Shown here: piece by piece, positions 1 to 64,000 of the stretch | How positions within the stretch are numbered: position 1 is the first letter of the stretch | Layout: each line of letters begins with the position of its first letter | From: Medakamo hakoo | Lineage: Eukaryota; Chlorophyta; Trebouxiophyceae; Coccomyxaceae | Assembly: GCA_026636295.1 (NCBI GenBank) | Contig: CP089463.1 | Location: 62,001-126,000 of the forward strand | Reading direction: 5' to 3' | Length of the DNA stretch: 64,000 nt | Position numbers and translations under genes: made by a program | The notes under the pieces: model-generated | Database searches by the model: none | What the model was told of the DNA's origin: nothing | What the model saw: the letters and a program-made list of their open reading frames with translations, nothing else

Positions 1-1443
1 CGCCGCACGCTCCGCGTCCACGCCGTCGCCGGCGCACAGGTGGACGAGAGCAGTTGTGACTGCGTCCAACGCAGTGGCAACGGCAGGAGATCCGTCGGCT
101 TCGAGCGCGGCGGCCAGGGCGGCCGCGCGCCCGGCCGCCGCGCGCCCGGCCGCGGCCGCGGCCGCCGGGGACGACCGCGGGCAGCACTGAGCCAACAGCC
201 GGGCCACGGCGGCCGTCGCGGCAGGGCAGGCCGCTGATGCGCGCAGCGCAGCCGGCCAGGCCTGGGACAGGGCGGCTTCCGCCGCCGCCGCGGCAGGCGA
301 GGCGGCCGGGCCGTCGGCCAGCACCGCGCCGAGCGCGGCCGCGCGCGCGCGGGGCGGCGGCGGCGCACCGCCCGTCCACCCGCCCGCCCACGCCCTAAAC
401 GCGGCCGCGGGCCGGCCGCCCAGCGCGGTCGCGCTCGCTGCCAGCGCCACGACGGTTTCCAGGGAGCCTGCCGTCGCCGCTGTGTCCAGGGCGGCGCGCA
501 GGGCGGGCGGGCCGCCCGCGAGGCCGGCGGCAACGAGGAGGAGGGGCGCCGAGGCCAGGCCGGGCGACCGGGCCAGGCGGGGCGCGAGCGGGGCGAGTGG
601 GCAGGCGTGCCCGCCGTCCACGAGCGCATGCGTCAGGACGCTCAAAACGGCCTGGCCATCATGCTCGGCCAGCCAGGCGACGCCGGCCGCGGCCGCGGCC
701 GAGCGGGCGTGCGCGGCCAACGCGGCGAGCGCCCACCCAGCCAGGCAGGGTGGTTGAGGCGCGGGCGCGGGCGCCACCGCCAGCGGTGGCGGAGGCGGCA
801 CGTCGCCGCCTCCAGCCAGCTCGCCCGCCCGCTCATGTAGAGCCGCCGCCACAGCTCTCCACGTCGCGGCGACCGCCCGTCCCGACGCGGCGGCCGCGAT
901 GGCGGCGGCCGCCGCGGCGGTGCGCGGCACGGCCGCGGCCGAGCGCACCGCTGCCGCCAAGCCCGCCGCCGCAGACGCGGCGTCCGCGTCCACCGCCGCG
1001 TCCACAATGGACGCAGCTGTGTTGATCGCAGGCGCAGGCCAGGGTCCGCCAACCCTCGCCAGGCCGTCCAGCGCCGCGCCAGCGGCGGCGGCCGGCCACC
1101 CTCGCGCCAGGCGGGCGAGCGGGTGCAGGTGGGGCGGGCCGGGCGGCGCCCTCGACAGGGCTGCCGCCGTCACGGATGCAAGTCTGGGCGTCGGCCGCAG
1201 GCCATCATCGGCCGCAACACCATCTCCCCCGTCCGGGCACAGCAGGGCCGTGGCCAGGAGGCGGAGCAGGGGCGTGGCCGCGGCGTCTGGAGACCCGTCC
1301 TCCTCCGCCGCCGCCGCCTGTTCCTCCCACCGCTCCAGCGCCCAGGCCGCAGCGGCGTCGGCGTCGGAAGGAGACGCGCACCCAGCCAAGGACGCGGTGC
1401 GGGCGGCCGCGTCGGACGCGAGGGAGGGGGCGGCGGTTTCCAT
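1..1443 (-). CDS. Ala-rich helical protein, N-terminal 481 residues (gene leaves the window on the left)
   Basis: An unbroken minus-strand frame runs from an ATG at 1443 to the window edge without a stop, so this is the amino part of a longer protein. The start is the first ATG in the frame and sits in an A-rich context (AAAAAGGAAATGG). The product begins METAAPSLAS and is dominated by Ala, Leu and Gly, with repeated short helices separated by Gly/Pro turns, as in HEAT/armadillo-like alpha-solenoids. I see no signal peptide, membrane segment or catalytic motif, and I do not recognise the family. Confidence that it is coding comes from the long open frame and its Ala/Leu-rich residue use, which resembles the certain genes here; the other frames give Arg-rich products. 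The solenoid idea is inference only. Confidence 0.7.
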   Translation of the reverse strand, partial: METAAPSLASDAAARTASLAGCASPSDADAAAAWALERWEEQAAAAEEDGSPDAAATPLLRLLATALLCPDGGDGVAADDGLRPTPRLASVTAAALSRAPPGPPHLHPLARLARGWPAAAAGAALDGLARVGGPWPAPAINTAASIVDAAVDADAASAAAGLAAAVRSAAAVPRTAAAAAAIAAAASGRAVAATWRAVAAALHERAGELAGGGDVPPPPPLAVAPAPAPQPPCLAGWALAALAAHARSAAAAAGVAWLAEHDGQAVLSVLTHALVDGGHACPLAPLAPRLARSPGLASAPLLLVAAGLAGGPPALRAALDTAATAGSLETVVALAASATALGGRPAAAFRAWAGGWTGGAPPPPRARAAALGAVLADGPAASPAAAAAEAALSQAWPAALRASAACPAATAAVARLLAQCCPRSSPAAAAAAGRAAAGRAAALAAALEADGSPAVATALDAVTTALVHLCAGDGVDAERAA

Positions 1444-1906
1444 TTCCTTTTTGTTGCGAGGCGCCCGTGAATGCGCCGCGTTGTTGGGCGTCGGAGGGGC
1501 AAGAACCAATGCTTCGCGGCCGCTGAGAGGGCGTCTACGACTGCGATGGGCCCTCAGCCAGCGCGTGCGAGAGAAAGGAAAGGCATGTGCGGTAGGCGCG
1601 CGCCTTTTTTCCGTCCCGAGCGAGCAATGGGCTGTGAACCCAGCCCCGCCATTCCATACTCCCGCCCCCACCCCATCCTCGCACCGCCGACAGCGACAGA
1701 CACACACACTGCCGCACACGCCAGCATCTACCGGCGCCCCACCAGCAGCGCACCCCCCCCCCCCACCTCACCACTGACCCTCCACCCGCGTTTTTTTCTG
1801 TCGTTGGTGGTGTTGAATAAACACCAGTTGATTTTTTTTTTGTTTTTTTTTTTAACTTTTTCGTCCCGCGACACACACGGGGAGGGGGGGGGGGCTGTGC
1901 GCACGC
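1444..1906. other. 463-bp gap: upstream region of the left gene plus H2A.X 3' flank
   Basis: The left half is the 5' flank of the minus-strand gene starting at 1443. The right half is the 3' flank of H2A.X. It contains a T-rich stretch at about 1830-1860 and a short perfect hairpin at 1809-1825, listed separately. I see no gene in it. Confidence 0.5.
1809..1825 (-). promoter_or_regulatory. Possible histone-type 3' stem-loop downstream of H2A.X
   Basis: On the transcribed strand the sequence is GGTGTT, a five-base loop TATTC, then AACACC: a perfect 6-bp stem. It lies about 80 bases past the H2A.X stop codon and is followed by ACCA. Replication-dependent histone mRNAs of animals, and reportedly of volvocine green algae, end in a 6-bp stem with a four-base loop at such a distance. 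The five-base loop and non-consensus stem make this a candidate only. Confidence 0.4.
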
Positions 1907-2705
1907 TCAGAACTCCTGGGAGACGGAGCCGGACTTGCCCTTCTTCTTGCCCTTCAGCAGCACCTGGTGGATGTTGGGCAGCACGCCGCCGGCCGCGATG
2001 GTCACGCCCGCCAGCAGCTTGGACAGCTCCTCGTCGTTGCGGACGGCCAGCTGGATGTGGCGGGGCACGATGCGCGTCTTCTTGTTGTCGCGGGCCGCGT
2101 TGCCGGCCAGCTCCAGGACTTCAGCGGCCAGGTACTCCAGGACGGCCGCCAGGTAGACGGGCGCGCCCGCGCCCACGCGCGACGCGTACTTGCCCTTCTT
2201 CAGGTAGCGGGCGATGCGGCCGACCGGGAACTGGAGGCCTGGGGTGGGTTGGCGGGGAAGGAGGGGGGGGTTGAGAGGTGTGGGAATGTGTGAGGAGGCG
2301 AGGGAGGGGGCGGGGTGTTTGGGCGTGCGGGGTGGTGCGGACCGACGTGGGCGGGTGAGGCAGGCAGGGGCGGGGAGGTTGGTTGGAGAAGAGGTGCGCG
2401 AAGCGCCGCGGTTTTCGCGACAGATGACGAAAGACGGCCGATGGCAGCCCCCAGCCCTCTCCCCACCCACCGCTCCATCCCCATGCGGGTGGACCGGGTG
2501 CCGGTCCACCCATTGGGCCGGTGGAACGGTGGCGGCGGCGGCGGACAGAGGTGGGTTCGGGGCGGCGACGTAAAAACTTTGGCGCGCAATGCGCGACGTC
2601 GTGGCGGTGCACGCACGAAACAAAGAACAAAAACGCACCCGCTTTCGCCGACTTGGTGACGGACTTCGAGGAGGACTTGCCCTTTCCTTTGCCGCGGCCA
2701 GACAT
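1907..2705 (-). CDS. H2A.X: Histone H2A, H2A.X type (SQEF tail)
   Basis: Core nucleosome histone, 132 residues. Exon 1 is 2705-2639 ([10 protein letters not shown]...) and exon 2 is 2238-1907, with a 400-bp intron bounded by a GTGCGT donor and CCCCAG acceptor. The junction restores [12 protein letters not shown]. The whole histone fold is present, including the docking-domain helix and [11 protein letters not shown]. The tail ends GSVSQEF, the SQ-E-hydrophobic motif that PIKK kinases phosphorylate at DNA breaks, so this is H2A.X-type rather than plain H2A. The intron interrupts the gene at the start of the fold. The downstream hairpin at 1809-1825 could be a 3'-end processing element. Family assignment is secure; whether it is replication-coupled is not. 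Confidence 0.96.
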
Positions 2706-2970
2706 GGTGTGAGAGAGTTTGGGTGGCGTGGAGAGGGAGGTGGGAGGCGGGTGTGTGTTTTCCGTGCGGAAAAAAAAGCGAGTGTGTGGAAGGGGTGGGT
2801 GCGCGCGCGAGGCTTTCAAAGAGCCGCTCACGGTCTAAGAGCCGTGTCTCAGAGCCCAGCACACACCCCCACCCGCCTCCACAGAGACACCACCCGCACA
2901 ACGGCCGGCCCGCCCGAACGGGCCACCCACACGAAAAACAGACCTAGTGTGGCCTAGCCGCAATGTGTTA

Positions 2971-3666
2971 CTATCCACCCACCACTCCTCGCAAGAGGGC
3001 GACCACGTCTTCCCGCCCCGCCGCCGCGGCATAACTCAGCGGCGTCGCGCCATGGGCGTCTTGGGCGGCGGCGGGCGCCCCCGCGCCCAGCAGCAGGCGC
3101 ACGCACGCCACCGACCCGGCATCCGCGGCCAGGTGCAGCGGCGTCGCGCCGTCTTCGGGTTCGGCCACCCCGGCCGGGTCGGCGCCGCCGGCCAGGGCGG
3201 CTGCCACAGCGGCCGCATCTCCGTCGGCAGCTGCCATGCCCAGTGGCGTCAGACCCGACGGCGCGTCGCCCGCCAGGGTCGGGAGAGCGGAAAAGGCCGG
3301 GCCCATCGTGGTTGTCGACGGTGGCGGGCGGCCGTCGGCCGACCCACCGCCGCCGCCGCCGCCGCCGCCGCAGCCAGCGGCCGCGGCTTCGGCCACGTAC
3401 GCGGCCCGCGCTGCGTCAGCGCTCATGCCCGCAACGCTGCGCCATGCGTTCCATTTCGCCCGCCCCTTCAAATCCCACAGCGCCGGCTTGGCCGAGTCGG
3501 GCGCGTCCCCGACCGTGGCGATCTTGTACAGCGCGTAGAGGCGGGTCAGGGCTGATGGCGACAGGCTGCCCGCCACAGCCGCGGCTTCGACAGACGCTGC
3601 AGCGCACTCGAAAGCTGAGTCGCATGTAACCTCGTCGCCGCTGTCGCTGGGCGCGGGAGACGGCAT
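2971..3666 (-). CDS. Acyl-CoA-binding domain protein with ankyrin repeats (ACBD6-like)
   Basis: 231 residues, single exon; ATG at 3666 is chosen because the acyl-CoA-binding domain begins shortly after it. Residues about 15-95 form the domain: YALYK, ATVGD, DLKGRAKWNAW and the following GMS..AA..Y match the ligand-contacting Tyr, Lys, Trp and Tyr positions of the family. A Gly/Pro-rich linker with a run of Gly follows. The C-terminal third has three ankyrin repeats (GLTPLGMAA, GATPLHLAA, GATPLSYAA). This order is that of ACBD6 and the ankyrin-type plant ACBPs, which carry long-chain acyl-CoA and modulate lipid acylation. There is no membrane anchor. It is divergent from the DUF615 gene, sharing 156 bp between start codons. 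Confidence 0.9.
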   Translation of the reverse strand: MPSPAPSDSGDEVTCDSAFECAAASVEAAAVAGSLSPSALTRLYALYKIATVGDAPDSAKPALWDLKGRAKWNAWRSVAGMSADAARAAYVAEAAAAGCGGGGGGGGGSADGRPPPSTTTMGPAFSALPTLAGDAPSGLTPLGMAAADGDAAAVAAALAGGADPAGVAEPEDGATPLHLAADAGSVACVRLLLGAGAPAAAQDAHGATPLSYAAAAGREDVVALLRGVVGG

Positions 3667-3822
3667 GGCTGGTGACCAGCCGGGTGACGGAAAAAAAAGA
3701 AACACGAGTGTAAAGCAATGCGTGTTTTCTTCCCTCATTATTTTTTCCGACACGCGAGCCCAGCGCCATCTGACCTGTTTCGACGGCCGCACCCGGCCCA
3801 TCTGGTACCCCACTGTCTCAGT

Positions 3823-4824
3823 ATGTGGGCCTCGGCCCTGCGCAGCGCCGGCCCGGCCTCCACCTCAAGGCTTTCGGCCCCGCTGCACTCGCGGCCAGCC
3901 GTCGCACCGCCACAACTGCAACGCCACCTCCGCCACACGACCGCCTGCCCCGCCACCCGCACGGGGCGCAACCCGTCCACGCGTGGTCGGCCGAGCAAGA
4001 CGGCGGGGAAGCGGAGACGTGCGTTGTTTTGGAGGGGGAGGAAAGGCCACGCAGAAAACCGCATTCCTGCTCTCTCCGCCACCCACTCCATCCATCCATC
4101 CCCCACTCCATCAGTAAAACACTGGCAGGACCTGGCGGACGAGCTGGCCAACCTGACGGATGCGCAACTGGCCACGGTTGCCGTTGACCTCCCGCCTGAA
4201 GCCGCGACGGAGCTGGCCCTGGCCCGCCGCTTGGGCGTGCGCAACCAGGCGCGGCGCCGCGCACTCGGCCGCGTCGCATCGCTGCTGGCCGAGGAGGCCG
4301 GGGACGACGGGGGCGACGACGAGGGGGGCGGGGAGGCTGGCGGCCCTCCACCAGTCGCGGACCTGGCCGCGACCGTCGCCGCCGTCGGCGCGGGCCGCCC
4401 ACCGCCGGGAGCGCCGGCGGCAGCCGACGCGGCCGCGCGCGCGTGGTGCGCCGCCCTGGTGGCCGGCGACGGCGCCGCCCTGGCCGAAGTCACGGCCGCC
4501 GCGGCGTCAGCGGCGGGCACCGCACCATCCATGCCCTCCGTCCAGGACGTGCGGCGGGCGGCGCGGGCGGCCGCGTCGGCGGCGGCGGAAGTGGAGGCGA
4601 AAAGAGCGGCGGCAGTGCTTGCCGCGGCGGAAGCGGACGCGGCGGCGGCTGAGGCGGCGCGGGCGGCAGCCGTGGCGGCGGGCAGTGATCCTGATGCGGT
4701 GGTGCTGCCGCCACCCGCCGTGCCAGCAGCGGTGGACGGTAAGAAAGCGGCGGCCGCGGCGCGCAAGCTGCTGGGCGTGTTGAGGCCGCTGGCCGAGGGG
4801 GCCACCACGGCAGCAGCGGGTTGA
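3823..4824 (+). CDS. DUF615/YjgA (DarP-like) protein, probably organellar
   Basis: Predicted 301 residues from exons 3823-4018 and 4115-4824. The 96-bp intron (GTGCGT donor, CATCAG acceptor) is a multiple of three and free of stops, so read-through also stays open; splicing joins a basic SKTAGKRR segment to KHWQDLADELANL. The first about 60 residues are rich in Arg, Ser and Ala (MWASALRSAGPASTSR) and look like a mitochondrial or plastid presequence. The segment LADELANLTDAQLATV, then LARRLGVRNQARRRALGRVASLL, is the DUF615 core; bacterial members act in late 50S ribosome assembly. The C-terminal half is Ala-rich helix with a Lys-containing end. An organelle ribosome role is inference from the family. 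Confidence 0.75.
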   Translation: MWASALRSAGPASTSRLSAPLHSRPAVAPPQLQRHLRHTTACPATRTGRNPSTRGRPSKTAGKRRRALFWRGRKGHAENRIPALSATHSIHPSPTPSVKHWQDLADELANLTDAQLATVAVDLPPEAATELALARRLGVRNQARRRALGRVASLLAEEAGDDGGDDEGGGEAGGPPPVADLAATVAAVGAGRPPPGAPAAADAAARAWCAALVAGDGAALAEVTAAAASAAGTAPSMPSVQDVRRAARAAASAAAEVEAKRAAAVLAAAEADAAAAEAARAAAVAAGSDPDAVVLPPPAVPAAVDGKKAAAAARKLLGVLRPLAEGATTAAAG

Positions 4825-4908
4825 GAGACGGAGGGAGGGGAGGGGGGGGGGGGGTCGGGGGGCTGCAAGGCGGTCAACTCGTTGCAGGCGCACCACAGAA
4901 CCCCGTGC

Positions 4909-5277
4909 TCACAGCCAGACGCCCTCGCCGGCGCTTGCCTGGCCGGGCGGCGGGGGCGGCGGTCCCTCGCCTTCCACCGCCATCCGTTCCGGTTCCGACG
5001 GCCCACCCCCGCCGCCGCCCTTGCACTTTTCTATCTCTTCCCGCAACGCCTCCGCCCGGGCCACGTACTTGGCAATGACCGGCAAGTTTTCATTGATGGC
5101 CTCCCTGTACGTCCGCCACTCAGCCTCGCCGGCCTCACCCTCCTCCATCGCCGACCGCAGCTCCGCGTTAGACTGCTTGAGTTTGGCAGCCGCGTTTTCC
5201 AGGCGCGCTGCCTCGGCTTCGAGGACGGACAGAGGGGACGCGGCGGCCGGGCCCAGTGAGGCGGGGGCTTGGTCCAT
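4909..5277 (-). CDS. Small coiled-coil protein of unknown function
   Basis: 122 residues, single exon, ATG at 5277. Residues about 18-90 form a charged heptad-like helix (LEAEAARLENAAAKLKQSN, then REAINENLPVIAKYVARAE, then LREEIEKCK) with a short acidic break in the middle. A Gly run and a Pro-rich tail follow. No catalytic motif, signal peptide or membrane segment is visible. I do not recognise the family; the well-spaced charges and the short conserved-looking central helix argue for a real gene, perhaps a subunit of a coiled-coil complex. It converges on the DUF615 gene (84 bp apart) and is divergent from malate dehydrogenase, with 141 bp between the two start codons. Confidence 0.7.
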   Translation of the reverse strand: MDQAPASLGPAAASPLSVLEAEAARLENAAAKLKQSNAELRSAMEEGEAGEAEWRTYREAINENLPVIAKYVARAEALREEIEKCKGGGGGGPSEPERMAVEGEGPPPPPPGQASAGEGVWL

Positions 5278-5418
5278 GGTCAGGCGCGGGCGCGGCTGTG
5301 CCCGCCCGCCGGCTCGGTCGCCTTCTTTGCCCGTGAAATGAAACAGTGGGAGACGCGCCTAGGCATCACTCGCGTTTTCCTTGCTGCTCGCACACAAAAA
5401 ACACGCATCCAACCAACG

Positions 5419-6778
5419 ATGGACGCGTCCGCCGCCCAGCGCCTGGCCGTGATCTCAGGCCAGGTGACCGGCGGTCCCGGCGCTGCGGGGACGCAGGTGA
5501 GGGGACGCGGTCGGGCGGGCTGCTCACTCGTGCGACACCGCAAACGGAGGGCCATTGCATCGCTGGCGGCGCAAACCCCCCCTCACCCATCAAAATACAC
5601 GCAACAGGTCGCCGCCGCGCCCACGTCCGCGTCCGCTCCACCGCGCCCAGGCTTTAAAGTGGCTCTCTTGGGCGCGGCGGGTGGCATCGGCCAGCCGTTG
5701 GGCATGCTGCTCAAGATGTGCGTTGGGGCGGGGTGGGCGTGAGGAGCGAACGAGCGAGCGGGGGCGCCGCCCCCCTGCGCTGCCCGCCCGGCGCCCCACC
5801 CCTCACCGCCCCCCCCCCCCCCCCCCCCCCCCCCCCCGTCCGCGCCGTCACACACACAGGAACCCGGCCATCGCCCACCTCGCCCTGTACGACGTCGCGC
5901 CCATCACGCCCGGCGTCGGCGCCGACCTGTCTCACATGGACACGCCCGCCGCGGTGTCGTCGCACGTCGGCCCGGGGGAGTTGGGCGCCGCCCTGTCCGG
6001 GTCGCACCTCGTCCTCATCCCCGCGGGTGTGCCCCGCAAGCCCGGCATGACGCGGGACGACCTGTTCGCCATCAACGCCGGCATCGTCGCCGACTTGGCG
6101 GCCGGCATCGCGGCCTACGCCCCCACGGCCATCGTCGCCATCATCTCCAACCCCGTCAACTCGACGGTGCCCATCGCGGCCGCGGTCCTGCGGTCGGCCG
6201 GCGTGGCCGACCCGGCCCGCCTGTTTGGCGTGACGACGCTGGACGTCGTCCGCGCCCGCGCCTTCCTCGCTGGCGCAGCGGGCATTGCCGACCCGTCGGC
6301 CGTCGACGTCCCCGTCGTGGGCGGCCACGCCGGCGCCACCATCGTCCCGCTCCTGTCCCAGGCCTGGCCGCGGCTGGTCGACCGCCTGCCCCCGTCCACA
6401 GTGTCCGCCCTCACCGCCCGCATCCAGGACGCGGGCACGGAAGTCGTCGAGGCCAAGGGCGGTGCTGGGTCGGCGACGCTGTCCATGGCGTACGCGGCCG
6501 CCCAGTTCGCGGCGTCCGTCCTGCGCGCGGCGGGCGGGGAGGGCGGGCTGGTGGAGTGCGCGTATGTGCAGTGCGACGACGCGCCGGGCGGGCTCCCCTT
6601 TTTTGCGCGGCGGGTGCGGCTGGCGCCCGGGTCCGGCGCCGTCGAAGCCATCCTGCCCCTGGGGCCGATGACTGCTGGCGAAGCCGCGGCCGTCCAAGGC
6701 GCCGTCCCCGAACTGCAGGCGTCCATCGACAAAGGCCTAGAGTTTGTGGCGGCCAGGCGGACCAACAAGGCCGCGTGA
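5419..6778 (+). CDS. MDH: NAD-dependent malate dehydrogenase, peroxisomal/glyoxysomal type
   Basis: Interconverts malate and oxaloacetate with NAD. Three exons: 5419-5496, 5608-5717 and 5860-6778, giving 368 residues; the junctions rebuild [18 protein letters not shown] and [15 protein letters not shown]. The dinucleotide-binding loop [10 protein letters not shown], the substrate-arginine segment [34 protein letters not shown] and the catalytic-His segment [11 protein letters not shown] are all present. The leader contains R-L-A-V-I-S-G-Q-V at residues 8-16, aligned with the R-I-x5-H-L PTS2 of plant glyoxysomal enzymes; the last position is Val instead of Leu/Ala. Exon 1 encodes just this targeting region. 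Intron 2 carries a 29-base C run. Beta-oxidation or glyoxylate-cycle NADH recycling is the likely role. Confidence 0.95.
5809..5837 (+). repeat. 29-base C homopolymer in malate dehydrogenase intron 2
   Basis: An uninterrupted C run lies 20 bases before the intron's AG acceptor (5858-5859), where a T-rich polypyrimidine tract would normally be. See the finding on C-rich acceptors. Confidence 0.9.
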
Positions 6779-7068
6779 GGGAGGGGGCACGTGCGCGTCT
6801 GCGCCGCCGGCGCCACGGTGTGGGGGAGGGTCCGGGGCCCGCGCCCTCTGGTCTGGTTTGGCCTTGAGCACAGGCCGCCGTTGGGGAGTGGGGAGCCGCC
6901 TCCAGGAAGCGGGCCATGCCCTCCCCCTGCCCCGTGTGGCGTGCGGGAACGGAGAAGAGAGTGTGGGTGCTTTTTTTTGTTCTAGTGGTGGCCGGGGAGG
7001 GTTAGGGTCCCGACCTTGGTGTTTTTGGGTGAGAGAGGCGGCCGTGCCGGGCTCCAGGCGCCCTGCCG

Positions 7069-7108
<40 letters not shown>

Positions 7109-7435
7109 CGTGTCTGCGCGTATGTCGAGTCCAAACCCAACGTGCACGTTCCACCCGTGGAAAAAACTCAAAGCAGTCTCAACCATCAATCAATACAAAA
7201 CAAACCACCCCCTCCTGTCATGCATCTTCGTCGTCCCTTCCACGCCCCCGCCCACGCAAAATGAAAGTCACGCACAAAATCAGGCAGGAAAGACAGGCAA
7301 AGAGGCGCTCGTCGCGCCGTGGGGAAAAAAAATCAAGGACCAGAGAGAAGGGGGAAAACTAAGAAGAGAACACGGGAAAAAAAGGCGCGACCACCCGGCT
7401 TGGCAGCCATCGGAAAGCGAGAGGCCCTGCACTCG
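6779..7435. other. 657-bp convergent intergenic region with a (GT)n microsatellite
   Basis: This stretch lies between the 3' ends of malate dehydrogenase and the desaturase. It holds a (GT)n run at about 7079-7107 and an A-rich patch near 7320-7390. It should contain both 3' UTRs. I see no gene or RNA structure. Confidence 0.6.
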
Positions 7436-9385
7436 TCAGGCCAGCGTAAACTCGGCGACCGGCTCGACGGCGGCCGCCGCGTCAGCCAGCACACCCGCGC
7501 CCGCGTCTTCCGGCACGCGGTTGGCCCGCTTGAACGTCCCGAAATCGTTGAAGCGCACGCCATTGGCCTTCAGCACCGGCAGCACGCGCGGCGCGATGAG
7601 GTGGCGCACGTAGAACGGGTCGCGCACGACAAAGTGGTGGATGGCGTGCGTCGCGCCAAAGCAGAAGCAGAAGAGCTGGGCGGGCCAGGTGGCCGGGTGC
7701 GTCCACACCTGCGTCTGGTTGAGCACGTCGCCGCGCCTGATGCCGTAGTAGTGGATGTTGGACGAGACGACGTGCAAGCAGAACGTGCGCAAAAAATTGG
7801 ACGCGCCAAACGCGGCGGCGTACGTGCGGACGCAGGCGTACAGGCCGGCCGTGCCCAGCAGGCCGGACCCGCCGGCGACGCCGGCCGCTTTCAGCGCCGC
7901 GTCCGCCAGGAAGGCGTACCACAGGCCGTAGTGAAGGCCGCCCGCGGGCAGGTAGCTCCAGAGCGCGTTGCGCAGCACGAGCGCGGCGCGCTGCGCCACC
8001 CACCCGCCCGGGTTGGAGCCCGGGTCGGCTTCGGGCAGCGACCGCGCGTACGCCCGCAGCTCGCGCATGCTCTCGTCCGGCCGCAGCGCGATGGCCAGCA
8101 GGTTGTCGCCCGTGCACGCCAGGCGGCGGGCGTCCCAGGCCATGCCGTTGGTGATGGCGCGCTCCTCCATGTCCGGCGGGCTGCCCGCGGCGGAGTGGTG
8201 GTTGAGGTGCAGGCGGCGGCGGGCCCAGGGGTTGATGGTCGACAGGCGGGGCGCGTAGACCAGGGCCAGCGCCGCGTTGACGGCGGCCGACCCGAAGCGC
8301 TTGGCAAAGTAGCAGGAGTGGATGAGGTCGTGCTCCAGCTCGTGCAGGACCGACTGCGCGAGTGCGGCCGTCACCACGGTCGCGGGCCAGCCCAGCGCGC
8401 CGGCCGCGAAGGCCGCGGCGACCGCGACATTGGCGGCCAGCGCGCCCACCAGCAACAGCCCGCCAATGACGTCCTGCGCCGGCTCCAGCCAGGGGTGGGC
8501 GGACCGCAGCGCGTCGCCCGCGTCCAGGACGGCGCGGCGGATGGCCCGCACCCGGGCGCGCGCGCCCTCGTCCGCCGCAGCCGCGTCCTGCTCGGCGAAA
8601 ACGGCGGCGGTGGAGCCCGGACGCAAGTCGTCTTCATGTTCGACGGGCGTGCCGGTCGACGAGATGGTGGGCGGGGACACGGGCGCGGACGCAGCCGTCG
8701 ACCGGCGGCGCACGCCGCCTGGGCGGTGGGCGCCTCCGTCCTCCTCCTCCGCGTCGGACGCGGCGCTGTCGTAGAAGAGTGCTTCAACGTGGCGGCGTTT
8801 GAAGAGCGTGGTCAGGCCCAAGACGACGGGTTTGGGCAAAGGGATGGGCCGCCTAGTCGTTGAGGCGGCGGCGGCCGTGGTGGTCGGCCGGGCGGCCGGC
8901 CGGGCGGCGACCTGGTGTGGGGCAGACGGGCGGGTGGGCGGGGGGTGGGAACATGTGAGAGCGCGGGGGGGGAATGAGGGAGGCGTCCTTGGTCCCTAGG
9001 CTGACCGGCGTGCGGGTCGAGCGTGGTAAAATGCCGCCCAGGCCCGCGGCGGGACGTGGCCAGGGCGATGGACGGCCAAGAGGCAGCGCCAACGCGTCGC
9101 GCGCTCTCTGCCGCGTGGGGAGCGCGCGCGGCGGCGGCGTGGAAACGGGGCGCCCCCCGTTCGCGACCGGTCAAGGCGACGCACACACCACGCCCTCCCC
9201 GTCAAACACAGGCCCACATGCGCGCTCCCTCGCCCAGCTGGACCGATTGACCGGCGACGGCGTGGGGAGCCGGCGTGGTCGGCGTTTTGCAACGACGCCG
9301 CGCGCGGGCGATTATGGGGAGCCGGTGCTGTGCTTGGGCCCGACCACGAAGCAGCCGCGCCACCCCAGCCTGCCTCACTTACCAT
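7436..9385 (-). CDS. Membrane fatty-acid desaturase-like protein (three His boxes)
   Basis: Diiron membrane oxidoreductase of the fatty-acid desaturase superfamily, proposed 492 residues. The main exon is 8911-7436. The upstream part has no ATG in frame, but a CCACACCAG acceptor at 8912-8913 opens the frame in phase 0. A perfect GTAAGT donor follows an ATG at 9385-9383, so I propose a first coding exon consisting only of the start codon. The three metal-binding clusters are HELEHDLIH, HLNHH and HAIHH, with hydrophobic segments before box 1 and between boxes 2 and 3. The first about 120 residues are Ala/Ser/Asp-rich and not conserved-looking. Substrate cannot be inferred; no cytochrome b5 domain is seen. 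The fold call is firm, the start is not. Confidence 0.85.
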
Positions 9386-9518
9386 CCTGGGGTGCGTTAA
9401 AAACCGGACTGCGTGCGGAAAGGCAGGCGAAATTCAAGCACGGGCGTGTGTGTGATGTGTGCCGCCCGTTTTTTTTTTGCCGGACTGTTTGTGCCCGACC
9501 CTTTCAAAGATGCGACCG

Positions 9519-11520
9519 TCAACCACCACGCTGCGACCGCACGCGCCCGGCGCCCGCCCCCCCTCCTCCCTCCGCCTTGTCCCCTTCCACGACTTTTTTG
9601 CCGATGTCAAGGGCCAGCAAATCGGTCGCGATCAAAGTCGTGCCTTTGAAGGCAGCTTTAGCGGCTTCGCCCGCGGACGACCGGGCGTCTTGCGCGGGGG
9701 GCAGGCGCGTGAGCACGACCGTGGTGGGCGTGCCGGCAGCCGCGGCGGCCGCGCCCACCGCCGCCGCCGCGGCGCTCCCCCCGCTCCCGACGCCCGCGAC
9801 CACGACGTCCACGCCTTCCACGGCGCAAGCCAAGCCGGCGGACGCTCCCCCGCTGCCTCCTCCTCCTCCTCCTCCGCCGCCGCCGGCCACCGGCCCCGCG
9901 TCGCCCACGACCGCGAGCCGGCGGCCGGGCACGTCGGGGGCCATGACCTCGTGCGGCTGCACAAACCGGCCGTCCCACATGGTCTGGACGGGCTGCCCCG
10001 CTTTCAGCATGCCCATGGCCCGCCCCGGCGAGACGCCCAGGGCCAGGGCCGCGTCCGCGTCCAGCCGCCCGGCCTTGTCGGCTTCGACGACTGTGTACGC
10101 GAGCGTGGGCGGGGGGGGCGTGGCGGCGGCGGGCTCGCCCCCCGCCGCCCCGCCCAGCAGCACCGCCCGGACAGCCAGGTCGTCCGCGAAGCGCAGGGTC
10201 CACGCCGGTGGCGTGCCCGGCGGCAAGACTCCCGTCCCAGCCCCAGGCCAGGTCAGCGGCCGGTAATCGGACCGCGGGTCGTTGCCGCGGCCGGGCCCGC
10301 CCGACGAAAACCGGCCGCGCCCGCTGCGCCCGCCACGGCCGCGCCGCCCGTCGTCCTCTTCATCGTCCGCGCCTGGGGAGACGTCATAGTATCCCGCGGC
10401 GTTGAAGGCGTCCGGCCGCAGGCGGGACACGGTCAGGCGGGAGCGGCGGGCGAGGCGCGCGCGCGCGGGCAGCGCGCCGCCCGACGCCGCGGTCCGCTCG
10501 CCCTCATCCCACGCGCTCCCGCTCCCCGGCGGTGTCAGCTCGTGGACGTGGATGGGCATGCACATGAACGTGTCGGACAGTAAGAGCATGCGGCTGAGGC
10601 GCGCGTGTGTTTTTTTTCGTTTGGTGGTGGAAGAGGGTCAAAAACGTGAGGCAAGGCGGAGCGCCCCCATCCACCCATCCACCCGCCCCACCCCGCCCTG
10701 AAAAAAAAAACGGAAAAACAAAAGCCAACGCACTTTAGGTACTCGGCCACGCCCGGCGGGCCGAAAACGTGCACAGGTAAAACCGCTGGTGCGCCACCGC
10801 CTTCCTCCTCATCCACGCGCGCCGCGGACGCGATGCAAAGGATGCCGGGCAAGCCCGCGAGCGTGGGCGCGGCCGCGCCGGAAACAAACATGGCGTCCAA
10901 CCGCCCCGCCTTCACGAGGGGCGTCCGCGCCAGGGCGCGTTGCGTGTCTTCGCCGACGTCAAAGAGCCAGGTGCCGCGGACGGTGCGCAGGGCGAGGGAG
11001 GGCGAGCCACTGGTGTGTGGTTTTGGTCGAGGCGTTGTTGGGCGTGAGAGGTGTGTGGGGTGGGGGTGGGGGTGGATGGAAAGCCGGGATGGAGCACGCC
11101 CCGCCCCCTCTCTGCCTCTCACCATCCCGGCAGCGGTGGCGCCGTGCCCGTTCCCAGAAACAGGAGTTGCATGCCCGCGCCGTTGCACATGGCTTGCGTG
11201 GACGTAGGGTCGTCGACGGGGATGACGGGTGCAGGGGGTGGAGGGCCCGGTTGTGGTGGCGGCGGCGGCGGCGGCGGCGGTGCGGCCTCTGCCGCCGCCC
11301 GTCCCTCGGTCGCCGCCACTATTCCGACCAGCGACACGGGCAGCGGCCGGCCCATCCTACGCGTGCGTGTGGATGGTGCGAGCGCCGGCGCCAGCCAGGC
11401 GCGGCGGGCGTCGGAAGGATGGGAGGCATGCGCTGGCAGCTCTCCTGGCCGTCGCGAGCGGCGAGGTGTCGAGCTCACCGCCGCCGCAGCCAGGCGCCGG
11501 GCGGCGCGGAGGTGTCGCAT
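9519..11520 (-). CDS. RNase Z-like metallo-beta-lactamase fold protein lacking metal ligands
   Basis: Predicted 582 residues from exons 11520-11123, 11009-10734 and 10593-9519. The junctions rebuild LPGCGSPSLALR and AEYLNRMLLLSD in correct phase. The family layout is clear: MQLLFLGTGTA, WLFDVGEDTQRAL, LAGLPGIL, VHVFGPPGVAEYL and MPIHVHEL match the tRNase Z/ELAC order. However, the HxHxDH site is replaced (FVSGAAAPTLAGLPG, residues about 174-187), GDT has become GDA, and the later HEAT and H-S-T ligands are absent. It therefore cannot bind zinc in the usual way and is best read as a pseudo-enzyme, like the inactive N-terminal half of long RNase Z. The first about 60 residues are Arg/Ala/Ser-rich and may be an organelle leader. 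All exons are intact. Confidence 0.8.
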
Positions 11521-11900
11521 CTACGCGCGGTGCCCGACTGTCGGACGCTTCCGACAAGAGACCTGCCGAAAGAGGTCGGCCCGGCTATTGCTCTCCGTGT
11601 GACACACAAAAAAACATTCTGCTGCTGGCCGCTCTGGGTCTCTGCCGGGGCCGGCAGAGACCCAAAATAAGAACACACAGAGGTGTGTTCTTGTGGGTGC
11701 GAGGAAGCCGCGCCCCTCCCACCCTCCCGCAACCCGCAACCCGCCCTCCGACCGCCCTCTTCCCCGCGCGACGGGCAGGACAGGGCTCACTTCACGCGCC
11801 CGCCCATCCAAACCGGGCGTCAGAGGCGCCCAGTCCCCGCCAGCGGGCAAACCCTCTCTGCGACCGAGCGAGACACACGAGCGCGCCCCGACGTGTTTCA

Positions 11901-13306
11901 ATGCCCGACGTGTGCCTGGCCACGCGCGCCCTGGCGGGCCGCGCCACGCCTCGGCTGCCCCCGCGCCGGGTGCACGGACCGCGGCGCTCCGTACGCGTGG
12001 CGGCGGCGCCCAAAGGTACGTCGTCCGCCCGCGTGTGCGGCCGTCTCGGAGGGGAGGGGGCCGAGCGCGCGCCGCGCGCGGCGCTCGCCTTCCGCCGTCG
12101 CCGCGTGCTGACGCAACGACCTCCCCCCTCCTCCCTCCCTCCCCCCCCCCTCCTCGAAACACACCAGGCGACGAGCCGCCCCACCCCATCCCCGCCTCCA
12201 TCGCCGACGTGTCCAACGGCCAGATCTTGGGCTTTGGCGCCGACCTGGCCCCCGACCACCCGGGGTTCGGGGACGCCGCGTACGCGCGCCGGCGGGCGGC
12301 CATCGCCGACGCCGCGCGGGCGCACGTGCCGGGCAGCCCGCCCCCGCACTGCGCGTACACGCCCGCGGAGACGGCCGTCTGGGCCGAGGTCCTGACCCGG
12401 CTGGGCGGGCTGGCGCCCGCGTCGGCGTGCGCCGAGTATTTGGCCGCGCTGCCGCGCCTCGCCTTCACCCCGGCGTCCATCCCGCAGCTGGCGGACGTCG
12501 CGGCCACGCTGAAAGCCGAAGGCTCGTCCTGGAGCATCCGGCCCGTGGCGGGGCTGATGCACCCGCGCGACTTCTTGGCGGGCCTGGCCTTCCGCACGTT
12601 TCATTCAACGCAGTACGTCCGCCACGGGTCGCGGCCGGACTACACGCCCGAACCGGACGTGTGCCACGAGGTGCGTGCCGCGGACGCGGACTGGATGGAA
12701 ATGGGATGGATGGGTGGCCACCACCCCCTCACGCCCCCCCCCCCACACACACACAAACAGCTCATCGGCCACGTGCCCATGCTGCTCGACAAGGACTACG
12801 GCGACATGGTGGCGGCCATGGGCGTCGCGTCCCTGGGCGCGCCCGACGCGGCCGTGTGGCGCCTCACCCGCGTCTACTGGCACACCGTCGAGTTTGGGGT
12901 CGTGTTGGAAGGCGACGCAAAAACGCCCAAGGCGTTCGGCGCGGGCATCCTCTCCTCGCCCGGCGAACTGGCCCACTTCGCGTCGGGGGTCGCGTCCCTG
13001 ACGCCGCTGGACCCGTGGGCGGCGCTGCCCCGCATGGCGTACAAGGAAGGCTACCAGACAAACTATTTCACGCTGCCGTCGTTTGCCGAGGGCGCCGAAC
13101 TGCTGCGCGCGTACGCGGCGGAGACGACGCCCGCGGACGTGCGGGCCCGCTTTGGGCTGGTGGGGCTGGGAGCGGGGCGGCTGGTGCCGGACACGGCCGC
13201 GGTGGTGAGCTCGTCCGTCGTGCCCGCTCCCGGCGTGGCCGGCGTGGCGACGCCCGTGGCGGGCGGCGAAGCGGCCGCGGGCGCGGCGGGCGCGGCCGCG
13301 CCTTAG
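11901..13306 (+). CDS. PAH: Phenylalanine 4-hydroxylase (aromatic amino-acid hydroxylase), plastid-type
   Basis: Non-heme iron enzyme converting phenylalanine to tyrosine. Exons 11901-12015, 12168-12670 and 12761-13306 give 387 residues. Conserved blocks: ADLAPDHPGF, IPQLADVAATL, RPVAGLMHPRDFLAGLAFR, HSTQYVRHGS, YTPEPDVCHE, LIGHVPML, VEFG and FGAGILSSPGEL. The iron ligands are the two His of CHE..LIGH and the Glu of HTVEFG; intron 2 falls exactly between CHE and LIGH. No N-terminal ACT regulatory domain is present. The leader (MPDVCLATRALAGR...SVRVAAAPK) is typical of a plastid transit peptide, and its end coincides with exon 1. Moss and green-alga relatives are plastidial and folate-dependent; the cofactor here is inferred. 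The tail after the domain is Ala/Gly-rich. Confidence 0.95.
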
Positions 13307-13622
13307 ACACACAGAAAGCATTGTGTTCGATGCCGGGGTTTTCTTCTGTACCTTTGTATACAAAAAGCAAAACTGTGCGAGCGGGAGAGAGAAATGAGAG
13401 GCGAGCGCATGAACACTGTGTGTGTGTGCGAGAGCCCCGCGGGTCATGTCTGTAAGAAAAAAACAGAGCGAGAATGTGTGAGAACAGAGAGAACAGAGAG
13501 AATGGTCAGACGCGGGTTGAGAGGGGGGGCGGCGCGCTCTCTCTCTCTCTCTCTCCTTGTGCGCCGCGCCAGGCGCACGCGTGGACACCACACCCGTTTT
13601 GTCTTCCCGCATTCAGAGCGTC
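13307..13622. other. 316-bp intergenic region with a (CT)n tract
   Basis: This is the 3' flank of phenylalanine hydroxylase and the 5' flank of the next plus-strand gene. It contains a palindromic CTTTGTATACAAAAAG near 13354 and a (CT)n run at about 13539-13555. No gene is seen. Confidence 0.5.
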
Positions 13623-14270
13623 ATGATCCTCGCCATCCACAGCAGGCAACCAGTGGCCGAGAAACCCGCCCGCACCTTGCACGGCGCGTCGAATTCGGCG
13701 CACCGGCGACCGCACCCCGCCCGCCTCCCCCACCTCCGCCCACCCCGCACGTCGGAATTCTGGTACGAGGACGAGGAAGAGTTCGACTCCATCGCAGGTG
13801 ACAGCCTGCGGCCTAAAAAACTGACGGTCGTGGACTGCGGCCGCATTCCGGACGTCCCGGCCGTCGCGGCGGCCTTGGAAGCGACGCCCTTTGACGCGTG
13901 CTTCCACGCTCCAGGCGCGGCCGCCGACGCGGCCAGGGCGTTGTGGGGCAGCGCCCGGTCCGGGCCGCCCTTTTTCACCAAGCCACGGGCGAGGCCGGCG
14001 CTGGCATCCGATCCGTCCGCGGCGTGGGCCGAGCTGGCCGGCCAAAACTGGCGGGCGGGCGGGCTGCTGGCCGGCCTGGACGCCGCGACCAGCGCCGCCG
14101 CGGACGCGGGCGAAGAGCTGTTGGTCGTGGTGGAGGGCGGCGGGTTTTTGGGGGTGGCCGGGGTGGAGGCCAGGTCGTGCGGCGTGACGGTGGTGGCGCT
14201 GGACGGGTGGTCGGGCGACGGCCAGGCACCCACGCCGGCGTGGAAAAGCTTGAAGCCGCGGCCGGCGTGA
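13623..14270 (+). CDS. Hypothetical protein, possibly organelle-targeted
   Basis: 215 residues, single exon, starting at the only nearby in-frame ATG (13623). The first about 45 residues lack acidic residues except one Glu and are rich in His, Arg, Pro and Ala, like a presequence. An acidic patch follows (WYEDEEEFDSIAGD), then an Ala-rich body with short beta-like segments (KKLTVVDCGRIPD, EELLVVVEGGGFLGVAG, CGVTVVALDGW). I recognise no family. Support for coding is the mixed residue content and the absence of a better frame on either strand. It ends 72 bp from the convergent 1384-residue gene. The region could instead be transcribed noncoding sequence. Confidence 0.5.
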   Translation: MILAIHSRQPVAEKPARTLHGASNSAHRRPHPARLPHLRPPRTSEFWYEDEEEFDSIAGDSLRPKKLTVVDCGRIPDVPAVAAALEATPFDACFHAPGAAADAARALWGSARSGPPFFTKPRARPALASDPSAAWAELAGQNWRAGGLLAGLDAATSAAADAGEELLVVVEGGGFLGVAGVEARSCGVTVVALDGWSGDGQAPTPAWKSLKPRPA

Positions 14271-14342
14271 AAAGAAAAACACACAAGGCAAGGAATCACA
14301 GACACACTCCCCACGCCCACCCACGCGCTCCCCTCCATCATC

Positions 14343-17300
14343 TCACGGCGACAGGCGGATGTCCAGGGCAGCAGCCCGGCGGCGGCGCTCCCGGTCAGCA
14401 GCGGGCGACAGGCCGCGCAAGCGCGAGGAAGGCGGGCGAGGAGGCACGGGAGGAGCGTCACCGCCCCCGTCCAGCAGCGTGCGGCCGGCGTGCAGCCGTT
14501 CGGCCGCGACGGCGGCGGCGCGCCAGCCGGCGCGGGCGGGCGTTGTCCAGGCAGCCAAGCCGGGCGTCTTGGCGGGCTCGGCAGCCGCGTCCACGAGGGA
14601 TGCCAGGCCGGGCGCGGCGACAGGCGGGCGGGCCATGGCTGGCGCCGCGACGGCCGGCCCTCCGCCGCTGGCCGCAACCCCCGCGTCGGCCAGCGCGGCC
14701 GCGACCGTGCGCAGGCGGGCAAAGACGCCGCCCCACTGTGGTGCGGCGCCTGCCGGGCTAGGGGATGGGACGACGTCCGGTGACAGGACGGCGGGCGTGG
14801 CGGGGACGGCGGGGCGCGGGTCGTCGAGCAGGACGGGCGCCCAGCCGACGCCACCGGCCGGGCGGGGCGGTGGCGCGGCGGACGCCGCGCACGAGCGAGG
14901 CGGGGTGGGGGCCGCCGCGGCCGCCACGGGCGTCACAGGCGACGCAGCACAAGCCTGTTGGACGACGGCCGGCGCGGGCCGGGCGGCCCACACCCGGTGC
15001 GAGCCGTAAAAGATGAGCTCGCCCGTCGGTTCCGGCGCGGGCAGGCGGGCCGCCGCGTCGGCCGGGGCGGGTGGCGCCGGGCTGGCCGCGCCTTCTCCTT
15101 CGTCGCCTTCCGCCGCCTCCTCCGCGACGGCAGCCAGGCCAGCCAGCAACGCCTCGTTCTCAGCGGCCGCAGCCGCAGCCGCAGCCAGGGCGGCCGGCCC
15201 AGGCGTGGGTGCGGGCGGCGGGGTCGCAGGGCTTGCCGCGCCGCTCGGGCTCGCGGGCGGCGCGGCGGGAGCTTTGGCGGCCGCCTCCCCTTCTTCCTCC
15301 ACCGCGCCCGCCTCCGCGGCCAGGTGCGCCTCGTACAGGGCCTCGTGCGCGGCTTTCAGCTCCGCGGCCAACTTGCGGGAGTGGGCGTCGGACGCGACGG
15401 CGTCGGCGGAGCCGGCGAGGAGGGCCGCGCGCGCGGCGGCCAGGTCGGCCCGCAGCCGGGCCTGGCCGTCGGCGACCGTGCGCGCGCGCGCTTCCGCCGC
15501 AGCCGCGGCGGCACCGGCGGCGGCCTGGGCGGAGCGAGCAGCAGTCAGCTCGGCCACCAAGCCAGCCGCGCGGGCGGCACCCTCCCCACGGGCTGCCGCG
15601 GCGGCGGCTTCCGCCGCGGCCACGCGCTCGCCCGCGGCGGCCAGGTCGGCCGCCAGGCGCCGGCGTTCCGCGTCGGCCGAAGCCGCCGCCGCGGCCGCTT
15701 GACCGGCGAGGGCCAGCAGCCGGCGGGCCGCGTCATCCGCGGCAAGCGCCCGGGCGGCCGCCGCCGCGGCCGACACCCCAGCTTCCGCGCGCGCAGCGTC
15801 CCGTTCCTCGACCGCGGCCGCGAGGTCCGACCGCAGCGCCGCGTTTTCGGTGCGCAGCGCGCCCGCCGCGGCCAGCAGGCGGTCCCACTCCGGGCCCGCG
15901 GCGGTGGCCGCGTCGGCGGCAGCGCCCGCGGCGGCGGCGCGGGCCAGTGCCGCGTCGGTGCGGGCGGCCCGGGCTTCACCGGCCGCCGCCCACAGGGCCG
16001 CCAAGCCCGTGCGGGCCGGGGTCGGCAGCGCAGACGGGGAGGGCGCCAAGCCGACGCGCGCGGCCCAGGCGGACAGCGACCCCCGGCCGACGGTGGCGGG
16101 CGTCGACGCGCTGGTCGGACGGGTCAGCCGACGAGCGGGGGGCGACGCAGCCGCCGCGGGCGTGTTGGGCGGCGGGCCGGCGCCGTGGAGGGTGGGCGAG
16201 GCGGACGCGACCGGCGACGCGGCAGGCAGCGCAGGCGTGGGCGCCGCCGCCACCGCGCGCGCCGGCGGCGAGGCCGGGCGAGGCGCAGCCACGACGGGCG
16301 CTTCTTCCACGACAGCCGGTGCCGGGCGTGGCGGCGCCGCCCGCGTCGAGGCGGCCAGGTGGGCGACGACGGCGGCAAACGGCGCGGGGGCGGCAGCAGG
16401 GCGGGCCGGGCGGTGGTGGGCACCGACCGCCCCGCCCACCACGACCCGGCCACCCGCGACGCGCGACGCCGCCGTCGCAGCCGGCTCGGCCGCTGGGGCA
16501 ACGGACGCGACCGACGCCGCCGGGCTGGCTGGCGCGGGCGCGGCGGCGACGCGAGGCGGCGCCGGGCGCGGGCGGCCGTCCCCCCCCGCGCGCGCGGCCT
16601 TGCTGCCTCCGCCCATCAGCAGGGCCGGCGTGGGGCCGGGCGTCGCGGCGGGCGCGCGCCCACCGCCCAAGCCGCGCATGAACAGGCCGGGCGTGGGTGC
16701 GGGGCCCACGCCCAATGCCAGAGACGGCGAGCGGGCCTGGCGGAGGGCGGGCGTGGCCGCCGCGATGGCAGGAGACAGCGGCGCGGACGACGGGCGCGCG
16801 GCGGGCGTGGGAGCAGCCGCAGCCAGGCGTACGGGCGAGAAGCGGGCGGTCGCGCGCAGCTCCGCGCTCGCCGGGCGCACAGCTCCACCTGCCGCCGGCG
16901 AGGACGGGATGCGGGTGGGCGGAGCCGCGGCGGCGGCAGGCGGGGGAGGAGCCGGCAGGGCGGCCGTGTCGCCAAACCCAGACAGGCGCGTCCAGTCGCT
17001 GGACGCCGCCAGCGCGGCCGGGGCAGCGCCGCCCCACTCCCCACCCCGCGGGCCGGCAGGCCCAGTCCGGGCCAAGCCAGCCAGGAAGGGCGTGGCCGCC
17101 GCCACCGCACCGCCGGGCGAGGGCGGCGGGGCCAGGCGGGCGAGCAGGGCGCGCGCGGGGCGGGGGAGAAGGCCAGGGGAGGCGGTGTCCGCCTGCGGAG
17201 GCGCCGGCGCAGGAGCCGCGGCGGCCGGCTTGGGCGCGGACGCAACTGGCTGGGTCAGGCCTTCGTCCTCGCGTTCCCACGCACGCACACGCCGCGCCAC

Positions 17301-18652
17301 CCGCTCCGCTTCCGCCGTCGTCGCCAGGCAGGATGGGGTGGGTGGCAGGGGCGAGCGCGGCCCAGCCGCAGCCGCCGCACGCGCGGCCCGGATGATGGGC
17401 GGCGTGGTCAGCGGCACACGGCGCGCGCCCGTGCCGACGCCGGTGGGCGTGGGGAGCAGGTACGGGCGGCGGTGCAGCGCCGCAGCAAAGCCGTCGGGCG
17501 TGGAGGAGGCCGCGCCCGGGGTGAGGGCGGACGACGACGGCGTGGCCGCCAAGGCGGCCGGCGCCGGCGTGCTTTCGCGCGGCGACAGGCGTTCGCGGGC
17601 AGCGCCGGACGCAGCCAGGCGGTCGCCCGTCTCTTCAGCCGCCAGCCAGCCCAGGCGCGGGTCCGGCAGCGGGGCTTCAGGCGGGAAAGGGGCTGGCACG
17701 GCCGCGCGCGGCGCGAGCAGCGCCGCGTCGGGCGACGGCGCACGGACGGCAGCAGCGCCGCCTCCCACCAACGCCACGGGCGACGGGTCGCGCAGGCGCA
17801 CGCTGAAACCGTCGTCGTGCAGGCCCAGGTCGGTCAGGCCGTCGTCGGCCCCCCCGCCTTCGACCGGCGGCGGGCTCGCGAGCGTCGGCGCGGCAAAGCC
17901 GTGCGCGGGCTGCTGGACGGCGGCAGCGGGCGGCGACCGCGGCCGCACAGTCGTCGTCGCGGCACCAGGGGCCAACGGAGGCAGGCCCGGCAGGGACGCG
18001 GCGCGCGCCGCGGGCGGGCGGGGCGGCGACGCGCGCCGCCCGCCCGGGCGGACGGGCGAGCGGGTCAGCGAAACCACGTTGCTCCCCACACCGCCGCCGC
18101 CGCGGCCGATGGCCGCGGGGCCAACACCACCCAGGCGCCCGGGCGCGGGTGTGGACGCGGCCCGGTTGAAAGCCTGGGCCGCGCGCGGGCGGACCGGCGC
18201 AGCACCCCACCCGCCCGTGCGGCCCAGGCGCGAGGGCTGCTGCGTCGTGGTGGCGGCGGCGCGGGCGGCCGCGGCCGCGGCGGCCGCCCGGGTCGCGGCG
18301 GCACGAGGAGACGGCGCGGGCGTCGGCTCGCGCAGGAGCGGGGCGGAGCCGGAAGCCTGTGGGTTGGTTGTTGGTGGGGCCGGTCAGGTTTTTTCCCGCC
18401 GGTGGCCAAACCGTCGCGGTGGCCAGGAGCGGAATGCGGCGCGCGTGTGCGGGGCGGAAGGCTGGGACGTTGGTGCGGCCGTCCACACCCATCATCCGCA
18501 TCCTCTCTTACCTTTTTCAGGCCGCCGGCCCCCTCACCCACGCCGCCCGGGCTGGGCGCGCCGTGCAAGGCGGACGCGTTGGCGTCCAGGGCCGCCAGCG
18601 GCGCGCGCGGCGGCGGCGCGGCGGCGCGGTCGGCAGTGGGCGTCAGGAGCAT
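14343..18652 (-). CDS. 1384-residue Ala/Pro-rich protein with a central coiled coil
   Basis: Two exons, 18652-18512 (start MLLTPTADRAAAPPP) and 18356-14343, joined in phase 0 across a GTAAGA donor and CCCACAG acceptor. Residues 1 to about 840 are low-complexity Pro/Ala/Ser/Arg with many SP and TP dipeptides, suited to proline-directed phosphorylation. Residues about 845-1060 form a very Ala-rich coiled coil (for example RTENAALRSDLAAAVEERD) with regularly spaced Glu, Arg and Leu. A further disordered tail contains ELIFYGSHRVWAARP and ends LDIRLSP. I see no enzyme motif, signal peptide or membrane segment. A scaffold or cytoskeletal role is plausible by analogy with other long coiled-coil proteins but unproven. 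The gene at 59595-62686 has a similar character. Confidence 0.75.
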
Positions 18653-19042
18653 TTTATTTTTGAGGGTGATGCGCGAGTTTGCTCGCTTCAGGCGAGGCAA
18701 GGAGGGTGCGCAGGCGGCCTGCGTGGGTGGGAGGTGAGGAATGAGAGGGGGTGTGGGGCGTGGCGAGGGCACACACATGCGCAGCAGCAGAGGAAACAAC
18801 CGCCGCTGCTGTTCGGCTTTTCCTAGGCTGCGAATTTGGACTCGCGCACGCGCACGGATGACGCTCACCTCCCGTGGCGCTTGGCGTTCAGGGGGCGAGG
18901 ACGCGTGTCCGGCGGAGGGTGGAGGCTGGGTTTTTAGGAGGCAAGGAGGAGCGGCACGGCGGGCGCGGGCACGAGGCAGCGGCGCCGCAGACGCAGTTGT
19001 GACGGGCCTGTGGCCTCTTCCACCCCACGCGCGGGGCTTCTC
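18653..19042. other. 390-bp gap between two minus-strand genes
   Basis: This is the promoter side of the 1384-residue gene and the 3' flank of coproporphyrinogen oxidase. I see no structured element or extra gene. Confidence 0.5.
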
Positions 19043-20508
19043 TCACACCCACTCCCGCGGCTCCCTCAACACCGCCACAACCTCGCTCTCCGCACTCCCC
19101 TCCGCCGGCTCCTCCCCCTCCGGCACGTACCCCCACGCCACCAGCGGCGGCGCCGACACCATCACGGCATCCACCCGCGGCGGCGGCCCACCACTCGCCG
19201 CGCGCGCGCCGTCCAGCCCAAACCGGACGCCGCGGTCGTACAGCAGGTTGAACTCCACGTACCGCCCCCGGCGGACCAGCTGCCAGGCGCGCTGCTCCGG
19301 TGTGATGGGCGTGTGCCTCCGCGCTGCCACGGCCGGCGTCCACGAGGGGATCCACCCGTCCACGACGTCGGCCGAAAACGCGGCGCCGTCGACCCGTGAG
19401 GGCGGCGTCAAAGCCGCGGCCACCGCGCCCACGTCGTCGTAGAAGATGCCACCCAGGCCACGGTGTTCGCGGCGGGCGGGCAGGTAGAAGTACGCGTCGC
19501 ACGCGGGCTGGGTTGAGGGGTGGAGTGGGTGGGGAGTGGGTGGGGTGAGGGGCACACACTGAGGAGTGGCGGGCGTCGCGGCAGGGGCGGGCGGGGGAAG
19601 CGGGCGGCGGACTTGAAGGGCGAGAGCATCAGGCCCCTCCCACCCCTCCACTCACCTTCAACTGCCCGTACATTCCGGCCGCATGCTTGTCGCACACCCC
19701 CCTCCAGTACGCGTGGAACGCGACCGCATCTGGCTGGTACAGGTAAGAAGGCGTCAGGTCGGCGCCGCCGCCGTACGCCGCACTCACGCCTCCGCCCGCA
19801 TAAAACAGGCGCACATCCCCACGGAGGGTGGGCACGTGCGGTGAGGCCGGGTGGAAGACGATGGACAGGGCCGCGGCCGCGTACGGCGTGCCGGCCGGGA
19901 CGGGCGTGGAGCCGCGCGCGGCCATGGCAGCCGCGCGCCCGGCGCTCAGCTCGCCTGTGACGACGGACACGGACGCGGCCGCTTTTTCCAACAGCGTGCC
20001 GCCTTCTAGGCAGGCTGTGACGCCGGAGGCAGCATCGCCGCGGGCCCAGGGATCGCGGCGGAAGGTGGCGCCGGAACCGTCGAGTGCTTCGGCAGCCTAG
20101 CAGTGATTGGTGGTGGTGGTGGTGGTGGTGGTGGGGGTTGGTTTGAGAAAGCCGTTGAGAGAGGCCAGCACGCACACGCGCACACGACCTCCACAATCTC
20201 ACCTTGATGACCCGGTCCTGCGCGCTGAACAGAAAGTCAGCAAAGGCCGCGACGTCCGGTGACAGAGCTGCGGCCGCGGGTGGGGTGGCCGCGGTGGTGG
20301 TCGAGGACGCCCGGCAGCGAAGGAGGGGTTGACGGTGGGGTAGGTGCCGGGCCTGACGCAGAGCAGCCAGCCGCGGCCTGGCGGCAGGCGGCTGTGTCGT
20401 GGCCGTCGTGGCGGCCGTTGACGACGGGGATGGAGGGCAGGCGGGTCGGGTCGGGCGGCCGTCGCGGCTGCGGCCTAGTGGCCCGCACCGCGCCTGGATG
20501 ACGGCCAT
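19043..20508 (-). CDS. CPOX: Coproporphyrinogen III oxidase, oxygen-dependent, plastid
   Basis: Oxidatively decarboxylates coproporphyrinogen III to protoporphyrinogen IX in heme and chlorophyll synthesis. Exons 20508-20203, 20096-19656 and 19507-19043, all phase 0, give 403 residues. The first about 80 residues are a transit peptide (Arg/Ser/Thr/Ala-rich, ending RCRASS). The catalytic domain shows ASVSVVTGEL, ALSIVFHPASPHVPT, GGGADLTPSYLY, FHAYWRGVCDKH, CDAYFYLPARREHRGLGGIF and RRGRYVEFNLLYDRG in the family order. Intron 1 contains a (GGT)n run. It is divergent from the TMEM70-like gene, with 243 bp between start codons. The family call is secure; plastid location is inferred from the leader. 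Confidence 0.96.
20109..20134 (+). repeat. (GGT)n run in CPOX intron 1
   Basis: About eight GGT units lie just upstream of the CPOX exon 2 acceptor. On the transcribed strand this reads as ACC repeats and so forms a C-rich tract before the AG. Confidence 0.8.
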
Positions 20509-20751
20509 TCCTCGTCACGTTGACGAGTTCAGCGATAGCAGTGCCACCTGTAGGACTGCGCCAAAGAGTCGCGCGAGGGATTGGGCGCGTGGATGGGCGT
20601 GCCGTGCCGTCGCGATAAAAAAAATGAGCAGAGTGAGGAGCAAACGCATGCAGCCCCGACGAGAAACACACCAGCAAATCAAAAGTCGGGCGCGCGCAGC
20701 TCCCGTGCGCCGTCCTCCTCCCCCGCCCACACCACGAGAGAGACCCACTCA

Positions 20752-21630
20752 ATGTCCCGCTCCACGGCAGTCCGGCGCCTGACGGCTGCGGCCCTGGTGA
20801 TTGCCAGGGCCGACGGCGGCGCGGGCGCAGCGCGCGCTAACGCGCTGCTGCCGTCCGCCCGCCCGCCCACGGCCTGGAACGGGCCGTCCTCCACGAGCCC
20901 GCCCTCCTGGAGGGCCAGCGAGGCTCGCACGTTTGCATCCTCTTCACAAACCAGCGAAGGCCGGACCGACGAGCCGTCAACCTCGGCGTCCCCGCGCTCG
21001 CTGCCGGCCCAACCTTCGCCTCTCCCCACGCCCGCGCCCGAGTCGGGCGAAGCGGGCGGCGTCCTGACGTACGTGGGCCCGCTGGCCACCACGGTCGTAC
21101 GGCTCAAACGCTTGTCCCTCGCCTCTTGCTGCCTCACAACAGCCGCCGCTCCCGCCCTGGCCGGCCTGCAAGCTACCGGCGCGGCCGACACGCCCGCCGG
21201 CGCGGCCGCCCAGCTCGGGATCGCAGCCGCCATCGCCTCCTTTGGCGTCGGGACGACAGGGCTGGTGCACTGGTTCACAAAGCCGTATGTGCTGTCGCTG
21301 GCCGCGCGGACGGCGGATTTGAGGAGGATGCAGGACGCGGCGGTGGCGGTGACGCGGATGGACTATATCGGACGGAGGGTGACGGTGCCCGTGCGGTTGA
21401 GCAGTGTGCGGCCGCCGACGGGTACCGTCCACCCGCAGGTCAGCTTTGCGGATGGAGACGACGGCAACCGGCTGTATTACGTCGACGCCGACCACTGGCC
21501 CGCGACGTCTGCGGCGTCGGCCCGGTTGTTGGCCGTGCTGACGCCCGCGGATGAAGGGGAAGGAGTGGTTGAGGGTGGAGGGACGCCGGCCCAGGCTGCG
21601 GGCAAGCGGGAGGAGGAGGTCGCGGCTTGA
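20752..21630 (+). CDS. TMEM70/TMEM186-like mitochondrial membrane protein
   Basis: 292 residues, single exon, ATG at 20752. The first about 100 residues are Arg/Ser/Ala/Pro-rich and fit a mitochondrial presequence plus linker. The core, VLTYVGPLATTVVRLKRLSL followed by two hydrophobic segments and LVHWFTKPYVLSL, matches the TMEM70/TMEM186/TMEM223 family: GPL, a basic segment, a helical hairpin, then H-x2-T-K-x-Y. Human relatives assist assembly of ATP synthase and complex I. The domain continues to ADGDDGNRLYYVDADHW. The C-terminal tail is acidic and disordered. It pairs divergently with CPOX. I am fairly sure of the family but not of the specific member. Confidence 0.75.
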   Translation: MSRSTAVRRLTAAALVIARADGGAGAARANALLPSARPPTAWNGPSSTSPPSWRASEARTFASSSQTSEGRTDEPSTSASPRSLPAQPSPLPTPAPESGEAGGVLTYVGPLATTVVRLKRLSLASCCLTTAAAPALAGLQATGAADTPAGAAAQLGIAAAIASFGVGTTGLVHWFTKPYVLSLAARTADLRRMQDAAVAVTRMDYIGRRVTVPVRLSSVRPPTGTVHPQVSFADGDDGNRLYYVDADHWPATSAASARLLAVLTPADEGEGVVEGGGTPAQAAGKREEEVAA

Positions 21631-22543
21631 GGGAGGCGCGGCACCTGTAGGAGCTTAGTTTGTGGATATGCAGACGGAGGTGCCGTCGAAAACGGTGGCG
21701 GGCCTTGCCCCCTCTCCCCCCGCGGCGTGGTTGAGCAGGGGTGCCGCTCGACGCTGCGCCTCACAACTCTCTTCTCACGGAAGGCACGGCAGCTGCGTGC
21801 TGCACGCTTCTCCACACACGCGCGCCCTCTGAGCGTCTTTTCGACGCGCCTGGGCGGTGTGAGTCCTCGCGCCGTGGCTTGTAGGTGCGTTGATTCCCAC
21901 CGGCTTTGCTTGCGCCGCGGCAATTTGTGCGCGCTCCCGTCCGCACGCCCCCAGTTGGCTGCCCAACCAGGGCGTTTGCCGGGCCCTACTGCCACACCCC
22001 TGTGTTGGCCTGGCCGTCCGCGGAACCTCGACTTAAAAAACGCGTGTCGGACGGGCCGATGCCGGGCCGTTGCGCCGCCCTTTGTGCGCCGCGGTATCGC
22101 TCTACGCCGCGTCCCACTGTCGGCCGCGCGGCCAAGACGTGCGGTCCCACGGCGTGTGTACCCGCCCGCACCCCGTTTCACCACGCCCACTGGCATGGGC
22201 GGTGGCCAAGGCGTGGCCTTGGACCAAGTTGGCGGGCAGCCTCCGTCGTCCGCCTTTCCATTCCGGCGCCGCATCACTCTCGACCGTCGGCCGACGCGAA
22301 GACGACCGCGCGCTGCGCGCAGCGGGCGCTGCCGCCTCCCAATTGACCGCGCTGACGCCTCCTCCTCCCCTTTCTTGACACCCAACAGGCTCTTCGTGCG
22401 CACCCAAAGAGAACCAGCGAGCGGGTGGACGGCGTGAGGCCGACGGTTCGAGCGTGCGACACTCTCGTCTTTTTGTGCTCGTCACCTGCAGCTTCTCCCG
22501 CCACTCCCAACGGCCATCGCCTGCTGTCCCTCACCCGCCCACC
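21631..22543. other. 913-bp intergenic stretch without a supported gene
   Basis: This lies between two plus-strand genes. Open frames exist on both strands (for example 21477-22403 minus) but their products are Arg-rich and unlike the certain proteins here. Base composition is somewhat less GC-biased than in the coding regions, and short inverted repeats occur near 22170-22230. The last part should be the promoter and 5' UTR of the glycosyltransferase. No RNA gene was recognised. Confidence 0.5.
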
Positions 22544-24556
22544 ATGGGCCACGCCACGCTGTCGCCGACCACCCCGGCCGACCCGGCGTCCGCGGCGGCC
22601 TTCACGGCCATGCGGCCGTACAAGCGGCTCATCCCCGCTTTTCAAGCGGCCAGCGTCGTCCTGACGTTTGCGGGGCCGCTGCTCGCCCCAAACCTGTGGC
22701 TGCCCTTTGTGTCGGCCTTTCTGGTGCTGTTCCTGTGCGCGTCCGCGCTCCAGGTCCGGCGCATGGCGGCCTTCGTCATCGCGCTGCGGTCCACGCTGGC
22801 CGCGCAGGGGCTGCCTGCCGGCGTGCCCCTGCGCCGGGCCGCGACGGCCATGGCGCTCGACCGCGGGCCGAGCTCCGCGTCGTTGGCGGGCGCCGGCGGC
22901 GGTCCGTCCTCTTCTTCTTCGTCGTCGTCGGGCGAGGAAGGCAGCGGCGGCGGCCGCCGGCGTGGCGGCGCGCCCACCCGGCCCGCGTCGGCCTTGTCCC
23001 TGGTGGGTGACGGACCCTCATCCCTGGATGACGCGGAAGCCGGCCTCGGCAGCGGTGGAGTGCGCGGGGTGGAAGCGGCCGCCGCCGCGGCCGCGGCGAC
23101 CGCCGCCGCGTCCGCCGCGTCCGCCTCGCCCTTTTCCCACCACGGCTTCATCATTCCCAACTACTCCGAGCCCACGCGCGTCCTGCGGTCCACCCTGTCC
23201 GCGCTGGCGGCGCACCCGGGCGCCAAGGCGCGGTACGTCGTCGTCCTGGCCATGGAAGCGGCCGAGGCCGGGTGGGGCGCCAAGGCGGACGGCCTCATCG
23301 CCGAGTACGGCCACGCCTTCGCGGACTTGTCGGCGTCCGTGCACACGCTCGCCCCCGGCGAATCCCCGGGCAAGGCCGCCAACGTCAACTCCGCGGCGCG
23401 CGCCCTGGTCAAGCGGGCGGGCGCGGTGCTCGGCGCGCGTCCGGCCTCGCTCTGCCTGACTGTCATGGACGCGGACGCCCAGGTCGCGCCGCTGTACATC
23501 ACGGCGCTCGACACGGCCGCTGCGGCCGCACCCGACCCGTCCACCCGCATCTACGCCGCCCCCATCCTCTTTGAACGCAACGCCGGCGCCGTCCCCGTCT
23601 TCACGCGCGTCCACGACGCGATGTGGGCCGCCATGGCCGCCCAAAACCTGGCGTCCTCCACCGGCATCGGCTTCCCCATTTCCAACTACTCGCTGTCCGC
23701 GGCGCTGGCCGTCCGCGTCGGCTGGTGGGACACGCACGCGGACGCCATCGGTGAAGACCTCCACATGTTTGTCAAGTGCTACTACGCGACGGGCGGGGAG
23801 GCCAGGTTGGCGCCCCTCCTGGGCGCGCCGTCCAACATGCTGAACTTGCAGGCGTCATCGTACGCCTCGACCCTGTGGGCGCGGGCCATTCAAGCGGAGC
23901 GCCACGCCCGTGGCGTCGCCGACTTTGCGTACGCGTTGTCGGCCACCGTGCGTGGGTGGCGCACGCTGCCCATCCTCCCCACGGCCGCCATGCTGGCCAA
24001 GCTGCTGGAAGCCCAGCTGCTGCCCAGCGTCGCACCCCTGTACATGGGCATTGCGGGCGGGTGGGCGGCGCTGCTGGTGAAGGCGGGCGTGGTGCCGGCG
24101 GCCGCGTTCGGCCCCGCCGCGACCGCCGCGCTTGCGCGCATCCCCTGGCTGGGCGGCGCAGGCGCGGCCGCGTTCCTGGCCATGGCCGCCCTGAACGAGG
24201 CCGCCCGCCGCACCGCCCGCACCCGCCTGTTCCGCCTGGCCCCCCAACCCCGCTGGCGCGTGCTGGAGTACGCCGCCCTGCTGGTCGACGTGTGGGCGTT
24301 CATGGTCCTGCCGTCGCTGTGGGCCGGCGCACGCTCCGGGCTGGGGCTGGACGCCGGCGCGTACGTCGTCGCGGCCAAGGAGGGCGGCGGTGACGACGAG
24401 GAGGAGGGACGCGGCGGCGAGGAGGCTGGGATGGTGCCGGCGCCGGCGGTGATCGGTGCGCCGGCGTGGAAGCTGGCGGGCGTGCAGCTGACGGGCGGCG
24501 GTGGGAAGGCCGCGCCGGTCGCGGCCGGCGGTGGTGGTGTTGGGGTCGTGGTTTGA
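22544..24556 (+). CDS. Membrane glycosyltransferase, family 2-like
   Basis: 670 residues, single exon; ATG 22544 has an ACCATGG context. Two membrane helices near the N terminus (LIPAFQAASVVLTFAGPLL and LPFVSAFLVLFLCASALQV) are followed by a Ser/Gly/Ala-rich insertion. The GT-A catalytic domain starts at FIIPNYSEPTRVLRSTL and carries SPGKAANVN, the metal-binding DADAQV (residues 309-314), a GEDLHM acid/base segment (Glu404-Asp405) and a QAERH motif (450-454) where processive relatives have QxxRW. At least three hydrophobic segments follow. This layout is that of polysaccharide-synthesising GT2 enzymes in endomembranes or plasma membrane. Sugar and product are unknown. A G-rich run follows the stop directly. 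Confidence 0.85.
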   Translation: MGHATLSPTTPADPASAAAFTAMRPYKRLIPAFQAASVVLTFAGPLLAPNLWLPFVSAFLVLFLCASALQVRRMAAFVIALRSTLAAQGLPAGVPLRRAATAMALDRGPSSASLAGAGGGPSSSSSSSSGEEGSGGGRRRGGAPTRPASALSLVGDGPSSLDDAEAGLGSGGVRGVEAAAAAAAATAAASAASASPFSHHGFIIPNYSEPTRVLRSTLSALAAHPGAKARYVVVLAMEAAEAGWGAKADGLIAEYGHAFADLSASVHTLAPGESPGKAANVNSAARALVKRAGAVLGARPASLCLTVMDADAQVAPLYITALDTAAAAAPDPSTRIYAAPILFERNAGAVPVFTRVHDAMWAAMAAQNLASSTGIGFPISNYSLSAALAVRVGWWDTHADAIGEDLHMFVKCYYATGGEARLAPLLGAPSNMLNLQASSYASTLWARAIQAERHARGVADFAYALSATVRGWRTLPILPTAAMLAKLLEAQLLPSVAPLYMGIAGGWAALLVKAGVVPAAAFGPAATAALARIPWLGGAGAAAFLAMAALNEAARRTARTRLFRLAPQPRWRVLEYAALLVDVWAFMVLPSLWAGARSGLGLDAGAYVVAAKEGGGDDEEEGRGGEEAGMVPAPAVIGAPAWKLAGVQLTGGGGKAAPVAAGGGGVGVVV

Positions 24557-24576
24557 GAGCACACTGACGATTTTTT

Positions 24577-24645
24577 TTTGGGGTGGGAGTGGGGGTGGGG
24601 GTGGGGGTGGGGGTGGGTGGGTGGGTGGGTGGGTGGGTGGGGGGC
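24577..24645 (+). repeat. G-rich run, possible G-quadruplex, just after the glycosyltransferase stop
   Basis: More than ten GGG/GGGGG blocks separated by single T or A residues begin 20 bases past the stop codon, giving many possible intramolecular quadruplexes on the coding strand. It could affect 3'-end formation or replication; that is inference. Confidence 0.75.
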
Positions 24646-24712
24646 AAACGAACGCACTGCAACAGGTCACTTGACGATGAACAGGATGTCGATGCGTGGA
24701 GGAGGGGGGTCG

Positions 24713-24713
<1 letters not shown>

Positions 24714-24749
<36 letters not shown>
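24714..24749 (+). repeat. 36-base C homopolymer
   Basis: Uninterrupted C run flanked by CGA on the left and AAAAGG on the right. It is the longest homopolymer I noticed in the window. Its true length may differ because such runs are prone to sequencing error. Confidence 0.85.
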
Positions 24750-24751
<2 letters not shown>

Positions 24752-25179
24752 AAGGTCGGTGGAGGCAGGCGGGAACGATCCACCCGCGTTGCCTCTGGCC
24801 ATGACCAGCGCTGGGCGAGCCTTCGCCGCCACGGCCTCGTCCGCGCCCTCCCCACCCCCCGTCTCAACGACCAAAAAAAGGGGGTGACCGGCCGCGGTGT
24901 TTCACGGCCAAAAAGGGGGTCCCGGCGTGGAAAGGCGGCCAAAAAAAAGGAGGACGATACGAAATAGGCAGCCGGAGGGGAGGCTTGATGCAAAAAGAAT
25001 ACACGTGCCCGGCCGTCACGGCCGTGTGTGGGAATATTTCTGCCTCCAAACGTATGCACCGGATAGACAACGTCTGTGAGCACGTTTCCGGAGAGTTGAA
25101 AGGTGTGAACGGGCCCAAAGTGGAAAAAGGAACTGGAAAAAAGGTTGACCCTGCCTTTTTTTCCATTTTTCCAACCCTT

Positions 25180-25826
25180 GACCCACCACCCCTCCCAAAA
25201 ACATCGCCCCGCCTTTCCCCCACGCCCGCCGCGCGCCCGCCGCACCAAAAACGCGCGCAAAAAGAAGCAAAAATCCTCGATGCCGGGACTCGAGACCGGC
25301 GAGGCGGCCCGCCCGCAAAAAAGAAGAGTGCCGACCCTTCCCTTCCCTCGACCCACCACCACCACCCCTCCCAAAAACACCGCCCCGCCTTTCCCCCACG
25401 CCCGCCGCGCGCCCGCCGCACCAAAAACGCGCGCAAAAAGAAGCAAAAATCCTCGATGCCGGGACTCGAGACCGGCGAGGCGGCCCGCCCGCAAAAAAGA
25501 AGAGTGCCGACCCTTCCCTTCCCTCGACCCACCACCACCACCCCTCCCAAAAACACCGCCCCGCCTTTCCCCCACGCCCGCCGCGCGCCCGCCGCACCAA
25601 AAACGCGCGCAAAAAGAAGCAAAAATCCTCGATGCCGGGACTCGAGACCGGCGAGGCGGCCCGCCCGCAAAAAAGAAGAGTGCCGACCCTTCCCTTCCCT
25701 CGACCCACCACCACCACCCCTCCCAAAAACACCGCCCCGCCTTCCGCCCACGCCCGCCGCGCGCCCGCCGCACCAAAACGCGCGCAAAAAGAAGCAAAAA
25801 TCCTCGATGCCGGGACTCGAACCCGG
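25180..25826. repeat. 176-bp tandem array, about 3.6 copies
   Basis: The marker TCCTCGATGCCGGGACTCGA begins at 25274, 25450, 25626 and 25801, so the period is 176, 176 and 175 bp. Units are almost identical (a few single-base differences, for example ACATCGCC against ACACCGCC in the first). Each unit contains a CCACC-rich segment, a run of CGCCCGCC, CAAAAACGCGCGCAAAAAG, and the 3' end of a tRNA-like sequence. The period is not a multiple of three, so the open frames crossing it are not a repeated protein. Near identity suggests recent amplification. Confidence 0.95.
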
Positions 25827-25828
25827 GT
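25796..25828 (-). other. tRNA-like 3' end with Pol III B box and T run
   Basis: Read on the minus strand: CCGGG TTCGAGT CCCGG, a perfect T-arm, then CATCGAGGA and a T run. GGTTCGAGTCC fits the Pol III B-box consensus exactly. Upstream sequence does not fold into canonical anticodon or D arms and the 5' acceptor strand is not found, so this is a relic or a tRNA-derived element rather than a working tRNA. The tandem units repeat its terminal part only, diverging inside the T loop. Confidence 0.6.
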
Positions 25829-25879
25829 ATGCTGTGTGCTCGCTCTTACATGCGGCATGCACGGGGGGGTCGAACTAAT

Positions 25880-26045
25880 GAACTAGCCACCGGCCCAAAC
25901 CCACTCGCACATGTCGAGCTCAAGCTGAGAGACAACCATGCTAACCACCTACATCACATCGAGACGGGGCTTGTTGACAAGGAGGCATTTGTGGACAGCT
26001 ATAAAGCTTTAGGCTATCCAGCACGGGTCTGGCGGGCCGCGGGGC
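25880..26045 (+). other. Composition island of unknown origin
   Basis: Between the tRNA-like end and GC-rich sequence lies a stretch with many A and T residues and balanced third positions. One plus frame reads as an ordinary mixed-residue peptide (ETGLVDKEAFVDSYKALGYP), unlike the Ala/Arg/Gly products of chance frames here. It lacks a start codon of its own and I do not recognise it. It may be a fragment of inserted DNA. Confidence 0.35.
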
Positions 26046-26282
26046 GGCGGGCCCCCACTCCGAGGGGCCTGGCCGGTCGTTCCGCGTTCAACACTTCACT
26101 CCACTAAAACTTTTTCCGCGCCGGGACCCTCCAACACGGCGGTGCACACGCAGCGCCACCCTGCAAGCCCGGGCATTGACACGCCCTGTCCACGCGCAAC
26201 CCCAATCGGCGCGTGGGCGCCGGAGCGCCGTTTTTTTTCTCTCGCGGCGCTCGCGCCTTCGCATCAAAAACTTTTCGACAAG

Positions 26283-27216
26283 ATGCCGCCGTCCCACATC
26301 GGCCCCGCCGCTTTTTACGGCTCGGCTATGCCACCGCCGGCTCGGGTCGGGTCTGCCAGCTCCAGTGGTAAGGAATTGTGGTGGGAGTGAGGTGGTTGAG
26401 TGGGAGCGCGTGCGTGGCAACACACCGCCGGCGGCGGTTGCGGCGAAAAAAAAAAAACGTTTCGAAACCTTCAACCCGCCTTACTCATCATCCTTCTCCG
26501 CGCATCCAGGTCGCCGCGCGGCGTCCCGCCCCTCATCCGGACCCGATGACGCGTCCCCAGGCCCGTCCACGCCCGCGTCCTCTCGCCACCCGACCTACAC
26601 AGCTCCACGCTCCCGCCTCACCCTCAAGCGCTCGCGCGCGTCCGCTGCACCGCGCCCGCCGCTCACGCCCTGGATGGCGTTCCTCCAGTCCCGCCGGGCG
26701 GAAGCGTCGCGGACGGCGACTGAGAACGCTTCCTGCCCGCCCGGCAGCCGGGCCTGGAGCGCGGCCGTGCTGAAAGCTGCGTCGGCCGAGTGGCGCGCGC
26801 TGGCCGCGCCCGGGCGCGCGCCGTGGGAGGCCATCGCCCGCGCGGACGCGGAGCGGTACGCCGCGGAAATTGGGGGGTCGGCGCTGCGGGCGGCGGCGGC
26901 GGCCCGCCGGGCGGCTAAACGGCGCGGGAGTGGTGGCGGTGGGTCGGCCGCTGCCGTCACCGCCGCCACCGCCCCCACCCGCCGAAAGTCGGCGCTCGCG
27001 CCAAAAAAGGGCGGCGCGGCGGCCAGGGTGAAGGGGCGGGCCGGTTCCTCTTCCCGGTCAGGGAGTGCGAGCCCGCGGCCCGCGTCATCTGCGGCCTCTG
27101 GCCGTGGCGCCGGGAACGGCGGCTCCGCCTCCTCCCCGCCCGCCTCGCCGACCTCGCCTGCGCCCGCGTCGGCGCCGCCGCCGGGTATGGCGGCCAAGCG
27201 CGGGCGGAGCGGGTAG
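26283..27216 (+). CDS. HMG-box protein
   Basis: DNA-bending chromatin or regulatory protein. Exons 26283-26367 and 26510-27216 give 263 residues; GGTAAG donor and CATCCAG acceptor join in phase 1. The HMG box spans about residues 75-152: PRPPLTPWMAFLQSRRAE, a segment with conserved Trp (SRAWSAAVLKAASAEWRAL), then APWEAIARADAERYAAEI, matching helices 1 to 3 of the fold. It is divergent in helix 1, with Trp in place of the usual Tyr or Phe. The rest is basic and Ser/Gly/Ala-rich (RRAAKRRG, KKGGAAARVKGRAG), suitable for nonspecific DNA contact. Exon 1 encodes only a flexible leader. A nuclear location is inferred from the domain and basic tail. Confidence 0.75.
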
Positions 27217-27493
27217 GCGTCGTGGTGTGTGCCTTTTTGTCCGGCGGAATGGAGGAGGGTCGAGCAGCATTTGCCGTGTGTGCGTGTGTGTGTGAGTGTG
27301 TGTGTGTGCGTGAAGCGTGCGAGGGGGAAACAACGAGAGAAGACTTGCAAGACAAAAACTGGAGAGCGCAAAACACGTCCCTGGATGGAAAAAAAAAACA
27401 ACGCAAGAGAATTCTTTTTTTTTTTGCACGGGACGAGTGACCGAGCACGGACGATGCCCACACACACACACACACACATGCTCCAGCGGGCTC

Positions 27494-28966
27494 TCACACG
27501 CCATCCTTTTTCTCCTTGGCTTCGCGCGCCATCTCCTTTTTCTGGGCTTTGCCCTCCTTTTTCTGGGCCAGCCGGAATTTTTGTAGATGACTCGCCACGT
27601 TTTCGCGCGACAGTCCTTCCACGTTCATCAGGGCCATGATGGTCTTGGGCACGGCCCGGTCCTCACCCGCCGCCGCCACCGCGTCCAGGAAACGCTGGTG
27701 CAGCTGGGGCGTCCACACCAGGCGCGCGCGTTTCAGCGCGCGCGCGCCGTCGTCGCCGCCGCCGCCGCCGCCCGCGTCCAGCGGCGGGAAGGGGGAGGGC
27801 GAGGACGGGCCGGGCGGGCAAGCTTGCGCGTCGGCCGGGCTGCCCGCGGCGGCCGCGGTCGGTGAGGCCGGGCCGGCCGGCGGGGCGCCGCGTGGGGTGG
27901 TGGCCGCGCCGCCGCCGCCGCCGCCGCCGGGCGGCCGCCCGCCCGCCGCCGCTTGGTGCTGGGCCGCCGCCGCCGCCGCCGCCGCCATGACGGCCGCGTG
28001 CTGCTGCTGCTGTTGCTGGGCGGCAGCCGCTGCGTACACCTGGTGCAGCGCGGCAGCCGCGGCGGCTGGGTTGGTGGCGCCGCCCGCCGCCTGTTGGCCG
28101 GCCTGGGCGGCGCCGCCACCGCCACCCCCGCCCGCGGCCGCCGCGGCTGCCGCCGCCCACGCCGCGTACGGCCCGTAACCAGCCGCCGCCATCATGGGGT
28201 CGAAGCCGTACGGTAAGCCGGGCGCGCCGGGCGGGCCCGCAAACGCGGCGTAAGGGTTGTAGGCCGGGTAGGAGGCCGCGGCTGCCGCGGCCGCCGCGGC
28301 CGCGGCCGCTTGGACGGGGTCGTGCGGCGGCATGGCCGCGTGCGTCGGCGCGGCCGCGGCCGGAGGCGGCGCGGCCGGCACGCCTCCCACCGCCGCCGGA
28401 ACGGGCACGCCCGCGCCGGCCAGCTCGGCGCCTGACCCACCGTCGCCCAGGCCCGCCGCCAGGCCGCCGGAGCCCGAGTCCAGGGCGGCCTGCCCGGCCG
28501 GCGGCGCGCCAGCACCGCCAGACCCGTTGCCGGGCCCGGCCGGGCCCGTGCCGGTGCCCGTGCCGCCGCCTCCACCGCCCGGCACGGAGCCAGACGTCGG
28601 GTTGAACCCAAATGAGGAGGGCAGGCGCCCGGCCGGAGGTGGGCCCGGCGGTCCGGGAGGCGCAAACGCGCCGCCCGCATTCGGCACGCCCGCCCCGCCG
28701 CCGCCTCCGGCCCGAATCCCGAGCCACTCGCCGGCCGCGGGCGCTCCCGATGAGCCGGCACGGGGCAGGCCGAACGCGGCCGCCAGCTGGTCGGAGACGA
28801 GGGAGGCGTCGAGGGGGGGGAGGTCTTCCGGGCGAGGGAGGGAGGCGAGGGCGGACGCGACGGACGGCATGCGAGCAGGCGTGTTGGTGTTGTTGGCGGC
28901 GCCATTCCCGCCACCGCCGGCGCCGGCGCCGCCGCCCAGGTCGATCGGCCGGGCGACGAGCGCCAT
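27494..28966 (-). CDS. GARP-family transcription factor, LUX/PCL1-type
   Basis: 490 residues, single exon, ATG at 28966. The C-terminal DNA-binding domain (about residues 410-470) reads RLVWTPQLHQRFLDAV, then AVPKTIMALMNVEGLSRENV and ASHLQKFRL. That is the single Myb-like GARP domain of the LUX ARRHYTHMO/BOA group and of the algal clock protein ROC15. Type-B response regulators share the fold, but no receiver domain is present here. The upstream 400 residues are Gly/Ala/Pro/Gln-rich activation-type sequence with runs of Ala, Gly and Gln. A basic Lys/Glu tail follows the domain. A circadian or light-output role is suggested by the family, not shown by the sequence. Confidence 0.88.
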   Translation of the reverse strand: MALVARPIDLGGGAGAGGGGNGAANNTNTPARMPSVASALASLPRPEDLPPLDASLVSDQLAAAFGLPRAGSSGAPAAGEWLGIRAGGGGGAGVPNAGGAFAPPGPPGPPPAGRLPSSFGFNPTSGSVPGGGGGGTGTGTGPAGPGNGSGGAGAPPAGQAALDSGSGGLAAGLGDGGSGAELAGAGVPVPAAVGGVPAAPPPAAAAPTHAAMPPHDPVQAAAAAAAAAAAASYPAYNPYAAFAGPPGAPGLPYGFDPMMAAAGYGPYAAWAAAAAAAAGGGGGGGAAQAGQQAAGGATNPAAAAAALHQVYAAAAAQQQQQQHAAVMAAAAAAAAQHQAAAGGRPPGGGGGGGAATTPRGAPPAGPASPTAAAAGSPADAQACPPGPSSPSPFPPLDAGGGGGGDDGARALKRARLVWTPQLHQRFLDAVAAAGEDRAVPKTIMALMNVEGLSRENVASHLQKFRLAQKKEGKAQKKEMAREAKEKKDGV

Positions 28967-29172
28967 CGCGGGCGGTGGGCGTGGACGGAGAGTGAGGGAG
29001 GAGGGAGTTTTGGGGGCGAGAGATAAAAAGGGGACAAGCGTCTGCCCCGCGGAAAAGTGCTTTGGCTTGCCGTTCCGCGGCCACCACACCCCCCCCTCAC
29101 GCCTGGGATTGCCTCGGGCACACGACGCCCCCCGCCAAAAACAACAACAACGACACGGCCTGCCTGGAGAAT

Positions 29173-31266
29173 CTAGCCCTGGCCCCCTCCGCCACCCGGC
29201 AGCTCTTCCTCCACCACCGCGCCTCCGCCACCCTCACCACCACCGCCGACGCTCACCCACCTCCCGCCCTTCCACTCTGCCGCCTCCACGGCCGGCGGGC
29301 CGCCCCCGCCGTCCGCCTCCCACGCCACGCGGTGGCCCCACGCCGGCGGCGCGCCCGGCCCGTCGCCGGCTTCAATCGCCGCCGCCGCGCCCGCCCCCGC
29401 CCACGGCCGCGGCGGCGGCCACGGGAAGCCGGCTTGCTGGGTGGTGGTCGCGTCCCGGGCCGTGCCGCCCGCCGCGCCGAGGGGGACGGGCTCGCCTTCG
29501 TACCGGGCCCAGGCCACGGACGCGCCGCCGCCGGGGCGGTCCCCGGCCGCCCCGCCCCCGCCGCCGCCCCTGTGCGCTTCCTCCGCGGCGACGGCGGTGA
29601 TGAGGCGGCCGTCCGGGCCGGGGCCCGTCGCAAAGCGCCGCCCGCCCGCGCCCGCGGACCGGATCTGCCCGTCCGGCCCGGCCTCCACCCAGTCGGCCGC
29701 TTCCGCGCCGGCGGCGCGGGCCAGCATGGGTGGGTGGGCCGGGCCGTCGTCGGCGCGCGCGGCGGGCTCGTACGCGGCCGCGGCCGCGGCCCGGGCCAAG
29801 CGCGCGCCGCCGTCGGGCGTCGCGGAGAAGAAAAGCTCCGTGCGCGTGCGCCCGCCGCCGCCGTCGCCGCCGCCCGTGGCGGCGGCCCAGGGCGGGAGGG
29901 ATGGAGGCGGCAGGGGCGGCACGCCCGCCAACGCGCTGGGCGCGAGCAACGACCCGGCCGTGGGCGGAAAAGGCGGCACGGGCGCGGTCGTCGAGGGCGG
30001 CGGGCCGCCGGCCGCCGCCGGCGGCGGGGGCGCACCCCACGCCGCGTCCCGGCGCCAATACCACTGGCCGCCAGGCGGCACGGCCAACGGCGGCGGCGGC
30101 GGCGGCGCGCCGCCTGGGGCGGGGGTGGTGGTGTCCACGGCCGTCCACCCGGCGGGCGGCGCCCAGGGCGGCACGGCCCCGCCGTCGGGCCCGGCCGGCC
30201 ACGCGCCGCCGGGCGGCGGGCCCGCCCATGGCGCGGGCGGGCCCGGACGCGGCGGCACGGGTCCGTCGTGGTCCTTCCCCCCACCCGCCGAGCAGGCGGC
30301 CTCCAGCGGCGGCCCCCGCCGGCGCGGGAGGTCCTGGTCGGGCGACGGCCTGCGCGCCAGGTCGTGCGCGCCGCCGCGGACGGGGCGGTCGGCCGGGCGG
30401 GGGACGCCCGCGTTGGAACCCGACACGGACGCGGCGGCGCGGTGGGCTGGTGGCGAGCCCGCCCGCGCCCGCTTGTGGTGGTGGTGGTGGTGGTGTCCGT
30501 GTCCGTGTCCGTGTCCGTGGCCATGGTGGTGGTGGCCGTGCGGCGGCGGCCAGGCCCAGACCGTCCAGTCCGCCCCCGCCGGCGGCGGCCCGTTCACGCC
30601 CGGGAAGACGACGGGCGCGGCGACGGCCCCCGCCCCCTCTGTCGCCGGCTCGCCACCACCGCCCAGCTCCGGTGGCAGCGCGACGACGGCCGCCGGACGC
30701 CGCGGTCCGCCCCCGTACGCCGGCGGCACGCCCAGCGACCGCGCGCGTTCCAGCCAGGGCGGCGGGTCGGTCGGCGCCAGGCCGCCCAGCGCGGCGCGCA
30801 AGTCCGGCGTCAGCACGCCCGGGACCAAGCCGTCCAGCTCGGCGGCCGGCAGCGGGCCGCCGCCGCCCTCCTCGCCCAGCGCCACGTCCGCCGGCCGCAC
30901 GGCCAGGCTGCCGGAGACGCCGCCGCCTTCTGTCGCCCCCTGCCCAAAGGTGCGGGCGTGGAAGCGGGCCCAGGCGGTGACGGCGTCTTTGAGGGCGGCC
31001 GCGCTCGCGGGCGGCAGGTTGGCAAACGTGCAGCAGACGGCAGCCGGCAGGGGGGCGCTGCTGGACGGCGGGTCGACTGGCGCGTCCGTGGCCACGGGGC
31101 CGGCATCTGCCTGGTCTTCAGGGTGTGCGCTGCCGGAGCGTGACGGCCCGGGGACGGCGTTGGACGCGGACTTGGACGGCGCGGGCGCCTCCTGCGCATT
31201 GGCTGGCGCAGCGGCCTCGTCGGCGTCCGCCGCCTCTGCCGCGGCCGCGGACCGTCGCGTGCGCAT
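29173..31266 (-). CDS. PSP-domain protein (RNA-processing associated) with His-rich tract
   Basis: 697 residues, single exon, ATG at 31266. Residues about 148-187 (VPGVLTPDLRAALGGLAPTD, then PPPWLERARSLGVPPAYGG) match the PSP domain, a proline-rich element found in SF3B2 and ZCCHC8 that docks on RNA-processing partners. No zinc knuckle or SAP domain is visible, so it is not a clear orthologue of either. At about 258-281 a His/Gly tract (HGHGHGHGHGHHHHHHHK) is encoded near 30475-30540. The remaining 400 residues are Pro/Gly/Ala-rich with repeated Trp (WAWPPPHG, WAGPPPGGAWP, GGQWYWRRDAAWG). It is divergent from V-ATPase subunit E (297 bp between starts). Function beyond an RNP role is unknown. 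Confidence 0.65.
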   Translation of the reverse strand: MRTRRSAAAAEAADADEAAAPANAQEAPAPSKSASNAVPGPSRSGSAHPEDQADAGPVATDAPVDPPSSSAPLPAAVCCTFANLPPASAAALKDAVTAWARFHARTFGQGATEGGGVSGSLAVRPADVALGEEGGGGPLPAAELDGLVPGVLTPDLRAALGGLAPTDPPPWLERARSLGVPPAYGGGPRRPAAVVALPPELGGGGEPATEGAGAVAAPVVFPGVNGPPPAGADWTVWAWPPPHGHHHHGHGHGHGHGHHHHHHHKRARAGSPPAHRAAASVSGSNAGVPRPADRPVRGGAHDLARRPSPDQDLPRRRGPPLEAACSAGGGKDHDGPVPPRPGPPAPWAGPPPGGAWPAGPDGGAVPPWAPPAGWTAVDTTTPAPGGAPPPPPPLAVPPGGQWYWRRDAAWGAPPPPAAAGGPPPSTTAPVPPFPPTAGSLLAPSALAGVPPLPPPSLPPWAAATGGGDGGGGRTRTELFFSATPDGGARLARAAAAAAYEPAARADDGPAHPPMLARAAGAEAADWVEAGPDGQIRSAGAGGRRFATGPGPDGRLITAVAAEEAHRGGGGGGAAGDRPGGGASVAWARYEGEPVPLGAAGGTARDATTTQQAGFPWPPPRPWAGAGAAAAIEAGDGPGAPPAWGHRVAWEADGGGGPPAVEAAEWKGGRWVSVGGGGEGGGGAVVEEELPGGGGGQG

Positions 31267-31563
31267 CGTTGCTGTCTAGAGCACGGCCGTGCGCGGGCGT
31301 CCGCGTGTCATTTAACAGGGGGTTCCTCTCGTTTTGAGGCCCGGCCGGCGTGCCGGAAAAAAGATGGAGGAGTGGGGGACGTGTGAGCCACGGGGACGAC
31401 GCTTCGCAGAGGGAAGACGCTTCGCCGCGGCGCCGAAAAAAAACGCTCGGAGCCGAACAAACGTGTGTCCTGCTCCGACAGCCACCCGCCGTCCTCCTTC
31501 CCGCCAGGCGCTCCACACAAGCCCAGCCGTCCGCCTGTTTCTCTGAACCCCAGGCCCGCGACC

Positions 31564-32828
31564 ATGGACGAGGCCGAGGTATGCGTGGCGGGAGAGCGGA
31601 AAGGGCGCGCCGACCCCATTCGTCTCGCCGACCGCGCGGTGCAGCGAGGCCCGCGTTTCGGGGGGTGGGACAGCCTGCCTCGTCCCCTTGTCGCCCTGTG
31701 CGGGCGCAAAACATGCGCGGCATGCGTTCCGGGCGGAGCACGAGGCCTGCAACCCATCGCATCCCCTTGCCCGGCACGCCGTTTTGCACGAGGCAGTTTT
31801 TGAGATCGATGGCCCCATTTTTTATTTTCTCACGTCCGACTCCCTCCCTCCCACTCTCTCATCGCAGGTCGAGCGCCAAATCGACCAGATGGTCCGCTTC
31901 ATCCGCCAGGAAGCCGAGGAGAAGGCGGCGGAAATCGCGGTGGCGGCGGAGGAGGTGAGCTGAGGGGTGGAGTTTTTTTTCGTGCCGCTCGACCTGCCCC
32001 TCCGTTGTCCAGGCGGGGGGAGGGCGGGGGCGCGGTCGAGTCGTCCGACAGGCCTTTTTGCCTTGTTCGCCAGGGGGTCCAGGCACGCGTCAGAGGCTGC
32101 CCGGACCGACGGCGCTCAAAAGAACCGCGCTCCAAAAACACTCAACCCACTGCCATCCATGTTTTTTTCCATCCCCCCTTCCACGCAACCACAAGGAATT
32201 CAACATCGAAAAGCTGACCATGGTCGACGCGGCGACCGCGTCCCTGCGCCGCGATTACGAGCGCCGGGAAGCCGGCGCGGCCGTGTCCGGCAAAGTCGCC
32301 GCGTCCAAGGCCGTCTCCGCCGCCCGCCTGACCGTCCTGCGCGCCCAGGACGCGGCCCTGGGACGGGTCATGGCGGCCGCGGGCGCGCGCGCCGCCGGCC
32401 TCTCCAAGTCCGACCCGGCCGGCTACGAGCGGCTGCTCGCCGACCTGGCCGCCCAGGCCGTCCACGCCCTGGCCGGCGGGGAGAAGGGGGGCGCCGGCCC
32501 GTCCGCCGGTCCGGTCCGCCTGCGCGTGCGGGCCGAAGACGCGGCGGCCGCGGCCGCCGCCCTGTCCGCCCTGCCCGCCCGGTATGCCGCCCTGTACGGT
32601 GGCGCGACGCCGCCCGCCGTCCAGCTGGATGAAGCCAACCCCCTGCCGCCTGGACCGCCTGCGGGCGCGCCGCCGGCCGACGGCGCGGCCGCGGGGCGGT
32701 ACTGCGCGGGCGGCGTCGTCGCCGTGTCCGCCGACGGCCGCGTCTCCGTGCCCAACACGCTGGACGCGCGCCTGGCGATCGCGTGCGAGCAGACGCTGCC
32801 GGCGGTGCGGGCGGCGCTGTTTGAGTGA
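31564..32828 (+). CDS. VHA-E: V-type proton ATPase subunit E
   Basis: Peripheral-stalk subunit of the vacuolar H+-ATPase. Three exons: 31564-31578 (15 bases, MDEAE), 31868-31954 and 32196-32828, all phase 0, giving 244 residues. Joined exons rebuild the diagnostic MDEAEVERQIDQMVRFIRQE and AEEEFNIEKLTMVDAA. The C-terminal globular part is present (ALGRVMAAAG, YCAGGVVAVSADGRVSVPNT, LDARLAIACEQTLP). A Gly/Pro-rich insertion before YCAGGVV makes it slightly longer than the usual 226-230 residues. The five-codon first exon is unusually short but well supported by GTATGC and CATCGCAG splice sites. Assignment is secure. Confidence 0.96.
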
Positions 32829-32860
32829 GGAAAGTTTTTTTTGGGGGGCGGGAAAGAGGC

Positions 32861-32861
<1 letters not shown>

Positions 32862-32887
<26 letters not shown>
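32862..32887 (+). repeat. (GT)n microsatellite after V-ATPase E
   Basis: About 13 GT units lie in the short gap between V-ATPase E and the next gene. An AATAAA occurs at 32975-32980, only 30 bases before the next start codon, and could serve the V-ATPase transcript. Confidence 0.7.
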
Positions 32888-32891
<4 letters not shown>

Positions 32892-33009
32892 CGTCGTTTC
32901 ATCCCTGGTGGGTGACAAGCGAGGCCGGGCCAGGCCCCTCACACTGCCAAAACACCATCCCGCCCCCTGTGCCCAATAAAAAACGCCACCCCCACCAACA
33001 CCCAAAACT

Positions 33010-33575
33010 ATGCCTGCCCGCACCGCCCTCCTCGCCCTGCTGGCCACGGCCACCGCCTCCCTCACCACCGCGGCCGAACTGGCCGCCGACGCCCGCCCCC
33101 CGCCCTTCTTCCCGCAGCGCGCCGACAACCTGATCCTGCGCGGCGTGGAAGCGGGCGGGCCCGCGTCCATGGCGGCCCTGGACGGCGTGCCCTGCCGCGG
33201 CAATGCGTGCGCTGTGAACAGCGCTGCGCCGACTGTGCGTGGTAAGTTTGGAGTGTGGGCAGGGATGGGGACGGGAGTGCGAGAGATCTGCGGGCGGGAG
33301 CGACGCAATTCGCCGCCGCCGTCGGCCGGTCCAAGGAACACGCGCCGTGCGGGCATTGGCGGCCATGCTTCAGTCTTTTGTTCGCATGCGGCGATGCCTG
33401 CACGATCTACAGACGGCCGATGCGGTGTGAGAGCGGGGTGGGACTGCGTGCCCTTGTCGGGGGGCGAGCCTCGGCGCGCACGCCCCCCCCCCCCCCCCCC
33501 CCCCGCATCTCCCGTCGCTATCCCGTCGGACCATCCCCTAGCCGGCCACCCGCCCCTCATTTTCCTCACTCGCCG

Positions 33576-33632
<57 letters not shown>

Positions 33633-34403
33633 AACACCCACACAGTCGTCGACCCCGCCTACGTCGGCCGCGCCTCACCCATCGGATCGGCCGTCGAAGG
33701 TGGCGCGTACGACGCGACGGGCGGCCTGACGGCCGCGGGCCTGTCGTCCATCCAAAACCTCGCGCTCGCGCGCACGGTCGCCGGCTCCGGCTCCCTCTTC
33801 TCCGGCATGGGCGCGGACGGCGTCGCCGCCCTGGGTGGCGGCTCTGGCGGTGCGACGTCATACGTGGCCGGCACCAAAGAGCTGGCGGCCGCCGCCGACC
33901 CGGCCGCCGTGGCCGCCCACGACACGGCGGTGCTGGCCATGGAAGAGCGGGCGCGCGCCGCCGCGGCCGCCGCGGCCGCCATGCAAGCCGAAGCCAACAC
34001 CCGCCCGCTGACGGGGGCTGGTGGTGGGGTGGCGGTGCCGCCGCCGACGGTCGTGCAGGAAAAGCAGCCGCTGGCGGAAGAGGCGGCCGCGTCTCCGGCT
34101 GCGTCTCCAGCCGACGACGCCGCGCCGGTGGCGGCGACGACCGCCGCCAGCCTCCCGCCCCTGTCCTCGCTCATCGAGTCCGCCACCACGCGCCTGACCG
34201 ACACGACCCGGCCGGTGCCGTCCGCGGACGAGGCGACGGGCTTTGTGGCGGACGCGGCCAGCCGGCTGGCTGCCGCCGCTCAAACGGGCGTGCCGGCGGG
34301 CGGGGCGCCGCGCGACGACGCGGAACTGTTGTCGGCCGTGGTCGCGGCCGCGGCCGCCGGCGTGGCGGCCCGGCTGCAGGGCGGCGGTGCTGGCGCGCCG
34401 TGA
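33010..34403 (+). CDS. Predicted secreted Ala-rich protein (first of three)
   Basis: 329 residues from exons 33010-33241 and 33646-34403, joined in phase 1 across a GTAAGT donor and CACACAG acceptor. The N terminus (MPARTALLALLATATASLTTAA) is a clear signal peptide. The next about 55 residues contain a Cys pair (VPCRGNACAVN). Exon 2 encodes helical Ala-rich sequence with a Ser/Thr-containing start (SSIQNLALARTVAGSGSLFSG) and no further Cys, and lacks a membrane anchor. I do not recognise a family. Its two neighbours share the same plan, suggesting an extracellular or wall-associated set. The 404-bp intron contains a 22-base C run and a long (CA)n run. Confidence 0.65.
33483..33631 (+). repeat. 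C22 run and (CA)n microsatellite inside an intron
   Basis: A 22-base C run at 33483-33504 is followed by about 26 CA units at 33578-33631, ending 14 bases before the AG acceptor of the secreted-protein intron. Both are length-unstable repeat types. Confidence 0.85.
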
Positions 34404-34641
34404 AGAGTGTGCCTGGGTGTGCGCCCTTGCGTTGACCTTGCCTTGTTCAAAGAGCCTTGGGGGAGAGGTGGGATTTGCCTTGTAGAACTGCCCGTGCGTG
34501 ATTTTTGCCTGTTTCCATTTTTTCGTGTTTGCCGAGGTTTTTGCGGCCTCGCGCGCCATACCGCAGTCTCTCTCTGCGCGTCGCGGACAACACCTCCGCG
34601 CCCTGCCCTGCTCACCTTTTTACCACACCACCTGCGCAGTC

Positions 34642-35646
34642 ATGCGGTCGTCATCCTTGTCAAGGCTGCTCGCGTTGTTGGCGGTCGCCCTGCTGGCGGT
34701 CGGCACGACATCTGCGGCGGCGCCGCCCGCCGCGCAGCCGGGCCGCAAAGCCGCGCCCGGCGCGGCCAAAGCGCAGGTCGAACCCGCCACCCCGCCCGCC
34801 GACGCCAAGAGCGTGACGTCCACGCTGAACGCTGAGAGCGCGGCGACGACGCGTGAGTTTTGGGGGTGTCGCGGGAAATTAAGCGGGAGGCCGCATGCCG
34901 TGTCCCTCCCCCGCCACGGCCCCAACCTCCCCCCCCCTCCGAAACTCACAGCCCCGCTCCCGACCGCGTCCACCATCGCCCAAATGGCTGCTGGCGCGGC
35001 GTCTTCGTCCTCCTCCTCCTCCGCCCTGCCGTCTGGCGCCGCGCCACGAGGCTCCCTGCACGTCGGGCCGGGCGGCATCACGGCCCCGGGGCTGCACATC
35101 GGCCCGGACGGCATAGCGCTCGCCTCTACCAACGGCGGCCAAGTCCTGGACCCGGCCGCCGTCGCCGCCGCCGCGGCCATGGTCAACAGCGCCGTCGGCG
35201 CGGGTGGCGTGCGTGCCGTGCGCTTGACGCCGGGCACGGGCTTGCAATTCAACCCGGGCTCGCCGGACGGCGTGACCCTGCACGCGACGGACGGCGGTCT
35301 GTCTCTCACCGCGCCGCTGGCCGCGCCCGCGCCCGGCGCGGCCCCCGGCCCCGCGGGCAGCAAAGCCGCCGGCGGCGGCGCCGCCCCCGGCCCGGCCGCC
35401 CCACAGACGGCGACGGTGCGCCTGCGCCTGCCCGTCTCTGCTGGCGTCGCGATCGAGTCCCTGCCCAAACTCGCGTTCTCCATCGTGCCCGACGCGACGG
35501 GCGGCGTCGCGGCGGGCGCGGCCGACGGCGTGGCCGCCGTGCTGGGCGGCCACGCCGACGGCTCCGCCGCCGCCGTGCCCGCCAACGGCGCGCCCGCCGG
35601 CAACCCGCTGTCGTTCCTGGCCAACCTGCCCGCGGCGCTCGGGTGA
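34642..35646 (+). CDS. Predicted secreted Ala/Gly-rich protein (second of three)
   Basis: 301 residues from exons 34642-34852 and 34952-35646, joined in phase 1 (GTGAGT donor, CTCACAG acceptor after a C-rich tract). The signal peptide MRSSSLSRLLALLAVALLAV ends in AAAPPAA. The mature part has short beta-like repeats around Gly and Asp: LHVGPGGITAPGLHIGPDGI, then LTPGTGLQFNPGSPDGVTLH. The pattern resembles a shallow beta-repeat or adhesive protein. No Cys is visible in the mature exon 2 part and there is no membrane anchor. It is adjacent to, and in the same orientation as, the first secreted gene. Family unknown. Confidence 0.65.
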   Translation: MRSSSLSRLLALLAVALLAVGTTSAAAPPAAQPGRKAAPGAAKAQVEPATPPADAKSVTSTLNAESAATTREFWGCRGKLSGRPHAVSLPRHGPNLPPPPKLTAPLPTASTIAQMAAGAASSSSSSSALPSGAAPRGSLHVGPGGITAPGLHIGPDGIALASTNGGQVLDPAAVAAAAAMVNSAVGAGGVRAVRLTPGTGLQFNPGSPDGVTLHATDGGLSLTAPLAAPAPGAAPGPAGSKAAGGGAAPGPAAPQTATVRLRLPVSAGVAIESLPKLAFSIVPDATGGVAAGAADGVAAVLGGHADGSAAAVPANGAPAGNPLSFLANLPAALG

Positions 35647-35915
35647 GGGTGGGAGAGGGGGGAGGGGCGGGCGGGCGGGTTGCCCTCGTCCCTTTTTTTT
35701 GCGTTTTTAAAGAAGTGTGAAAGCCGGAGAGAAGATAAAAGTGAACTCTGTGTCGTCCACCACGCGCGCACACGCACACGCACACAAGGGGCGGGACATC
35801 ACGAAAGCATGCACAGGGGTGTTCACACAGACAACGCCGCCACCACCACCACCCGCCCCCCCCCCCCTGTTTTTTTTTTTTTTTGTGTCCATCCCCACCT
35901 CCCTCCCTCCCTCCC

Positions 35916-37336
35916 TCACCGCAGCAGCAGCGACCGCCGGCCGAGCGTCATGGTCAGCGGCAGGCCGCCCGGCGCCACGCCCTTGAGCGTCGTGCCCGCG
36001 GGCAGGGGCAGGCCACCGGCACCCGCGCCCGCGCCGGCGCCTGGCGTCAGCGGCGCGGACAGGGAGGAGCCGGCTGGTGTGGCGGGTTGCTGTGCCGCCG
36101 CCGCCGCCGCGCCACCACCACCACCACTCCCACCGCCGAGGACCAGGCCCTGCCCCGCCGCGCCCGCCTGGCCCAGCGTCGCGCCCATGGGCCCGCCACC
36201 CAGGGGCTGGATGCCGCCGCCAGCGACGTGGGCGGGCCCCGTCCCCTCGTCGTTGGTCGGGTAGAGCGGCTGTTTCGGGGCGGGCTGTTTTTTTTTTTTG
36301 ATTTGGAGGGCGGAGATGGGGCAGGCGTGAGGCAAATGGGGATGGCGCGGAAAGCCGAGCACGCGCCTTTCCATGTCGGGCCCAGCCTGCGAGGGCGTGA
36401 GGAAGAGCGGCCCGCGGGCGCGCCGTGGAAGGAGGCGCGCCCCCCCCCCCTTCCCCACCCCACCAAAAACACTCACCCCCGACCCGGGAAAGGCCACCGC
36501 GCCCGGCACCAGCTCTTTCGCCGACGTGCGGCTGGCCTCCACGCCGCCCGGCACCTTGCCGCTGGACACCAGCGGCTCGGCCTTGAAGGCGGCCGGCTGG
36601 TACCCGACGGGCGCGGACCCGGGGGCGATGAGCGGCGTCCCCGGCGCCGAGCCCATGTGCCCAAACACGGAGTGGCCGCCCCCCGGCACCGTCGCCAGGA
36701 TGGACTGCTCACCACTGAAGACGGGTGCGGCCGCTTTGTCGGCCGCGTCGTGGGCCGCGGACGGCGACGACTGCAAGGTTTGGAACCCGCCGTTGCCGCC
36801 CGCCAGCGGGCCGGCGGCTTTGAGCACGGTCGGCAGCGCTTGCGCGACTTGGGCGCCCAGGCCAGAGTCTTTGGCAAAGGAGGCGAGCGCTCCGGCGGCC
36901 GGGCGGAGGGCGGCGGCCAGGCCGGCGGCGGCGTCGGCGGGTTGGCTATTTTTGTGTGTGGAGCCGGGAGGGCGCGCGCGTGAGAGCGTGGCGGCAGCGC
37001 TGGCCAAGGAAAAGAAGGCGGCCGCGAGAGACGGCGTTGGGGGTGCTTTCAGCCCCCACGCTCTCGTGACTGACACCCTTGCATGCTGCTGCTATCGAGG
37101 AGAACAAAGGCGGAGGCTGGCGGAGGCACGACGCTCCGTGGGGCGGCCGGGCGCACACACAGCTCCCGCCGCCATGCGTGCGGCGCCGCGCGGCGCATGC
37201 CTGGCCCAGGGCGAGCGCCCGCCACGCAGGTTCCCGCTCACCCTTTGACGTAGCTGGCCCAGTCGAGGAAGAGGAGGAGGGTGGCCAGCGCGGCGGCGGC
37301 GCGGCCGCCTTGGCTGGGTGGTGCCGGTGGCGGCAT
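35916..37336 (-). CDS. Predicted secreted Ala/Gly/Pro-rich protein (third of three)
   Basis: 310 residues from exons 37336-37242, 36945-36477 and 36284-35916. The N terminus has a hydrophobic stretch (AAAALATLLLFLDWASYVKG) that would act as a signal peptide or anchor and is encoded entirely by exon 1, as in the neighbouring pair. The mature part is Ala/Gly/Pro-rich with GGHSVFGHMGSAPGTPL, LYPTNDEGTGPAHVAGGGI and a C-terminal LPLTMTLGRRSLLLR. The last intron ends in about 12 A residues directly before CAG, the reverse of a pyrimidine tract, so that boundary is less certain, though the phase fits. Function unknown. It converges with the second secreted gene. Confidence 0.55.
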
Positions 37337-37923
37337 GTGTGAAAAAACTGAGGGAGGGAGGGAGGGGGGCGCGCAGTGAAGAAGAGAGAGGGAGGGGGGC
37401 CGCGCGCGCACGGCCCCCCCAGCCAGCTCATTCTTCCCTTTCCCCAGCCCTCCACTCGTGTAGGTGAGTTGGTGCGGCGTGCTTTTGCGTTCCACCCTCC
37501 ACCCCACACTCCCCGCACCCGCCCGCATCAGGGCCCCGGCGCCGTCGCCTTGCGCCCGGGGAGCGGAGTGGCGGGAGGCGGGCGCTGGCGCGCCGCCCCC
37601 ACTCACTGGCCCGGACCCGGGGCCCTGGCTGGCCCCCAATGCCCGTCCGCAGGGCGCGCTGCCCCTCATTTTGCGGCGCCCGCCCGCCCGCGCCCGGTCT
37701 GCCACCGGCCCCAGCATCGCCAAGAGGGGCGTCTAAGCCTTGGCATCAGCGAACCGTGTGGACGGAACCATGCATTGTGGCCGGCCGCGGCCGCGAGCGG
37801 CCGTCGCCCCGCGCGTTTTGATGCCACCTATTCGGGCTCCCGGCAGAGCTCACACCCACACCTCACCCACCTCGCCTCCCCCACTCGAGCAGACCCTCCA
37901 GCAAACACACAACTCAAAAAGCC
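37337..37923. other. 587-bp divergent intergenic region
   Basis: This lies between the start of the third secreted gene (minus) and the small membrane protein (plus). It is presumably promoter DNA for both. A GGAGGGAGGGAGG-type purine run lies at 37345-37400. No gene is seen. Confidence 0.5.
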
Positions 37924-38298
37924 ATGGTCGCCTTTGAAGCCTCCGACGACAACGCCCTGCTCGCCTCCGCCATCGGCAACGGCCTGATGGGCGGCCTGCT
38001 GGGCCTGAAGCCCGCCGCGACGTCCGAGACGTTCGGCGCCCTGCGCTCCGACGTGCCCACGCGTTGGGCCGCCATCGCGTCTCTGGGCTGCGCGGGCGCG
38101 GCCTTTTTCGCCCGCGAGGCCGACGGCGCGGTCAAGAAGAACCTGCTCAAGGTGGCGGGCGCCGCCTGGACGGCGGCCGCGGTGCAGGCCGCGTACGACG
38201 CCCGCCGCGGCGCCGTCAAGCACGACCTGGGCTGGGGCGCGGCCGCGACGTCGGCCGCCATCGGCGGCTTTGCCCTGTACCGCGGCTTCCAGGACTGA
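37924..38298 (+). CDS. Small multi-helix membrane protein of unknown function
   Basis: 124 residues, single exon; ATG 37924 in an AAAAAGCCATGG context. Three hydrophobic segments are visible: ALLASAIGNGLMGGLLGL, AAIASLGCAGAAFFA and AAATSAAIGGFALYRG, with KVAGAAWTAAAVQAAYD as a possible fourth helix. A short acidic N terminus (MVAFEASDDN) has no presequence character. Charged residues cluster between helices (READGAVKKNLLK, DARRGAVKHDL). I do not recognise the family. The clean single frame and good start context make it a confident gene, perhaps of an organelle or endoplasmic reticulum membrane. Confidence 0.75.
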   Translation: MVAFEASDDNALLASAIGNGLMGGLLGLKPAATSETFGALRSDVPTRWAAIASLGCAGAAFFAREADGAVKKNLLKVAGAAWTAAAVQAAYDARRGAVKHDLGWGAAATSAAIGGFALYRGFQD

Positions 38299-38974
38299 GC
38301 TGAGCACTGGACCCGGGAAGAAGCGGGGATAAGACACACAAGGGGGGATGGCGCACGCGCTGTTGGCGACACTGCAGGCCGGGAAGGGAGTGGGTGGCGA
38401 CACACACGGTGCGCTGCCAACCCCCCCCCCCCCCGCCCCGAAGCAGCAGGGGAAGGCCAAAGCGCGGGCGACTCACACCCCGGGAAGCGCGCTCGCCAGA
38501 AACGCGGCGAGTTCGTGTGGAGTGAGGAAAGTGACGCGGCCTGACAACGCCCAAATTTTTGGGCGCGGGCGGCGCGCTGCTTCAGTCCCTGAAAGAGAGG
38601 GAGGGGGGTGCCGGGGCGAGCGAGCGAGAGGGTGGAGGGAGAGCCGGGGTTTCGCACCCCTTCCCTCTTCCACCCTTTTCTTCACTGGGGGCGTCGCTTT
38701 GGGTGCGTGTGGGCCGCCGCCTGCGCGTGTGCTGCCTCCCAACACCCCTTGCGCAGGTCCGGTGTGTAAGAGAGAATCCCTGTCGCCCTCGGCCCTCGCC
38801 CTCAAAAACGTTTGCCTTTGCTCGTGCCATCCCATCACCTCCCGTCCATCCATCACACCTCCCACCCCCCTCTCCATCCCGCATCGACTCTCTTGTTGTT
38901 TCAGTGTGTTGGTGCTAACGAATCCATTTTTACATGCGGGCATTGTTTTTTGTGGCCCCCACCTCCCTCTCTCC
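38299..38974. other. 676-bp convergent intergenic region
   Basis: This lies between the 3' ends of the small membrane protein and the subtilase. It contains a C run near 38420-38433 and CT-rich stretches on the right. No gene or RNA was recognised. Confidence 0.5.
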
Positions 38975-41900
38975 TCACCCTTTGGCTGTCGCCCACCCGC
39001 CGCCGCCGCCGCCGCCCGCGCTCCCCCCACCCTCCGACGCGGGCTCCGAAAACGTGATGCTCGGAATCGCCAGCGCCGACCGCAGGGCGGACCGGGAGGT
39101 GGGAGGAGGAGGCGGCTGCGGCTTGATGGTGTCGCCGCCAGCCCCGTCCCCGCTGGCGCGCACGCCCGGCGCCTTTGTGTGCGCGGCGCCCAGGGCTGCT
39201 CCACCCCCCCGCCCACCCCCGCCACCCCCACCCTTCCCAGCTTCCACCGCGCCGCCGCCGCCCGCCGAGCTGCGGCGCCGGCGCCGGGTCAGCAGAGCCG
39301 CGCCAACGCCCGCGCACACTGCCCCCACGCCAAGCAAACCGCCGGCGACCGCGGCGCCGACCGTCGCGCCCCGCGACCAGGCCGCCCGCGCGCCGCCGCC
39401 GCCGCCGCCCGGCGCCCGCCGCACGCCCGCCGCAGCAAAGGCCGCGACCTGGCCCGGCGGCAGCGGCACGCACGCGCCCGCCGACACGTAGAAACCAGAC
39501 GCACACGCGGAACAGTCCCGGCCCGCGTACCCGCGCCAGCAGTCGCACACGCCCCAGGCCGGGTCGGAGGGCGACGAGGCGGTCGACACGCCGGCGGCCG
39601 GCTGCTTCGCGCCCGCCGGCACGGCCGGCAAGCACCGGCCCTTGCCGGAGCAGGGCAGGCCGACGCCGTCGTCCGCGACGGGGCAGGGCGCCAGGGCGAG
39701 CGGGCAGTCGCCCGGGCACGCCCCGCCCGCCCAGGGCGCTTCGCCGGCTTCACACAGCCCGTTGCCGCACACGCCCGCCGCGGACGGCGGCGCGGCGAGG
39801 GACAGGTTGACGTCGCGCCCGGCCGGGCCGGACAGCAGGGCCGCCGCCGCCGACGGCGACAGGAACACCGACCCAACGCTGGCGTCGGACCGGGTGCCGG
39901 GCGCGACGGTCACGTCCACGGTCGGCTGGTCGTCGCCGCCGCCCTCGCCTGCCAGCCGCCGCCGCTTGGCGGGGCCGCCCGGCCGCACGGCCGCCGACAC
40001 GGCCGCCGGCGGCACGCCCAACGCCGTCGCCACGCCCGCCGCGACTGCGTCCGGGTTGGGCAGGCTCTCCCCGTTCGCCGACGGCGCGTGCACGGCCAGT
40101 GCCAACCCGCACGACCCGCCGTCGCCGTCGCACAGCCCGCACGCGTCCAGGCGCCCCGACGCGCAGCACAGCCCGGCCGCGTCCATCGTCGTCGACGGGC
40201 AGCAGGTCCCCCGCCCGTCGACGGCCAGGGCCGTGCCATCACACACGCCGCACGCGTCGACGTGGCCGGAGGGGCAGCACGCCCCCGCCGCGTCGCGGAC
40301 CGCGCCCGCGGGGCAGCACTCGCCCGTCCGCGCGTCGACCGCCGGGCCGGGGCAGCACTCGCCGGTCGCGGCGTTGACGGCGCGCAGCGCGGATTCGGCG
40401 CTGCCCGTCCCGTTGCCGGCGGCGATGACCGCAGCGGCGCGGGCCACTGACGCCGGGCACCCGGCGGGGACCTCGCAAAACGGCCCGCCCCACCCGTCGG
40501 CGCACACGCACGCGCCGCCCGAGCAGGCGCCCCGCCCGGAGCACGCGTTGCCGGGGCCCATGGCCGCCTGGGCGGCGCAAAAGTCGCAGGGCTGGCCACC
40601 GCACGCGCGCTTGCCCGGCGGTTTGGGCGCGGGCCCGCACGCGGCGTCGCCCGCCTTCTTGCCCGAGCGCGCCCACACACAGGCGACCTCGCGCTTGGCC
40701 ACGCCGCCGCCGCCGCACTCGACGTCGCACTTGGACCAGGGGCTGACACGCCAGACGGCGGGGCCGGCCTTGCCGTCACCCGTGCATGGAGCCGGGTTGC
40801 AGGGCCGGGTCGCAGGCGGGGCGGGCACCGTGGCGGCACAGAGGGAAGGCTCGACGCTGGCCGGGCGGCCGCCGTCGGCCCCGGGCCGCACGCACGCCAC
40901 GTCCCGGCGGGCGGTGCCTCCGCCACACCTGGCGGAGCAGGCCTGCCAGGGACCCGCCGCCCAGCGGGGTGCGGACGGGTCGGCCGCACAGGCGGACGCG
41001 GACGGGTGGGCGCAGCCGGTGGAGGCGGACGCCGCGGCCGCGGCGTCGGCCAGGGCCGCGGGCTCACAGGCGGCGGCCGGCGGCAGGGCGCCGCCCGGCG
41101 CGGCGCACAGCACGGACACATCTCCGACCGCACTGCAGTCGGCCAGCGGCGTGCAGTAGTCCGCGGCATCGCCGGCCAGGCTCAGCGCGGCCGGGCGGGG
41201 CGTGGACGACGAGGTGCTGCCTCCACCACCGCTACCGCCGCCGGCGCCACCGCCACCCGCCACGGTGGTCGCGCCAAAAGGCAGGCCCAGCTGCGGCGCC
41301 CGCACGCCCGGCAAGCTGGCCGCCAGGCGGGGTTCGCGCACGCCGCCAGGGGCCGGGCCCGTCGCGGGCGCGCCCGCCGCACCCACGGGAATGGGGTGGT
41401 AGACGGGCGCCGGCGGCGCGGGCGGCGGCAGGCGCCGGGCGGCCGGCTTGTGTGGCGGCGGCGGCGGCGGCGGCGGTGGATAGGTTTTGCCCTTGCCGCC
41501 GCCGGCCCCGCTCCCACTCCGCCCTGCGGCCGCACGGGCGGCGAGGGCCGCCCGCTCAGACCCGCCGACGGGCGGCGGCGTGACCAGGCCCGCCTCCACG
41601 GCCGGCCAGGCGCCGCCGTACCCGGGCGGAGGGGGCGTGCCGCCCAGCGGGATGGAACCGCCCTTCCCTCCGCCCGCCGGCGCGGCCGTGATGTCGAGCG
41701 TGTAGCTCCCAAACTTGCCGCCAAAGCCGTCGACGACGATGCCGTACCCCACCCCCGCCCGCGCCGCCCAGGTCACGCGCGGCTGGTAGCCGCACGCGTC
41801 GTCGGAGCAGGCCAGGAGCGAGGCCGGCGCGGGCGGCCCGCCCGGCGGCGTGGCCGGCCCGCCCAGGTCCGCCAGCACGTACAGCTTGGCGTCGAACGCG

Positions 41901-44606
41901 CCCGGGCCGTCGCCGCCGCCGCACAGGGACGCGGTGATGAGCGCGTCGGCCTCGGGCGCAAAGTAGTAGACGACGTCCTTGCCGCCGGGCGCGTCCTCGT
42001 AGGGCGAGGCGGGGCCGCCGGGCGGGAGCGACGCGGCCGACACCGAGTCGGCGCCGCCGCCGTCGCCGCCGGGCGTCAGCACCGTGGACGCGTTGGCCGC
42101 GCACGCGGCCACGGTGTACGCGTCCCCGTAAAAGTAGGTGGACCCGGCCTCCCGGAACGGCAGGGCGCGGACGACTTTTGGGTAGCGGACCGAGTCGCCG
42201 CGGCCGTCGCCGATGCGCAGGCGCGGGCGGGCGCCGTCGTACGAGCCGTCGCCCGGGGCGGCGACCGCCAAGTCCAGGTAGAACGGCCCGCCGGCAGGCG
42301 GTCCCCACAGCCCCGCAGACACGTCGACGGAGACCGGCTGCGGGCGGTCCCAGTCGTCGGGCGTGAAGGTGAGGGAGGGCGGCGCGACGGCCGCGCGCGC
42401 CGGGTCGGTCACGGCCGGGGTGACGACGACCGTGCCGACGGGGCGGCGGGCCAGGCGCACGGCCACGGTGTACGGTCCGAAGCCGGCGTCCCCGCCCTCG
42501 ATGGCCAGGGCCTCAGGCTCCAGCCGCAGCGTCGGCTGGCCGCCCGCGCGCGCGAGCAGGTTGGTCGTCCCAGCCAGGGCCGCCGCGTTGAAGGCGCCGG
42601 ACGACGCCGGCTCGTGGACGGCGCCCCACACGCCGCCGCCCGCCAGCGTGGTCATCAGCGCCGCGGGCGACGACGCCGGGTCCTGCTCCAGGAGCAGGGC
42701 CAGGGCGCCCGCCACGAAGGGCGCGGCCTGGGAGGTGCCCGACCGGAACGCGGTCGCGTCGTCCGCGCCCGCCGACGCGGACAGGATCTCCGCGCCCGGC
42801 GCCCACACGTCCACGCACGGGCCGTAGTTGGACGCGACGCCCGCCTCCATCCACAGGCGGCCGTCGTCCGGCCCCGTGGCGCCCACCGTCACGGCCGCCG
42901 GCTCGCGGGCGGGGGACTTGGCGCACGCGTCGCCGTCCTCGTTGCCCGCCGCGACGAGGACGGGCACGCCGGACGCGACCAGGTCCCGCACCGCCAGGTC
43001 CAGGGCGTACTGGGAGTCGCCGCCCAGGGCCATGACCGCGACGGCCGGCCGGGACCCGGCCGACCGGATCCAGTCCAGGCCGGCGATGACCTGGGCGACG
43101 GACCCGTTGCCGCCGCACTCGAGCGCGCGCACCGCGTGCAGGGTGACGCCCTTGGCCACGCCGTACGTCAGGCCGCCGACCGTGGCGGCCACGTGCGTGC
43201 CGTGGCCGTTGCAGTCGGTGCCTGGCGTGCCGGTCGGCAGGGGGGAGTACGCCTCGTCCGCGCGGGAGGGCGGCGCGCCCGCCGCGCCCGGGTCGGGCGG
43301 CCCAAACTCTTGGTGCGTGACTCGGATGCCCGTGTCCACGACGTACACGTGGACCCCCGTGCCCAGGCCCCTGTACCGGTACTTGCCGTCCAGGGGCAGG
43401 GCGGCCTGGTCCAGGCGGTCCAGCGGCCAGGGGACGGGCGCCTGTTCGTACAGCGGGCGCGGGTCGTTGGCGGCGGCGCCGGCCGGGCGTGGCGGTTTCG
43501 TGTTTGGGCCCTGCGCACCGGCGGCGGTGGTGGTGGTCGCGGGCGGCGCCGCCGCCGCCAGCCGCCGGCGCCGGCGGGCGGCCGGCCCGGCCGTCGGCGC
43601 TCCAATGGGCGCAATGGCCACGCCCTCATCCTTGTGCACGGCCGCGACCGCGCCGTCGTGCGCGGCCAAAAAGGCGCGCAGCGCGCCGCGCGGCGCGCGC
43701 AGCGCGACGCCGCCCGGCCCGAGCGACCCGCCCGGGAACTGGGCGGCGCACGCCGCGCCCAGGGACGCGGCCGAGCCCGGGGTGGACGCGGGCCCGCACG
43801 TGGCGGCCAAGTCGGGCGCGCGGTCGGGCACCCACCGGACGAGCCACCTGGGTGTGTGTTGTGTGTGTGTGTGTGTGTGTGGGCGGGGAGGGCGGGCGTG
43901 AAGGGAAGGGTTTGGGTGCGCCACCGCCGGCCAGGCTGGAGGGCGGGCCTGCGTGTGCTTGGTCGCGCCCTCCGCGCGCGGCCCGGGCGACTCGCCCGCC
44001 CGCCCGCCTCCCAACCCCATTCCCGCCTCCACCTCTTTCCCCGAAGTCCCAGCCGCTCACACGTACGTTTCGGCCGTGGTGGGTGGGGGTGCGGTCCTGT
44101 GGATTGTGCCGGGCGGACGGGATTTCGAGTGAGCGGAGGAGCGCGCCGATGCGAGGGGGTCCGTTCGGCTGCTTTTCGGTTTTGGTGCGCGGCTGCCGGG
44201 CGGAGACCGGCGGTTTGGTGCGGGTGTGTGGCCACCAGCTAAATCAGCGACCGCTCCCACCACCATCACGGCGGGAGTTACGGGGTGGGAAGGGTCTCGA
44301 CCCCGCGCGCGCCCGCGTTGTCGGCGCCTGCCCGACCACCCCGCATTGGCCAGACCCAAAACCGACGACCATCTCCGCCACGCCCCACAACAAAACGCAC
44401 CCGCCACAGCTGCCGTACACGGGCACGCCCTTGGCCTGGAAGAGCTCGCACTCATTGGCGGACACGTGGTCCGGGCCCAAACGGTGTGCGCGGCCGCGTG
44501 AGGGCGCCGCGGAAGCCCGACCGAAGGCGGCCAGCAACGAGCCCACCAGCAGCGCGGAGGCGAGCGCGCACGCCCGCGGACGGCGGGGGGCGCGCCGCCG
44601 CCTCAT
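38975..44606 (-). CDS. Transmembrane subtilisin-like protease with thrombospondin and EGF modules
   Basis: Proposed 1692 residues: exon 1 44606-44401 encodes a signal peptide (ACALASALLVGSLLAAFG); exon 2 43847-38975 carries the rest, joined in phase 2. The S8 domain has Asp in VVDTGIRVTH (about residue 240), His in DCNGHGTHVA (284), the oxyanion Asn in VAAGNEDG (371) and Ser in SGTSQAAPF (441), so it should be active. Next come a beta-rich region, a Gly/Pro-rich linker, and two thrombospondin type-1 repeats (WQACSARCGGGTARRDVAC and WSKCDVECGGGGVAKREVAC). An EGF-like module (CSGRGACSGGACVCADGWGG) and repeated CCPxG Cys motifs follow. A helix, VGAAVAGGLLGVGAVCAGVG, and RRRRR anchor it, with a Gly-rich tail inside. 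It is likely a cell-surface or matrix protease. The partner of the first splice is less sure. Confidence 0.88.
43852..43880 (+). repeat. (GT)n microsatellite at the subtilase intron acceptor
   Basis: On the transcribed strand this is a CA run ending directly at CCCAG, the acceptor of the subtilase intron. Confidence 0.75.
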
Positions 44607-45049
44607 GGGCGTTGGCGGGTGCGGGATGCACACACGCACGCACACGCGCAGTCGCGTGGAGGGAGTGCGTGCCCCGTGCGTGAGGGGCGCGCTCTCTCTC
44701 GCGCGAAGGAGAACAACACTCAAGTGCGGGGCGACACTGCGCCTGCCTGCTCTCGGTCTCACTCGTGCTGTCTCTGCTAAGCAGCGTGTGGCGGCGCACA
44801 CAAAAAAACGGGGGGCTCCGAGACCCGGGACCGCCGCCCTGCCCCGCCCCGCACGGCCGACAGCGTGCGTGCGTCTGCGTCTGCGTGAGCGTGCGCCGCA
44901 CCCGCCACACCGCGTGCGTGAGCCGTTTCCGCCCACCCTCCCGGGGGGACAAGCCCCGCAAAACGCGACCGCGGCCGGTGCAGAACCATTTCTCCCCCCC
45001 CCCCCCCCCGACCTCCACAGCCTCCATCCCATCCCCACCACCACCCATT
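44607..45049. other. 443-bp divergent promoter region
   Basis: This is shared by the subtilase (minus) and the VIT transporter (plus). It contains a C run at about 44996-45009 just before the VIT start, so the VIT 5' leader is C-rich. No gene is seen. Confidence 0.5.
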
Positions 45050-45979
45050 ATGCCCGACCGCCAACCCCGCGCCCGGTCGCCCTCGCCCTCCCGCCGCGGC
45101 CTCAGCAACGCGCGCCACCCGTTCAACCAGGTGCGCCGCGTCGCGCACTCGCACGGCCCGGGCTACCACGGTGGCGGCGGGCCCGATGCCGAGGCCCCGC
45201 CGCCCGCCGGCGCGGCCCCGCTGGCCGCCACCCTCGCCGCCGACGCGGCCGCCGACCCGTCCTCTCTCGCCCCCGACAACGATGAACACGAACACTACTC
45301 CCATCGGGCGCCCTGGCTGCGGGCGGGCGTCCTGGGCGCCAACGACGGCCTCGTGTCCACCGCATCGCTCATGCTCGGCGTCGGCGGCGGCTCCGACTCC
45401 CTGCGCACCCTCGTCCTCGCCGGCGTGGCCGGCCTGGTCGCGGGCGCGCTGTCCATGGCCGTCGGCGAGTACATCTCCATGTCCAGCCAGCGCGACGCGG
45501 AGGAGGCGGACGTCGCCAAGGAGGCGGCCGAGCAGGCAAAGGGGCCCGCCGCGCGCGCGCGCGAACTGGAGGAACTCGCGGCCATCTATGAGGCCCGCGG
45601 CATTTCGCCGGGCCTGGCCCGCCAAGTCGCGGAGGAGCTGACCGCCAGGGACGTCGTCCGCGCCCACGCCCGGGACGAGCTGGGCATCGACGTCGACGCC
45701 CTGGCCAACCCGCTCCAAGCCGCCGCGGCGTCGGCGGCCTCCTTCACCATCGGCGCGGCCATCCCCCTCCTGGCCGCGGCCTTCATCACGCCCGTCGGCC
45801 CGCGCTTTGCGTCACTGATCGCCGCATCCTGCGTCAGCCTGTTCGGCTTTGGCGTGACGGGCGCCGTGCTGGGCGGCGCGCCCTGGTGGCGCGGCGGGGT
45901 GAGGGTCTTGGTCGGCGGGGCCATGGCCATGGCCCTGACGTACGGCATCGGCCGGGCGTTCAACGTGTCGGCGGCGTAG
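45050..45979 (+). CDS. VIT1: Vacuolar iron/manganese transporter of the VIT1/CCC1 family
   Basis: 309 residues, single exon, ATG at 45050. After a disordered about 80-residue N terminus, the first helix reads LRAGVLGANDGLVSTASLML, the hallmark of the family, followed by GLVAGALSMAVGEYISMSSQRDAE. The cytosolic metal-binding loop is rich in Glu and Arg (EEADVAKEAAEQ, ARARELEELAAIYEARG). Three further hydrophobic segments follow: FTIGAAIPLLAAAFI, SLIAASCVSLFGFGVTGAVLG and VLVGGAMAMALTYGIG. Members move Fe2+ or Mn2+ into the vacuole in exchange for protons. It pairs divergently with the subtilase. Assignment is firm; the metal is not determined. Confidence 0.95.
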   Translation: MPDRQPRARSPSPSRRGLSNARHPFNQVRRVAHSHGPGYHGGGGPDAEAPPPAGAAPLAATLAADAAADPSSLAPDNDEHEHYSHRAPWLRAGVLGANDGLVSTASLMLGVGGGSDSLRTLVLAGVAGLVAGALSMAVGEYISMSSQRDAEEADVAKEAAEQAKGPAARARELEELAAIYEARGISPGLARQVAEELTARDVVRAHARDELGIDVDALANPLQAAAASAASFTIGAAIPLLAAAFITPVGPRFASLIAASCVSLFGFGVTGAVLGGAPWWRGGVRVLVGGAMAMALTYGIGRAFNVSAA

Positions 45980-46158
45980 GGTGGTGTGTGTGTGTGTGGG
46001 CGCATGTGTGTGTGCAGGGGAGGAGGGGCGGTGGGGGCAGAGTGCGCCGTCGCTCTGTCATCCGATCTGTCATCGAAGTCTTTTATGTATCCTTTTCAAA
46101 AACAAAGGACAACAACGGCCGTGGATTTTCGAACCCCCCCCCCCTCCCAAACCTCTGC

Positions 46159-46193
46159 CTAACGCGGCTGCGCCCACCATCCCTGCCCCGTCC

Positions 46194-46228
<35 letters not shown>

Positions 46229-46408
46229 CCGCCCGGCCGGTACTGCTGCTGCTGCTGCTGGTGCGGCGGTGGGGGTGGTGGCCCCGCCGCAGCCGCACCA
46301 GGGTCGTACGGCGGCGGACCGGCGGCGCCAGGCGCGCCGCCGCCCGGCGGCGGAGGGACGCTCACCCCGAGCGCGGCCGACAGGCGCGCGAGCGCGGCAA
46401 AATCCAGG

Positions 46409-46446
<38 letters not shown>

Positions 46447-49216
46447 GGCGGCCGCGGGAGGGGCCGGCGCAGGCGGCGGCGGAGCTGGCACCGGCGCGGC
46501 CGGTGCCGCCGGTGCCGCCGGCCCGCCGCCGCCGCCCAGCCCGGGCCGGCGGTGGACAAAGACGGCCAGCAGGCTGCCCGCGGGGGCGGCGCCCGGGCCC
46601 GGCCCGCCCCGCTCCGCGCCCGCGGCCAGCAGCCCGCGCGCCAGGCCCGACCCGCCCGCGACGACGTACACTTCCACGCCCTTGTCGGGAGGCATGTCCG
46701 GGCCCGCAGGCGCGAAAGCGACGCGGCCCGACGACGCCAGGCCCGCCGCCGCGGCGGCGAGCAGGGCGCCGCCGCTCACCCCGGCCGCCGGCGCGGGGCG
46801 GAGCGCCGCGAGCGTCACGGTCCGCGTCCGCGACCGGGCCAGCTCGGTGACGTAGCCCGCCAGGCGGGCGCGCGGCAGCCGGCCCGACAGGTTCAGGCGG
46901 GCGGGCGCGCCGGAGGCCGGGCCGGCCGGGCACAGGGCCGCCAGGCCGCCCGACCCGGCCAGGCGGGTGAGGATGGTCGGCACGGGCGCGTCGGGCGCGC
47001 CGTCGCCGTCGCCCAGGCCCGCCACCAGGCCGCGCCACTCGGCCGCGCCCGGCCCACTGGCCGCCAGTTCGATGGGCGCGATGATGCCCGGGTTGACGGC
47101 CACGTCCGTGTCCGGGCCGGCGGGGGCGGTGGGCGGGGGTGGCGCCCTGGGCGCGGCCGGTTTGGGCGGCGCAGGCGGTGGCGCGGCCGCCGCTGGCGTC
47201 GGCGCTGGTGGCCCGGGCGCGGGCTTTTTGTCCGCGACGAACGCGTCCAGGTCTTTAAATGGTGCCGCACCACTCCCGCCGCCCTCCCCGGCTTTGGGCG
47301 TGGCCACATCCGCCTTGATCGCGCCCCAATCCACGGCTTTGGTGGGCCGTGGAGCGGCGGCGGCGGCGGCGGCGGCCGCCGGCAGACCGGCCGTAGCAAA
47401 GGTCGGGGGCGGCGGCGGCGGCGGACCGTCGTCCGCCCACCCGCCCACGCCCTTTTCGTCGTCAAACGGCTCCACCGCCACGCCCGCCGCGTCTTCATCC
47501 GCAACAGCATCTCCCGGTGCATCCGGCGCCAGGCCGGCGTCGTCCCGCCAGTCGACGCCGGGCGGGACGCCATTGCCGGTTGGGGCGCCGCTCGTCGGCG
47601 CAGCCGCCCTGCCGCCGCCGCCGCCGGCGTGCGCGGCCGCGGCCATGGCCGCCGCCGTCGAAAACTGGGCGGCCGTTGCTTCGTCGACGACCGCATTCCG
47701 CAGCGCCGCCGCTTCCTGGGCTGCACGCCAGCCCGCGAGTTCGCGGGAGGCGAGGGCTTCAGGCGGCGCGCGGGCGAGGTCGGCGGGAGCAAACTCGCGG
47801 GCCAAGACGCGGGCGCGCAGGTCCGGGTTGGCCGGGTCTTTCAAGTTGAAGACGATGGACCGGAAGTGGTGCTTGTAGTCGGCCGAGCCGACGCCTGGGG
47901 TTGGGCCGGGAGGGAAGGGGGCGGCGGCGTGAGCTGTGTGTTGTTTTTTCTTTTTTCCCAACCCCGTCCCACCACCTCTCCCACCGAAAACAAGAAAAAG
48001 ATGCTCTCACCGTGCGCCGCGACCAGCGCGTCCTCGATGTCGCGCGCCACCGCCTGCAGCTCCGCCTCACCCACCGCCACTCGCATGGCCGCGTCCGCTT
48101 CCGACGCGGCCCGTTCAACAGCAGCTTCGGCGGCGGCCGTGCGCAGGGCCTCGGCGAGGACGCCCACCGCTTTTGTGCGCGCCGACGCGCCGCCCGCCTG
48201 GGCCGCCGCCCGGGCGGCCGCCGCGACGGCGGGCTTGGGCGGCGCGGGTTTACGCGCCACGACGGGTGCCACCGCGGCGGCGCGTTTTGTCGCGGCCGCC
48301 GCGCGGCGGGCCGACGGGCGGCGCTCTTCTCCACCGTCGCGGCTGCCGCCGCTCGAGGTGGTGGTCGAGCCGCCGTCGTCGTCGCTGCCGTCGTCGTCCG
48401 ACGATGACGACGACGGCATGGACGCGTCCGAGTCGTCGTCACCACTCCGGCGTTTCTTCTTTTTGCGGCCGACCAACTCCCGTGCGTCCGCGGCGGCGGC
48501 TTCGGCCGCGACAGCGGCTGGGACCGCCGCTTCATTGGACGCCAGGCGGTGGCCGGGAGGGCGGGCCTCCAAAAAAGCGACTTCTTTTTTAGCGATGAGC
48601 GGGCCCAGGTCCACCGTCTCTTCTTCGTTCGTGTCCGTGTAGTCCAGCTCGGCACGCTGGCGCTTGACCTCGATCTGTGAATGGGTGGGCGTGGACGCGT
48701 GGGTTTTTGGCCTGTGGCTTGGTTGGACCGGCGGCGTCGTGCCTTTTCCTCAACCCGCACACAACAACTCACCTTGGCGACGACGGCCGCGTACCAGGTG
48801 CCATCGTCCGGCCACAGGACAAAGATCTGAAGAGGGGATGGAGAGAAGGCGGGTTGAGCGGTGCGCGGAGGGAGGGAGGGGGAGCGGGCAGAGCAAAACG
48901 CATGCTGGCGACCGGCGAAGCAAGCCCGGCGCCGCGCCCACCCTCAAACCCAACCCACCGTCTCGCCCTCCAAGTCTTTGGAGATGTCTCTAGTCGTCAG
49001 GTACCGGTACACGTACTGGTGGCCGGCGGCAGCCTTGGAGCGTTTCTTGGACTTTGCGGCGACGGGCGCAGCGGCATTCCCAGCGCCGCCGTCCGACTCG
49101 CTGCCCGAACTCGACGACAGGTCCGGATCGGCCACGCCCTCCTCCAGGCGGGCGGGGCGCACCGTCTGGCGGGACGGCCGGGCGCCGGCCGCCTTGTCGC
49201 GCCGGCGGCCGGACAT
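46159..49216 (-). CDS. Transcription-elongation protein with Tudor-like, TFIIS central and SPOC domains
   Basis: 903 residues from four exons: 49216-48959, 48826-48773, 48674-48011 and 47894-46159. The first three coding exons together give a Tudor-like module (GETIFVLWPDDGTWYAAVVAK, then AELDYTDTNEEETVDL, about 80-130). The TFIIS central domain spans about 270-375 (VLAEALRTA..ELQAVARDIEDAL, then DYKHHFRSIVFNLKDPANPD), with the exon 3/4 boundary inside it. A SPOC domain lies near 628-780 (LNLSGRLPRARLAGYVTEL). The end is Pro/Gln-rich. Plant and animal relatives (PHF3/DIDO group, SPOC/TFIIS proteins) read the phosphorylated Pol II tail and affect elongation. No PHD finger is seen. An acidic-Ser tract (MPSSSSSDDDGSDDDGG) and basic KKKKRR suggest nuclear import. 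Confidence 0.88.
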
Positions 49217-49299
49217 GGTGGGGGGTGCTGCTTGCTGCTGCTGTTTTTTTTTCACGTTGTGTTGCACGCGCCCGTCCATCCACCTCTCCCTCCCCCCTC

Positions 49300-52200
49300 T
49301 CAATCCACGCCCGTGTCGTCGACCATGGACTCCCGCTGCTGCACTTCCCCACCCTCGCCAGGCCGCACACTGAGATCACACCCGCCCGCCACTCCCGGCG
49401 TGTAAATCCAGGCGTACAGCTCCGGGCGCAGGCCCGCGGCCGCGCCGCCGGGAGGCAGCGCGCAGCCAGGGCTCCGCTCGCCGCGCTCGCCCGGCCCGCC
49501 GGCCGCGGGCAGGCCCGTCTCGGCTGGCGGGGCCGCGCCGACGACGAGCGGGACCCGGGCCAGCGGGCCCAGCGTCAAGGGCAGGCTCACTGGCTCCACG
49601 CCGGCGACCGCGGGCAGTGGCGGCGGCGCACTCAGTGCGTGCCCGCTGCCGTCGCCCCGGCCGAGGGTCAGCGTCCGCGCGGCCGCGTCCCAGGCCGTCG
49701 CTACGAGCGGCACGCCCGTGCCGCCACCCTTGCCCCCACTCAAGCGCCCGTGGTGCTCGACGTGGATGCGGACTTCCACGCCCAGGGCCGGGACGAAGGC
49801 GTCGAAGAAGCGCGGGCCGCCCGGCCCGGCCAGGGGCAGGTAACCCGCGACGACGGCCGGGCGCGACGCCAGGAGGGCGGCCAGGTACAGCCGTCCCGCC
49901 GCGTCCTGGGCGGCTTTGGCGGCGGCTTTGCGCGCGTTGCAGTGGGCGGCGGTGGCCGCCGCGGCGCCGGGGGCCAGCAGCCCGCGGGCGTCGCACCAGG
50001 CGGGCGAGGGCAGGGGCGGGGCCGGCGGGCTCGGACCGAGCGGGTGGCGGGCCGGCGCCGGCACGGCGACGCGCGACGCCGGGCGCTCCCCTGTGCTGCT
50101 CCCCTCCCACTCCAAGCTGGCCAGGAGCAGGCGGTGGACGAGCAGGTCGGCGTACCGGCGGATGGGCGACGTGAAGTGGGTGTACAGCGGCGCGGCCAGG
50201 GCGTAGTGAGCGAAGCGGGCGAGGTCGGGCGGGCGGGGCGGCCCACCCTCCCCACCACCCTCTCCTCCACCTGCTTCGTCGTCGGGCCCGCCCGCACAGA
50301 CGTACGCCGCCAGCGGCATGGGCTTGGTGCAGGCTTGGGTCAGCGCCGCGACGGCGCCTGGGTCCAAGCGGCCCTGCGCCGCGGCCTCGCGCGCGGCTTT
50401 GAGGGACGCCGCGATGGCTCCGGCGCTGCCGACGTCGAGCGCCGGCCCACCCGCCGCCGCCACCGCCGCCGCCAAGTCCTCCAGAGCCCGGGCCGCCGGC
50501 GCCGGGTGCGACCGCAGGACCGCCCGGGTCGGGAAGAACGACGCCAGGCGGTGGGCGGCCGCCATGTTGGCCGCCAGCATGAATTCTTCGATGAGGGCGT
50601 GCGACGCGAGGCGGGGGTATGGCGCCGCGGCCGCGGGCGCGCCGCTGGCCGGGTCCAGGCTGAAGGACAGCTTGGTGTTGTCCAGGCGCAGGGACCCGGC
50701 CGCGGACCGGGCGGCCGCCCGGGCCGCGGACAGGCGGCCCAGGGACCGCACGGCCGCGGCCATGGCGCGCCAGAGGGCGGCGCCGGGTGGGAAGGGGCTG
50801 CCCGGCCCCGCGCCCGGCGCGGCGGTCTCTGGGTCGGCGCCCCGCGCCGCCGCGGCCGCCCGCCCAGCCTCCGCCGCGGCAGCCAGCGCCTCCTCGTCAT
50901 CGAGCACCGCCTCCCCGCCCGCCTCATGCGCGCCCCTGACGCCGCCGCCCGCCGCCAGCATGGCTTCCGCGTCGCCGTACGCCAGCTGGGCGACCGACCG
51001 CATGACTCCGCGGTAAAAGGACGGCGGACCCACGGACTCGCCGGCCTCGTCCAGCCACAGGTCCACGGACAGGCACGCCCGGTCCGCGCCGGGGGCCAGC
51101 GAGCACGCGCCCTCGCACAGGGCGCGCGGCAGCATGGGGACGACGGCGGAGACGAGGTAAGTGGACGTCGCGCGCGAGGCCGCGGCCGCGTCCAGGGCGC
51201 CGCCGGCGGGCACGAAGGCCGCGACGTCGGCGATGTGGACGCCCACGCGCCAGGCCGCGCCAGGCGGTGGGACGGGCTCCCCAGGCTCCAGGGCGAGGGC
51301 GGGAGGCGGGGCGCCACCGCGCGCCCAGGGCGCCAGGCGGGTGATGGACAGCGCGTCGTCCAGGTCGCGTGCGGTCGGCGGGTCGATCGAAAAAATGAGC
51401 CGGCCGGTGGAGGCCCCGGCCCGGGGCCGCAAGTCGACGCGGCCGTCCAGGTCGGCCGGGTCGGCGCCCCAGGGCACGCCGGCGGGCGGCAGTTCGGCCA
51501 GGGCGGCCGCCGGGAAGTCGGACGCGTCGACGCCCTCGGCCGCGCACGTGGCCGCGACCTCGGCCGCCAGGTCGCCCGCGGGGCCCAGGGCGGCCGTGAC
51601 GGCCATGGACGGCAGGCCGTCATCGTCCGCCCACCCGTCTAAAGAAGCCAGGAGGAGCGTGCGCGGCGCGCCGGGCGAGGCGTCCCGGGCCTCGGCCTTC
51701 AGGCGGGCGCGCAGGTCGTCCGGCAGGGCAGACGGCCGCACGACGCCCGGCGGCAGGCGGGGGTCGACCGGGCTGAAGATGAGCGGGCCGGCGCCCGAGG
51801 GGCGGGCCGGCTTGCCGCCTCCTCCACCTCCGCCACCCGCGTTGGCAAAGGTGACCGTGCCCGGGATGGCGGCCCGGCGGGGCGAGGGCGTGAGGATGGC
51901 GACCACTTTTGCGGTCGGCCGCGCGTCGGGGTCGGCCGCCAGGCGTGCGGCGACGGGGGCCAGGGACGCCGCCGGCATCTCGCGTCCGGCGCCTTCACCA
52001 CCACGGCCGTCCACCACCTCTGCCACCGCCTCGGCGGTGGCTTCCGAGACGGCGGCGGCCGTGGCAGCCGCCAAAGCGGCGTCGAGCGGGCCGGCCGACG
52101 GCGCGGGCGAGGGTGACCCGCGGAGGCCGCGCCGGCCAGCGCCCGCCGTCCACCATTCGTCGGGCGGGAGTAAGACCAGGGCGACGACGTCGCCGTCGAC

Positions 52201-53389
52201 GGCCCGGTTCTGGGCGGCCAGGCCCTGGTGTTGGTGTTGGTGTTGTGTGTGTGGATGCAGACGGGGTGAGGGATGGGATGGGATGGGATGGGAGGGGGTC
52301 GGGGGAGGGCGGGGCGCGCCACGCGCGCCGAGCGTTTTTTTTTTGCGCCTTTCCCCCGCTCCCGGGCACGGGGTAGGGCCTCCTTACCCGCACAAACACG
52401 TCGACGGGCAGGCCAGGCAGGGTGACAAACCCGCGGGAGCGGTCCGCGCCGTGCACGCGCAGCGTGCCAGCGTGCGCGGACCCGTCGGCGAGGGCGGACG
52501 CGACCGCGTCGGACGACCAATGTTTCGCAAAGCGAGTCGATGCTTCGGCCTTTTCGACCGGCGGTGGCGGGGCGGGCGCCACTCCCACGGACGAGTCACG
52601 CGGTGTGGAGGTTGTTGACGCCGTGCAGCCGCCCCAGGTCGGGTCGGGGTGACCGGGCGGCGGGCGAGTCGGGCGCAGGACGGGCCGGGCGGCAGGCGAG
52701 GCGACCGGCGGTGGAGGGACGGCAGCAGCAGCAGCAGCGGCAGCAACTCGGTCCACCACCAACAAAAGCCGCTCCCGCAGCTGCTGCTCCCGTGGCGGGC
52801 CGGCCCCGCCACGCCCGGCAAGCAGGCCGGGCGGGACCGGTACGACATTGCCGGCGGGCGGGCCGCCGCTGTAGGGACGAGGCGGCGGCGGCGGCGGCGG
52901 CGGGCCGTGGCGGTACCCCGGCGGCGGCGGCGAGGTCGGCGTCGGCCCGCCGGTCCAGCTGCCGCCACGCCCGCCGGCGCCGCGCCCGCCGCGCCCGCCC
53001 GTCCACTCCCGTGGAGGGGGCGGCGGCGGCGGCGGACGCGGCGGCTGGTGGCCGCCGCCGAGGCGGGAGAAGGCGGAGGAGAGCGCCGCTGCGGCCGCCG
53101 CGGCGTGGTGGGGCGGCGGTGGTGGCCGCGGAGGCGGACCGCCGCCACGCCCGCCGCCGCCCGCCCACCAGCCGCCGCCGCCCGCTGGGTGTGGTTGGTC
53201 AAACGCGACGGGCGGCGGGCCCCGGCGGCGGGCGGCGGGCCCGCTGCCGTCGCTGCCGCTGCCACCGGTGGCAGCCGCGGCCGCGCGCGCGGCCGCGGCC
53301 TCGGCTTTGCGTGCGGCCGGCCACCGCGCCTTGCGCGGCGGCGGCTGTGGTGCGGGGCCCTGGCCCCGCGGGCCTAGGTCGTCCGCCAT
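49300..53389 (-). CDS. DIS3L2: DIS3L2-type 3'-5' exoribonuclease (RNB family)
   Basis: 1308 residues from exons 53389-52388 and 52224-49300, phase 0; the junction rebuilds PVDVFVRGLAAQNRAVDGDV. The first about 265 residues are Pro/Gly/Ala-rich and disordered. Cold-shock-like domains follow (HAGTLRVHGADRSRGFVTL), then the RNB domain with catalytic IDPPTARDLDDALS (about 610-620), GVHIADVAAFVP, PMLPRALCEGACSL, LASHALIEEFMLAAN and HFTSPIRRYADLLVH. An S1-like end contains GVEVRIHVEHHGRLSGG. No PIN domain is present, so it belongs to the DIS3L2/SOV group that acts outside the exosome, often on uridylated RNA, rather than to DIS3. It lies 83 bp upstream of the SPOC gene in the same direction. Catalytic acidic residues are intact. 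Confidence 0.95.
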
Positions 53390-55123
53390 GGGGCTGGGAA
53401 GGGGGCGGAAGGCCAGCGCGTGTCGCCACGCCCACTACACTCGAATACGGGTCTGAGGGAGGGAGTGCTCCACCCGACCACCCCGTTGTCTTTTTTTTTT
53501 TCCTCCAGCAAACGTTTTCTTTTTCCGCGGCTCTTGCGGGACCACTGCCGCCTCGCCACACCCCGCCCCGCCTCCCCGCCGCCGGCCGCCGGCCCCGATG
53601 GGCGCGCGCGGCGCCGCGAGCGAGGCCCGGGCGCCACCCACGTTGTCAACCCCACACTAAATTTTTGCTTTTTTTTTTCGGCGCCGGGCCTGGGGGATAA
53701 AAGCGGGGCCCGAGGCACTTTCTAGGCTATGATACGCAAGTGGTGGGTGGCCGGCAGTTGGAGGGGGTGCCTTTCCAGGAAAAGCGGAAGGAGAGGGGAG
53801 GGGGCTCTGGCCTATCGCGGCCACCATACTCCTGTTTCTGCGGCGGCAGCCGCGGCTCGACGAAAGGTGCGTGGGCGCCCGCGCCGTGCGCTCCCGCTGC
53901 CGCAATGCGCCGCGCCCACGCCACCGGCAGGCAGGCGCCGCCCGGTACTAGGCGTCGGACGGACCGACTTGTCGGCTGCTCGGTTTGCGGCACAACCGAA
54001 ACGGTTTTTTCGGGCCAACGTCGCTTTTTTCTTTGGCGTCGTGTCGTCCGCCACGGCCGACGGCGCGGCGCCGGCCGCGCCGGATCCGCGGCGGATCGGG
54101 GCATTGACGCCGCAACAGCCACCGCAACAACCGCCGCACGACCTGGGCGAGCGTGGCGGCGCCGGCCGCGGCCAGGACGTCGCCAAGACGAGACGAAATG
54201 CAACGCGCGTCGCGCGCTGCGTTTCGGTCGCTCCTGCGTCCCTTCGCTCCTCCGTTTCTCTGGGCCCGCGCGCGCTGACACCGGGCCTCCCTCCCTTCTC
54301 TCACCCCTCACACGATCGAGCAGGCGGGCTGTGCTTGACAGCGATTGGCGGCACGGCGCCCAGGCGTCGTCCACGACGAAAAGGGTGAGGAAAAAATGGG
54401 GGGAGAAAAACCGACACAGGCCCCCTCGCCGCCCGCACCCCCACCCTCGCGGCGATTCGGCCAAGAGAACTTGGCAGCCGGCCGTGTGACCAGGCTGAGG
54501 CGTGCCTGAGCCCGCCGCCCATGCGCCGGCAGTCTCGCCTTGCCTGCTGCTCGGGCGCGTGTGGGCCGGCCGGTGGCCGGGCGCCCTGCAGGCCGTCTGA
54601 CAAATAGGTGGCGACCGCGTCTCTTCCCTCCCATCGCCCGCCCCGCCCCGCCCATGTTGCCTGGCCCCCACACCCACCCCACCCCATGACTCATGAAAGC
54701 GTGGCCGCACCACTCCCCTTCCCCCGCAGGCCACACCGGTGCTGCTCGCCACGCCACGAGCACGCCGCGTAACGGAAACCCGTTTGGGAAACGCTGCCGT
54801 GTGTGGGCGTTGAGTGCGAGGCTGCCCCCCCTCCCACCCGCGCCGCCACGCCCACATCCCACCTCCCCCGTGTGTCCTCGGCTCCCGCCTCGCAAGCCTG
54901 GAGGACGACGCGACGCGCCTCCCCCCCCTGAAACTGGCGGCGTCGGCGGTCTTGCAGGAACCTAGTCCCACCACCCCCTGACGGAGTGTCGGCGGTCTTT
55001 TCAAACTCGTGCGCGTTCGGCCCCACCCACCCACCCAGCGCGCGCGTCGCGCCTGCCCACGCCACCCGTTTTTTTTCTTTTTGATCCTTGCAAGCACCAC
55101 CCACTCCCCAACCTTGACAAGCC
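53390..55123. other. 1.73-kb divergent gap without a supported gene
   Basis: This lies between the start of DIS3L2 (minus) and the U2AF-like gene (plus). Plus-strand open frames at 53729-54388 and 53740-54489 follow a TATA-like GATAAAAG, but give Arg/Ala-rich products with no recognised motif. The sequence is less GC-biased than the genes. It may hold long 5' leaders, a small unrecognised gene, or a noncoding RNA. I cannot support any of these. Confidence 0.5.
53696..53703 (+). promoter_or_regulatory. TATA-like element GATAAAAG
   Basis: An isolated AT-rich octamer in GC-rich surroundings, about 25-30 bases before TTTCTAGGCTATG. It could place a plus-strand start near 53725. Only sequence resemblance supports it. 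Confidence 0.25.
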
Positions 55124-56248
55124 ATGCCCTTGCCGGACCGCACGCCGGACGAGGAGGGCGCGGTCGCGGCCGCCATGGGCGGCCTGGGCTTGGAGGGCAA
55201 GCACCCGCCGCCGCCGCGCGGGGGGTCGTCCTCCCCGCCGCCCGACGCGCGCTCAGACGCCGACGGCGGCGCGCCCTCGCCCGACGACCCGCTCGTCGTG
55301 CCGGGCGGCGGCGGGACCGGCCTGGCGCCGTCCCCGCCGCCACCCCTGTCCCGCCCGGCGTCCGCGGCCGCCGCCCCCCCACAACAACCGCCGGCCGAGC
55401 CGGCGGCCCGCATCGCGGAACTGGAAGCCCAGGTCGCGCGCTTGAGCGCGACGCTCTCCCACTACCGCGCCGCCGCCGCCGCCGTCCAGGCCCGGTACCA
55501 GCTCTTCTCCCCGGACATCGCCCGCCCCACCCGCCGCGTCTACGTGGGCGGCCTGCCCATGGGCACGACGGGCGATGACCTGGCCGCGCACGTCAACTCG
55601 CTGCTGACGCTCGCGGGCGGCGCGGCGGGGCCGGGGCCGCCCGTCACCTCCTGCACCGTCTTCCCGGACCGGGCGTACGCCTTCCTGGAGTTCCGGTCCG
55701 TGGAGGAGGCGTCCAACTGCATGGCCCTGGACGGCGTCCCCTTCCGGGACGGCGCCCGGCTGCGGGTGCGGCGGCCCAACAACTACGACCCGGCCGCCGC
55801 GCTGCTGCTCGGCCCGACGACGCCCGACCCCGGCCTGGACGCGTCCCGCCTGGGCGCCGTGCGCACGACGGTGCCGGACACGCCGCACAAGCTGTTCGTG
55901 GGCGGCCTGCCCTGTGACTGGGACGCCGCCCGCGTCCGGGCCCTGCTGGCGCCCTACGGCCGCCTCGCCGCCTTCAACCTCGTCATGGACCGCGCGACGG
56001 GCAATTCCAAGGGTTACGCCTTTGCGGAGTACGAGGCGCCGGGCGCGGCCGACTACGCCATCGCCGCCCTGGCGGGGTCGGTCGTGGGCGGCAAGCCCCT
56101 GACCATCAAGCGGGCCGTCGTCGACGCGGCGGGCGTGCCGCTGGGCATGCCGCTGGGCGGCGGGTCGGGCGGCGGGTCGAGCTCTGGCGGCGCGCTCGCG
56201 GGCGCGGACCCGGGCCTGTCGCCGGGCGTCGCCCGCCCCCTGCCGTGA
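55124..56248 (+). CDS. U2AF65-like splicing factor with two RRMs only
   Basis: 374 residues, single exon, ATG at 55124. RRM1 (about 138-225) reads RRVYVGGLPMGTTGDDLAAHVNS, split by RNP motifs and ending FAFLEF-like YAFLEFRSVEEASNCMALDG and RLRVRRPNNY. RRM2 (about 254-335) reads HKLFVGGLPCDW, FNLVMDRATGNSKGYAFAEY and AIAALAGSVVGGK. The linker TVPDTPHKLF matches U2AF large subunit closely. These two RRMs bind the polypyrimidine tract. The usual N-terminal RS region is replaced by acidic/Pro sequence and a short coiled coil (AELEAQVARLSATLSHY). The C-terminal UHM that contacts SF1/SF3B1 is absent: a Gly/Ser tail ends the protein. Downstream DNA shows no UHM frame. Confidence 0.88.
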   Translation: MPLPDRTPDEEGAVAAAMGGLGLEGKHPPPPRGGSSSPPPDARSDADGGAPSPDDPLVVPGGGGTGLAPSPPPPLSRPASAAAAPPQQPPAEPAARIAELEAQVARLSATLSHYRAAAAAVQARYQLFSPDIARPTRRVYVGGLPMGTTGDDLAAHVNSLLTLAGGAAGPGPPVTSCTVFPDRAYAFLEFRSVEEASNCMALDGVPFRDGARLRVRRPNNYDPAAALLLGPTTPDPGLDASRLGAVRTTVPDTPHKLFVGGLPCDWDAARVRALLAPYGRLAAFNLVMDRATGNSKGYAFAEYEAPGAADYAIAALAGSVVGGKPLTIKRAVVDAAGVPLGMPLGGGSGGGSSSGGALAGADPGLSPGVARPLP

Positions 56249-57073
56249 TGAGGCGCCGCGCGGGGGCCTGCGCCCCCCCTCTCTTTCTTGTCCTTCCCAT
56301 CATCTGCTTTTCTCCTTTTTTTTTTCTTGGCTGTTTTTGCTTGCACTGTGCGCGCGCCTGCCGCTCCCCCCTCTGCCGGGGGGACACACACAGGCACTTT
56401 TTTTTCTCCTACTTTTCTCCCTCCTGTCTCTCTATCTTCTCTATCTCTCTCCTCCTCTCTAGTCCCCCAGATCAATTCTTTCCTCTCCCCCCACATCGCC
56501 GGGCGGTGTGGGGTGCGCGCCGAAGTGTGCCAACGGCGAAGTCGCCATCCGCGCGCGTGCCTTCTCTCTTTTCTTATCGTCTGCCCTCTCTTCACTCTAG
56601 CCTCTCTTTTCCTTTTCTTGTCCCCCCCCCCTTCCCCTCTACTTTGAGCGGCTGCTGCGGTGTGTGGCCTGCCGCCGACGGCTTGTTCCACGGGCACATT
56701 GCCCTGGCCGGCCGGCGCGCCCCCTCACCCCAGCACGCCACTCTTGCCTACGCTCCCCCTTTCCTTGCTTTTTTTTTCAACCTTTTCTCTTTGGGCGCCT
56801 GGCCGCGCCGGCACCACCTCTTTAGCTTCCCTCTCCCACCCAAACCCCCTTATCCCACCGAAGTCCGCTCCCTGACGCGGGGCGACAGCCAAGCGTGCGC
56901 GCGCGCCGAGCGAGTGCGGGCGGGGCTGTCGACTTTTCTCGAGACAAAGTGTGTGTAAAACCCGGCTCCTTGTTTTTCTTTGCCTTTCATCATTGTTTTT
57001 TCTCCCTTGTTGCTTCCCTTTTTTCCTGCCCCACCCCTCCACTCAACTCTGCCCTTCTCTCTCTCCCTCCCCC
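56249..57073. other. 825-bp pyrimidine-rich convergent intergenic region
   Basis: This lies between the 3' ends of the U2AF-like gene and the DUF1295 gene. Most of 56270-57070 is C/T-rich on the plus strand (long TCTCTC and CTTTT blocks), a strong strand asymmetry compared with the rest of the window. It should include both 3' UTRs. No gene was found, in particular no third RRM. Confidence 0.6.
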
Positions 57074-58336
57074 TCACTCACGCACCCGCCGCGACGGCGT
57101 CGGCCGCCGGGGCGTCCGCCGCGGAGCAGGCGTGGCCCCCGCAGCGATCGGCGGCGCCGGTGGCGCGGACGCCGCAGCGCGGCCGCGCGCGCTGCCGCCC
57201 CGCCCGCCACTCCCACCCGCGCCGCCGCCGCCGCCGCCGCCGCCGCCCGGCCCGTGGCGCGGCAGCGGCCACAGCACGGGCGTCGCCGCGGCGTACGCCG
57301 CCCACCCGGCCTTGCCCGCCATGCGCCGGGCCTGGTTGGACGCTTTGCCGGCGGAGTCGCCGACCAGGATGGCCGTGATGGCGGCCAGGCCGCCGGCTGC
57401 GGCCAGCGCGCGCACGGGCGACCCGGCCGCCGCCAGGGCAGGACCCGCCGCGCACGCCAGCCCCCACCAAAACAGCGCTTCGCCCAGCAAGTTGGGCTGG
57501 CGGCACAGGCGGTAGACGCAGCCGCGGGAGAAGCCGGCCGGGTTGCGCGCCTTGTCCACGGCTTTGACGATGTCCGCCGTCACTTCCAGCCACAGGCCGA
57601 ACGCGGAGAGGGCGAGGCCGGCGGCGGTGAGGGACGCCGCGCGGCTGCCCGCGGCCGGCGCGGGCGCGGCCGCGACCGCCCACGCCGGCACGGCCAGCGC
57701 CACGTACAGGGCGGCGACGCCAGCCCACATGCCGGCCTTGGGGCCGGGGCCCAGCTTGGAGGACCGGGCGTCGATGGCCGCGCGCTTGGGCGCGTACGTG
57801 CGCAGGAAGGCGTCGCGGGCGGCCAGAAAAGCCGCGAGCCAGCCGCCGTGCGCGGCGTGCAGGGCGAGCGCGGCCGCGCCCGGCCCGTGCAGTGCTTTGG
57901 GGGCGATGAAGGCGGACGCGCTGCCCGTGAGCAGGTGGGCGGCCGCCAGCGATTGGAGGACCATGGCGACGCCGTAGCCTGTTGCGTGTGTGCATGTTGC
58001 GGGGTGGGGGCGGAGGATAGGGGCGGGGGGGGGGGCGGGTCGGGGGCCGTTCGTCGCTCGACGTCGGCATGCGTTTTTTGCGTCTCTCCTCCGCCACCGC
58101 CCCGCCCGCTGAAAGTCCCATCCACGCTCCTCGCACTCACCCACAGAGATGAACCAAATCGGGCGCACCCAGCCCAGGGCCGAACCGGCCAAAGCCGCGG
58201 CGGACAGTTCGCGCCAGGGCAGCGCGGATGGAGGTGCGACGCTGCCCGCGGCCGCATGCAGGGCGGCCGCCAGGGCAGCCAGGCCCGTGGGCTGTGGCGC
58301 GCGGCGGAAGGGGAGCAACGAGCGGAGGGCGTCCAT
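57074..58336 (-). CDS. DUF1295 (steroid 5-alpha-reductase-like) membrane protein
   Basis: 366 residues from exons 58336-58141 and 57978-57074, phase 1 (GTGAGT donor, CGCAACAG acceptor after a C run). Multiple hydrophobic segments (AMVLQSLAAAHLL, WAGVAALYVALAVPAWAVA, SLTAAGLALSAFGLWLEV, LFWWGLACAAGPALAAAG) precede and surround the signature DKARNPAGF, GCVYRLCRQPNLLGEALFWWG. That is the C-terminal motif of DUF1295 and related NADPH-dependent reductases and methyltransferases of lipids. The tail is Gly-rich then basic (RRTPRRPTPSRRVRE). Substrate unknown; a lipid or sterol reductase role is a family-level inference. It is divergent from the next gene with 216 bp between starts. Confidence 0.82.
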   Translation of the reverse strand: MDALRSLLPFRRAPQPTGLAALAAALHAAAGSVAPPSALPWRELSAAALAGSALGWVRPIWFISVGECEERGWDFQRAGRWRRRDAKNACRRRATNGPRPAPPPAPILRPHPATCTHATGYGVAMVLQSLAAAHLLTGSASAFIAPKALHGPGAAALALHAAHGGWLAAFLAARDAFLRTYAPKRAAIDARSSKLGPGPKAGMWAGVAALYVALAVPAWAVAAAPAPAAGSRAASLTAAGLALSAFGLWLEVTADIVKAVDKARNPAGFSRGCVYRLCRQPNLLGEALFWWGLACAAGPALAAAGSPVRALAAAGGLAAITAILVGDSAGKASNQARRMAGKAGWAAYAAATPVLWPLPRHGPGGGGGGGGGAGGSGGRGGSARGRAAASAPPAPPIAAGATPAPRRTPRRPTPSRRVRE

Positions 58337-58552
58337 GAACGGTCGTGCGTTTGCCTGGGTGCTCTCGCGCTGTCGGACGCGCGGACGAACACAGAATGAC
58401 GCTGTGGGCCCGCCCGTTCATTTTCGCGTCTCGCAATGCGTCGCCTCTTCTGGCGCCGCCGCGCCCCAACCCCGCCGCCACCGGAGCCCAAACTCTCGCC
58501 AGGACCAAGTCTGGTCCTGCTGTCCCTGAACCTGAACTGAACCCGGCGTCCC

Positions 58553-59473
58553 ATGGTGTCCGCCCGGTCCCGCGGCGTTGTGCCGCGCGGGTCTGGTGGC
58601 GCCGCACGCGCGCCCGCGCCCGCGCCCTCCACGCCCGCGCCGTCCACGCCCGCACCCACCTCAACGCCCGCCCGCATCTCCATCACCGAACCGTCCCTCC
58701 CCGCCTGGGCCGGCGTGGCGGCCATCGCCACGCTCGCCGCCGCCGTCGCTGTCCTGCCAGGCGCGCCCGCCGCCACCGCCGCCGCGGCCGCTTTGGAAGC
58801 GGGCGCCCTGGCCCGCCGCCGTGCCGCGAAATGGGGCGCGGGCGCCGCCTGGCGGGCCGCGGCGGCCGCGACCGCGCCCGTCTTGGCGGCGGACGCTCTG
58901 CTGGCCCTGTGCCTGTTCGCTTTTTTCAAGGCGGCGGAAGCGTACGGCCGCGCCCGGCACGCGCGCGGCGCCGTCCCGCCGTACCGCGGGCCCTGGTTGT
59001 CGGGGCGCGGGCCGTCTGCCGCCCCAGTCCCGCCGCGTGGCTTCGCGCCGGGCTACCTGCTGATCGCCCTGACGGCCGCGTTCCTGCTGCCGGCGGGCGC
59101 GCTGCTGGTCCACGCCGCCGGCGCCGGCGCGCGCGGCGCGCCCCACCCGGCCGCCGCGGCCGCGCTCGTCCCGTACCTGGGCCTGTTTCTGTTCCAGTAC
59201 GCGTGCGAGATGGTGTTCCTGCGCCGCTCCTTCATGGCGCCCGCCATCCCGCTGGCCTTCCTGCTCGTCCGGCCCTGGCAGCTGGCCCGCGGCCTCAGCC
59301 TGGCGCGCGGCGGCGGCCTCGGCCTGGGGACCTGGCCGCCCGCGCCGGCCTGGTGCGCCGGCCTGCTGAGCTTTGAGGCCGTGTTCTGGACGTTCGACAC
59401 GGCCGCGTTGCTGTGCTGGCTGCCGTGGACGTACAACTGGCACCTGCAGGCTGCAGGTGTTGGGCGGGGGTAG
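58553..59473 (+). CDS. Multi-pass membrane protein of unknown family
   Basis: 306 residues, single exon, ATG at 58553 in CCATGG context. After about 45 Pro/Thr/Ala residues come roughly six hydrophobic segments: WAGVAAIATLAAAVAVLPG, APVLAADALLALCLFAFFKA, LLIALTAAFLLPAGALLVHA, LVPYLGLFLFQYACEMVFL, AIPLAFLLVRPWQLARG and FWTFDTAALLCWLPWTYN. Conserved-looking polar residues sit inside helices (QYACEMVFLRRSF, WTFDTAALLCW), suggesting a transporter or membrane enzyme, but I recognise no family. It pairs divergently with the DUF1295 membrane protein, a possible functional link. Confidence 0.72.
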   Translation: MVSARSRGVVPRGSGGAARAPAPAPSTPAPSTPAPTSTPARISITEPSLPAWAGVAAIATLAAAVAVLPGAPAATAAAAALEAGALARRRAAKWGAGAAWRAAAAATAPVLAADALLALCLFAFFKAAEAYGRARHARGAVPPYRGPWLSGRGPSAAPVPPRGFAPGYLLIALTAAFLLPAGALLVHAAGAGARGAPHPAAAAALVPYLGLFLFQYACEMVFLRRSFMAPAIPLAFLLVRPWQLARGLSLARGGGLGLGTWPPAPAWCAGLLSFEAVFWTFDTAALLCWLPWTYNWHLQAAGVGRG

Positions 59474-59594
59474 GGAGGCGGCGGGTTTGTTTTCGGAAAA
59501 AAACAAACGGAACAATGATGTGTGTCGCAACCAGTCTCCCGCTCCCGCCCCACCATCCCCCTTCCATCCCCACACACACCCACCCCCTCTCCTT

Positions 59595-62500
59595 TCACCG
59601 CCTCCGCCCGCCCTCCCTGACACCGTCACCCAGCGGGTGCAGCGACTTGTTCTGACACAGGGCCAGCAGCTCCTCTGCCGTCGGACGCGGCGGCGGTGGC
59701 GCCTGCTGGACGACAGCCTGCGCCGGCGGCGGCGGCGTGCGCCCGACCAGCCCCGCCGCTGTCGCCGCCGCCTGCCCACCGCCCGCCTCGCCCACGCGCA
59801 ACGGTTGCCACAGGGCCCGCCGTTCCGGGCCGTGACGCGCAGAGACCGTCCGGTCCACCGACGGACCGGCGTCCTCAGCCGCGTCGGCCGCGGCCCGGCA
59901 GACGGCTTCCAGCGCCGCCGGGTCGGGTTGCGTCCCGAAAAACGCGGCCAGGGCGGACGTGGAAGGCGCGCCGCCGCCGCCGGCCGCGCCCGACCCGCGG
60001 TCGACGGCCGTCGGGCCGGCGCGGGCGTAAAAGCCGTACCCGCGCGCGTCCGTGCCACCGTCGGCGGCCTTGGCGTACGGCTTGCCACGCAGCCGCGCCA
60101 GGCGCCGCTCCGCCGCGTCGAGCAGCGCGGCCGGTTCCGGGATGGCGACCGCCCGGCCGCCAACGACCAGGCGGGCCGGGCCACGCGCCGCTGCCACGCC
60201 CCGGCGGCGGGCGAGAGAGACGGCCGCACGGGCGCGGGACTCGGCGGCGGCCGCGCGGGCGTCGGCTGCGGCGACGGCCGACGCGGCGGTCGCGGCCAGG
60301 CGGCAGGCGGCCACCACTTCCGCGGCGGACGATGCGGCCGCGGCTTCCGCCGCCGCCGCCCGGGCTTCCGCGTCGGCGGCAGCGGACCGGGCGAGCTCGG
60401 CCGCACCCTCCCCGCTGGAGGCCAAGGCCGCGGCGGCCGCGGCCGTCCAGGGCGCGGACGACGGGAGTGGAGGCGAGGACACGCCGCCCCGCCCGCCCTC
60501 CCTGTTCGCTTCGCCCGCAGCAGCCGCTGTCACAGCCGCCCGCAGTTCGGCCAGCTGGGCGGCCAGCAGGTCGCGTTCGGCGGCGGCAGCAGCGGCAGCG
60601 CCGACGGCTGCGGCTTCACGCTTCCCGGCTTCCGCCGCTTCCGCCCGGGCCGCGGCCGCGTCTTCCATTGCAGCGTCGGCGGCCGCCGCCGCCCGCCGGG
60701 CCGCGGCCCGTTCGCGGGCGACCTCGCCACGGGCGCGGTCGGCGGCCGTGGCAGCGGCGGCGGCGGTCGCCCGGCCGGCGGCCGCGCGCAGGGAACCCAG
60801 CAGCGCGGCCAGGTCTTTCGCGGACACGGCGCCGTCCGTGGGTGGCGGCGGCGTGGCCGACGGCGTGGCGGCGGCCGCCCCGCCCGGCGGCGTCTGGCCG
60901 GGTTGAGCGAGCGCCCGGTCACTGCCGCCCACGACGATCGTGAGCCCGGACCGGCGACGCCGGGCCCGGGCGTGGGAGGCGGCGGCGCCGCCACCGGACA
61001 GAGACGCGCGCGATCCGCCGCCGCCGCCCCCAGTCGACCCGGCGCTCATGGGCGTGCCCGCCGGCGGCAGCGCCGCGACAGCCGACCGGGACAGGCGGGC
61101 GGGTCCGCCGTCCAGGGAGCCAGACGCGGGCGTGGCCCACGCAGGGCTGGCCAGCGCGGCGGGCGGGCGCGCCACGACGGCCGCGGCCGCCGCGCGGACG
61201 GCCGCCGCGGCCTCGGCGCGGACCGCGTCCACCCGCGCGTCCGCGGCGACCGCCGCTTCTTCCGACGCCGTGCGCAGCTGGGCGACGGTCTTCCGCAGAC
61301 GGGACACCTCGGCTTCCCGGTCGGCCAGCGCGGCCGCGGTGGCGGCGGCCGCAGACCGCTCACCCGCGACGACGCGCGCCAGGTCGGCCGCCTTGGCTTC
61401 CAGCGCCGCCACCCGGCCGCCCAGGGCGACTTCGGCGCCGGCAACTTTTTCGGCGGCAGCCAGGCGGGCGGCGGCGGCCGTGCGTTCGGCGGCCGCGGCA
61501 GCCGCCCGGGCTTCTCCCACTGCCCGGCGCGCGGCCGCCGCTTCTGCGCGCGCGGCCTCCGCGTCCGCCGCCGCGGCCGCCGCGTCGCCCCGCGCTTCCT
61601 CGGCTTCGGTGGTGGCAGACGCAGCGGCGACTTTGGCGGCGGCCAGCGCTTTGCGCAGCGTGGCCAGCTCGTCCGCGACGCGCACGGCTTCGGGCGCGCG
61701 CGCGACGGCGGTCGCCTCCACCCGGGGCGTGCGCGTCGACGCCGTCGCGGACGCGGCGGGAGACGGCGGGCGGGCTGGGCGGCCGCCGCCCTTGGCAGCC
61801 GCCTTCAGTGCCGCGACCTCCGCTCTGGCCGCGTCCGCGGCCGCCCGGGCGGCGGCCAGCTCCCGGCGGGCGGCGCCCTCGCGCGCCTTGGCCGCGGCCG
61901 CGGCCGCGGCCGACGCTTTCGCTTCCGCGGCCGACGCCGCGGCCTCACCTTTCGCGTGCTCGACTTCTAATTTAGCAGCATCCACAGCGGCAGCAGCCGC
62001 GGCCTGGGCGGCCGCGACGGCGCGGGCGCTAGGGGCCGGGGTCAGGGCAGGCTTGGTCGTCGTCGCTTGGCCGCCAGTGCGCGCGCGCGGTGGGGACAGC
62101 GTCACTGTGACGCCGCCCGACGCGGCCGGGGCCAGAGAGAAGGGAGATGGCGGCGGCGACGACGCGGTGTGGTGGGGGTGGGACGCGGGCTTGGCCTGGC
62201 GGTGTGAGGGCGCGGGAGGCGGGCGTGAGTTTGTGACTTCTCCGCCGCCGACGCCGCATGCCGCGCGCGCGGGAAAACAAGAAAACGTCGCCACCTCTGT
62301 GCCTGCCATCTTAACTCACCGTGACAAAGCTGTCCGATGCGGCCAGAGACTGGAGAGCGAGTAGGAGTGGGGCAGAAGGCGTGATGCGGGCGTGGATGTG
62401 CGGGGCGGCGGGCGCCCGGGCCAAATGCGGCGGTTGTTCGCGCAGAACAGCGCGTCTCCGTGCTTGTCCGTCGTCCCCACCCTCCTCCTCTCACCTGACC

Positions 62501-62686
62501 GCCCTCGGGCACCGCGTTCTCGTCGGCACGGCGTGGCCGCCCTCCACGGGCACGGGTGGGCGACGCGCACGGCGACGGCGCGGGCGGCGGCGTCGCGCCG
62601 TGCAGCTTGTTGCCGCGCGGCGCCCAGTTCTCCAGCGACGTGCGCACGGCGGCTGGGCCGCCGGCCTGGCGGGCGCGCATGGGCAT
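59595..62686 (-). CDS. 940-residue Ala-rich coiled-coil protein
   Basis: Proposed exons 62686-62495, 62349-62320 (a 30-base microexon, SLAASDSFVT) and 62195-59595, all phase 0 with GTGAGA/GTGAGT donors and CTCCAG/CGCCAG acceptors. The 62309 ATG would give a 904-residue form that reads through the last splice acceptor; I prefer the spliced form because that stretch looks intronic. Two Ala-dominated coiled coils (about 130-405 and 540-740, for example RVADELATLRKALAAAK and RDLLAAQLAELRAAVT) flank a Ser/Gly/Pro hinge. The C-terminal about 200 residues are more complex (RLVVGGRAVAIPEPAALLD, KPYAKAADGGTDARGYGFYA). Function unknown; architecture suggests a cytoskeletal or scaffold protein. Confidence 0.7.
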
Positions 62687-62865
62687 GGGCGCTGGAGTAG
62701 GTGTGGCGTGGACGACGGTCCGGCGGCGTGTGTGTGGCTCAAGTGGAGGGAGGCGCGTGTGCGGGCGGGCGGGCGTGTTGCGCGCGTCCTCGGCGAGGCC
62801 AAACTCTGCTCTGGGCTGCTGCCCCCCTCGCGCGTCTTTTTTCATGCGCTCCACCCTGCCTCTCC

Positions 62866-62963
62866 GCCCCCGCCCTGGAACTCACGCCTTCACCTTGCCT
62901 CCGCCCCCGCCCCTGGAACTCACGCCTTCACCTTGCCTCCGCCCCCGCCCTGGAACTCGGCCA
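62866..62963. repeat. 38-39 bp tandem duplication spanning the CoA-transferase stop codon
   Basis: The unit TCCGCCCCCGCCC(C)TGGAACTCACGCCTTCACCTTGCC occurs twice, followed by a partial third copy entering the coding region. Each full unit contains the codons for K-V-K-A-stop, so the gene's end has been copied into its 3' flank. Confidence 0.85.
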
Positions 62964-64000
62964 AGTACGCGTCCACCTTGCTGTCCGCCCAGCCCAGCTC
63001 CCGCAACACGTCCGCCGTGTGCTGGCCCAGGGCCGGACCCGCCCACAGCGTCTTGCCTGGCGTCGAGCCCAGCACGGGCAGCATCGCGGGCACGGTCACT
63101 GGGCGGCCCGCCCCGCCCGCCCGCCCGCACCCGCCCGCCCCGCCCGGCGCGGGCGGCGCCGCCTCAAACATGCCGCGCGCCACAAACTGTTCGTCGGTGA
63201 CCAGGTCGCGCGGCCTCAAAATGGGGCCGGCGGGCACGCGCGCGGCCGCCATGGCGCCCAACACCTCGTCCAGCGGGCGGGCCTCGATCCAGGCCGTGAG
63301 CACGCCGTAAATCTCGTCCGCGCGCTCGATACGGGACGCGTTGTCGGCGTAGTCGGCATTGCCCGCGCCCATATCGGACCGGCCCACCGCCTCCATCAGC
63401 CGCGTGTAGACGGAATCGCCGTTGCCGCCCACCACGCACCACCGCCCGTCAGATGTTTTAAACGTCGCGGACGGGACGACGCCGGAGATGGTGGACCCGG
63501 ACGGCTCGCGGTCCACGCCCGCCTCCGTCCATTCCGGAATGCAGGCCTCCAACATGGAAAACACTGATTCGGTGATGGCGGCGTCGACGACCTGGCCCGT
63601 CCCAGACGCGGCCGGGTGGGGCGGCGCGCCCGTCACGCCGGTGCGCCCGCGGTCGCGCGCCAGCAGGGCCATCACCCCGCCAAACGCCGCGTGCAAGCCC
63701 GCCAGGGAGTCGCCCAGGCTGATGTTGGGCCGGACGGGCGGGCGGTCGGGGAAGCCGTTGAGCGCGCGGAAGCCGGACGCGGCCTCGCACACGGACGCGT
63801 AACCGGGCAGGCGCGCGCGCGGTCCATTCTGGCCGTAGCCGGAAATACGGAGGTACACGAGGCGGGGGTCCAGGTGCGCCGGCCCCAGGCCCCAGCCCTC
63901 CATGACGCCGGGCCGGTAGTTTTCGATGAGGACGTCGCACGTGCGCGCCAGGGCGGACACGACGCCCTGGCCGGCGGGCGTCCTCAAGTCCGCGACGACG
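62920..64000 (-). CDS. Family III CoA-transferase (CaiB/BaiF type), C-terminal 360 residues
   Basis: The reading frame stays open to the right edge, so the N terminus lies outside the window. The visible part begins VVADLRTPAGQG and matches class III CoA-transferases: CDVLIENYRPGVMEGWGLG, LVYLRISGYGQNGP, the segment SLGDSLAGLHAAFGGVMALL, and GQVVDAAITESVFSMLE, where the Asp aligns with the catalytic aspartate that forms acyl-anhydride intermediates. A Gly/Pro insertion precedes the end, which reads GWADSKVDAYLAEFQGGGGG and KVKA. Animal (SUGCT) and bacterial relatives move CoA between small dicarboxylic or carnitine acids. Substrate here is unknown. The stop codon lies inside a 38-bp tandem duplication. 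Confidence 0.93.
   Translation of the reverse strand, partial: VVADLRTPAGQGVVSALARTCDVLIENYRPGVMEGWGLGPAHLDPRLVYLRISGYGQNGPRARLPGYASVCEAASGFRALNGFPDRPPVRPNISLGDSLAGLHAAFGGVMALLARDRGRTGVTGAPPHPAASGTGQVVDAAITESVFSMLEACIPEWTEAGVDREPSGSTISGVVPSATFKTSDGRWCVVGGNGDSVYTRLMEAVGRSDMGAGNADYADNASRIERADEIYGVLTAWIEARPLDEVLGAMAAARVPAGPILRPRDLVTDEQFVARGMFEAAPPAPGGAGGCGRAGGAGRPVTVPAMLPVLGSTPGKTLWAGPALGQHTADVLRELGWADSKVDAYLAEFQGGGGGKVKA

Follow-up and report, generated by a model that had tools for sequence, protein, structure and literature searches.

A short RNase Z homologue of Medakamo hakoo with a lost catalytic centre and a retained flexible arm: a candidate subunit of a proposed two-gene tRNase Z

A minus-strand gene of the ultrasmall trebouxiophyte Medakamo hakoo, at positions 9519-11520 of the analysed window (a 64-kb stretch, G000:C4:62001-126000, of a 15.6 Mb genome in 16 contigs), has three exons and codes for a 582-amino-acid protein, a short RNase Z homologue of full length. 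Its catalytic centre has been lost, while the flexible arm is kept. With moderate confidence, we propose a heterodimeric tRNase Z in which this protein is the non-catalytic subunit that binds the substrate, the likely partner being a short RNase Z encoded on contig C2. The proposal draws on the complementary sequence pattern of the two proteins, the modelled fold of the arm, and the intact catalytic motifs of the C2 protein.

Gene structure and the catalytic centre

The rebuilt gene model has an open reading frame with exons in phase, as described in the initial annotation of this sequence. Its features, in window positions, are the following:

11123..11520, minus strand: exon 1, Arg/Ala-rich leader, then a Pro-rich stretch, then MQLLFLGTGTAPPLPG
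11010..11122, minus strand: intron 1, 113 nt, GTGAGA...CACCAG
10734..11009, minus strand: exon 2, WLFDVGEDTQ (Motif I, kept), SGAAAPT replacing S/T-HxHxDH, GLPGIL, VFGPPGV
10862..10879, minus strand: codons at the HxHxDH position, reading G-A-A-A-P-T
10594..10733, minus strand: intron 2, 140 nt, GTGCGT...CCTCAG
9519..10593, minus strand: exon 3, MPIHVHEL strand, long RG-rich insertion, flexible arm, GDA, AGVG (HEAT position), LTR (LTH position), C-terminal strand, stop
9918..10103, minus strand: flexible arm (exosite), LAYTVVEADKAGRLDADAALALGVSPGRAMGMLKAGQPVQTMWDGRFVQPHEVMAPDVPGRR, the tRNA-elbow-binding module, kept
9900..9902, minus strand: Asp of the GDT motif (now GDA), the sole metal ligand of seven retained

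A search against PDB sequences returned ELAC1 as the best match (E=3e-28), with ELAC2 at only 0.008, and profile and sequence comparison confirmed the assignment to a full-length RNase Z. The homology begins at ELAC1 residue 1, within exon 1, where MQLLFLGTGTAPPLPG forms the first beta strand and the GTG loop, with a Met at 11172. The protein has a single domain and the adjoining frames belong, by eye, to other genes; it thus lacks the two-domain organisation of a long tRNase Z. The coding frame was the best of six by codon usage in exon 2 (+0.18) and exon 3 (+0.20), where all other frames were negative, and an exon of the neighbouring gene used as a control scored higher (+0.41). In exon 1 the coding frame was also the best of six, yet negative (-0.23), so that neither the leader nor the true start codon is certain; candidate starts lie at 11520, with an in-frame stop directly upstream, and at 11355. 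By its composition alone, the Arg/Ala-rich leader would most simply be read as an organelle-targeting peptide.

The divergent plus-strand neighbour (window 11905-13306) resembles, by eye, an aromatic amino acid hydroxylase (...DVCHELIGHVPML), and its introns are of the same type by eye (GTACGT..CCAG, GTGCGT..ACAG). Two perfect inverted repeats lie side by side between the two genes, at 11635-11692, the first with 14-nt arms (TGGGTCTCTGCCGG/CCGGCAGAGACCCA) and a 2-nt gap, the second with 10-nt arms (AAGAACACAC/GTGTGTTCTT) and a 4-nt gap; when the 81-bp stretch was searched against the genome by a method that skips common words, no other copy was listed. The downstream neighbour on the same strand (7436-8839, minus) resembles, by eye, a fatty-acid desaturase-like membrane protein with the His boxes HELEHDLIH, HLNHH, and HAIHH.

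The HxHxDH positions were indeed found to be G, A, P, and T (H63, H65, D67, and H68 in B. subtilis-type numbering), H269 is replaced by R, and H140 by a non-His residue (G in the alignment to bacterial RNase Zs). The claim that every metal ligand had been replaced holds for six of the seven ligands of an active short tRNase Z; the exception is D211, the Asp of GDT and itself a metal ligand, which is still Asp although the motif now reads GDA. The reported changes at the HEAT and LTH positions were likewise recovered: HEAT reads AGVG, the LTH position reads LTR, and the His of HST, which with HEAT characterises active short forms, lies in a deletion. The PxKxRN motif has kept Pro and lost Arg and Asn (one of three conserved columns). 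Only seven His residues occur among the 582, none of them at a metal-site position. The protein thus falls under the definition of a tRNase Z-like protein (TLP) given in PMC3161902, a tRNase Z homologue without at least one motif needed for activity. An alternative exon supplying HxHxDH, which would have overturned the initial reading, could exist only if the motif were split by an intron, since no uninterrupted codon pattern for it occurs anywhere in the 64-kb window.

Selective loss and the retained arm

To describe the loss by position, we took 79 bacterial RNase Zs (80 fetched, one dropped by a length filter) and scored the 50 columns with at least 95% conservation among them in four classes, namely catalytic (10), PxKxRN (3), flexible arm (7), and elsewhere (30). 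The columns kept, in this order, are:

Window protein: 1/10 (the Asp of GDT), 1/3, 6/7, 20/30
N half of the genome's own long RNase Z: 2/10, 1/3, 6/7, 16/30
C2 short RNase Z: 10/10, 3/3, 0/7, 22/30
C half of the genome's own long RNase Z: 10/10, 3/3, 0/7, 22/30

The window protein keeps one of 10 catalytic columns against 27 of the 40 remaining ones (Fisher p=0.0027), and the arm differs from the catalytic columns at p=0.0037. Exons 2 and 3 together comprise 448 codons with no premature stop, which has P=0.0016 under neutral saturation in a simple estimate at this GC-rich composition that ignores indels. Such sparing of the arm would not be expected from plain neutral decay, and these figures support the earlier view of a pseudo-enzyme that appears to be maintained, not of a dead gene.

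The arm aligns to ELAC1 183-260, to E. coli 145-217, and to positions 145-214 of the bacterial HMM. Both the arm and the GP motif of active short tRNase Zs are present, the latter in the variant form SPGR where PPGP is expected, which counts against the heterodimer proposal. An AlphaFold2 model of exon 3 alone, built from an alignment with 20 bacterial relatives, placed the arm (model residues 161-230) at pLDDT 84-96; the moderate mean of 65.8 reflects low scores in the long RG-rich insertion and in other loops. Foldseek with this model gave 437 matches at E<=10, and the eight at E<=0.001 were all RNase Z or ELAC2 chains. In other systems, ELAC2 with its arm deleted no longer processed the 3' ends of two mitochondrial pre-tRNAs in vitro (PMC11996679), and fly tRNase Z without the hand of the arm had a Km increased almost 100-fold (PMC3714273). 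On the sequence evidence, the retained flexible arm, missed by the initial annotation as was the Asp of GDT, is the key to the function of the window protein.

Other RNase Zs of the genome and a proposed two-gene enzyme

The genome was searched by family and by codon pattern, and each of 60 exact HxHxDH codon sites was inspected by eye. Three of the 60 lie in an RNase Z context, and candidates for the active HxHxDH copy that the initial annotation had proposed to look for are a short form, a long form, and a long-like protein:

G000:C2:878466-879542 (locus L010, G000:C2:876966-880295): short RNase Z, one uninterrupted 663-aa frame
G000:C3:96322-98505: canonical long RNase Z
G000:C4:1262878-1263573 (locus L012, G000:C4:1261765-1265073): long-like RNase Z

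Two further genes, L039 (G000:C4:323397) and L061 (G000:C13:583730), encode HSHTDH metallo-beta-lactamases that are SNM1-like by eye, lie on separate contigs, and are nearly identical across roughly 116 compared residues.

The C2 protein carries THLHGDH, HEAT, HST, LTHFSGRY, and PTPARN, and has no arm: Motif III (QHRVPCWGYALSE) is followed by 11 residues and then by KVVLLGDT, and the stretch GYALSEVGGGDAGPPPRKVVLLGDT leaves no space for one. In the alignment to ELAC1 (6e-28), both catalytic parts were matched and the arm was skipped. The AlphaFold model of the C2 protein, with a mean pLDDT of 62.6 and core blocks mainly at 73-91, is likewise armless, one hairpin leading straight into the GDT strand, and the best Foldseek match by E-value was ELAC1. 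A small HeH/LEM-type domain, which we take to be SAP-like, precedes the RNase Z core at residues 126-154 (Pfam HeH E=0.0011, below the cut-off) and could possibly act as a nucleic-acid-binding tether.

The conserved columns are divided between the window and C2 proteins as they are between the N and C halves of the long RNase Z on C3. On these counts, the two genes appear to split their functions like the long-form halves, which suggests that the two proteins act as halves of one enzyme; the organisation that defines a long tRNase Z, with the arm in one domain and catalysis plus PxKxRN in the other, is found here across two genes. If such an enzyme follows the known geometry of the RNase Z homodimer, the window protein would grip the tRNA elbow with its arm, the tRNA 3' end would thereby be placed in the active site of the C2 protein, and two chains would do the job of the one-chain long RNase Z (ELAC2/Trz1). 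The interface between the two domains of the long form is similar to that between the subunits of short-form dimers (PMC5646807). An organelle would be the most likely place of action, because both N-termini look, by composition, like organelle-targeting leaders. We infer for the pair expression, dimerisation, tRNA binding, cleavage, and organelle location. The location of the two genes on different contigs (C4 and C2) counts against the proposal, and since a complete long RNase Z is also present, the pair need not be essential. The idea of a partner or regulator of an active RNase Z, raised in the initial annotation, has thereby become a specific proposal in its partner part, given that an armless, active-looking short RNase Z occurs in the genome; its regulator part is kept as a rival.

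As a tRNA-binding regulator, the window protein would dimerise with itself into an inactive form and, with no fixed catalytic partner, grip the elbow of mature tRNA or pre-tRNA, and would protect or store tRNA or compete with an active RNase Z. A binding-only pseudo-enzyme, with the arm kept and catalysis gone, would be a natural competitor, but this explanation leaves unaccounted for the armless catalytic copy with the mirror pattern in the same genome, and we consider it rather unlikely.

The window protein could instead serve another armless catalytic protein, in particular L012, whose C half keeps 9/10 catalytic columns (HxHxDH, HEAT, and LTH among the motifs retained) and 1/7 arm columns, and whose N half has 3/7 arm columns and no GP-like motif recognisable by eye. 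L012 may thus be a further candidate needing an arm in trans; however, its own second beta-lactamase domain already fills the partner position, which makes this pairing improbable.

A function unrelated to tRNA ends, with the arm kept merely for fold stability, would have parallels in Synechocystis sll1036, a tRNase Z-like protein inactive as tRNase Z in vitro according to the available text of PMC3161902, and in the further substrates on which RNase Z can act (PMC12663964). We hold it to be doubtful, given that the arm is an extruded module dispensable for the core fold, being absent from the C2 protein and the long-form C half. The lost metal ligands, the poly-Gly and poly-Pro tracts within the frame, the poor codon score of exon 1, and the scores of exons 2 and 3 below that of the neighbouring gene could point to an algal short RNase Z gene that is decaying into a pseudogene. 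This reading is very improbable in view of the concentration of loss in catalytic columns (p=0.0027), the 448 codons without premature stop (P=0.0016, neutral saturation), and the codon usage of exons 2 and 3, where the coding frame outscores the other five.

Relation to known systems and origin

Like the N half of long tRNase Z (ELAC2/Trz1), the window protein has a beta-lactamase fold without the catalytic ligands and has lost PxKxRN, and it keeps the same number of arm columns as the N half of the genome's own long RNase Z; unlike that half, it is free-standing and unfused, and its sequence is closest to short ELAC1. With the ELAC1 or bacterial type it shares domain order, arm position, and arm length, but differs in the loss of six of seven ligands, HEAT, HST, and most of PxKxRN, and in the long RG-rich insertion ahead of Motif III.

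The initial annotation considered a free-standing inactive copy unusual, which is not fully supported, since TLPs, also free-standing tRNase Z relatives missing activity motifs, are described in the available text of Fan et al. 2011 (PMC3161902) as occurring widely among green algae and basal land plants, and were judged there most likely to lack tRNase Z activity. Many of them, according to that text, have no arm and keep the other motifs; the C2 protein resembles these in being armless with its remaining motifs kept. The main text of that paper stresses the armless, catalysis-keeping type, does not describe an arm-keeping, catalysis-lacking short form of the window type, and nowhere uses the word "heterodimer".

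Four Basidiomycota, as far as the available text of PMC2942849 goes, have two short tRNase Zs per genome, one of them armless, as in the window and C2 pair, and heterodimers resembling long tRNase Z were proposed for these paired forms. The idea of paired short forms is therefore already in print. In the same text, no GP motif is recognisable in the arm-bearing fungal partners, and nothing there calls them catalytically dead, whereas the division between the window and C2 proteins is complete except for one Asp.

In trees of 17 to 18 sequences, which have long branches and poor sampling and include human rows assembled from printed alignments, the window protein grouped with long-form N halves (UFBoot 96; 90 and 84 in further trees) and the C2 protein with long-form C halves (UFBoot 97; 94, 96, and 91 in further trees). 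When the arm columns were removed, the window protein shifted to ELAC1 at 56, and a 13-taxon tree no longer joined the C2 protein with the C halves. The AU test rejected none of the alternatives (p=0.0998 for the window and C2 proteins as sisters). On these sequence comparisons, the pair could be a pre-fusion relic, the product of a later function-dividing duplication, or the outcome of two separate histories. Two scans of viral contigs for relatives of the pair found none.

No description of a pair with a catalytically dead arm-bearing partner was found in the open-licence literature. If the proposed pairing is correct, what would be new here, within the already proposed concept of paired short forms, is that the arm-bearing partner is itself catalytically dead.
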